A DNA stretch of 23,365 bases, taken from IMG/VR virus record IMGVR_UViG_3300042549_003873, positions 1 through 23,365 of that record. One strand, 5' to 3'. The stretch is from a virus. A program made the position numbers and the translations under genes. The notes below the pieces were generated by a model. It was given only the letters and a program-made list of their open reading frames with translations, was not told where the DNA came from and did not search any database. How positions within the stretch are numbered: the stretch's first letter is position 1; every line of letters begins with the position of its first letter. This document shows, in pieces, positions 1 to 23,365 of the stretch.

Positions 1-1
1 C

Positions 2-2371
2 AACTCACAAAACAGTAATTCAGGTACTTACATTGTTAACAGGAATGTAAACACAAGCACTGCCGCTACTGCTTATGTAATTTCGGATGCAACTGCCGCT
101 TTTTCTGGTTATACAGCAATGGGTTCCCGCAGTTCTGGTTATACAACATCAGGAATGTTAGAAGCAAACAGTGGCGGCGTGTTTTCCGTTGGCTTGACCA
201 ATGGCTTGAACATTATGACGCTTGACGGATATCCTGTAAAGTTTGGTGTTGCTAACGCCGAAAAAATGCGCCTCGACTCCAGCGGTAACTTGGGTATTGG
301 GACGAGTTCGCCTGTTTACCAAACCCAAATTTATGGCTCTGGTCAGACAACCGCCGCGCTGACTGATTCGGGTAATAAAGGCGGCTCACTTTTGTTAAAC
401 ACGCCCACAGTAGCAGGGGGAGATGGCGGGGCGTTATTGATTGGTGCTGGCGGTGCTGGTGCAAAACCGTTTGCGGCAATTAAAGGCTTACTGGCTGATG
501 GCGGTGGAAACACTACTGGAGCGCTTGCATTTTCAACTCGTAATGCCACAGGAGACACATCCCTTACCGAACGCATGCGCTTAGACAGTTCCGGCAACCT
601 AGGTATTGGGACGACTTCGCCTGATGCAAAACTTGACGTAACGGGACCGAACTTGGCCGCAGTTTTTGGGTCAGAAACGGCTCAGAACACCTATGTTGGG
701 TTCAAATACAACAGCACAATTCTTGGCTATGTAGGCAATGGCTCTGGAGTAGCTGGACCCGGCTCTGCAACTGATTTCTCAATTGGCTCCACAGGAGCGC
801 GGGCGCTGACGTTTGGCACAAACGACCTAGAACGCATGCGCCTAGACAGTGCCGGCAACCTAGGCTTAGGGGTTACTCCTAGTGCTTGGAATGCAGGTAG
901 CAAGGCCATCCAAGTTAGCACTTTTGTTTCTGTATCTCAGCAAGCAGACGGCGCTGCAAACTTTGGTTTCAATTTTTACGAAAACGCAGCAAATGCTTTT
1001 AGGTACAGCACGACCGACGAGGCTTGCCGATTCTCGGCCTTAACAACGGGTGGGTTTGGCTGGTTTCAAGCCCCCTCCGGCACAGCAGGTAACGCCATTA
1101 CCTTCACCCAAGCAATGACGCTATCCGCCGCTGGTGGATTGTCTGTGGGCAGTACCACAGACGCTGGCAGTGGAAATATCCTGATCCCATCGGGTGGCAA
1201 GCTATTTGGTGCTGCGACAAGCGGTAGTTTCTATTCGTATGTCGAGCCGTATAACGCTTCGACAGGCAACATGAATCTTGTTGCTGCTTATGCAAGCGGC
1301 GCAATGACGTTTGCTACAGGGGGAACCACCGAACGCATGCGCCTAGACGCCTCCGGCAACCTAGGCATTGGGACGAGTACGCCTGCTTATAAGTTGGATG
1401 CTGAAAAAAGTTCAGACGGGATTATTGGTTATTTCCGCAGAATTGGCGCAACCATTAACCCTGCGCTAACAATTTATGCAAATGAGACTGGCAATACAGT
1501 AGGCTTTGGAACAGACTATGCGGGTGCCACGTCACCGGCTATTACGTTTTCAATAGCGGCATCTGAAAAACTGCGCCTAGACAGTTCCGGCAACCTAGGC
1601 TTAGGGGTTACTCCTAGTGCTTGGGCTGCTAGAGCATTCCAGATTGGCAACGCTTCAAACTCTGGATGGGCGTCAATTGGTTATGACGCAAACGGCAAGG
1701 GGTTTTTTGCAACGTCTGCATTCAACGACACAGGAAGTGCGTGGCAATACACAGCGACAGGACTTGCCGCCACCCTGTATTCCGCAGATTTTGGCACTCA
1801 CAAATGGTTCATCGCCCCCTCCGGCACAGCAGGTAACGCCATTACCTTCACTCAGGCGATGACGCTGGATGCTTCGGGTAATTTGTTGGTGGGGACTACG
1901 ACTGCTGTCGGAAAATTTACTGTTGACTCAGGCAGTTCAAGCAATTACGCTGCTTTTAATACCACAAATGCTACTGGTGGTTATGCTGAATTTAGCTCAA
2001 GTGGTACAGCACAAGGTGATATTGGAACTGCTGCTCAGATTGTTTCTGGCGGGGCATCAACGGACTTTGGAATTAACGCCCGTGGTGCAAGAAATTTAAT
2101 ATTTGGCACTAACAACACAGAACGCGCCCGTATCGACTCCAGTGGGAATTTGTTGGTGGGGCTTACTTCCGCTACTGGAGTTGCAAAACTTCAAGTATCT
2201 GGTCCTATTCAAACTACGGGCTACACAGTTGCAACATTACCCGCTGGAACTGTCGGCATGAGAACGTATGTGACAGACGCACTGGCTCCATCTTTTGGCG
2301 TAACTGTTGCTGGCAGCGGTGCTGTCACTATCCCTGTTTTTTACAACGGCACGAATTGGATCGTTGCTTAA
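2..2371 (+). CDS. Tail fibre protein with repeated RLDSSGNLGIGT modules (5' end cut by window)
   Basis: This is the C-terminal part of a phage tail fibre or receptor-binding protein. The frame is open from base 2, so the true start lies left of the window; the first internal ATG is at 119. The visible part, about 789 residues, repeats a short module of the type E-R/K-M-R-L-D-S-S-G-N-L-G-I-G-T at least seven times, with stretches of about 80-160 residues between copies. Such modules are common in fibre shafts of environmental phages. The last 40 residues (GTVGMRTYVTDAL onward, ending FYNGTNWIVA) resemble common fibre C-termini. No peptidase S74 chaperone is visible at the end. It is composition-biased (Gly, Ala, Ser, Thr, Asn), as expected for an extended beta-structured shaft. 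The next gene follows after 15 bases with an AAGGA Shine-Dalgarno. The fibre role is well supported; the receptor is unknown. Confidence 0.85.
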   Translation, partial: NSQNSNSGTYIVNRNVNTSTAATAYVISDATAAFSGYTAMGSRSSGYTTSGMLEANSGGVFSVGLTNGLNIMTLDGYPVKFGVANAEKMRLDSSGNLGIGTSSPVYQTQIYGSGQTTAALTDSGNKGGSLLLNTPTVAGGDGGALLIGAGGAGAKPFAAIKGLLADGGGNTTGALAFSTRNATGDTSLTERMRLDSSGNLGIGTTSPDAKLDVTGPNLAAVFGSETAQNTYVGFKYNSTILGYVGNGSGVAGPGSATDFSIGSTGARALTFGTNDLERMRLDSAGNLGLGVTPSAWNAGSKAIQVSTFVSVSQQADGAANFGFNFYENAANAFRYSTTDEACRFSALTTGGFGWFQAPSGTAGNAITFTQAMTLSAAGGLSVGSTTDAGSGNILIPSGGKLFGAATSGSFYSYVEPYNASTGNMNLVAAYASGAMTFATGGTTERMRLDASGNLGIGTSTPAYKLDAEKSSDGIIGYFRRIGATINPALTIYANETGNTVGFGTDYAGATSPAITFSIAASEKLRLDSSGNLGLGVTPSAWAARAFQIGNASNSGWASIGYDANGKGFFATSAFNDTGSAWQYTATGLAATLYSADFGTHKWFIAPSGTAGNAITFTQAMTLDASGNLLVGTTTAVGKFTVDSGSSSNYAAFNTTNATGGYAEFSSSGTAQGDIGTAAQIVSGGASTDFGINARGARNLIFGTNNTERARIDSSGNLLVGLTSATGVAKLQVSGPIQTTGYTVATLPAGTVGMRTYVTDALAPSFGVTVAGSGAVTIPVFYNGTNWIVA
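1070..1107 (+). repeat. 38-bp direct repeat inside the tail fibre gene, copy 1 (copy 2 at 1814-1851)
   Basis: The 38 bases starting GCCCCCTCCGGCACAGCAGG recur without change at 1814-1851 and encode APSGTAGNAITFT in both places. Identity at DNA level, including third codon positions, points to recent duplication or gene conversion between fibre modules rather than protein-level constraint alone. Confidence 0.85.
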
Positions 2372-2386
2372 CCCAAAGGAACCACC

Positions 2387-2713
2387 ATGACAAATATCAC
2401 TTGGACAATCACCGCCCTCAACTGCCTGCCCCTCGCGGACGGCGTGACCAACTACGCCATCACCGCTCACTGGACCTGCTCTGGTACTGACGGCACCTAC
2501 ACCTCGTCGGTCTACTCGACCTGCTCCTTCCCTGCACCGACTGGCCCAACGAGCCAGTACACGCCCTACGATCAATTAACGCAAGACCAAGTTTTAGGCT
2601 GGGTCTGGGCCAACGGCGTGGACAGATTTACCACTGAGGCCGCTGTGCAGGCTCAGATCAACAACCAGATCAACCCGCCGGTGGTGACCCCACCCCTGCC
2701 TTGGAGCGCATAA
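2387..2713 (+). CDS. Small conserved phage protein downstream of tail fibre (108 aa)
   Basis: A 108-residue protein starting MTNITWTITALNCLP, preceded by AAAGGAACCACC, a good ribosome-binding site. The pattern of an N-terminal W-T-I-T-x-L-N strand, a middle W-x-C/A-x-G-x-D-G-x-Y segment and a C-terminal Q-V-L-G-W-V-W-A-N-G-V-D segment with a proline-rich tail ending PW is one I associate with small proteins next to tail fibre genes in many proteobacterial phages. Their function is not established; a fibre accessory or assembly role is inferred from position only. No signal peptide or membrane segment is visible. The gene sits 15 bases after the fibre stop and is probably co-transcribed with it. 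Confidence 0.8.
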   Translation: MTNITWTITALNCLPLADGVTNYAITAHWTCSGTDGTYTSSVYSTCSFPAPTGPTSQYTPYDQLTQDQVLGWVWANGVDRFTTEAAVQAQINNQINPPVVTPPLPWSA

Positions 2714-2760
2714 CGGGACGCTGCCACCCGCTTCTGGCAGCACACTGAAAGGAAAGCGAT

Positions 2761-3000
2761 ATGGAAAACAAAAAGCCCCAGATCGTCACGATAGACGGTG
2801 TTGAGCATGACGCCAACACTTTTACTGAACAGCAAATCCTGCTGCTGAACCACACGGTTGACCTTGATCGCAAGATCGGCTCGACCCAGTTTCAGCTACA
2901 GCAACTCCAAGTCGGCAAGGATTCGTTCCTGAAGCTGCTCAAGGAAGCGCTGGCAACCACTGAAAAAGTCGAAGCTGAAGCAGTTGGCGGAACGGACTAA
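2761..3000 (+). CDS. Small coiled-coil phage protein, DUF6447-like (79 aa)
   Basis: A 79-residue protein beginning MENKKPQIVTIDGVEHDANT. The N-terminus has the x-V-x-I-D-G-V-E-x-x-x-x-T/D pattern followed by a helix rich in Gln and Leu (residues about 25-65, STQFQLQQLQVGKDSFLKLL), a likely coiled coil. This combination resembles the small DUF6447-type phage proteins near tail genes, whose function is unknown; the family name is recalled, not searched. It has a strong ribosome-binding site (GAAAGGAAAGCGAT before the ATG) and is followed after five bases by the next tail gene. Confidence 0.75.
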   Translation: MENKKPQIVTIDGVEHDANTFTEQQILLLNHTVDLDRKIGSTQFQLQQLQVGKDSFLKLLKEALATTEKVEAEAVGGTD

Positions 3001-3005
3001 AAATA

Positions 3006-3686
3006 ATGAGCCTGCAAACTATTCTGTCAATTGCTGAAACCGTAGCCATTAACGATCACAAGTTTGCAGGCCAAATGCTGTCGCGCAATATGCGAATCAG
3101 CACATCAGAGATATTGACGGTTCAGCCATTTCAGTTCACGATAAAGCCGATGGACTATCTGCTGTACTCGCAGAACCGTGCCGTGCTGTCTGCGCTGCGC
3201 GTGGCTGACCGGGTGGCAGAGCAATACCTGAGTTACGCCTCCACAGGCTGGGTCAACTACATTGCCTACCAGGGCGACATGAGCGCAGTGCAAGCTGCCG
3301 CAGTCACCGTGGAGGCTGCATCCTCTGGCAAGACAATCGTGCTTGGCACGCTACCGTCAATCACATCCACGTTGTTTATTGTCAAGGCTGGCGACTTTAT
3401 TCAAGTGGGTCGATATGCGTACATAGCCACATCCAACGTCACTCGCGGCGGCGGCGCAACGGTCAGCGTGCCTGTGCATCGGTCATTGATTGCTGCACCA
3501 ACACCGGGAATGCTGGCTGTCATTGGGCAATACGGAACCACGGTGGCCCTGGGCGGCACAACGTACACGGGGATTACCTTCCCTGTCATTGTTCGCGATT
3601 ACCCAACCTACACGCTTGTGCCCATGACCAATGACAGCTTCATTGCCTGGGCAAATGCATTCAGCGCAATGGAGGTTGTGCTGTGA
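3006..3686 (+). CDS. Probable phage tail protein (226 aa)
   Basis: A 226-residue protein of unknown exact function. The N-terminal third (LSRNMRISTSEILTVQPFQF then PMDYLLYSQNRAVLSALRVAD) and the beta-rich C-terminal part with many Val, Thr and Gly residues fit a structural tail component. It is followed by an overlapping gene of almost the same length and lies in a collinear block ending in a tail-tip protein, so a distal-tail or tail-tip assembly role is likely by position. No catalytic motif, signal peptide or membrane segment is visible. The start ATG at 3006 lies five bases after the preceding stop, with only a weak GGAACGG ribosome-binding site, suggesting translational coupling. Confidence 0.75.
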   Translation: MSLQTILSIAETVAINDHKFAGQMLSRNMRISTSEILTVQPFQFTIKPMDYLLYSQNRAVLSALRVADRVAEQYLSYASTGWVNYIAYQGDMSAVQAAAVTVEAASSGKTIVLGTLPSITSTLFIVKAGDFIQVGRYAYIATSNVTRGGGATVSVPVHRSLIAAPTPGMLAVIGQYGTTVALGGTTYTGITFPVIVRDYPTYTLVPMTNDSFIAWANAFSAMEVVL

Positions 3687-4363
3687 ATGAGATTCCTGCT
3701 GTTCAAAATACGAACATCATTCGGTATGCGGACTTCTTTCGGCTGACGACGCCAACCGGTACATATCTATTCTCCACAGCGCCTTATTCAATTATTGTTC
3801 CTGCCATTTCTGCAGCGCCATTTTCGGCTCTTGGGCAGCTAATCAAAGTCAACGCCGCGCAGCGCGACATCAAAAGCACGGCTAATGAAACTACCGTCAC
3901 CCTGGTAGGGATTGACACTTCAATGTTGGCCATTGTGCTGGCTGAGAAAATCAAAGGCTCGCAGATTGAACTTTGGCATGGGTTTTTTAATGCCAACAAT
4001 GAGTTGATTACCACCTCGCCAATTGCTTGGACAAATAATGCATCCAACGTAATTGGCTGGACAAACAGTTCATCTGTGCTGACAGATTGGACGGTGGATG
4101 CTGGAATTTCAGGGCTGTACAAATATTTCAATGGCTATGTGAATTCATTCTCGATCTCAGAAGAATGGATGGAAGAGGTTCGCGCATTCACAGGTGTCAT
4201 AACCATCAGCGCATCCAGCTTCCAGCTTATTCTGCAAAACAGAACAGCGGGACGGTACACAAACGATGCGTCCTGGCAATCATTCAATTCTGGTGATACG
4301 TCAATGAACCGGGTGAATTTCATTTCCACCATCAATTACACATTTGGCAAGACGGCAGCATGA
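3683..4363 (+). CDS. Probable tail/baseplate-hub-like protein (226 aa, GTG start)
   Basis: A 226-residue protein starting with GTG at 3683, which overlaps the preceding TGA (GTGA); the nearby ATG at 3687 is out of frame, so GTG decides the start. It contains I-E-L-W-H-G-F-F at about residues 95-102, a central Y-F-N-G-Y-V-N-S-F segment, and a C-terminal N-R-T-A-G-R-Y-T-N-D-x-S-W followed by D-T-S-M-N-R-V. That last pattern resembles phage tail hub or DUF2163-like proteins encoded just upstream of tail-tip genes. It overlaps the next gene by ATGA. The tail assignment rests on these remembered patterns plus gene order; the exact place in the tail is inference. Confidence 0.75.
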   Translation: MNEIPAVQNTNIIRYADFFRLTTPTGTYLFSTAPYSIIVPAISAAPFSALGQLIKVNAAQRDIKSTANETTVTLVGIDTSMLAIVLAEKIKGSQIELWHGFFNANNELITTSPIAWTNNASNVIGWTNSSSVLTDWTVDAGISGLYKYFNGYVNSFSISEEWMEEVRAFTGVITISASSFQLILQNRTAGRYTNDASWQSFNSGDTSMNRVNFISTINYTFGKTAA

Positions 4364-4812
4364 GGCCCACAATCCGAGATGCCAACCCGTTTGACATCCC
4401 GGCAATCCTGGGGATGCTGCGGCAGTACCGCGCATTTGCGCCGCTGGAATTCCTGCAAGAAGTGGATGACGAAATCTACATCACGCAGGTGTTGACTGAA
4501 ATAATGGCAGGTCGCGGGATTGCCCTAGTTGCGGAAACCGATAAAATTGATGGAATGCTGCTCGCGGCTATTTCCCCAAGTGCCTGGAGTCCCAAGCATC
4601 TGGTGATGATGGAAATGGCCTACTGGATCAACGTAGAGGCCCGTGGCGGCTCTGCAGCGCACAGGTTGATAGCAGCCTACGTTGAACACGGAAACGCGCT
4701 TAAATCGCAAAAACGCATCTCGGCCTTCTTCATCAGCAAAATGGTGAACAGCCCAGACTTGAAATATGACAAGTTTGGTTTTAAGAAACTAGAAGATTTT
4801 TGGGTGATCTAA
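4360..4812 (+). CDS. GNAT-like acetyltransferase in the tail gene block (150 aa)
   Basis: A 150-residue protein with the features of the GNAT N-acetyltransferase fold. The N-terminus (TIRDANPFDIPAILGMLRQY) is typical of the first strand and helices. A central strand (MMEMAYWINVEARGGSAAHR, from about residue 85) leads into an R-G-G-S-A-A segment at the position of the acetyl-CoA pyrophosphate-binding loop. The C-terminus Y-D-K-F-G-F-K-K-L-E matches the usual terminal Y-x-K-x-G-F-x-x-x-E pattern. The loop deviates from the canonical Q/R-x-x-G-x-G/A, so activity is uncertain. It overlaps the upstream tail gene by ATGA and ends one base before the tail-tip gene. Acetyltransferase-like genes at this spot recur in other phages; the substrate is unknown. 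Confidence 0.8.
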   Translation: MRPTIRDANPFDIPAILGMLRQYRAFAPLEFLQEVDDEIYITQVLTEIMAGRGIALVAETDKIDGMLLAAISPSAWSPKHLVMMEMAYWINVEARGGSAAHRLIAAYVEHGNALKSQKRISAFFISKMVNSPDLKYDKFGFKKLEDFWVI

Positions 4813-4813
4813 G

Positions 4814-7800
4814 ATGCCAAGTTCAATAATTCTGGCGGCGGTGTTTGGCGATGTGGTCATGGCTGCTGCTGCGCTTGGCGCAACGGGAATGGCAGTTGCA
4901 TCGTTCGCCATCAACATCGTGGCGTCCATGATTGTCAGCAAAGCATTTGCACCCAACGTGGACAATGCTGCGATCAATGCTGCCAGCGCAAACCCAGGCA
5001 ATCGTCAGCAATTGCCACCGGCTGGCGAAAACAAATTGCCGGTGCTGTACGGCTCGGGCTACATCGGCGGCATGGTGACTGACCTAAGTATCACCACCAA
5101 CAATCAAATTCTTTACTATGTGCTGTCGCTGGCAGAAGTCACCAACACCGAAACTGGCGGAATACCGGACACATACACTTTCGGAAATGTTTATTTCGGC
5201 GGCAAGAAATGTGTTTTTGATGGAACGGATTTGACCAAAGTTATTGGGTTGCTGGACGAATCCACCGGTTTGACTGACACCACCGTTTCGGGCAATTTGT
5301 TCTTTTATCTTTATCGGAATGGTTCATCGTCTGGAGTAAACACCGCGCAGACTGCAATTGCCGTTATGCAAGACATCGATTGCGTCTATCAATGGGACGC
5401 CAACAAAACGATGACTAACTGCGCGTTCGCCATCATGAAGATGGTGTACAACCAAGACGCCAACTTGACTGGCATTCAGCAAACCAAATTCCAACTCACC
5501 AACAGCCGCACCAAGCCAGGGGATTGCTTTACCGATTATTTAACCTCTACCCGATATGGCGCGGCGGTTCCGGTGGCTGGCATTGATGCCGCAACGATGA
5601 CTGCGCTGAATGTTTACAGTGATGGCGCATTCGCCTACACCAACATTTCAGGCGTGCAAACGCAAGCCAGATTCAGGTTTGATGGAACCCTGGACACCAA
5701 CCAGACCATCATGAACAATCTGCAACTCATGGCAAGCTGCTGTGATTGCTTGGTCAAGTACAACGAAATATCTGGTTTGTGGGGTGTGATTGTTCAATCG
5801 CCAGCCTATACCGTTGCAATGGCGCTGTCTGATTCCAACATTATTTCCGCGCTCCAAATCACACCAACTGATATTGCGTCCAGCTACAACATTGCAGAGG
5901 TTAAATTCCCTGATGGCACAGAGCAAGACGCATTTGCCACCGCCACATTCAACCTTGCGGTCATCAATCCGTCGCTCATGTATTCCAATGAGCCAGTCAA
6001 CAAACAGGTCATTAACCTGCCGCTGGTCAACAACAACGTGCGAGCGCAATACCTGGCAAACAGGTTTTTGAAGTCTGGTCGAGAAGATTTGAACCTGCGC
6101 TGCACCATCAATTATGTTGGCTTGCAGCTAGAAGCCGGCGATGTGGTAACTGTCACCAACGTCAATTATGGATGGACTGAGAAGCTGTTCCGCATCAATC
6201 AAGTGGTGGAGAATTTTGGCGACGATGGAACTATCAGCGCGACTTTGGCGTTGATGGAGTTCAATCCCACCGTCTACGATGACATAAGCATCACGCAGTT
6301 TGTGACTGCTCCAAACACAGGCATTGGTTCGCCATCAACATTTGATTTTGTCCCTGCGCCAACTCTTTCTAATTTATTGCCTTTCGCGGCTGTGCCATCG
6401 TTTGGTGTAGTGGTAACTGCTGCAAGCAGCGGCATTACGCAATATGCAGAGGTATATTATTCTGCTTACGCAACGCCAACAGCCGCGCAACGGATGCTGG
6501 CAGGAACGACAGCCATCAATCCTGGCGGTAATCCGTACACCCCCAGCGCAGTCATGGGAACCGTTACGTTAAACAATATTGCCAGTGGCGATTGGTATTT
6601 CTTTGTGCGGATGGTGAATGGGATTGGCAAAAGTGAATTTTCTTTAGCTTCACCTGTTTTGGTTTGGCGACCTACCACTTTTCAATATGTTGATCGATGG
6701 GTAGCGGTTGCATACGCCGACAACATTACAGGCACATCTGGATTTAATTACGTTCCTCGCAACAAAGCATTCTATGGATTGCGGAACAATACGGTGGCTA
6801 ATGGCGGCACCGATCCAACGCTGTACACATGGTATGCGTCGCCAGCCAATTTCGGCACAACAAATTATTTGTTGTATGCAAACCGATCAAACCGAAAATT
6901 TAGTTTTGACGTTGGCACTGCAGGATATGTAAACCTTGGCGGCGCATTTGTTCCAAGCCAAACTTCCGTTTATGACTCAAGCATTTGGGCCGCAACAATT
7001 GATCCAACTGGCGGCCTGCAGACCTTTATTGATTTGGACGCTCGCACGGGTCAGTCTACTTTGGTGGGATCAACAGGAAACAATTTGAATGATGGCTTCT
7101 TGTCTGTGACCAACAATACCGATGGCACAATGAAAGTCAACCTGCATAATTTTCTTAATTTTGGTTCTGGCGTTTACACTAAGAATTTTGCAGCCGCGAC
7201 TTTGACTATTGACATTTATGGGCGTGTGGTTGGGTTTACGCAAGAGGATGATTTCTTCTATACAGAAACAGTTTTCGTTGCAACAGCCGCGCAAACTACT
7301 TTCTCATTGACGCACATTGTTGGTTATATTTTGGTGTTCAGGAATGGGGTGTTGTTGAACTCTGCCGAGTACACGGAGACAAGCACCACGGTGGTCATGA
7401 CCAACGCTTGCGCGGCTGGGGAAACAATTGTGACTATCTACATGCGAGCAGTAAGCACCAGCGCATATTATGAGCCGCTGAACATCACGATTGCATCCAA
7501 CACTAGCAACTCCATCACCTATAGCAGCGCACCCTGGACTGACATTACCGCTGGCGAGTTGTTGACTTTTAGCAACACAGGAACCCCTACTCAATACACG
7601 GTGTCAACAGTTAACACCACCACCAAAGTCATTACATTTACGACCACGATTGCAGGCGCAACAGCAGGCAACACGGTTTATCGGTACCGGGCGGCAGGGT
7701 CTACCTATGCACCATTCACACGGTTTGACCAGGACGTTACCGCCATTACCACTTTCTCGCCAACGACCTATGCGCTGAACAATGGTTTTGAAATGATCTA

Positions 7801-8155
7801 TGTGAACGGATCACAGATCAACGAAATTGATTACAACCTGGCTGGAAATGTTCTGGATGGCTTCCCGGCTGCGTTGACTGGTAAGCTGTCCATTGTTCAA
7901 TTCTGGCAAAACAACTTGGCTGTGCCTGCAAGCAATGTTGCCAACACGACGGCATATTCAACAGCAGGGCAAACTACATACCCATTCGCCAGCAATCCGC
8001 TTTCGATGGAGTTGTATGCCAATGGTGCACTCCTCACCAAAGGAGCAGGGTATGATTACACGGCAAGTGCGGCAAACTTTATTTTGACCACAGCATACAA
8101 CAACAACTCGACATTATTTAATCAGCAAACATTTGCCCGGATTGGAGCCGCCTGA
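4814..8155 (+). CDS. Tail tip / host-specificity (J-like) protein (1113 aa)
   Basis: The largest gene of the window encodes a 1113-residue protein with the layout of a tail-tip attachment protein. A hydrophobic N-terminal segment (residues about 5-45) precedes the P-V-L-Y-G-S-G-Y-I-G-G-M-V hub-like motif near residue 75. A long beta-rich hub region follows, with a phage-hub-like segment (L-E-A-G-D-V-V-T-V-T-N) around residue 440 and fibronectin-like or fibre-like beta domains after about residue 500. The last 300 residues hold three similar fibre-type units. It starts one base after the acetyltransferase stop and shares a base with the next fibre gene (TGATG). The J-like role, contacting the host receptor and closing the tail tube, is known for the family and inferred here from size, position and motifs. 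Confidence 0.85.
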   Translation: MPSSIILAAVFGDVVMAAAALGATGMAVASFAINIVASMIVSKAFAPNVDNAAINAASANPGNRQQLPPAGENKLPVLYGSGYIGGMVTDLSITTNNQILYYVLSLAEVTNTETGGIPDTYTFGNVYFGGKKCVFDGTDLTKVIGLLDESTGLTDTTVSGNLFFYLYRNGSSSGVNTAQTAIAVMQDIDCVYQWDANKTMTNCAFAIMKMVYNQDANLTGIQQTKFQLTNSRTKPGDCFTDYLTSTRYGAAVPVAGIDAATMTALNVYSDGAFAYTNISGVQTQARFRFDGTLDTNQTIMNNLQLMASCCDCLVKYNEISGLWGVIVQSPAYTVAMALSDSNIISALQITPTDIASSYNIAEVKFPDGTEQDAFATATFNLAVINPSLMYSNEPVNKQVINLPLVNNNVRAQYLANRFLKSGREDLNLRCTINYVGLQLEAGDVVTVTNVNYGWTEKLFRINQVVENFGDDGTISATLALMEFNPTVYDDISITQFVTAPNTGIGSPSTFDFVPAPTLSNLLPFAAVPSFGVVVTAASSGITQYAEVYYSAYATPTAAQRMLAGTTAINPGGNPYTPSAVMGTVTLNNIASGDWYFFVRMVNGIGKSEFSLASPVLVWRPTTFQYVDRWVAVAYADNITGTSGFNYVPRNKAFYGLRNNTVANGGTDPTLYTWYASPANFGTTNYLLYANRSNRKFSFDVGTAGYVNLGGAFVPSQTSVYDSSIWAATIDPTGGLQTFIDLDARTGQSTLVGSTGNNLNDGFLSVTNNTDGTMKVNLHNFLNFGSGVYTKNFAAATLTIDIYGRVVGFTQEDDFFYTETVFVATAAQTTFSLTHIVGYILVFRNGVLLNSAEYTETSTTVVMTNACAAGETIVTIYMRAVSTSAYYEPLNITIASNTSNSITYSSAPWTDITAGELLTFSNTGTPTQYTVSTVNTTTKVITFTTTIAGATAGNTVYRYRAAGSTYAPFTRFDQDVTAITTFSPTTYALNNGFEMIYVNGSQINEIDYNLAGNVLDGFPAALTGKLSIVQFWQNNLAVPASNVANTTAYSTAGQTTYPFASNPLSMELYANGALLTKGAGYDYTASAANFILTTAYNNNSTLFNQQTFARIGAA

Positions 8156-8991
8156 TGACACAAGCATACAACCTTTCGCAGCTTGCGAACAACCTCAACA
8201 GCAGCGGCCAGCTAGACGCCACCGATGGTTTAGTCAACGCAGTCCCTGCGACCAACGGCGGCACCGGTCAAGCTGGCTACGCAGTTGGGGACTTGCTTTA
8301 TGCCTCAACCACCACAGTGCTCAACAGGCTGGCAGACGTAGCTGTCGGCAATGCGCTGATTTCTGGAGGCGTTGGCGTTGCGCCTGCATACGGGAAAATT
8401 GCACTAACCACTCATGTCAGCGGCACATTGCCAGTTTCAAATGGCGGCACAGGCGCGGCAACGCTGGCGGCAAACAACGTACTGTTGGGCAATGGCACAT
8501 CGGCGCTGCAGGCAGTTGCACCCAGCACCAACGGCAACGTCCTAACCTCCAACGGCACAACTTGGATTTCTGCGCCAGCATCTACTGCAGTTTCTTCAGT
8601 CAATGGAGTTACAGGCGCGGTGGTTACAACAACGCTCGGCAACATCGGGTCTGTTGTTATCGCTGCAAATACATCGACCAGTTATTATCTTCCGGGCAGC
8701 ACAATAGCAGGCTCTAGTTTGGTTTACACCTCTACTTTTGTTTCGGCCAGTGGGGCTACCGGAGTAGTCTCTAATGGCACAGTCGGTGGTTCTGACTACA
8801 CATATAACACAATTAACAGTTCAACTATTCGCGTCACCACTAGCAATGTTGGATACCAAAGCCCTTTAGGGATGACCGCTTTGTCGGGTACATGGAGGGC
8901 TTTAGCATTTATAGGGGCTAGGTCGGTCTCTTGGGATGGCACTAACAATACTAGCTACAGCCCAATGGGTTTGTGGGTTCGGGTTTCCTAG
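8155..8991 (+). CDS. Short tail fibre protein (278 aa)
   Basis: A 278-residue fibre-type protein whose ATG overlaps the last base of the preceding stop (TGATG). It carries two copies of the P-x-x-N-G-G-T-G motif (near residues 32 and 98), a hallmark of phage fibre shafts, separated by beta-rich segments such as V-G-D-L-L-Y-A-S-T. The second half (from about residue 150, SSVNGVTGAVVTTTLGNIGS) changes to a more globular, Thr/Ser/Val-rich sequence ending GLWVRVS, plausibly the receptor-binding tip. A different open frame of 194 codons covers the same bases (8133-8717) but has Arg/His/Gln-rich noise composition. Fibre class is well supported; the receptor is unknown. Confidence 0.85.
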   Translation: MTQAYNLSQLANNLNSSGQLDATDGLVNAVPATNGGTGQAGYAVGDLLYASTTTVLNRLADVAVGNALISGGVGVAPAYGKIALTTHVSGTLPVSNGGTGAATLAANNVLLGNGTSALQAVAPSTNGNVLTSNGTTWISAPASTAVSSVNGVTGAVVTTTLGNIGSVVIAANTSTSYYLPGSTIAGSSLVYTSTFVSASGATGVVSNGTVGGSDYTYNTINSSTIRVTTSNVGYQSPLGMTALSGTWRALAFIGARSVSWDGTNNTSYSPMGLWVRVS

Positions 8992-9001
8992 GGAGAATCA
9001 A

Positions 9002-9055
9002 ATGTTCACCATTCAGCAAGTTCAAATTCAGTGGGCGTACATCAATCATGACTGA
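9002..9055 (+). CDS. Possible 17-codon leader ORF coupled to the lysis operon
   Basis: A 17-codon ORF (MFTIQQVQIQWAYINHD) with a strong ribosome-binding site (AGGGAGA five bases before its ATG), whose TGA at 9053-9055 lies inside the start region of the next gene (ATGACTGA). The downstream gene's own ATG at 9048 has no clear Shine-Dalgarno, so reinitiation after the leader would explain its translation. It could equally be the true start of a longer product joined by frameshift. No homologue is recognised. Confidence 0.4.
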   Translation: MFTIQQVQIQWAYINHD

Positions 9056-9302
9056 CGATGATTTCCGACGCCTGGAGAGCAAAGTGGACAAGCTGACTGA
9101 TGCTGTTGGCAAGTTGATTTTGTTTGAGGAAAGGCAAGCCACCCAGGGTGAACGCATTGGCAGTGTGGAGATCAAACTCGGTATTCACGATGTTTCCCTA
9201 CAGCGAGTTGATCGCAAGATTGATCAGTGGGTTAACCGTGGTATTGGTGTCTGGGCAGCAGCAGCCATCGTCTATTCACTTGTTCAGTTCTGGAAAAAAT
9301 GA
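9048..9302 (+). CDS. XhlA/haemolysin-like coiled-coil membrane protein of the lysis cassette (84 aa)
   Basis: An 84-residue protein with an N-terminal coiled-coil half (D-D-F-R-R-L-E-S-K-V-D-K-L-T-D-A-V-G-K-L) and a C-terminal membrane segment (GIGVWAAAAIVYSLVQFW) followed by two lysines. This is the architecture of XhlA-type and similar phage proteins that partner with holins at the inner membrane. An upstream in-frame ATG at 8973 is less likely because it would lie within the end of the fibre gene; ATG 9048 gives the expected MTDDDFRRLE start. It overlaps the next gene by ATGA. Position directly before the holin and endolysin supports a lysis-accessory role; that role is inference. Confidence 0.75.
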   Translation: MTDDDFRRLESKVDKLTDAVGKLILFEERQATQGERIGSVEIKLGIHDVSLQRVDRKIDQWVNRGIGVWAAAAIVYSLVQFWKK

Positions 9303-9754
9303 TCGACGTAACCAAAGCCATTGGAGCGGTTGCAGCAAGCATTGCAGCGATTGGTGGGGGCTACACCCTTGCTGACAAGTTTGGCTGGTTTGACAGGGCC
9401 ATTCTTGAATGGTCGCCTGAGAATTTTAAGATTGTGGCAGAGGTCGGCAAGCCCATCAACGTCACCGTGGCTCGGGTAAAAAAGCGCGATGACTGCTCTG
9501 TTGAAAGTTTTACGCCAAGCATTAGGGATGCGGCAGGCATGGTGCATGAGGCAACGACAACGGCAAGCAAGTTCAGCGGCCCAGCAGGGCCACAGATTGA
9601 CACGTTTACCTACCAGTTGACTATGGTGCGAAAAGAAAAGATTACGCCTGGAGCAGCAACTCTGTTGGCAACGATCAAGTACAAATGCCCAGAGGGTGAG
9701 CGAGTGGTGCAGTATCCTCGCCATGCTAATCTGAGTTTTAATTTAGGAAATTAA
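9299..9754 (+). CDS. Membrane-anchored protein of the lysis cassette, unknown function (151 aa)
   Basis: A 151-residue protein beginning with a hydrophobic, Ala/Gly-rich segment (residues about 7-24, AIGAVAASIAAIGGGYTL), probably an N-terminal membrane anchor, followed by a beta-rich domain of about 110 residues (NVTVARVKKRDDC, then FTYQLTMVRKEKITPGAATL). Two cysteines lie in the predicted periplasmic part (about residues 65 and 134) and could form a disulfide. It overlaps the preceding gene by ATGA and ends two bases before the holin. I do not recognise a family; location would fit a lysis accessory or spanin-like role, but no lipobox or spanin signature is visible. Confidence 0.7.
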   Translation: MIDVTKAIGAVAASIAAIGGGYTLADKFGWFDRAILEWSPENFKIVAEVGKPINVTVARVKKRDDCSVESFTPSIRDAAGMVHEATTTASKFSGPAGPQIDTFTYQLTMVRKEKITPGAATLLATIKYKCPEGERVVQYPRHANLSFNLGN

Positions 9755-9756
9755 AT

Positions 9757-10167
9757 ATGTTAGGACTAGACGCTATCCTTGGTATCGGCGGCAAGCTGAT
9801 TGACAAGCTGATCCCGGATCCTGAAGCCAAAGCCAAAGCGAAACTTGACTTGGCGGTGCTGGCGCAGAATGGTGAACTGGCGGCGATGGCAAACGAAACT
9901 AAGTTAGTTGAGATTGAGCAGACCAACACCAGTGACAGGTGGAAAGCCGATATGTCATCTGACTCTTGGTTATCCAAGAACGTGCGCCCTTTGACTTTAA
10001 TTTACATCTTGAGCGCCTATCTTGCGTTAGCAATTATGGATGGTAAAGGCTTTCATATTGCTGAGTCCTACGTTACTTTGCTAGGTCAATGGGGAATGCT
10101 TGTAATGGGCGCTTACTTTGGCGGACGGACACTTGAGAAGTTGGCAGACATGAGGTCTAAAAAATGA
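9757..10167 (+). CDS. Holin, three-TM (GTA-holin-like) family (136 aa)
   Basis: A 136-residue protein resembling the 3TM holin family known from gene-transfer agents and many proteobacterial phages. The amphipathic N-terminus L-G-I-G-G-K-L-I-D-K-L-I-P-D-P-E-A-K-A-K-A-K is the family signature, followed by a charged helix containing N-E-x-K-L-V-E-I-E-Q-T-N, then S-W-L-S-K-N-V-R-P-L-T and two clear membrane segments (about residues 78-95 and 105-125). Holins assemble in the inner membrane and time lysis by releasing or activating the endolysin. It overlaps the endolysin gene by four bases (ATGA). The call is strong because of both the motifs and the neighbour. Confidence 0.92.
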   Translation: MLGLDAILGIGGKLIDKLIPDPEAKAKAKLDLAVLAQNGELAAMANETKLVEIEQTNTSDRWKADMSSDSWLSKNVRPLTLIYILSAYLALAIMDGKGFHIAESYVTLLGQWGMLVMGAYFGGRTLEKLADMRSKK

Positions 10168-10574
10168 CACCGCACTTTACCCTTGCCGAGTTGACGCACA
10201 CTGATCACCGCAGCCTAGACAACACGCCAAACGCGCAGGAGTTGGCCAATCTTCAACGGTTGGCTGAGTTTCTGGAGACAATCAAATCCACATTGGGTGG
10301 CAAACCAATAATGATCAACAGCGCCTTCAGGTCAAAGGCCGTTAATGACGCTGTGGGCAGCAAAGACACCTCTCAGCATAGGCAAGGCTTGGCGGCAGAC
10401 TTCCGAGTGCCTGGGATGGCTCCTGACGCCGTTGTGAGGGCAATCATTGCAGCCAACCTGCCGTTTGACCAGATCATCCGCGAGTATGACTCTTGGACGC
10501 ATATCAGCATCAACGACAAGCCCCGTCGTCAGGCGTTAGTCATTGACAAGCAGGGGACTCGGGTTTTTTCGTAG
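10164..10574 (+). CDS. Endolysin, M15-family D,D/L,D-peptidase (136 aa)
   Basis: A 136-residue M15-type zinc peptidase that would cleave the peptide stems of peptidoglycan. The signature Q-H-R-Q-G-L-A-A-D-F at residues 71-80 provides zinc ligands His72 and Asp79; W-T-H-I-S at 111-115 gives the third ligand His113, and Asp109 just before it is a candidate catalytic acid. The segment I-N-S-A-F-R-S (residues 51-57) is the usual fold motif. No signal peptide is present, consistent with holin-dependent export. It starts four bases inside the holin gene. Its last 39 bases overlap, in the opposite direction, the last gene of the minus-strand operon, and a run of six T lies in its final codons. Confidence 0.93.
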   Translation: MTPHFTLAELTHTDHRSLDNTPNAQELANLQRLAEFLETIKSTLGGKPIMINSAFRSKAVNDAVGSKDTSQHRQGLAADFRVPGMAPDAVVRAIIAANLPFDQIIREYDSWTHISINDKPRRQALVIDKQGTRVFS

Positions 10575-10712
10575 CAGTTTCATGGCATCCCGCAGGTCAC
10601 CCCTGAGTTGCTCAAGTGCTTCCTGCTGGGCCTGAAGTCTTAGGTAGGCGTCCAGAGCGAACCTGTCCAGCGTCTGACGCTCCCAAGCTGCAAAGTTCGG
10701 TAGATCGTTCAA
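10536..10712 (-). CDS. Small helical phage protein with TTG start, last gene of the early operon (58 aa)
   Basis: A 58-residue ORF on the minus strand starting at TTG 10712, preceded by an in-frame TAA and a strong ribosome-binding site (AAGGA six bases upstream). The product (MNDLPNFAAWERQTLDRFAL onward) is predicted almost wholly helical, with an aromatic N-terminus and a Q/L/E-rich amphipathic C-terminal helix (LRLQAQQEALEQLRGDLRDA). This looks like real coding sequence and like small phage proteins of the form N-D-L-P-N-F-x-x-W. It overlaps the preceding gene by 101 bases in another frame and the end of the endolysin gene by 39 bases on the other strand. Function unknown. Confidence 0.72.
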   Translation of the reverse strand: MNDLPNFAAWERQTLDRFALDAYLRLQAQQEALEQLRGDLRDAMKLLRKNPSPLLVND

Positions 10713-10821
10713 TTTGGTTCCTTATCCACTGCGGCCCACCAAGCTGCAATAGTTTGATGCGCTGTGCCTTGCTGAGTTTAACGGTGTACACCACCTCAAG
10801 ATTTTGGGTGGGACGTTTCAA
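10612..10821 (-). CDS. Small phage protein with TTG start (69 aa), 3' half overlapped by the next gene
   Basis: A 69-residue ORF. The start is placed at TTG 10821 because it overlaps the preceding TGA as TTGA, with GGAAG five bases upstream; an upstream in-frame TTG at 10848 is also possible. The first 35-40 residues (MKRPTQNLEVVYTVKLSKAQ, then LLQLGGPQWIRNQIERS) look like a real phage protein, with a V-Y-T-V-K-L-S-K-A-Q segment I associate with small helical proteins in related phages. The remaining 30 residues are Ser/Gly/Pro-rich and lie over the next gene in another frame, so they may be a run-on tail after loss of an ancestral stop. Function unknown. Confidence 0.62.
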   Translation of the reverse strand: MKRPTQNLEVVYTVKLSKAQRIKLLQLGGPQWIRNQIERSTELCSLGASDAGQVRSGRLPKTSGPAGST

Positions 10822-11057
10822 GGGCGCTTCCGTGGTAGTGGTGCCCAATGCGTCCAGAACTGCGTACCCGGCAGTGCTTCGTAGTGTCCCATCGTTGCTA
10901 CTCCGCTACGCCCGAGCAGCAAGACCTTGACCCCGGTGGGCGTGTGTTCGTCAATCGGTATCCAGTAATAATCATCGGCTACCACTGTCGTGCGGGTGCT
11001 GTCCAACTTGTACTTGATCTGTCTTTCTAACTCTTCAAAGGCTTCGTCTTCAGTCAT
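10818..11057 (-). CDS. DUF551-like phage protein (79 aa)
   Basis: A 79-residue protein whose central and C-terminal part matches the DUF551 pattern: W-I-P-I-D-E-H-T-P-T-G-V-K-V-L-L-L followed by a variable loop, H-Y-E-A and T-H-W-A-P-L-P. This family is widespread in phages and prophages, usually among small early genes, and its role is unknown. The N-terminal 25 residues (MTEDEAFEELERQIKYKLDS) are an extra acidic helix. The ATG overlaps the upstream TGA (ATGA), with an AAGGAG Shine-Dalgarno inside the upstream gene's last codons. Confidence 0.85.
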   Translation of the reverse strand: MTEDEAFEELERQIKYKLDSTRTTVVADDYYWIPIDEHTPTGVKVLLLGRSGVATMGHYEALPGTQFWTHWAPLPRKRP

Positions 11058-11071
11058 GTGTTGCGCTCCTT
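11052..11071. repeat. 20-bp gene-junction repeat, copy 1 (copy 2 at 11258-11277)
   Basis: The sequence AGTCATGTGTTGCGCTCCTT occurs identically at 11052-11071 and 11258-11277. On the minus strand each copy holds the last codons (K-E-R-N-T-stop) of one gene, the AAGGAG ribosome-binding site and the ATG of the next. It marks duplication of a domain plus its junction. Confidence 0.9.
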
Positions 11072-11263
11072 CAATATCTGTTGAGCTACATACATCCCGG
11101 CGTGAAATGCCAGCTTCATTTGTGAAGCAATCATGGTGGACTCCTTGTTTACATCTTCATCCGTCAGCCCCTGCCACTTGCGCTTGTAGATTTCAGCCTC
11201 GGGTATTTCCTGCGTGATGATGTTCTCTCCATCAAACCATGTCTTGGTCATACGTGTAGTCAT
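11054..11263 (-). CDS. Small W-GLTD-E domain phage protein (69 aa)
   Basis: A 69-residue protein. The start is ATG 11263, four bases inside the preceding stop codon and preceded by AAGGAG; an in-frame ATG at 11296 lies within the upstream gene and is less likely. Its C-terminal half, W-Q-G-L-T-D-E-D-V followed by a helix ending L-K-E-R-N-T, parallels the C-terminus of the preceding gene (W-V-G-L-T-D-T-E-I ... L-K-E-R-N-T), so the two share a domain. Short W-x-G-L-T-D-E/D proteins are frequent in early regions of Burkholderiales phages; function unknown. Confidence 0.75.
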   Translation of the reverse strand: MTTRMTKTWFDGENIITQEIPEAEIYKRKWQGLTDEDVNKESTMIASQMKLAFHAGMYVAQQILKERNT

Positions 11264-11772
11264 GTGTTGCGCTCCTTTAGTTTGGCTTCTGCCCATAAAG
11301 CGCCAAGAGCAAAATAAACCCCGTGATCGTCCTTCTTAGCTTGATAGTCAATCTCCGTGTCCGTCAGCCCCACCCACGGGCGCTGTGCTGCTATCCACTT
11401 GACGTAGAGGGGTACTGGCGGCACATCAACAACAGTTGGTGCTGAAATGTGTGTCGGCTTTGCCCAGTAAAAGCCCTTATAGGGGTGGTAATACGCCACC
11501 GGCTCCTGCTCTGGCTGCTCCAGTGCTTCGCGTAGCCTGTCTACTTCAGTCGCTTCAGCAATAGCGGTTACTTGTATGTCACGGACTTGTTTCTCAAGCT
11601 GCTCAATCTTTGCAGCCTGTTCTTGGGAGTGCGTAACAAGCACAGCCATCTGATCCCAGTCTGGGCTGAACTCGTTTTGGTCGCAGCCGTAAGTTTTTGG
11701 CTTAGGCAAGAAGTGCGTGCTTGTGGAGATTTCATCGTCATCTTCTCCGCGCATGTTGTGGTCGCCGCTCAT
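11260..11772 (-). CDS. Modular early phage protein with coiled coil, QEPV linker and W-GLTD-E domain (170 aa)
   Basis: A 170-residue protein with three visible parts: an N-terminal hydrophilic region (residues 1-45), a coiled coil (about 46-88, SQEQAAKIEQLEKQVRD then VDRLREALEQ), and a linker E-Q-P-E-Q-E-P-V-A-Y-Y leading to V-P-P-V-P-L-Y and a C-terminal W-V-G-L-T-D-T-E-I domain ending L-K-E-R-N-T. The QEPVA and PPVPLY segments are typical of small early proteins in Burkholderiales phages, whose role is unknown. Overlaps both neighbours by ATGA. The W-GLTD-E part is shared with the next gene downstream, which looks like a stand-alone copy. Confidence 0.78.
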   Translation of the reverse strand: MSGDHNMRGEDDDEISTSTHFLPKPKTYGCDQNEFSPDWDQMAVLVTHSQEQAAKIEQLEKQVRDIQVTAIAEATEVDRLREALEQPEQEPVAYYHPYKGFYWAKPTHISAPTVVDVPPVPLYVKWIAAQRPWVGLTDTEIDYQAKKDDHGVYFALGALWAEAKLKERNT

Positions 11773-11891
11773 GCCAGCAGCTCCTCGCAGCTGTAGACGC
11801 CCTCGAGCATAAACTTGATCAGCTGGGCATAAGAGAGGGCGCCGACCTTGATGATTTGCTTGCCCTTGTTGGCGGGTGGTGTCTTTACCAT
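11769..11891 (-). CDS. Micro-protein, unknown function (40 aa)
   Basis: A 40-codon ORF starting ATG 11891 (MVKTPPANKGKQIIKVGALS ... GVYSCEELLA), ending by ATGA overlap with the next gene. It has no strong Shine-Dalgarno, but its ATG sits inside the stop region of the preceding 31-codon ORF (ATGGTAA), so translational coupling is likely. A longer frame reaching 12050 is open but its N-terminal part is covered by the neighbouring ORFs and looks non-coding. The chain of stop/start overlaps is the main evidence for it being real. No family recognised. Confidence 0.6.
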   Translation of the reverse strand: MVKTPPANKGKQIIKVGALSYAQLIKFMLEGVYSCEELLA

Positions 11892-11980
11892 GGTGCGTCG
11901 TCGTAGTTGGCGGGGTTGAAGGGGATCGGTTTGGCGGGCTGCGCTGGCGGCAGCTCGGTGGGGAAGGGCCAGGTGGTCAT
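11885..11980 (-). CDS. Proline-rich micro-protein (31 aa)
   Basis: A 31-codon ORF starting ATG 11980, overlapping the upstream TGA as ATGA, and ending in TAA within the start region of the next ORF (ATGGTAA). The product is Pro-rich (MTTWPFPTELPPAQPAKPIP) and ends N-Y-D-D-A-P-W. Its length and composition would hide it from most gene callers; support comes from the exact stop/start joints on both sides. Function unknown. Confidence 0.55.
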   Translation of the reverse strand: MTTWPFPTELPPAQPAKPIPFNPANYDDAPW

Positions 11981-12225
11981 AGCTTGATGCACTCCAGCCC
12001 ACGCCACTCACAGACAGGCTCTGCTTTGAGCATGATGACAAAGCCATCAATGTCCCCGTCGCCGCCGATGCTGGCTATGTGATAACCAAAGTCGCCGCAC
12101 TGCACGACTACAGGTGCTTCTGGGTCAATCATTTCGTCCTTGGGTTTACCGCTGCGTTGCCAGTCTTGCTCGACACGGTTCATAGCGATTAAGACCATAC
12201 GCATGGTTTGTGATCTGACGTTCAT
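11977..12225 (-). CDS. Hypothetical early phage protein (82 aa)
   Basis: An 82-residue protein starting ATG 12225 with a GGAG Shine-Dalgarno nearby and a four-base overlap with the preceding 50-codon gene. An N-terminal helix (VLIAMNRVEQDWQRSG) is followed by a beta-rich part with V-V-V-Q-C-G-D-F-G-Y-H-I-A-S-I-G-G and D-I-D-G-F-V-I-M-L. The Gly/Asp pattern suggests a small alpha-beta fold. No family recognised and no membrane segment visible. Its stop overlaps the start of the following micro-ORF. Confidence 0.7.
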   Translation of the reverse strand: MNVRSQTMRMVLIAMNRVEQDWQRSGKPKDEMIDPEAPVVVQCGDFGYHIASIGGDGDIDGFVIMLKAEPVCEWRGLECIKL

Positions 12226-12374
12226 TTCATCTCCAATGTGCAGGACTTACCTGCGGTTGTCATTACAAATTTGCCGTCAACGATGTTAACAACGGCCTGA
12301 TCCATCTGACCCCAAGAAAGCCCAAGGTACTTGAGCGCGTCTTTGAAATGCTCGTAAAAGTCTGCTGCGTTCAT
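12222..12374 (-). CDS. Small early phage protein (50 aa)
   Basis: A 50-codon ORF starting ATG 12374 with a GGGGGAG ribosome-binding site that overlaps the stop of the upstream gene. The product (MNAADFYEHFKDALKYLGLS then G-K-F-V-M-T-T-A-G-K-S-C-T-L-E-M-K) has an N-terminal helix and a C-terminal beta hairpin. It ends ATGAAATGA, giving a four-base overlap with the next gene. It fills what would otherwise be an unexplained 155-base gap in the operon. Function unknown. Confidence 0.7.
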   Translation of the reverse strand: MNAADFYEHFKDALKYLGLSWGQMDQAVVNIVDGKFVMTTAGKSCTLEMK

Positions 12375-12379
12375 ACTCT

Positions 12380-13015
12380 CTACTCCCCCATAAATGTCGG
12401 GCTGTGTTGTTCGTGGATTTCGTTCATTGCGCTGCGGTACTCAGACAAAACTTGCATTGCCGACTTGTACCATTTGTTGCTGTAAGCCCCGTCGCTCAGT
12501 ACGCACTCAAGCTCAAGCGCCATGCGGTGAGCAAAGCGGTCAGCCACTTCGGTCATTGGCTCCTGCTCTGGCTGTGCTGCGGGTGGGGCCAAGTAGACAG
12601 GAATCGTGAATTCTCGCGGTGTTGCTGACCCGCACCTATCGTGCGCTGCCTTCAAGTCTTTGTGCATGAATTCAGCAAGTGTTTCATCTCCGTCAAGCCA
12701 ACCAATTGGCTCCTGCTCAATCTGTTGCCCAAGGTCAGCAAGTTTCTTTAGCGCCGCCTCTTCAATCATCCTCTTGTAACCGATCACCTCTCCTTCAAGT
12801 TCGTGGATGCGGTATTTCAAAGCGCGGATGTCTCCGTGCTCTGGCTGTGCTGCGGGTGGGGTGGTGTAGAGTGGCGTCCACTTATAGGCCGATAGCTTTG
12901 TCAAATCGCAGAACTTGGCGGGGTCTTCAAAAGAAACGCCGCACTCTCCTTTTGTCTTCTGCTTCCACATCCACGCCTTCAGCGCCTGCTGCGCGGCTTG
13001 TCTTAGGTCAGTCAT
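12380..13015 (-). CDS. Modular early phage protein with PPAAQPE linkers (211 aa)
   Basis: A 211-residue protein built of short modules joined by linkers: an N-terminal helix (MTDLRQAAQQALKAWMWKQK), P-L-Y-T-T-P-P-A-A-Q-P-E-H-G, a coiled-coil helix (residues about 62-100, LKYRIHELEGEVIGYKRMIE), Q-E-P-I-G-W-L-D-G-D-E, V-Y-L-A-P-P-A-A-Q-P-E-Q-E-P and a C-terminal helical part. The two linker copies are encoded by a 25-bp perfect DNA repeat (12564-12588 and 12837-12861). Such linker-bearing proteins are common and highly variable in Burkholderiales phages; their function is unknown. Overlaps the preceding gene by ATGA. Confidence 0.78.
   Translation of the reverse strand: MTDLRQAAQQALKAWMWKQKTKGECGVSFEDPAKFCDLTKLSAYKWTPLYTTPPAAQPEHGDIRALKYRIHELEGEVIGYKRMIEEAALKKLADLGQQIEQEPIGWLDGDETLAEFMHKDLKAAHDRCGSATPREFTIPVYLAPPAAQPEQEPMTEVADRFAHRMALELECVLSDGAYSNKWYKSAMQVLSEYRSAMNEIHEQHSPTFMGE
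12564..12588. repeat. 25-bp linker-coding repeat, copy 1 (copy 2 at 12837-12861)
   Basis: The same 25 bases, starting TGCTCTGGCTGTGCTGCGGG, occur at 12564-12588 and 12837-12861, and a 17-base part of the same module (GGCTCCTGCTCTGGCTG) recurs at 12558-12574 and at 11501-11517 in another gene. On the minus strand they encode the P-P-A-A-Q-P-E-Q-E-P linker. Confidence 0.88.
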
Positions 13016-13311
13016 GTCATGTTCCTTCCAATTTCAGCCGCTGCGCGGACAATGGCGCGGCGGGTGGCTGCGTAGGGGTCGTCACCGTGAACTTCTTTAG
13101 CGCACTGATACATGCCATGCGCCGCGCTAATGCCTGAGCGGTCAGACAGCACGACCAAATTTAACTTCACCGCCAGCCGCAGCGCATCGCCATCGTCTGC
13201 AATGGGGTTCCACCGACTTTCCAACCCTCTTATCAATAGACTGTCGATGTTCCATAAGTATTCGTATCCAGCAGCCTTCGCCGCAAGTTCAAGTAGTTCT
13301 CTGTCAGTCAT
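13012..13311 (-). CDS. Phage ABA-sandwich-like protein (99 aa)
   Basis: A 99-residue protein of a type frequent in phage early regions: M-T-D-R-E-L-L-E-L-A-A-K-A-A-G at the N-terminus, W-N-P-I-A-D-D-G-D-A-L-R-L-A-V-K in the centre, and a C-terminal A-A-T-R-R-A-I-V-R-A-A-A-E-I-G helix. The W-N-P-x-x-D-D-G-D-A-x-x-L pattern resembles the phage ABA sandwich domain, of unknown function; the family link is recalled and not tested. Overlaps its neighbours on both sides by ATGA. Confidence 0.78.
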   Translation of the reverse strand: MTDRELLELAAKAAGYEYLWNIDSLLIRGLESRWNPIADDGDALRLAVKLNLVVLSDRSGISAAHGMYQCAKEVHGDDPYAATRRAIVRAAAEIGRNMT

Positions 13312-13517
13312 GTGTTTCCCCTTGCTCTGATGGCGTCGGCAAGTACGTCAGGGTGGCTTGCATCCCATTGCTCGCACACCTTCGCGCATTCTTCTCGCTC
13401 ACGCTCGGCAACAAGATTGGCAAAGCGGTGAAGGTCGCTTTCTTCAAAGTAGGTAAGCCCCTCATCGTACGCAGCCCCAGCCTCCCGCGCCAGCTTGATG
13501 ATGTCGTCTTTGGTCAT
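13308..13517 (-). CDS. Small helical early phage protein (69 aa)
   Basis: A 69-residue protein starting ATG 13517 (MTKDDIIKLAREAGAAYDEG), overlapping the alanine-rich gene's stop as ATGA. The frame stays open upstream to 13808, but only because it runs through the 12-bp repeat, which is free of stops; the Cys/Gly-rich sequence there is an artefact. The product has a leading helix, an acidic middle (YFEESDLHRFANLV) and E-R-E-R-E-E-C-A-K-V-C-E, a motif frequent in small phage early proteins. Function unknown. Confidence 0.75.
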   Translation of the reverse strand: MTKDDIIKLAREAGAAYDEGLTYFEESDLHRFANLVAEREREECAKVCEQWDASHPDVLADAIRARGNT

Positions 13518-14149
13518 AGCGCCCCCTTGCACATCAGGATAAACAGATTGGCTTGTGCATCCCTCGCAGCATCCCTCGCAGCATCCCTCGCAGCATCCCT
13601 CGCAGCATCCCCCGCAGCCCACGCAGCAGCAGCAGCCCACGCAACATCCCTCGCAGCATCCCACGCAGCAACCCTCGCAGCAACCCCCGCAGCAACCCTC
13701 GCAGCAACCCTCGCAGCAACCCTCGCAGCAGCCCACGCAGCAACCCTCGCAGCAGCCCACGCAGCATCCCTCGCAGCATCCCTCGCAGCAACCCTCGCAG
13801 CAGCCCACGCAGCATCCCTCGCAGCAACCCTCGCAGCAACCAACTCTGTTTGCGTAGCCAGTCCATTAGCAAATCGCTCTGCCACATCCAGCGCATCGAG
13901 GCTACGTTTGTCAGTCATCAGGTGCTGCACACGCCGAGCGCAGGCAATCGCAAATAAGCACATCTCGCGCTCATGCCCATCAACTGCACGTAGGCACCAC
14001 AGTGCATCAGAAAGACCATTGCTTTCGAGGATGGTAGTCAGCGCCAGCGGTTCGTCATCAGCCTCGGTCTTGCCCAAGTTTTTCAACAGCTTTTTCCAGC
14101 CGTTGCTACACGGGCTGTGTGCCCTAATTTTGTTTAGTGTGGTTTTCAT
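13514..14149 (-). CDS. Alanine-rich tandem-repeat phage protein (211 aa)
   Basis: A 211-residue protein. Start ATG 14149 overlaps the upstream TGA; an upstream ATG at 14227 is less likely. Residues 1-100 form a helical globular domain (W-K-K-L-L-K-N-L-G-K-T-E-A-D-D-E-P-L-A-L, then L-W-C-L-R-A-V-D-G-H-E-R-E). Residues about 102-198 are tandem four-residue units of the type A-A-R-D, A-A-W-A and A-A-R-V, predicting a long alternating helix, with a short unique tail (NLFILMCKGAL). Proteins with this N-terminal domain and variable A-A-x-D-A-A repeat occur in many phages and their function is unknown to me. The repeat DNA has a 12-bp period, so copy number can vary without frameshift. Confidence 0.8.
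   Translation of the reverse strand: MKTTLNKIRAHSPCSNGWKKLLKNLGKTEADDEPLALTTILESNGLSDALWCLRAVDGHEREMCLFAIACARRVQHLMTDKRSLDALDVAERFANGLATQTELVAARVAARDAAWAAARVAARDAARDAAWAAARVAAWAAARVAARVAARVAAGVAARVAAWDAARDVAWAAAAAWAAGDAARDAARDAARDAARDAQANLFILMCKGAL
13558..13841. repeat. 12-bp tandem repeat (about 23 units) inside the alanine-rich gene
   Basis: Degenerate tandem units of CATCCCTCGCAG, CAACCCTCGCAG and CCCACGCAGCAG types run from 13558 to 13841. Because the period is a multiple of three and the unit lacks stop codons on either strand, several overlapping frames stay open here and give spurious ORFs of up to 270 codons. The unit encodes four residues of the minus-strand alanine-rich protein. 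Confidence 0.9.
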
Positions 14150-14277
14150 AGCAGATACCCAATGAAAAATCCGAACGCTGCTGCCGAGATGGCGATGATG
14201 AGCAGTACGATGGCGAACTCCAGCCACGGGTGCATGTACAGGTCTTCGATCTCGTCGTCTTGGTTGTGGTCAGTCAT
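14146..14277 (-). CDS. Single-pass membrane micro-protein (43 aa)
   Basis: A 43-codon ORF starting ATG 14277 with a strong AGGAG ribosome-binding site; its ATG overlaps the upstream TGA and its TGA overlaps the next ATG. The N-terminus is hydrophilic and acidic (MTDHNQDDEIEDLYMHP) and is followed by a hydrophobic helix (FAIVLLIIAISAAAFGFFIG), so it should be an inner-membrane protein. No family recognised. Confidence 0.75.
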   Translation of the reverse strand: MTDHNQDDEIEDLYMHPWLEFAIVLLIIAISAAAFGFFIGYLL

Positions 14278-14507
14278 TTGGCTTCTCCTTTAGCTATAGC
14301 TGCATGGGCTTTGCTCATGGCTTCTCGGCCATCGTCACCATGCCAATCGCAAGTGATGTAAACCTCATTCAACGCCGCCAGCAGTTCCTGATTCAATTCA
14401 TGCAACCGGCGCAGTTCGGCGGCGGCGGCAACGATCCACTGGCCTCGTTCGCCACCTTCCAGATACGGCGCGACTTGACTTAACCGCAAGGCTTCTGGTT
14501 GTGTCAT
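14274..14507 (-). CDS. Small helical early phage protein (77 aa)
   Basis: A 77-residue mainly helical protein (MTQPEALRLSQVAPYLEGGE, then A-A-A-A-E-L-R-R-L-H-E-L-N-Q-E-L-L-A-A-L). The A-E-L-R-R-L-H-x-x-N-x-E-L-L-x-A-L segment is a motif seen in many short proteins of Burkholderiales phage early operons. It overlaps the upstream gene by ATGA and the downstream micro-protein likewise. Function unknown. Confidence 0.75.
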   Translation of the reverse strand: MTQPEALRLSQVAPYLEGGERGQWIVAAAAELRRLHELNQELLAALNEVYITCDWHGDDGREAMSKAHAAIAKGEAK

Positions 14508-14758
14508 GTCCGGTTCCCCCGTGATGGCAAGCTGAAAGCCACAAGGCTACCTGCCCGTGGTACCTGTGCGGTGTAGTCACCGTCACCAGTGCGATAAGTT
14601 GTGCGATCCCATATGCTTAACTCTGCGGCGCGCACTTCACCCGGCTGCTTCTCGCGCTCGATGTACTTGCCCATTGACTGCCGCGCTTCACGGCTCAACG
14701 TCAGGCCGGCACTTCGCACCATGTGCGTAGGCGCGCTATTTTTGATGATATTTTTCAT
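14504..14758 (-). CDS. Hypothetical early phage protein (84 aa)
   Basis: An 84-residue protein starting ATG 14758, which overlaps the stop of a 27-codon ORF. Its central segment (LTLSREARQSMGKYIEREKQ) is a helix with a conserved-looking basic/acidic pattern; the C-terminal part G-D-G-D-Y-T-A-Q-V-P-R-A-G-S-L-V-A-F-S-L-P-S-R-G is likely beta-structured. No catalytic motif recognised. Function unknown. Confidence 0.7.
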   Translation of the reverse strand: MKNIIKNSAPTHMVRSAGLTLSREARQSMGKYIEREKQPGEVRAAELSIWDRTTYRTGDGDYTAQVPRAGSLVAFSLPSRGNRT

Positions 14759-14838
14759 CTAAATTTCCAAAACCAAACAATCACTGTAGCCACATACACC
14801 ACGGCCAGGACAAGCCGAAATGGTGATATGGTCTTCAT
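14755..14838 (-). CDS. Single-pass membrane micro-protein (27 aa)
   Basis: A 27-codon ORF starting ATG 14838, overlapping the stop of the ribbon-helix-helix gene (ATGA) and overlapping the next start in the same way. Its sequence is basic at the N-terminus and then hydrophobic (LVLAVVYVATVIVWFW) ending K-F-R, a typical single membrane helix. Upstream AAGGACTG can serve as ribosome-binding site. Small size makes the call less sure, but both joints are exact. Confidence 0.62.
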   Translation of the reverse strand: MKTISPFRLVLAVVYVATVIVWFWKFR

Positions 14839-14993
14839 TTTTTCAGTCCTTGTTTTATGTAAAGCAAGGCCTGGCCAGACACCGTGCGGGTGTTGGCTTC
14901 GGCCTGCCGCCTGAGTTCTTCCATGACCGACAAGGGCAACCTGATGGTCATGAAATGCTCTTTGATTTCCTTATTCTTCGGTTGGGGTTTCAT
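14835..14993 (-). CDS. Ribbon-helix-helix (Arc/MetJ-type) DNA-binding protein (52 aa)
   Basis: A 52-residue protein with the pattern of a ribbon-helix-helix DNA-binding domain: a strand (residues about 14-20, F-M-T-I-R-L-P), helix A (VMEELRRQAEANTRT) and helix B (SGQALLYIKQGLKK). Such proteins dimerise and use the strand to read DNA, acting as repressors or partition adaptors. Start ATG 14993 is favoured over ATG 14999 for ribosome-binding-site spacing (TGGA). It overlaps the preceding gene by 23 bases. It is the only clear DNA-binding regulator in the window, so it is a candidate for binding the palindrome at 20308 or repeats at the right end; that pairing is speculation. Confidence 0.78.
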   Translation of the reverse strand: MKPQPKNKEIKEHFMTIRLPLSVMEELRRQAEANTRTVSGQALLYIKQGLKK

Positions 14994-15192
14994 TGTCATT
15001 TCCAAGCAGCATTTTGCTGTCTTCGATCTTGGTGCCTGCAGTCAGCAAGCGCACAAGATCGTCCTGGCTGGCCGCGCTGGACTCCAGGCTGGAGCGAGCC
15101 ACAAAGCGGCAAGCATCAGACCGACTGACGGCGCGGATGAGGCGTTGTTCGCTGGTGCTTTTGTTGATGACCAGATAAATTCGATTTGCCAT
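14971..15192 (-). CDS. Hypothetical early phage protein (73 aa)
   Basis: A 73-residue protein (MANRIYLVINKSTSEQRLIR at the N-terminus) that begins with a beta hairpin, has an Ala/Arg/Ser middle (DACRFVARSSLESSAASQDD) and an acidic C-terminus. The pattern N-R-I-Y-L-V-x-N-K-x-T-x-x-x-R-L-I-R-A is shared, from memory, with small proteins encoded near recombination genes in other proteobacterial phages. It has an AGGAC ribosome-binding site and follows the VRR-NUC gene by eight bases. Its 3' end overlaps the ribbon-helix-helix gene by 23 bases. Function unknown. Confidence 0.7.
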   Translation of the reverse strand: MANRIYLVINKSTSEQRLIRAVSRSDACRFVARSSLESSAASQDDLVRLLTAGTKIEDSKMLLGNDNETPTEE

Positions 15193-15200
15193 TTTTTGTC

Positions 15201-15557
15201 CTATTGAGATTGAAAGTTGTCGTAATAGGCGCTGATTTGCTGTTTGGCATCCTCAGCACCTTTTCCCACTATAACAGAATAATGCACACGTTTTAGGTAC
15301 TCAATAATTTCTTTCTGGTCAGGGCTTAAAACGCCTCCTTTTTTCCGTTTCATTTCGACCCACAGACGCCAAGCCGGGATGAACAAATCAGGAATGCCTT
15401 TGACTGTCCCTTCAACTTTGAGCGCGGCGGCTGTGGCCATGCTCCTGGCCCCTCCATTGGGAATTGAATGGATCAGTACCCCAGGATGCTGGCGTCGGAA
15501 CCATTGCACTACCAGGGCTTGTTCGTAATGCTCAGAAGGAATTTTGTCGGCGCTCAA
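15201..15557 (-). CDS. VRR-NUC domain nuclease (118 aa)
   Basis: A 118-residue VRR-NUC nuclease of the PD-(D/E)XK superfamily. Visible signatures are E-H-Y-E-Q-A-L at residues 9-15, I-P-N-G-G-A-R at 32-38, the active-site G-I-P-D at 54-57, and W-V-E-M-K at 66-70 (D57, E68, K70), then S-P-D-Q-K-E at 78-83. The family includes stand-alone phage nucleases thought to act on branched DNA or at recombination intermediates. Start is placed at TTG 15557, which overlaps the upstream TGA (TTGA) and gives the usual short N-terminus; ATG 15587 would add residues read from the neighbour's sequence. Position among the recombination genes supports the role. Confidence 0.88.
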   Translation of the reverse strand: MSADKIPSEHYEQALVVQWFRRQHPGVLIHSIPNGGARSMATAAALKVEGTVKGIPDLFIPAWRLWVEMKRKKGGVLSPDQKEIIEYLKRVHYSVIVGKGAEDAKQQISAYYDNFQSQ

Positions 15558-15754
15558 AATGGCACATCCGCTTCCCACTTTGGGCATTGATCGACAGCCG
15601 CCGCAAAGTCTTCGGGTGGTGTCAAAAAGAATTCCGTGCAAGTTCCATCGTTGCTATAGAACTGGCAAGTGTGGCAGCACTTGGGCGGCCCACTGTGATA
15701 AGCGTCCACAATCTTGTCATACGATTTCACGACTTCTGGTTTGGCATGTCTCAT
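15554..15754 (-). CDS. Small cysteine-rich protein, possible zinc-binding (66 aa)
   Basis: A 66-residue protein with five cysteines, four of them clustered in C-C-H-T-C (residues 26-30) and G-T-C-T (C39), plus C57, which could bind a zinc ion. Start ATG 15754 overlaps the helicase stop (ATGA) and has an AAGGAG ribosome-binding site nine bases upstream. It lies between helicase and nuclease genes, so a role as a small accessory of DNA processing is plausible, but no function is known to me. Confidence 0.75.
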   Translation of the reverse strand: MRHAKPEVVKSYDKIVDAYHSGPPKCCHTCQFYSNDGTCTEFFLTPPEDFAAAVDQCPKWEADVPF

Positions 15755-17334
15755 TTCCAACTCCTTTGCAACACACGGTAAAATTTGCCGTCTTTTTTGA
15801 ATTCAATCAAAGCTGGTGGCTGGGCATTGTTCATGGCCCGGGTAATATTTTCCAACCCCTCAATATTTACCAGCGAGGCTCCACCATTCTTGGACATCGT
15901 CAAGAGCAATCGCATGGCTTTTTCTGCGGCATACCCGTCGTGCAAGACTGTCAGGTACTCAGTGATGGGCATGTCACTCAGCGCCCCGTAGTAGGTCACG
16001 GCCAGCATTTCCTTGCCACTGGCGCGGCTTTCGTGGACTCTCCATTCCCAACTGCTTACTATGAGATCGGTGCCTTCCAGGCCCATGATGTCATCGTGTC
16101 TCAGCGCCAGCACAGGCGGTTCTTTGACTGGGAAAGCAGTGCCGCAGGCAGGGCATATGGCCACTGAAATGGCACACAATTCTCCGCAGTTATCACAGAC
16201 TTTGACCGGCGCTTCTCCAGTGCCTTCGCCGGCTTTCTTGGGCGTCTGCACGTTGGTGATCGGCCCATGCGTCTGCACCACGCCAGCAAAGTCCAGCACC
16301 AAACAATGATCAGTGTGAGACTTGGGTCGCAACCCTCTGCCAGCCATCTGCACGTACAGGCCGGGTGACATAGTAGGGCGTAACATGGCAATGAGGTCAA
16401 TGTCTGGATAGTCAAAACCCGTTGTCAATACGTTGGCATTTGTCAGCGCCCTCAATTTCCCATTCTTGAAATCCTCCAACATTTGCTGGCGCTGTTTGTG
16501 CGGCGTGTCGCCGGTCACGCAATCAGCCGCTATGCCGTTGTCTCGCAATACTTGGGCGACATGGTGGGCATGATTGACACCAGTACAGAAAAATAACCAT
16601 GCCTTTCTTTCTCCAGCAAGGTCAATGACTTCGCGCACCACAGATTCATTCTGCTCATCAGTATCGACTGCAGCCTGCAACTCGGCTTCAATGTACTCTC
16701 CACCACGCTTTTTGACTTGTGATATATCCAATTTAGATTTGGTCACCTTTGACCGCAGCGTCGATAAAAATCCTTTGTAAATTAATTGCTCAATACTGAC
16801 CGATTCAATCAATTCATCAAATATGGCCGGCTTATCAGTAATCAGTCCATGTCCCAAGCGATACGGCGTGGCAGTCAGGCCAATCACGCGCAGGCTCGGG
16901 TTGATTTTGCTTAGATCGGTCAGCAAGGTTCGGTAGCCGCCTTCATCTTTGTGACTCACCAAATGAGCCTCATCAATAATGATCAGATCGACATGGCCAA
17001 TTTGATTGGCTTTCTTGCTGATGGACTGGATGCCAGCAAAGGTAATTGGCTCGCCCAGATCGCGGCGTTTCAAGCTGGCGCTGTAAATTCCCATCGGCGC
17101 TCCTGGCCAATGCTGGCGCATTTTGTCTGCGTTTTGCACAATCAGTTCTTTGACATGAGTCAGCATTAAAATGCGTGTCTCAGGCCAGCTTTGCAGCGCG
17201 TCCTTGCACAAGGCGGCAATGATGTGAGACTTGCCTGACCCAGTCGGAAGGACAAGGCATGGGTTGCCCTGGTTACCTGCCTCAAACCATGCGTAAAGCT
17301 GGTTTATAGTGGTTTGCTGGTAATCTCTCAGCAT
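15751..17334 (-). CDS. Superfamily 2 DEAD/DEAH-box helicase with C-terminal zinc motif (527 aa)
   Basis: A 527-residue SF2 helicase. Motifs: Q-motif-like M-L-R-D-Y-Q-Q at the N-terminus, Walker A P-T-G-S-G-K-S (30-36), D-E-A-H (121-124), T-A-T-P (154-157), a second RecA-like domain (L-T-T-G-F-D-Y-P near 303-310), and Q-M-A-G-R-G-L-R (329-336). Residues 380-397 hold C-D-N-C and C-P-A-C, a likely zinc ribbon, then a 130-residue unique C-terminus. Start ATG 17334 is preferred to 17349 because the earlier ATG has its Shine-Dalgarno too close; the frame stays open further upstream only over the nuclease gene. It overlaps the nuclease gene by seven bases. Known role of such phage helicases: DNA unwinding in replication or recombination; substrate here unknown. 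Confidence 0.9.
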   Translation of the reverse strand: MLRDYQQTTINQLYAWFEAGNQGNPCLVLPTGSGKSHIIAALCKDALQSWPETRILMLTHVKELIVQNADKMRQHWPGAPMGIYSASLKRRDLGEPITFAGIQSISKKANQIGHVDLIIIDEAHLVSHKDEGGYRTLLTDLSKINPSLRVIGLTATPYRLGHGLITDKPAIFDELIESVSIEQLIYKGFLSTLRSKVTKSKLDISQVKKRGGEYIEAELQAAVDTDEQNESVVREVIDLAGERKAWLFFCTGVNHAHHVAQVLRDNGIAADCVTGDTPHKQRQQMLEDFKNGKLRALTNANVLTTGFDYPDIDLIAMLRPTMSPGLYVQMAGRGLRPKSHTDHCLVLDFAGVVQTHGPITNVQTPKKAGEGTGEAPVKVCDNCGELCAISVAICPACGTAFPVKEPPVLALRHDDIMGLEGTDLIVSSWEWRVHESRASGKEMLAVTYYGALSDMPITEYLTVLHDGYAAEKAMRLLLTMSKNGGASLVNIEGLENITRAMNNAQPPALIEFKKDGKFYRVLQRSWK

Positions 17335-18359
17335 ACCCTGCCATCCCATTCCTTCCGCAAATCCATCAAAAACGGGTCGGCGTCTACGCAGGCCGCAGTG
17401 TTGGCCAACAGTTCTTTGGAACCAAATACATCTGCCGCCGGCAAACCATTCAAGACTTCTTTTTTGCCAATGCGGTACTTGGCCACCCAATCTCTGGGGC
17501 TATCAACAATCTGCCACGGTACCAAATCAGGGTGCAGAATATGGGACTCGCAGCCTGTATGCTGGGCATCCCCAGGAATAATGTCATCCCAGCGAACGCA
17601 GTGCCAAGTGCTATCCGACAGCGGAGTGGCGTTCGCACAAGTTCGGCAATTGACTTGCTTGGTGGTCTTGCTGCCAAAACAAAAATCGTGGCCTGGGCAA
17701 TACTTGCATTCAAACCAAGTCGGGTCGGTACTCATAGGCTCTGGCATACGATCCAACAACGCTATGCGGTGGCCACGATCCACAAATTTCTGTGCCACTT
17801 CCTTGTCCAGTTTGACGCGCTCGGTGTAAATTCTGTCATCGTCCTTGCACACCGCCAAGTACAGCGCCCGATCAATTTTTGCACCAAGCATGTAAACCTG
17901 CATCTGGATAAAGTGCATGAATTTAGACTTTTCCACGCCGTCCTTGACCACTCCATCAAATGACTTTTTGGCGTGCGTTTTAAACTCGGCAATGTGCTTG
18001 GTTTTCCTAGCACCCGGCACACCAGAGTGAATAATGCCGTCCAAACTGCCGCTCACATGGCTACCAAAGTCCACCCGACTTTGCGACCCGGTGGTGGCTC
18101 GGATGTCGATGCCAATGTCGCGCAGGTCAGACACAATGGTGGCCTCTTCGTTTTGGCCACGGCGGAACAAACGCAGGATACGACCCTGGAATTTTTCCAC
18201 GACGGCCCACCTAAAAGACAGCCACAGCCAGCGATCACAGGCGTGGCCAAGGGTAGAGCAGCCCAAGTGCTGCCGGGGACGCTCCTGGCGCTTCTCATGG
18301 GCCTCATCGATCAAAGATTCGATGGTCACGACTGGCTCTGTGGGTTCAGGTATTTGCAT
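17328..18359 (-). CDS. Cas4/RecB-like PD-(D/E)XK nuclease with cysteine clusters (343 aa)
   Basis: A 343-residue protein with the PD-(D/E)XK nuclease pattern: G-S-L-D-G-I-I (D107) followed by A-E-F-K-T (E125, K127) and the helix Q-M-Q-V-Y-M-L (residues 152-158) typical of RecB/Cas4-type exonucleases. Cysteines flank the core: C34 and C41 before it, and C218, C221, C227 (C-K-Y-C-P-G-H-D-F-C), C238 and C241 after it, the arrangement of nucleases with an iron-sulfur cluster. Known relatives resect DNA ends for recombination. It starts 53 bases after the MazG-like gene, the longest gap in the operon, with only a weak ribosome-binding site (AAGA). Fe-S binding is inferred from spacing only. Confidence 0.82.
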   Translation of the reverse strand: MQIPEPTEPVVTIESLIDEAHEKRQERPRQHLGCSTLGHACDRWLWLSFRWAVVEKFQGRILRLFRRGQNEEATIVSDLRDIGIDIRATTGSQSRVDFGSHVSGSLDGIIHSGVPGARKTKHIAEFKTHAKKSFDGVVKDGVEKSKFMHFIQMQVYMLGAKIDRALYLAVCKDDDRIYTERVKLDKEVAQKFVDRGHRIALLDRMPEPMSTDPTWFECKYCPGHDFCFGSKTTKQVNCRTCANATPLSDSTWHCVRWDDIIPGDAQHTGCESHILHPDLVPWQIVDSPRDWVAKYRIGKKEVLNGLPAADVFGSKELLANTAACVDADPFLMDLRKEWDGRVC

Positions 18360-18412
18360 TTTCTTGTCTTTTAAAAAATTGGGGTAGTTGCTTGCGCTTT
18401 CCCCCGGGTTGA

Positions 18413-18718
18413 TTACTCTTTGACAAACACACCATTGGTCAACAATGTGCCTTTGCGGTCTTGAATTTCACGGAATGCCGAGTACATGCACACAATAAGA
18501 TTGATGTCTTGCAGGGCGCAATAGTTGATCAAGCAAACCATGACATCGCCAACGCCATCTTTGATTCCTTCCAAATCATTTTTGATGGTGGCGTCGGCCA
18601 ACTCGCCCATTTCGCTCATTGCTTTCAAAAGCTGAATTTCAGGGGTCGAGTTAGGAATGATTTTCCTGGCCTCTGCCCACTGGAGAATCTTCATCTCAAT
18701 TTCGGCGTAGCTGCTCAT
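18413..18718 (-). CDS. MazG-like nucleotide pyrophosphohydrolase (101 aa)
   Basis: A 101-residue all-helical protein of the MazG-like kind. The metal-binding pattern appears as S-E-M-G-E-L (E36, E39) and K-D-G-V-G-D-V (D54, D58), typical of the short phage MazG-like subgroup in which the second E-x-x-D motif is altered. Members hydrolyse nucleoside triphosphates or, in some phages, may lower alarmone levels; the substrate here cannot be told. It overlaps the ssDNA-binding candidate's stop by ATGA. The changed second motif makes activity less certain. Confidence 0.83.
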   Translation of the reverse strand: MSSYAEIEMKILQWAEARKIIPNSTPEIQLLKAMSEMGELADATIKNDLEGIKDGVGDVMVCLINYCALQDINLIVCMYSAFREIQDRKGTLLTNGVFVKE

Positions 18719-19203
18719 TTCCGCGCCCAGGGTGGTGCAGCCTTGGCGGTTACAGTGTTAGTAGCTGCTGGCGCTGTTTGTGGCATAGCCGAGGGCATGG
18801 CCGCCCCGTTGAGCGACTTAAAGCCCTTGATATCGTTGCCATCACCGTACTGCTCATCTTTGCGAATGGTCAGTTTGATTTCCAGCCGGCCACCAATCAA
18901 CTGATCAGTGTCGGTCACTTGGTTCAGGCCGATGGCACGCATGATTTCGCCAAGCTGCTGCCTGCCGATTTCTTCTGCCTTCGGGTTGGGGTTTTTGATG
19001 TTCAAGTTGCCAAACACCGCCCGGCCCTGGTGAGTCGGCCCGGTTATGTTGTAACGCACGCCGATATAGCTGCCCGTGCCGGCGGAGGTTTTTTTGACCT
19101 CTGCGGTGGCAATGACGGCTGAATACCAACCCGCTGGAAGCGGATCGTAGCTGTTGCCTTTGGGCAGCGTGTCTACGCTGAAAGTTTGGTCGAGAAAAGC
19201 CAT
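18715..19203 (-). CDS. DUF669-type phage protein, candidate ssDNA-binding protein (162 aa)
   Basis: A 162-residue DUF669-type protein. The N-terminal pattern P-L-P-A-G-W-Y-S-A-V-I-A-T-A-E-V-K, the central G-S-Y-I-G-V-R-Y-N-I-T-G-P and G-R-A-V-F-G-N-L-N-I-K-N-P-N-P-K-A-E-E-I-G are characteristic. Residues 130-162 are a low-complexity Ala/Pro/Thr tail ending P-P-W-A-R-K. DUF669 genes usually sit beside recombination ATPases, and an ssDNA-binding role has been proposed for the family; I infer the same here from its neighbours. It begins two bases after the preceding stop with an AAGGA ribosome-binding site. Confidence 0.85.
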   Translation of the reverse strand: MAFLDQTFSVDTLPKGNSYDPLPAGWYSAVIATAEVKKTSAGTGSYIGVRYNITGPTHQGRAVFGNLNIKNPNPKAEEIGRQQLGEIMRAIGLNQVTDTDQLIGGRLEIKLTIRKDEQYGDGNDIKGFKSLNGAAMPSAMPQTAPAATNTVTAKAAPPWARK

Positions 19204-19205
19204 TT

Positions 19206-19577
19206 TTATTCCTTAGTGATCGTGAATGAAGGGCGTCCAGGGGTGGACGTGATAGCCAACATGAGAGGCGCAATCATGGCTTGGTCAGCCGCTTTCCACG
19301 CCGTCATGTTGATTTCGGGTTTCCAGCGAAACAAGCTGGACAAATGATCTTCCAAACCAGCTTCAACAGCCAGAGTTTGAAGTTTGTCAGAGTCAACTTT
19401 ACGGTTAATTCGACCTTCAATTTTGACTTTGTAGCCTTCAGCTTGGCGATTCAAAGTGCCATCCAATTCTTTTGGTATAGCCAGACTTTTGACGATCTGG
19501 TCTTCCAACTCTCGGCGCTCGGCCACTGCAGCGGTTTCCAACTTCTTGGCGTCGACCCATTTTTGATAGAGGCTCAT
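19206..19577 (-). CDS. Phage recombination-module protein, unknown (123 aa)
   Basis: A 123-residue protein starting ATG 19577 (MSLYQKWVDAKKLETAAVAE), with a four-base overlap with the ATPase gene; a longer frame to 19682 only runs over that gene. The first half is a helix (L-E-T-A-A-V-A-E-R-R-E-L-E-D-Q-I), the second a beta-rich part (Y-K-V-K-I-E-G-R-I-N-R-K-V-D) ending T-P-G-R-P-S-F-T-I-T-K-E. Short proteins of this form lie between Sak4-like ATPases and DUF669 proteins in many phages, so it probably belongs to the same process, but its activity is unknown. Confidence 0.78.
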   Translation of the reverse strand: MSLYQKWVDAKKLETAAVAERRELEDQIVKSLAIPKELDGTLNRQAEGYKVKIEGRINRKVDSDKLQTLAVEAGLEDHLSSLFRWKPEINMTAWKAADQAMIAPLMLAITSTPGRPSFTITKE

Positions 19578-20251
19578 ATCACTCCACCAATCTTGGCAAT
19601 GATGGCCGTCATGTCCGGGGCTTCCCAGGCACCCAGCTTGCCGCTGCGGTCTTTGGCAGACCACAGGCCATCGGAGTCGCACATCAGCGCACGTTGGGTC
19701 ACGCCATCACCGTCTTTCTCAATTCGCAGTGCAAGCACCTCATCGAAAAAATACGGCAGCGCCTGGCCCGTCTTGGCACCCGGCATCGATGGGGCATAGA
19801 GCATCCGTCCCATTTCGTCGGTAGACTTCTCAAGCTTTGCAGTCATCAAAACGTGCCGGCCAGGGATGTCTCTGAAGGCGCGGATGATGTCACTCATCTG
19901 TTCCTGCATTGCCCCATAGGCTTGTCGCGGGTCTTTCGTCAATTTCTTTTCAGTGTTCAGGCACACTTCCGCAATCTCAGAAATTGAATCCAACCCCACC
20001 GATTGGTACGCCTTTGCTTCTTCTGACTGAGTCAGCCATTCGTAAGCTTCGCGCAGTTCATCCATCGAAGTGATCTCAATAAATTGAAGATCAGCATCTT
20101 GGATAGACAGCAGGCCGCCTTCTGCCGACAACACAATCGGTGTCGGCAACGTCTTCATCAGGGTCGTCTTGCCGGCCCCCGCCGGCCCATAAACCAGCGC
20201 CTTCACACCGTTGGCCACAAGGCCACGAGTACTCTTCACATTGATAGCCAT
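19574..20251 (-). CDS. Sak4-like RecA-fold ATPase (AAA_24-type, 225 aa)
   Basis: A 225-residue P-loop ATPase, first gene of the minus-strand operon. Walker A is G-P-A-G-A-G-K-T (22-29); a Walker B-like strand S-V-G-L-D-S-I-S-E follows near residue 85, then H-V-L-M-T-A-K (near 133) and a C-terminal phage-specific part. The pattern fits the AAA_24/Sak4 group, phage single-strand annealing or RecA-like proteins that work with ssDNA-binding proteins. Here the next two genes are a recombination-module protein and a DUF669 ssDNA-binding candidate, supporting that role. Start ATG 20251 has an AAGGAG Shine-Dalgarno and is the first good start after the divergent promoter region. Confidence 0.88.
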   Translation of the reverse strand: MAINVKSTRGLVANGVKALVYGPAGAGKTTLMKTLPTPIVLSAEGGLLSIQDADLQFIEITSMDELREAYEWLTQSEEAKAYQSVGLDSISEIAEVCLNTEKKLTKDPRQAYGAMQEQMSDIIRAFRDIPGRHVLMTAKLEKSTDEMGRMLYAPSMPGAKTGQALPYFFDEVLALRIEKDGDGVTQRALMCDSDGLWSAKDRSGKLGAWEAPDMTAIIAKIGGVI

Positions 20252-20303
20252 CAGGCTTTCTCCTTTTCACACCCGTCTGGAAATCAGTTCGGTGCGTCAG
20301 CAC

Positions 20304-20334
20304 ATTCTAGCACGCTTTCGTGCTACAGTGTCAA
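20304..20334 (-). promoter_or_regulatory. Candidate early-operon promoter with operator palindrome in its spacer
   Basis: Reading the minus strand, TTGACA (20334-20329) and TAGAAT (20309-20304) form a sigma-70-like pair with a 19-base spacer. The spacer overlaps a perfect inverted repeat (20308-20325), so a bound dimeric repressor would block polymerase. The site lies 53 bases upstream of the first operon ATG. Confidence 0.6.
20308..20325. promoter_or_regulatory. 18-bp perfect palindrome, candidate operator
   Basis: TAGCACGCTTTCGTGCTA has two perfect seven-base arms around four central bases. It lies in the intergenic region between divergent genes, inside the candidate early promoter. No T-run follows on either side, which argues against a terminator. 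Confidence 0.7.
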
Positions 20335-20363
20335 CAGCTTTTCAACAAAAACATTGGAAAAAG

Positions 20364-22376
20364 ATGGCCAATCTCTCAAACATCCTTGGCGGTTCATGGT
20401 CGCCACCACCCGAAAAACAGGTCGATGCGCCTGACATTCAACTCAAGGATGCCATCCTTGGCGCGGGGCTTAAGCCACCCGACATCATCCTGCTGGACGG
20501 CAAGTTGCACCGGTTTGCTAGTGGCACAAAGGGCGAAAAGGGCCACGATAAGCCAGGGTGGTACATAGCGTTTGGTGATGGCGTCCCAGCAGGCCGATTT
20601 GGGTGTTGGCGTTCTGGAATTGAATTGACTTGGCAGGCAGAGATTGGGCGAAATCTGACGGTTGCTGAAGAAATGTCACAGACCCGCCGTTTTTCGGAAG
20701 CCAAGATTCAGCGAGATGCGGAGCAGAAGAAGTCTAGAGAGGTTGCTGCTAATATTGTGGATTTGATTTGGTCGAGTTGCGTTGGCGCAAGCCCAGAGCA
20801 TCCCTACCTCAAGCGCAAGGGCATCAAACCCAACGGTGCCAGGGTCACAGGCGATGGCCGGCTGGTAGTGCCACTGTACGATGAGGACGGCACCCTGGCC
20901 ACCCTGCAATACATCGATGGGGAGGGCGGCAAGCTTTATCACCCTGGCGGTGCCACTGGCGGTAAATTCAACATTTTAGGCTCACTGGATGAGCCTGGCA
21001 TAGTGTATGTGGCCGAGGGCTTTGCCACTGCGGCGACCATCCATGAAAGCACCGGCAGGCCATGTGTGGTGGCTTACAGCGCGTCCAACCTTGTGCCGGT
21101 GGTTGAGGTTTTGCACAAATTCCATCCCGATATGATGGTGGTTGCCGATCACGATGCATCTGGCGTTGGTCAGAAATATGCAGAACAAGCCAGTGCGCGG
21201 TATGGGGTCAAAATGGTTATCCCGCCCATCATGGGTGATGCAAATGATTACGTCCAGGCCGGCAATGACTTGGCGGTGTTATTAGCCCCACAGCTTCCTT
21301 CGTACAAACTGAACAAGGCCAAAGTCCTGGCCTCCCAGCCGGCACCCATCAAGTGGCTCATCAAGGGCTGGATTCAGGAGAATGCTTTGGTCATGGTGCA
21401 TGGCCCAAGCGGCGGGGGTAAGACCTTTGTGGTGCTTGACTGGTTGATGCGCTTGGCCGCGCAGAAGACCGATTGGCTTGGGCATAAGGTCAAGACTGGC
21501 AATGTGGTGTATCTGGCCGGCGAGGGCCATCACGGCTTGCGAAGTCGGATTGCCGGGTGGATGCACAAGAACGAAGCCGATGATCCTGACATGTGGGTAT
21601 CCGAGGCCGGCTGCGATTTAAACACACCCGAGGGCTACAGGAAAGTTTGCGAAGCCATTCGGGCGTTGGGCGTGATTCCAAATGTGATTGCCGTCGATAC
21701 CCTGCACCGGTTCATGGCCGGCGATGAGAACAGCGCCCAGGACGCCAAGACCATGCTGGACGCCTGCGCTGCACTGATGAAGGAATTCGGTTGCACAGTC
21801 ATCTTGGTGCATCACACAGGCGTGTCTGATGAGGCCCAACACCGGGCGCGGGGCAGTTCCGCATGGCGTGGTGCCTTGGACATTGAGATCAGTATTGTCC
21901 CAAGCAAGGATGATGCCCCAATGGAAATTATTCAGCGAAAGAGTAAAGACGCTGAAATAGTTACTCCAATTTATGCGAGATTGGTTAGCTTTCCGATACC
22001 AAATTGGTTTGATGAAGATGGCGAGCCAGTTACGACTGCTTTAGTTGAACAAGCCGAGGTATTTGAGAAAGAAGAAAAGACTAAAAAAGAGTCAAAGATA
22101 TCTGTACATCAAAAGACATTTGAAAATGCTTGGTGGTCATCACAATGCGAGGTGCGTAATGGCTCTCCATATGTAAGCAGATCGGCATTGCAAAATAAAT
22201 TGCTTACAGATGGTCGAAAAGAACGCACCGTTGAGAATGATTTGAACCCCTCATATCCTGATAAATTGATTGGAGCCTTGCTGATGGGGTGCGCCATTGA
22301 GGTGTTTGAGCATGGCTGGATCGTGGTTGATTCCGTCCAGGCTGGGGCCATGATGATGGACAAAAACAAGCGATAG
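20364..22376 (+). CDS. TOPRIM primase - RepA-like helicase fusion (670 aa)
   Basis: A 670-residue replication protein. The N-terminal part (residues 1-150) has the W-Y-I-A-F-G-D-G-V-P-A-G-R-F-G-C-W-R pattern of phage/plasmid primases. A TOPRIM domain follows with V-A-E-G-F (E218) and A-D-H-D (D262, D264). The C-terminal ATPase has Walker A G-P-S-G-G-G-K-T (347-354), V-Y-L-A-G-E-G (382-388), Walker B-like V-I-A-V-D-T (441-446) and V-H-H-T-G (482-486), matching RepA/AAA_25-type hexameric helicases. The last 120 residues are more variable. Start ATG 20364 is preferred; the earlier in-frame ATG at 20211 lies inside the opposite-strand ATPase gene. Divergent to the early operon; an iteron-rich region follows, consistent with origin-proximal replication initiation. 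Confidence 0.9.
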   Translation: MANLSNILGGSWSPPPEKQVDAPDIQLKDAILGAGLKPPDIILLDGKLHRFASGTKGEKGHDKPGWYIAFGDGVPAGRFGCWRSGIELTWQAEIGRNLTVAEEMSQTRRFSEAKIQRDAEQKKSREVAANIVDLIWSSCVGASPEHPYLKRKGIKPNGARVTGDGRLVVPLYDEDGTLATLQYIDGEGGKLYHPGGATGGKFNILGSLDEPGIVYVAEGFATAATIHESTGRPCVVAYSASNLVPVVEVLHKFHPDMMVVADHDASGVGQKYAEQASARYGVKMVIPPIMGDANDYVQAGNDLAVLLAPQLPSYKLNKAKVLASQPAPIKWLIKGWIQENALVMVHGPSGGGKTFVVLDWLMRLAAQKTDWLGHKVKTGNVVYLAGEGHHGLRSRIAGWMHKNEADDPDMWVSEAGCDLNTPEGYRKVCEAIRALGVIPNVIAVDTLHRFMAGDENSAQDAKTMLDACAALMKEFGCTVILVHHTGVSDEAQHRARGSSAWRGALDIEISIVPSKDDAPMEIIQRKSKDAEIVTPIYARLVSFPIPNWFDEDGEPVTTALVEQAEVFEKEEKTKKESKISVHQKTFENAWWSSQCEVRNGSPYVSRSALQNKLLTDGRKERTVENDLNPSYPDKLIGALLMGCAIEVFEHGWIVVDSVQAGAMMMDKNKR

Positions 22377-22406
22377 GGTTCCACCCTAAGCACCCTGAGG
22401 GTGATT

Positions 22407-22464
22407 TAGGGTGATTAGGGTGATTGGGGGGCAAAGCATCATTTTTAGCACCCTAATCACCCTA
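22407..22464. repeat. 16-bp perfect inverted repeat in the iteron region
   Basis: TAGGGTGATTAGGGTG at 22407-22422 is matched exactly in reverse complement by 22449-22464, with a 26-base loop between the arms. Each arm holds two iteron units. A T-rich segment (ATTTTTAG) precedes the right arm. It could form a cruciform or hairpin, or bind a protein as two pairs of sites. Confidence 0.85.
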
Positions 22465-22501
22465 GTACCGTACCCCCTCTCTATACGGAGGGGTAGGGTA
22501 C
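22465..22501. repeat. Imperfect inverted repeat, GTACCGTACCCC / GGGGTAGGGTAC
   Basis: The arms at 22465-22476 and 22490-22501 match at 11 of 12 positions around a 13-base loop, immediately to the right of the 16-bp inverted repeat. A transcription terminator is unlikely because no T-run follows. Confidence 0.75.
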
Positions 22502-22568
22502 TTAGGGTGAGGGTGATAAATGTGATGCAGGACGCTAGGGTGAAAATATTTTTGAGAATTTGGGGGCA

Positions 22569-22865
22569 ATGATGAGAACATATTTTGGGCTGGTGCCAAA
22601 TTTGGACGATGGATGGAAACAGATCGACAAATATGTGGATCACGATGGAATCGAATGGCTGGTGTTTCGACGACCCCAGGAACACACGCCTGACTGGAGT
22701 ACCTACAAAGTGGTGTCAAATGGTAGGGCTGCAAACAAGGCAAATTACTGGATGGTGCGTAATGATAAAACAGGGCAAATTGGTTTTATCAGAGATTACG
22801 CTTCTATGCGTCAAAACAGGCCGAAATTGCATGAGAAAATTGAAAAGATTTTTAGCTTGTTGTAA
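22569..22865 (+). CDS. Orphan hypothetical protein (98 aa)
   Basis: A 98-residue ORF starting at the tandem ATGs at 22569 and 22572, preceded by a G-rich stretch (GGGGGCA) that may act as ribosome-binding site. The product begins M-M-R-T-Y-F-G-L-V-P-N and has an Asp-, Trp- and Lys-rich body (D-D-G-W-K-Q-I-D-K-Y-V-D-H-D-G-I-E-W-L-V-F-R-R-P), a middle Y-W-M-V-R-N-D-K-T-G-Q-I-G-F segment and a basic helical C-terminus (RPKLHEKIEKIFSLL). It is probably a small alpha-beta protein; no signal peptide, membrane segment or known motif is visible. It sits alone between the iteron region and the repeat end. Confidence 0.65.
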   Translation: MMRTYFGLVPNLDDGWKQIDKYVDHDGIEWLVFRRPQEHTPDWSTYKVVSNGRAANKANYWMVRNDKTGQIGFIRDYASMRQNRPKLHEKIEKIFSLL

Positions 22866-23085
22866 TCACAATTTAGATAATGTAATTACAAGCAAAAAGA
22901 TAAAAAATTGTTCAATAATTTTTGTGATATTTTGATTGCAAAATAAAATAATAATTATTTGTTTTTTTTCGGCAAAAAATTAAAAATGACTGACCAATTT
23001 TTTTTTCAAATTGAAAAAAATTAAGGCATTTTTTTTTTTTTGAAAGCCGACGTAAGGGTTTAGGAGTTTTTTTGGCCCTATTCAC
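22866..23085. other. AT-rich homopolymer-rich noncoding region
   Basis: No ORF with coding character is seen here. The stretch is strongly AT-rich with several runs: eight T at about 22963, nine T at about 23000, and thirteen T near 23029. It also has a weak AT-only stem at 22903-22909/22917-22923. AT-rich segments next to iterons can act as DNA unwinding elements; this is inference. Confidence 0.6.
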
Positions 23086-23134
23086 ACAATTGTCACTAAA
23101 AATACGTCAAATTGTCATTGAATTGTCACAATTC
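23086..23134. promoter_or_regulatory. Three phased AATTGTCA sites, two of them palindromic
   Basis: AATTGTCA occurs at 23088, 23110 and 23121, spaced 22 and 11 bases, close to two and one helical turns. The first is in the perfect palindrome ACAATTGT (23086-23093), and the third in the 15-base palindrome GAATTGTCACAATTC (23120-23134, central C). This looks like a protein-binding cluster. Confidence 0.6.
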
Positions 23135-23149
23135 ACGCTTTTTGGGCGG

Positions 23150-23189
23150 AAAATGCTCAAAATTTAAGCAAAATGCTCAAAATTTAAGC
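23150..23189. repeat. Tandem duplication of a 20-bp unit
   Basis: AAAATGCTCAAAATTTAAGC occurs twice back to back (23150-23169 and 23170-23189) without change, directly before the 11-bp array. The unit contains a near-palindrome GCTCAAAATTTAAGC. Confidence 0.92.
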
Positions 23190-23365
23190 ATCGCCCTGGC
23201 ATCGCCCAGACATCGCTCAGGCATCGCTCAGGCATCGCCCTGGCATCGCCCTGGCATCGCCCTGGCATCGCTCAGGCATCGCCCAGACATCGCCCTGGCA
23301 TCGCCCAGACATCGCTCAGGCATCGCTCAGGCATCGCCCTGGCATCGCCCTGGCATCGCCCTGGC
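23189..23365. repeat. 11-bp tandem repeat array, 16 units plus a partial, with higher-order structure
   Basis: The array consists of three unit types: A = CATCGCCCTGG, B = CATCGCCCAGA, C = CATCGCTCAGG. The order is A B C C A A A C B A B C C A A A and then the first base of a further unit at 23365, so the array continues beyond the window. A seven-unit block (ABCCAAA, 77 bp) recurs exactly after 99 bases. The period is not a multiple of three, and no ribosome-binding site or start is seen before it, so a noncoding role is likely. Confidence 0.93.

Follow-up and report, generated by a model that had tools for sequence, protein, structure and literature searches.

A putative phage replication origin whose repeated word varies with the recognition helix of the adjoining primase-helicase

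Introduction

In SaPI Rep and SCCmec Cch2, the C-terminal domain of the helicase binds short iterons situated directly 3' of its own gene, and the helicases are of the DUF927 and D5/Primase_Cterm types, accompanied by AEP-type primases (PMC7581432). The alpha protein of P4 holds a TOPRIM primase, a helicase and a winged helix that binds origin repeats in a single polypeptide, and the oriV of RSF1010 is served by RepC for iteron binding, RepA as helicase and RepB' as primase, with the hairpins ssiA and ssiB (PMC4234260). The same source describes the pRN1 origin as a stem-loop located after the gene for a primase-helicase-winged-helix protein, with the structure kept and the sequence not, and a similar stem-loop in phage BIP-1/BPP-1; the study detected no iterons and no specific binding (PMC4234260). 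Joint change of an initiator and its sites has been reported for the PLE satellites of Vibrio cholerae, in which the RepA_N domain and the iterons covary and are exchanged in modular fashion between relatives, a coupled change thought to be driven by the origin-directed nuclease Odn (PMC8263062), and for geminivirus Rep, in which the iteron-related domain and the iterons change together (PMC9083202).

Here we analyze a 23,365-bp virus record (IMG/VR IMGVR_UViG_3300042549_003873, hereafter the window), in which a cluster of short repeats directly follows a primase-helicase gene. We infer binding and origin activity from the comparison of sequences, and put the probability that the primase-helicase is a self-recognizing initiator, with the cluster as its replication origin, at roughly 0.85. 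A search of the open-access literature found no description of the origin of this phage family or of its series of repeated words.

Results

The heptamer AGGGTGA occurs in the cluster as six direct copies on the plus strand (at 22398, 22408, 22417, 22504, 22510 and 22537), and CACCCT as four inverse copies (at 22382, 22391, 22449 and 22458), all inside 22382-22543 and at a density far above chance. By count, 7 of the 11 AGGGTGA copies of the whole window fall inside 22398-22543, against a mean of 2.3 and a maximum of 6 copies in shuffles of the whole window. AGGGTG reaches 10 copies; when the region was simulated 5000 times under a Markov-1 model, the most frequent 6-mer of any kind had at most 6. 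The original prediction had listed these six and four copies together with a perfect 16-bp inverted repeat (22407-22422/22449-22464), an 11-of-12 inverted repeat (22465-22476/22490-22501) and CACCCTGAGGGTG (22391-22403), and every one of them is present at the positions given. Folding of the single strands with DNA energies yielded two hairpins (z = -7.7 for the plus strand and -6.5 for the minus strand), with preferred pairing between 22382-22396 and 22408-22422 and between 22436-22479 and 22488-22528, not between the arms of the 16-bp inverted repeat. The apical hairpin of the second block is a possible priming or melting point. Scans of the window for promoters and terminators gave the same counts as in shuffles. 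The coordinates of the element and its neighbors are collected in Table 1.

Table 1. Coordinates of the repeat element and of adjoining features in the window
Feature	Position	Strand	Evidence or relation
Primase-helicase gene, 669 aa; proposed initiator	20367..22376	+	Pfam and PDB sequence matches
C-terminal winged-helix domain, aa 564-669; proposed iteron-binding	22056..22373	+	AlphaFold2 and word association
Recognition helix, aa 619-626	22221-22244	+	AlphaFold2 model
Block 1: CACCCT, CACCCT, AGGGTGA, AGGGTGA, AGGGTGA	22382..22423	none	Repeats; equivalent block with other words in relatives
Hairpin I, in block 1	22382-22422		Folding
Conserved GGGGGGCAAA-type motif between blocks	22426..22435	+	GGCAAA/G in relatives
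GCATCAT, outer-stem 5' arm	22436..22442	+	Pairs with 22522-22528
Block 2 left: CACCCT-AAT-CACCCT	22449..22463	-	Repeats
Apical hairpin CCCCTC(TCTATACG)GAGGGG between block 2 arms	22474..22493	none	Hairpin retained in relatives
Block 2 right: TAGGGTA, AGGGTGA, AGGGTGA	22494..22516	+	Repeats
GTGATGC, outer-stem 3' arm; window equivalent of GATGCGGC in relatives	22522..22528	+	Comparison and folding
Outlying AGGGTGA copy	22537..22543	+	Repeat search
Small ORF 3' of the element	22587..22865	+	Similar small proteins in relatives

The gene preceding the cluster encodes in one ORF a TOPRIM primase, an RSF1010-RepA-like helicase (AAA_25) and a C-terminal winged helix. Pfam matches were AAA_25 (PF13481, E=1e-36) and Toprim_3 (E=3.5e-9), and RSF1010 RepA (1g8y) was the sole match among PDB sequences (E=4.6e-5). 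An AlphaFold2 run, from which three annotated-phage-record rows were left out, predicted the winged helix (aa 564-669) with a mean pLDDT of 90, and the model places residues 623-625 in the recognition helix of the HTH. Fold searches with the modeled domain returned generic winged helices only (T4 MotA as the best Foldseek hit, with E of 0.08; no VIA-align Z above 7.0); the P4 alpha domain was absent among the matches listed, which excludes nothing.

On this domain content we propose that the protein is a one-chain initiator joining functions that RSF1010 splits over three separate proteins, with a TOPRIM primase in place of RepB'; iterons, hairpins and, as judged by sequence matching, a RepA-like helicase are common to both. 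P4 alpha is similar in uniting a TOPRIM primase, a helicase and a winged helix in one chain, but the window helicase is RSF1010-RepA-like and not of the P4 type. The helicase of P4 alpha belongs to another superfamily. The position just after the initiator gene and a stem-loop kept with variable sequence recall pRN1, which differs in having an AEP primase and an SF3 helicase, whereas the window combines TOPRIM and AAA_25 with a clear repeated word linked to the helix. With SaPI Rep and Cch2 the locus has in common that the repeats lie directly 3' of the helicase gene and that a primase is nearby or fused (PMC7581432). It differs in its setting in tailed phages and in its domains, which are neither DUF927 nor D5/Primase_Cterm, and shows a word-helix code (below), none being described for either protein in the text consulted (PMC7581432). 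Viewed as a kind, the cluster may be classed as a variant of the SaPI/P4-like initiator-iteron origins that are already known.

Several hundred relatives of the primase-helicase were collected, with viral contigs, phage records and genomes as the sources. Loci with at least five copies of a word within 170 bp were defined as word loci, 136 of which remained after removal of duplicates. Their common layout 3' of the stop codon consists of an array of the word and its inverse, GGGGCAAA, a second block and a GATGCGGC-like end, with one to three word copies, a short hairpin and inverse copies making up the second block. More than 20 different words, called automatically and with more than one framing allowed by the G-rich ones, are found across the 136 loci, and the copies within one phage agree. 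AGGGTGA is the word of the window and of L002, AGGGTAG that of L003, AGGGGGC that of L005 and others, and GGGTCA that of L176 and others; further words are GGTAAC, GGGAAC/CGGAAC, CGGACC, CGTACC, GGGACA, GGTACA, GGTTCA, TAGGGCG, GGTATA and more. GGCAAA/G is present in 116 of the 136 word loci vs 1 of 49 relatives without the element.

The repeats had been expected to be conserved among relatives while their flanks drifted, and the reverse was seen: the words are rewritten, and the layout and the short flank motifs GGCAAA and GATGCGG are kept. Rejecting the origin for want of conserved repeats, as the original prediction advised, would discard a true case, because the word is rewritten under a layout that persists. 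For the same reason, namely that the word changes between relatives, searching viral contigs for exact copies of AGGGTGATTAGGGTGA, which retrieved five records, is too specific. When the element of one relative was compared with phage records by BLASTN, no match was obtained.

Some loci depart from the common layout. L068:3594-3924 contains two tandem elements, the first with GTAAC and the second with GGACA as its word, and one of them might be a recent acquisition or an origin in decay. L183, L188, L200 and L305 have longer elements with an extra word block further upstream. The small ORF that follows the element in the window encodes a protein with no match in Pfam, PHROG or NCBIfam; a similar small protein is encoded 3' of the element in the other-word relatives L003, L011, L021, L077, L152, L157 and L162.

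Insertion of a small mobile or expanding REP/MITE-like element beside the primase gene would account for short inverted words and hairpins, and for the tandem pair of L068, yet we regard it as extremely improbable, given a constant position and orientation 3' of the same gene in 136 loci, the confinement of the word cluster to one site in the complete genomes examined, and the joint change of word and protein helix. A survey of 6-mer clusters in three isolated phage genomes likewise found the word cluster as the only dense one.

Hairpins persist across the relatives together with the layout. In 64 distinct central segments from which the words had been removed, the mean perfect stem was 5.27 pairs vs 2.64 in shuffled segments (combined p ~1e-43); the central hairpin is retained with dozens of different stems, and its commonest loop is TTTA. 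For the outer stem after GGCAAA, pairing was 4.94 within a locus vs 4.13 between loci and 4.62 between loci of the same word class (p=0.001). Two strong hairpins, their retention while the stems change, and an outer stem that pairs better within than between loci are what a structured RNA or single-stranded DNA (a processing signal, an attenuator or a priming RNA) would display, with the repeats as a by-product of hairpin pairing. Pairing alone, however, leaves unexplained that one word occupies both hairpins of one phage and that the word tracks residues 617-632 of a DNA-binding fold, and Rfam matched no family in the window or in four relative loci; we consider a purely structural element highly improbable. 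The hairpins may have a structural role in addition to the origin, as a site of priming.

DnaA boxes separate the window from many of its relatives. The pattern TTWTNCACA has two matches in the window, which is chance level, and none near the cluster, which sets the element apart from an oriC/DnaA-dependent origin. Perfect DnaA boxes (TTATCCACA) flank the element in 76 of the 136 relatives and in 0 of the 49 loci without it. The earlier remark that no DnaA box is obvious is correct for the window's element, but does not extend to a general trait of such elements.

About 49 relatives with a different winged helix have no element 3' of the gene, an arrangement compatible with exchange of reader and origin together. 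Most of the loci L006, L009, L013, L019, L020, L022-L027 and L043-L049 possess a winged helix of another type, with a longer turn before the helix and SLRAQIP/RRNLI/RLANYI, and are devoid of the element; in its place, the primase stop is followed immediately by a TGTGATAAACTTT-like motif together with a small ORF. One long record of the element-less group (G006) contained no 6-mer cluster anywhere in the record.

The word is associated with a small part of the protein. A column-by-column scan over the whole 669-aa protein, with no region preselected, ranked N624, D625, R617, D632, E623 and Y630 at the top; the mean word association was 0.098 for columns preceding the winged helix and 0.227 for those inside it. 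Among the loci, which include close relatives, residue 624 is Gln in 45, all of them (45/45) with GTA in the word, and Val in 25, none of them (0/25) with GTA; GTA words are also found in 7 non-Gln loci, with Asn or Lys at 624. Judged by this set of loci, Gln624 is sufficient, not necessary, for GTA in the word. Kinship was corrected for on a FastTree phylogeny of the N-terminal region, without the winged helix: in 21 independent Gln/non-Gln pairs the word followed the same direction in 19.5 on average and the opposite direction in 0 (p=1.9e-6), on a tree whose N-terminal region may itself recombine. Word-class changes numbered 53 on this N-terminal tree vs 32 on a winged-helix tree.

Prediction of the word class from the nearest neighbor gave a similar picture. 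With neighbors of more than 90% N-terminal identity barred, helix 617-632 predicted the class in 90% of cases and the N-terminal region in 41%; at an identity limit of 75%, the values were 80% vs 8%. Within the RT[VI]xN class, Glu at residue 623 accompanies GGGTGA, GGGGGC and AGGGC words, Arg accompanies GGGTCA and Thr GGGTAG. Of the longer elements (L183, L188, L200 and L305), the CGGACC version accompanies Y630-P631 and the CGTACC version S630-A631, which suggests a second specificity position at 630-631. The word accordingly tracks the recognition helix and not other parts of the protein, in the manner of a natural protein-DNA recognition code. Because word and helix covary, the winged helix is the putative binder of the word, and of the two recognition routes first considered, the primase fusion or some other protein, the former is favored.

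Natural switches of the word between near relatives are of two kinds. The winged helices of L099 (GTAAC array) and L104 (GGAAC array) differ by Q624V, S630A and P631T only. Between L103 (GTAAC array) and L104, the gene end is 90-98% identical and the element ~70%, with most word copies switched and one GGTAAC copy remaining in L104. In the L239/L311 pair, DNA identity is ~90-96% before, 45-68% across the winged helix and the start of the repeats, and 87-93% just after, the divergent stretch of ~400 bp holding the winged helix and the repeats. L151 (AGGGGG array) and L162 (GGTAAC array) are 96% identical before the winged helix and 34% within it. These comparisons point to two routes for the joint change of reader and word, cassette exchange and step-wise helix change.

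A different phage or host protein might read the repeats, and the helix match would then follow from the joint inheritance of neighboring DNA; the winged helix does adjoin the repeats, and cassette exchange links the two even without binding. We judge this very unlikely, since adjacency leaves unexplained the three-residue switch of L099/L104, in which the winged helices otherwise match, as well as the pairing of Gln624 with GTA across distant lineages and a signal that peaks in the recognition helix, not in the last codons beside the repeats.

Reading of the repeats by the primase-helicase itself could also serve autoregulation, with the repeats as an operator, or silencing of the genes downstream. 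The repeats lie between two genes, and the match between word and helix indicates binding at most, not use as an origin; moreover, initiators often regulate their own operon as well. An operator in place of an origin nevertheless appears unlikely: the start of the primase-helicase gene is ~2 kb from the repeats, at a divergent junction with a Sak4-like gene, the downstream genes vary among relatives while the element persists, and more than half of the loci have DnaA boxes on the flanks of the element. The view that iterons beside an initiator or primase gene mark an origin gains support from a word that changes with the helix of the neighboring primase-helicase. In Alteromonas phage PB15, CGphi29 and two contigs, the cumulative GC-skew minimum was close to the primase gene, yet it coincided with the divergent promoter ~2 kb away; GC skew is confounded by gene direction, so that it is compatible with an origin at the repeats and not decisive as a test.

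Discussion

We propose a mechanism in which the C-terminal winged helix would be the protein's own origin-binding domain, its recognition helix reading the repeated word. Several primase-helicase molecules would occupy both inverted arrays; their RepA-like helicase ring would melt the duplex at the central hairpin or next to it, and their TOPRIM domain would lay the first primers, perhaps at that hairpin. The opening and priming steps are suggested by the domain content and by the related systems (SaPI Rep/Cch2, P4 alpha, RSF1010 and pRN1). Reader and word could change together because the reader and its sites adjoin, either by point changes in the helix accompanied by rewriting of the word copies, or by exchange of a single cassette made up of the final 200-300 bp of the gene plus the repeats.

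Coupled change on this scale differs from the described cases. Two module types occur among five PLEs, vs more than 20 words here, and PLE RepA is not described as a primase-helicase (PMC8263062); geminivirus Rep is an unrelated protein, the rolling-circle Rep of plant viruses. As a tentative extension, which we hold to be possible though somewhat doubtful, these phages may have a diversified, near-modular origin recognition, with dozens of reader/word pairs that are continually replaced, both through cassette exchange and through small helix changes accompanied by rewritten copies, and that are selected to differ from competitors such as superinfecting relatives, satellites and origin-targeting nucleases (cf. 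Odn for PLE). If so, the helix-to-word code would be readable, and the origin word of an unseen phage predictable from the protein sequence alone.

The system bears on the question of how the specificity of an initiator can change without failure, given that a change in the protein calls for a matching change in every copy of its site. It offers many natural repeats of that experiment in one protein family, including pairs with as few as three winged-helix differences, and with them a natural variant set for measuring the winged-helix recognition code. It would also help sequence-based origin finding in uncultured phages, and offer a clue to what makes phages diversify their origins.

Two other repeat arrays were observed in the window. 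At 23150-23365, an AT-rich stretch is followed by a perfect 20-bp tandem pair and then by ~16 copies of an 11-bp unit (GCATCGCCCAG/CTGG) that run off the end of the contig, and in G001 (L002), a near relative, a CCAGGC cluster occupies the first bases of the contig; assemblies may break at this terminal repeat cluster. At 13557-13838, a 12-bp unit (GCATCCCTCGCA) is repeated in tandem in ~23 copies within overlapping ORFs, and this array is probably a low-complexity coding repeat.

Follow-up and report, generated by a model that had tools for sequence, protein, structure and literature searches.

An 11-bp array at a contig end, the likely start of a fast-evolving satellite in a predicted HK97-like cos phage

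Why does a phage contig break off within a GC-rich tandem array, and what might such an array do? The DNA analyzed here, the window, is one virus record, 23,365 bases long. It begins within a reading frame left open at the edge and finishes within the array, which gives either edge the look of an assembly end. The array (23189..23365, + strand) consists of 16 full 11-bp units and one further base and is truncated by the contig end. Three unit types, A, B and C (CATCGCCCTGG, CATCGCCCAGA and CATCGCTCAGG), variable at columns 7, 9 and 11 only, follow one another in the order ABCCAAACBABCCAAA; in the register used below for the relatives, the unit is CCWGGCATCGC with variants. TRF reports a period of 11 with 16.2 copies, and a pattern scan yields 16 forward matches, none in reverse and none with a reversed-pattern control. 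The earlier note on this DNA had described this unit order and a 77-bp block recurring at 99-bp spacing, and both are borne out: at lag 99, 78 of 78 bases are identical, a period seen once (two copies) in a run that stops solely at the contig end. Shuffling the unit order 20,000 times gave a repeated word of at least seven units in 26 cases; the order thus exceeds chance, which favors block duplication rather than simple slippage, as had been proposed. The suggested spacing of about one unit per helical turn likewise agrees with the step of 11 bp here and 10-11 bp in relatives. A de Bruijn assembler with k=77 would stop one base past a 77-bp exact repeat. The window contig ends exactly there, so that the assembly probably broke at this edge, which alone does not mark a genome end.

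With a GC content of 0.68, compared with 0.25 in the AT-rich stretch that precedes it, the array stands out sharply from its surroundings. All three forward frames are open, the units being devoid of stops, and all three reverse frames contain stops. The array is nevertheless, judged from its sequence, noncoding, because 10- and 11-bp units alternate in relatives and break the frame: the earlier note had named a clear coding frame in relatives as grounds for abandoning its interpretation, and the mixture of both unit lengths in the related records G001 and G026 speaks against such a frame. Folded as DNA, the + strand of the array is less stable than its shuffles (z +4.3), and a single-strand hairpin was rejected on these grounds; folded as RNA, the - strand does better than shuffles (z -3.3). 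An Rfam scan gave no matches at gathering scores, positions 23031-23365 found no match among phages and plasmids in a BLAST search that masks simple repeats, and two consecutive window units had no match in viral_contigs, a search from which near-identical records were possibly omitted; in genome_contigs, there was one short match in each of four stretches. The window also holds another, 12-bp x 23 array (13557-13838), which is coding and in frame within an Ala-rich 237-aa ORF (13514-14227, minus strand) that matches phrog_18326, a family of unknown function.

The primase-helicase gene of the window (20361..22376, + strand; Toprim_3 and AAA_25) was used to find relatives and led to, among others, G001 (97% protein identity; a 36,059-base record) and L010 (82% over the 500 aa compared); G014, with a primase at 64%, was found via TerL, and the primase of G028 (the same locus as L320) is at 52%. 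All four contigs stop inside a GC-rich array of 10-11-bp units at the syntenic place (that of L010 was recognized by eye, TRF at score 50 making no call). After the primase gene, G001 and L010 show iterons, a small ORF, AT-rich DNA with T-tracts, AAAGCCGACGTAAGGG, the array and the contig stop, in this order, and G014 and G028 have the same layout with a different small ORF. The units are CCAGGCACRGC and CCAGGCACGC in G001, CCAGGCACCGC in G014, TCCAGGCGCG-like and more variable in L010, and CCTGGGCRCA and similar, with the core inverted, in G028; this inversion led us to discard Chi-like polar sites as a candidate. What these phages share with the window is therefore an array at the syntenic place and not, as the earlier note had thought possible, the same 11-mers: the unit sequences differ between phages, with a CCWGG-like core common to all. 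Higher-order periods occur elsewhere too: G026 has periods of 40 bp and 32 bp, and G028 has one of 51 bp. Multi-unit block repeats are accordingly common in such arrays. Turnover of the region is fast: the window and G001 align by blastn at 92% over 8 kb, and the adjacent intergenic DNA aligns over 42 bp only. Among the records compared, six have an array or a CAGGC cluster and five are array-less; in none of them did TRF call a period 10-11 array of more than 40 bp outside this region.

Next to the array, two features deserve mention. An anchor (23029..23058, + strand) consists of a T-tract followed by GAAAGCCGACGTAAGGG; nine T plus AAAGCCGACGTAAGGG are invariant in six phages (the window, G001, L010, G014, G028 and G013), with unconserved flanks, and the array lies ~70-180 bp past this point in the related contigs. 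The anchor thus also occurs in G013, a phage without this primase, and CCGACGTAAGGG was absent from the DNA examined downstream of 79 other primase relatives. Directly 5' of the array lies a 20-bp direct repeat (AAAATGCTCAAAATTTAAGC; 23150..23190, + strand; TRF 100% match, 2.0 copies) with A-rich runs about every 10 bp, a spacing assessed by eye; the equivalent place in G001 is occupied by a 10-bp TTGCCAAATT x8.2 array.

The position of this region relative to the genome ends can be read from contig ends near the terminase genes. From 179 loci of TerL relatives, 80 were kept, and 72 of these have a contig edge 5' of TerL: 47 carry the left-end motif and 25, by the expression used, do not. Among the 47 motif-bearing loci, 27 have their first base at the left cos end or a few bases from it (some being near-identical pairs), 7 start further inside and 13 cross the junction. 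Crossing contigs read ...GAACTAAAA - 18 nt - GGGAG CAGGCGCGGG GTCAATTTCGG; the G013 record, which runs end to end, stops at GGGAG, where the crossing contigs continue with CAGGCGCGGG. From these contig ends we infer unique genome ends with a short GC-rich 3' overhang, probably of 10 nt as in HK97, for which the accessible text of PMC9410871 gives 10 nt or 12 nt, depending on the passage. A scan with the cos pattern returned 49 stretches, some of them with other spacing and chance-like, and the fixed cos layout gave 39 distinct sequences, or 42 with three contig ends added. In G001, an HNH gene adjoins HK97-type TerS-TerL genes; TerL is similar to PDB chain 6z6d_A (E 7.5e-30), and TerS had no match in the PDB by sequence. 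Judged by TerL, the nearest cultured phage was P19250A, at 59% identity. The phage group is accordingly predicted to be HK97-like and cos-packaged. The HNH gene itself is found on either side of cos, and thus at the right or the left genome end, in these relatives (L206, L210, L092 and L115 versus L034 and L083). The far end of the G001 record starts just before HNH-TerS-TerL, so that this contig spans the genome from the left cos end to the array.

How far the array lies from cos is seen directly in G026, the sole array-bearing record that runs across the junction. Its array comprises 30 units over 323 bp (-496..-174 from the end of the cos pattern), ends ~170 bp before cosN and is followed, after cos, by HNH, TerS and TerL in this order; a second array (40 bp x 10.9, each period made of four 10-bp units) follows the iterons and AT-rich DNA of this phage. 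Contigs of the window's own clade all stop short of cos, and an array near cos in this clade is suggested by the left end of G001 together with G026. The packaging or terminal site listed as a candidate in the earlier note is partly borne out: G026, G001 and the syntenic contig stops place the array on the genome-end side, but it does not appear to be the primary TerS site, as discussed below. Repeats of period 10-11 (TRF, at least 2.7 copies) lie within 250 bp of cos in 4 of the 39 crossing sequences, namely, G026 and, with shorter repeats, L150, L058 and L068; in G013, what comes after the anchor is a CAGGC cluster without phasing, ~1.5 kb from cos. Taken together, these data are best explained if the array is the visible start of a satellite that evolves fast and occupies the right-hand intergenic DNA of an HK97-like cos phage. 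Such a right-end array would account for the contigs of this phage clade stopping there.

A fainter periodicity was detected in crossing sequences at large, in a region picked after the G026 array had been seen, with a lag preset by the array and with partly related sequences. At 120-260 bp before cosN, lag 11 is the highest of 22 lags in 33 sequences without G026 (mean z 1.51), and it tops 21 lags in a set of 22 sequences obtained by stricter removal of kin and evaluated with dinucleotide shuffles (mean z 1.77). When L068 and L115 are left out, the mean is 1.39 and the median 1.43, with 6 of 20 sequences above 1.64, in a set that retains other short repeats such as a 16-bp one in L153. At 300-440 bp, lag 11 is again on top (mean 0.64-0.67, median 1.05-1.23), and further away it stays between -0.15 and 0.33. 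A first version, in which lags 10 and 11 were pooled, gave 1.58 and 1.39 near cos and a mean of 1.05 at 320-420, with three single values above 3 at 720-820.

On the other side of the junction, TGnTAnnnT occurs within 75 nt after the left-end motif in 29 of 29 contigs (the 27 above plus L042 and L044, which cross the junction or start slightly inside; largely related and not independent events), compared with 2 of 174 intervals further inside the same contigs. A first count had given 25 of 25, against a mean of 1.8 and a maximum of 5 in letter shuffles. We read this motif as a putative extended -10 promoter element of the late operon; being located at the left end, it would mean that closure of cos places the right genome end upstream of that operon. 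A GGAATTCC palindrome, possibly an operator, lies near the extended -10 in 15 of the 29 left ends (for example, L054, L061, L065 and L104).

The reading that we tentatively place first is that of a protein-binding element, in phase with the helix, that acts across cos when the ends are joined. In circular or concatemeric DNA, cosN and the HNH-TerS-TerL late operon would lie downstream of the array, and each 10-11-bp unit would present its CCWGG-like core on about the same face of the helix. Because the units share this face, the most likely ligand, bound cooperatively, would be a DNA-bending or activator protein, presumably one encoded by the host or widely shared among phages. With the protein bound, the array would make up a phased nucleoprotein segment working in cis over the closed cos, chiefly to control the late promoter from upstream and possibly also to aid cos cleavage. 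Both the binding and the function are conjectured here from the arrangement of the DNA. In favor of such an element are the conservation of place, period and core within the window's clade, the proximity of the G026 array to cos, the lag-11 signal before cosN and the TGnTAnnnT motif at all 29 left ends. Against it, period 10-11 repeats are not general in the crossing sequences (4 of 39), the CAGGC cluster of G013 is distant from cos and unphased, the core is inverted in G028, the distance from the G026 array down to the promoter is large for an ordinary activator, and near-same units occur far from terminase genes in L018 and L024 (see below). If the element is functional, a regulatory region of the phage would be split across the two genome ends, and closure of cos would be read as a signal. 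A broader version, which we consider rather unlikely, holds that cos-junction satellites are a class of phage cis-elements, that a phased right-end array comes to control the late operon from upstream only on closure of cos, so that end-joining itself builds the control region, and that phages lacking a visible array still retain a faint 11-bp phasing near cos.

Nearly as likely as the phased element is a neutral or selfish minisatellite, in which slippage and unequal recombination expand GC-rich repeats in a rare long noncoding gap. This would fit unit sequences and higher-order periods that differ in each phage, the lack of an array in most relatives examined, including five array-less genomes, and the presence in the window of the coding 12-bp array. 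It would also fit the lack of an annotated gene partner: among the frames listed, no annotated gene is specific to array-bearing phages, and in the six-frame ORFs of G026, the candidates are just four short frames (49-95 aa) that recur in G001, G014 and G028, have no counterpart in the five array-less genomes and look like antisense frames, so that an array-specific phage gene was rejected. Place, the 10-11-bp step and core are, however, kept in five phages despite turnover of the flanks, and the 11-bp periodicity before cosN extends to phages without clear arrays; both speak against a neutral repeat.

Similar arrays in other phages bear on the same question. Four CATCGC at 11-bp steps occur in eight stretches of viral_contigs, seven with an 11-bp TRF array at or near the match, and these eight stretches gave no match to 12 proteins of the window's group except for a helicase in L020. 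In L018 and L024, CATCGCTCAAT x26 adjoins a nucleotide-sugar epimerase gene, with no terminase gene among the genes scanned, and such near-same units away from terminase genes slightly shift the balance from the element to the minisatellite. In L025, CATCGCTCAGC x12.5 (4337-4474), one letter from window unit C, ends a 4,474-base contig, 1.6 kb 5' of a TerL-like gene. Triplets of CCAGGC spaced by 10-11 bp are present in 92 stretches. A 9-12-bp unit reaches 5.5 or more copies at 32 loci, G026 and G014 not among them; with duplicates merged and G028 dropped, these were sorted by eye into 27 groups. With chosen ORFs scanned in 25 of the 27 groups, a TerS or TerL match lies within 1.5 kb in 10 (L266, L286, L325, L284, L326, L293, L309, L312, L336 and L340), the array overlapping an open frame in 5 of these 10 and the TerS match of L326 being weak, compared with 2 of 9 distinct control loci with one short match (10 with a mirror pair); with Fisher p 0.69, we claim no enrichment. 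The 11-bp CCAGGCAGCAT units of L326 (3365-3630) and L288 are one of the three unit types of G026, and in this different phage the array directly follows the weak TerS match (phrog_1482, E 1e-4). L284 has a G026-like order: a contig-edge array (5908-6125) lies 128 bp 5' of an HNH/endonuclease VII gene, followed by TerL. We found no report of such an array near cos in a literature search that covered few subscription journals; the accessible text of PMC10448857 contains the wording 'upstream of the terminase' and 'tandem repeats'.

Replication-initiator iterons beside an AT-rich unwinding element appear improbable; the earlier note had listed a replication-initiator array among its candidates and would have taken conservation next to the primase as a sign of origin function. 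Iterons next to AT-rich DNA are the classical layout of an origin, and the stretch from the small ORF to the array (22866..23188) is indeed AT-rich, with T-tracts directly 5' of the array (GC 0.25 overall, 0.17 in the first 180 bp). However, no such array was found past the primase gene in the DNA examined from 79 further relatives, of which 58 extend 1 kb or more beyond that gene, and G013 has the anchor and the CAGGC cluster without such a primase. Moreover, a separate iteron cluster, the probable replication origin (AGGGTGATT and AATCACCCT; 22377..22535), directly follows the primase gene in the window, and equivalents with other words were recognized by eye in L010, CGphi29, 1N2-2, L206, L210, G028 and G026, the last with ACGATACAA x4.3 by TRF. 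The primase was accordingly discarded as the partner of the array. The post-primase words vary by phage (AGGGTGATT, AGGGTAGTT, GGTACA, TTGACCC, CGTAACG and ACGATACAA, mostly by eye); this looks like an origin in which recognition word and primase gene vary together. Between the iterons and the AT-rich stretch lies the small ORF (22560..22865, + strand, 101 aa), with a 75% relative in G001 and no Pfam or PHROG match; CGphi29 has a similar ORF by eye, and no such array was noticed there. L206 (the same as G031) and L210 run through primase, iterons, small ORF and HNH (supported by tblastn in both and by PHROGs in L206) to the right cos end with no array, G031 being array-less over its whole record. 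Another primase relative, L248, has three DnaA-box-like repeats at 11 bp.

Still less probable is a primary, cosB-like recognition site for the small terminase. Closeness to cos and to the terminase genes in G026 and the similar arrays 5' of terminase genes in L284, L325 and L025 would agree with it. The G026 array, however, is on the right-end side, and in the accessible text of PMC11331095, the minimal site of HK97 TerS spans 15 bp (+15..+29), lies on the left-end side and has an A-tract, and the DNA threads through the TerS ring; on this basis, wrapping of TerS around a phased array was also rejected. In the present phages, a conserved AAAGTCAG at ~+20..+27 on that same left-end side fits the role of the TerS site instead of the array. 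Furthermore, G001, G026, L045 and the array-less G031 have a conserved TerS whose ends are near-identical.

Very unlikely is the centromere-like partition site bound by the ribbon-helix-helix (RHH) protein of the window (14835-14993) that the earlier note had put forward as speculative; it would resemble ParR/parC or StbA systems. RHH proteins of ParR systems bind 10-11-bp iterons, and the RHH gene is present in G001, G014 and G028. Its distribution, six of 21 records, does not follow the array, though: the gene was not found in the array-bearing G026 or in G013, is present in the array-less G031, and occurs in G033 and G030, whose DNA past the primase gene showed no array over the 5,000 and 954 bp examined, respectively, so that this protein was rejected as the partner. 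Neither a ParA-type ATPase, whose absence the earlier note had already remarked upon, nor a tyrosine integrase was found in any of 6 records, and a StbA_N search (ParM/StbA) was one in which no control matched. An assembly artefact, with the 99-bp round as a graph loop, is hardly credible: the contig end one base after the 77-bp repeat would suit it, but the array ends of three relatives carry terminal repeats of 23, 12 and 46 bp only, and the 30-unit array of G026 is resolved inside the record.

Among known systems, the ParR-parC centromeres of plasmids consist of direct repeats of 10-11 bp, one per helical turn. The step of the present array is alike, but no ParA was found here and the RHH gene does not track the array across phages. 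Plasmid and phage iteron origins have direct repeats beside AT-rich DNA, which are found here as well, except that it is the separate iterons and not the array that follow the primase. The 42-bp coding repeats of corynephage CL31, as presented in the accessible part of PMC8002715, resemble the array in their tandem units and change of copy number; the window array differs in being apparently noncoding, in its units of 10-11 bp and in its recurrence at the same place in several relatives. The closest parallel is HK97 cos, as described in the accessible parts of PMC11331095 and PMC9410871, with the likely 10-nt 3' overhang, the HNH gene beside the terminase genes, a TerL similar to 6z6d_A and a TerS-like motif on the left-end side at an equal distance. 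A phased tandem array is unmentioned for HK97 in these parts, whereas here a satellite lies on the right-end side; if functional, it would add a right-end element to the HK97 type of cos, which is now a structural model.
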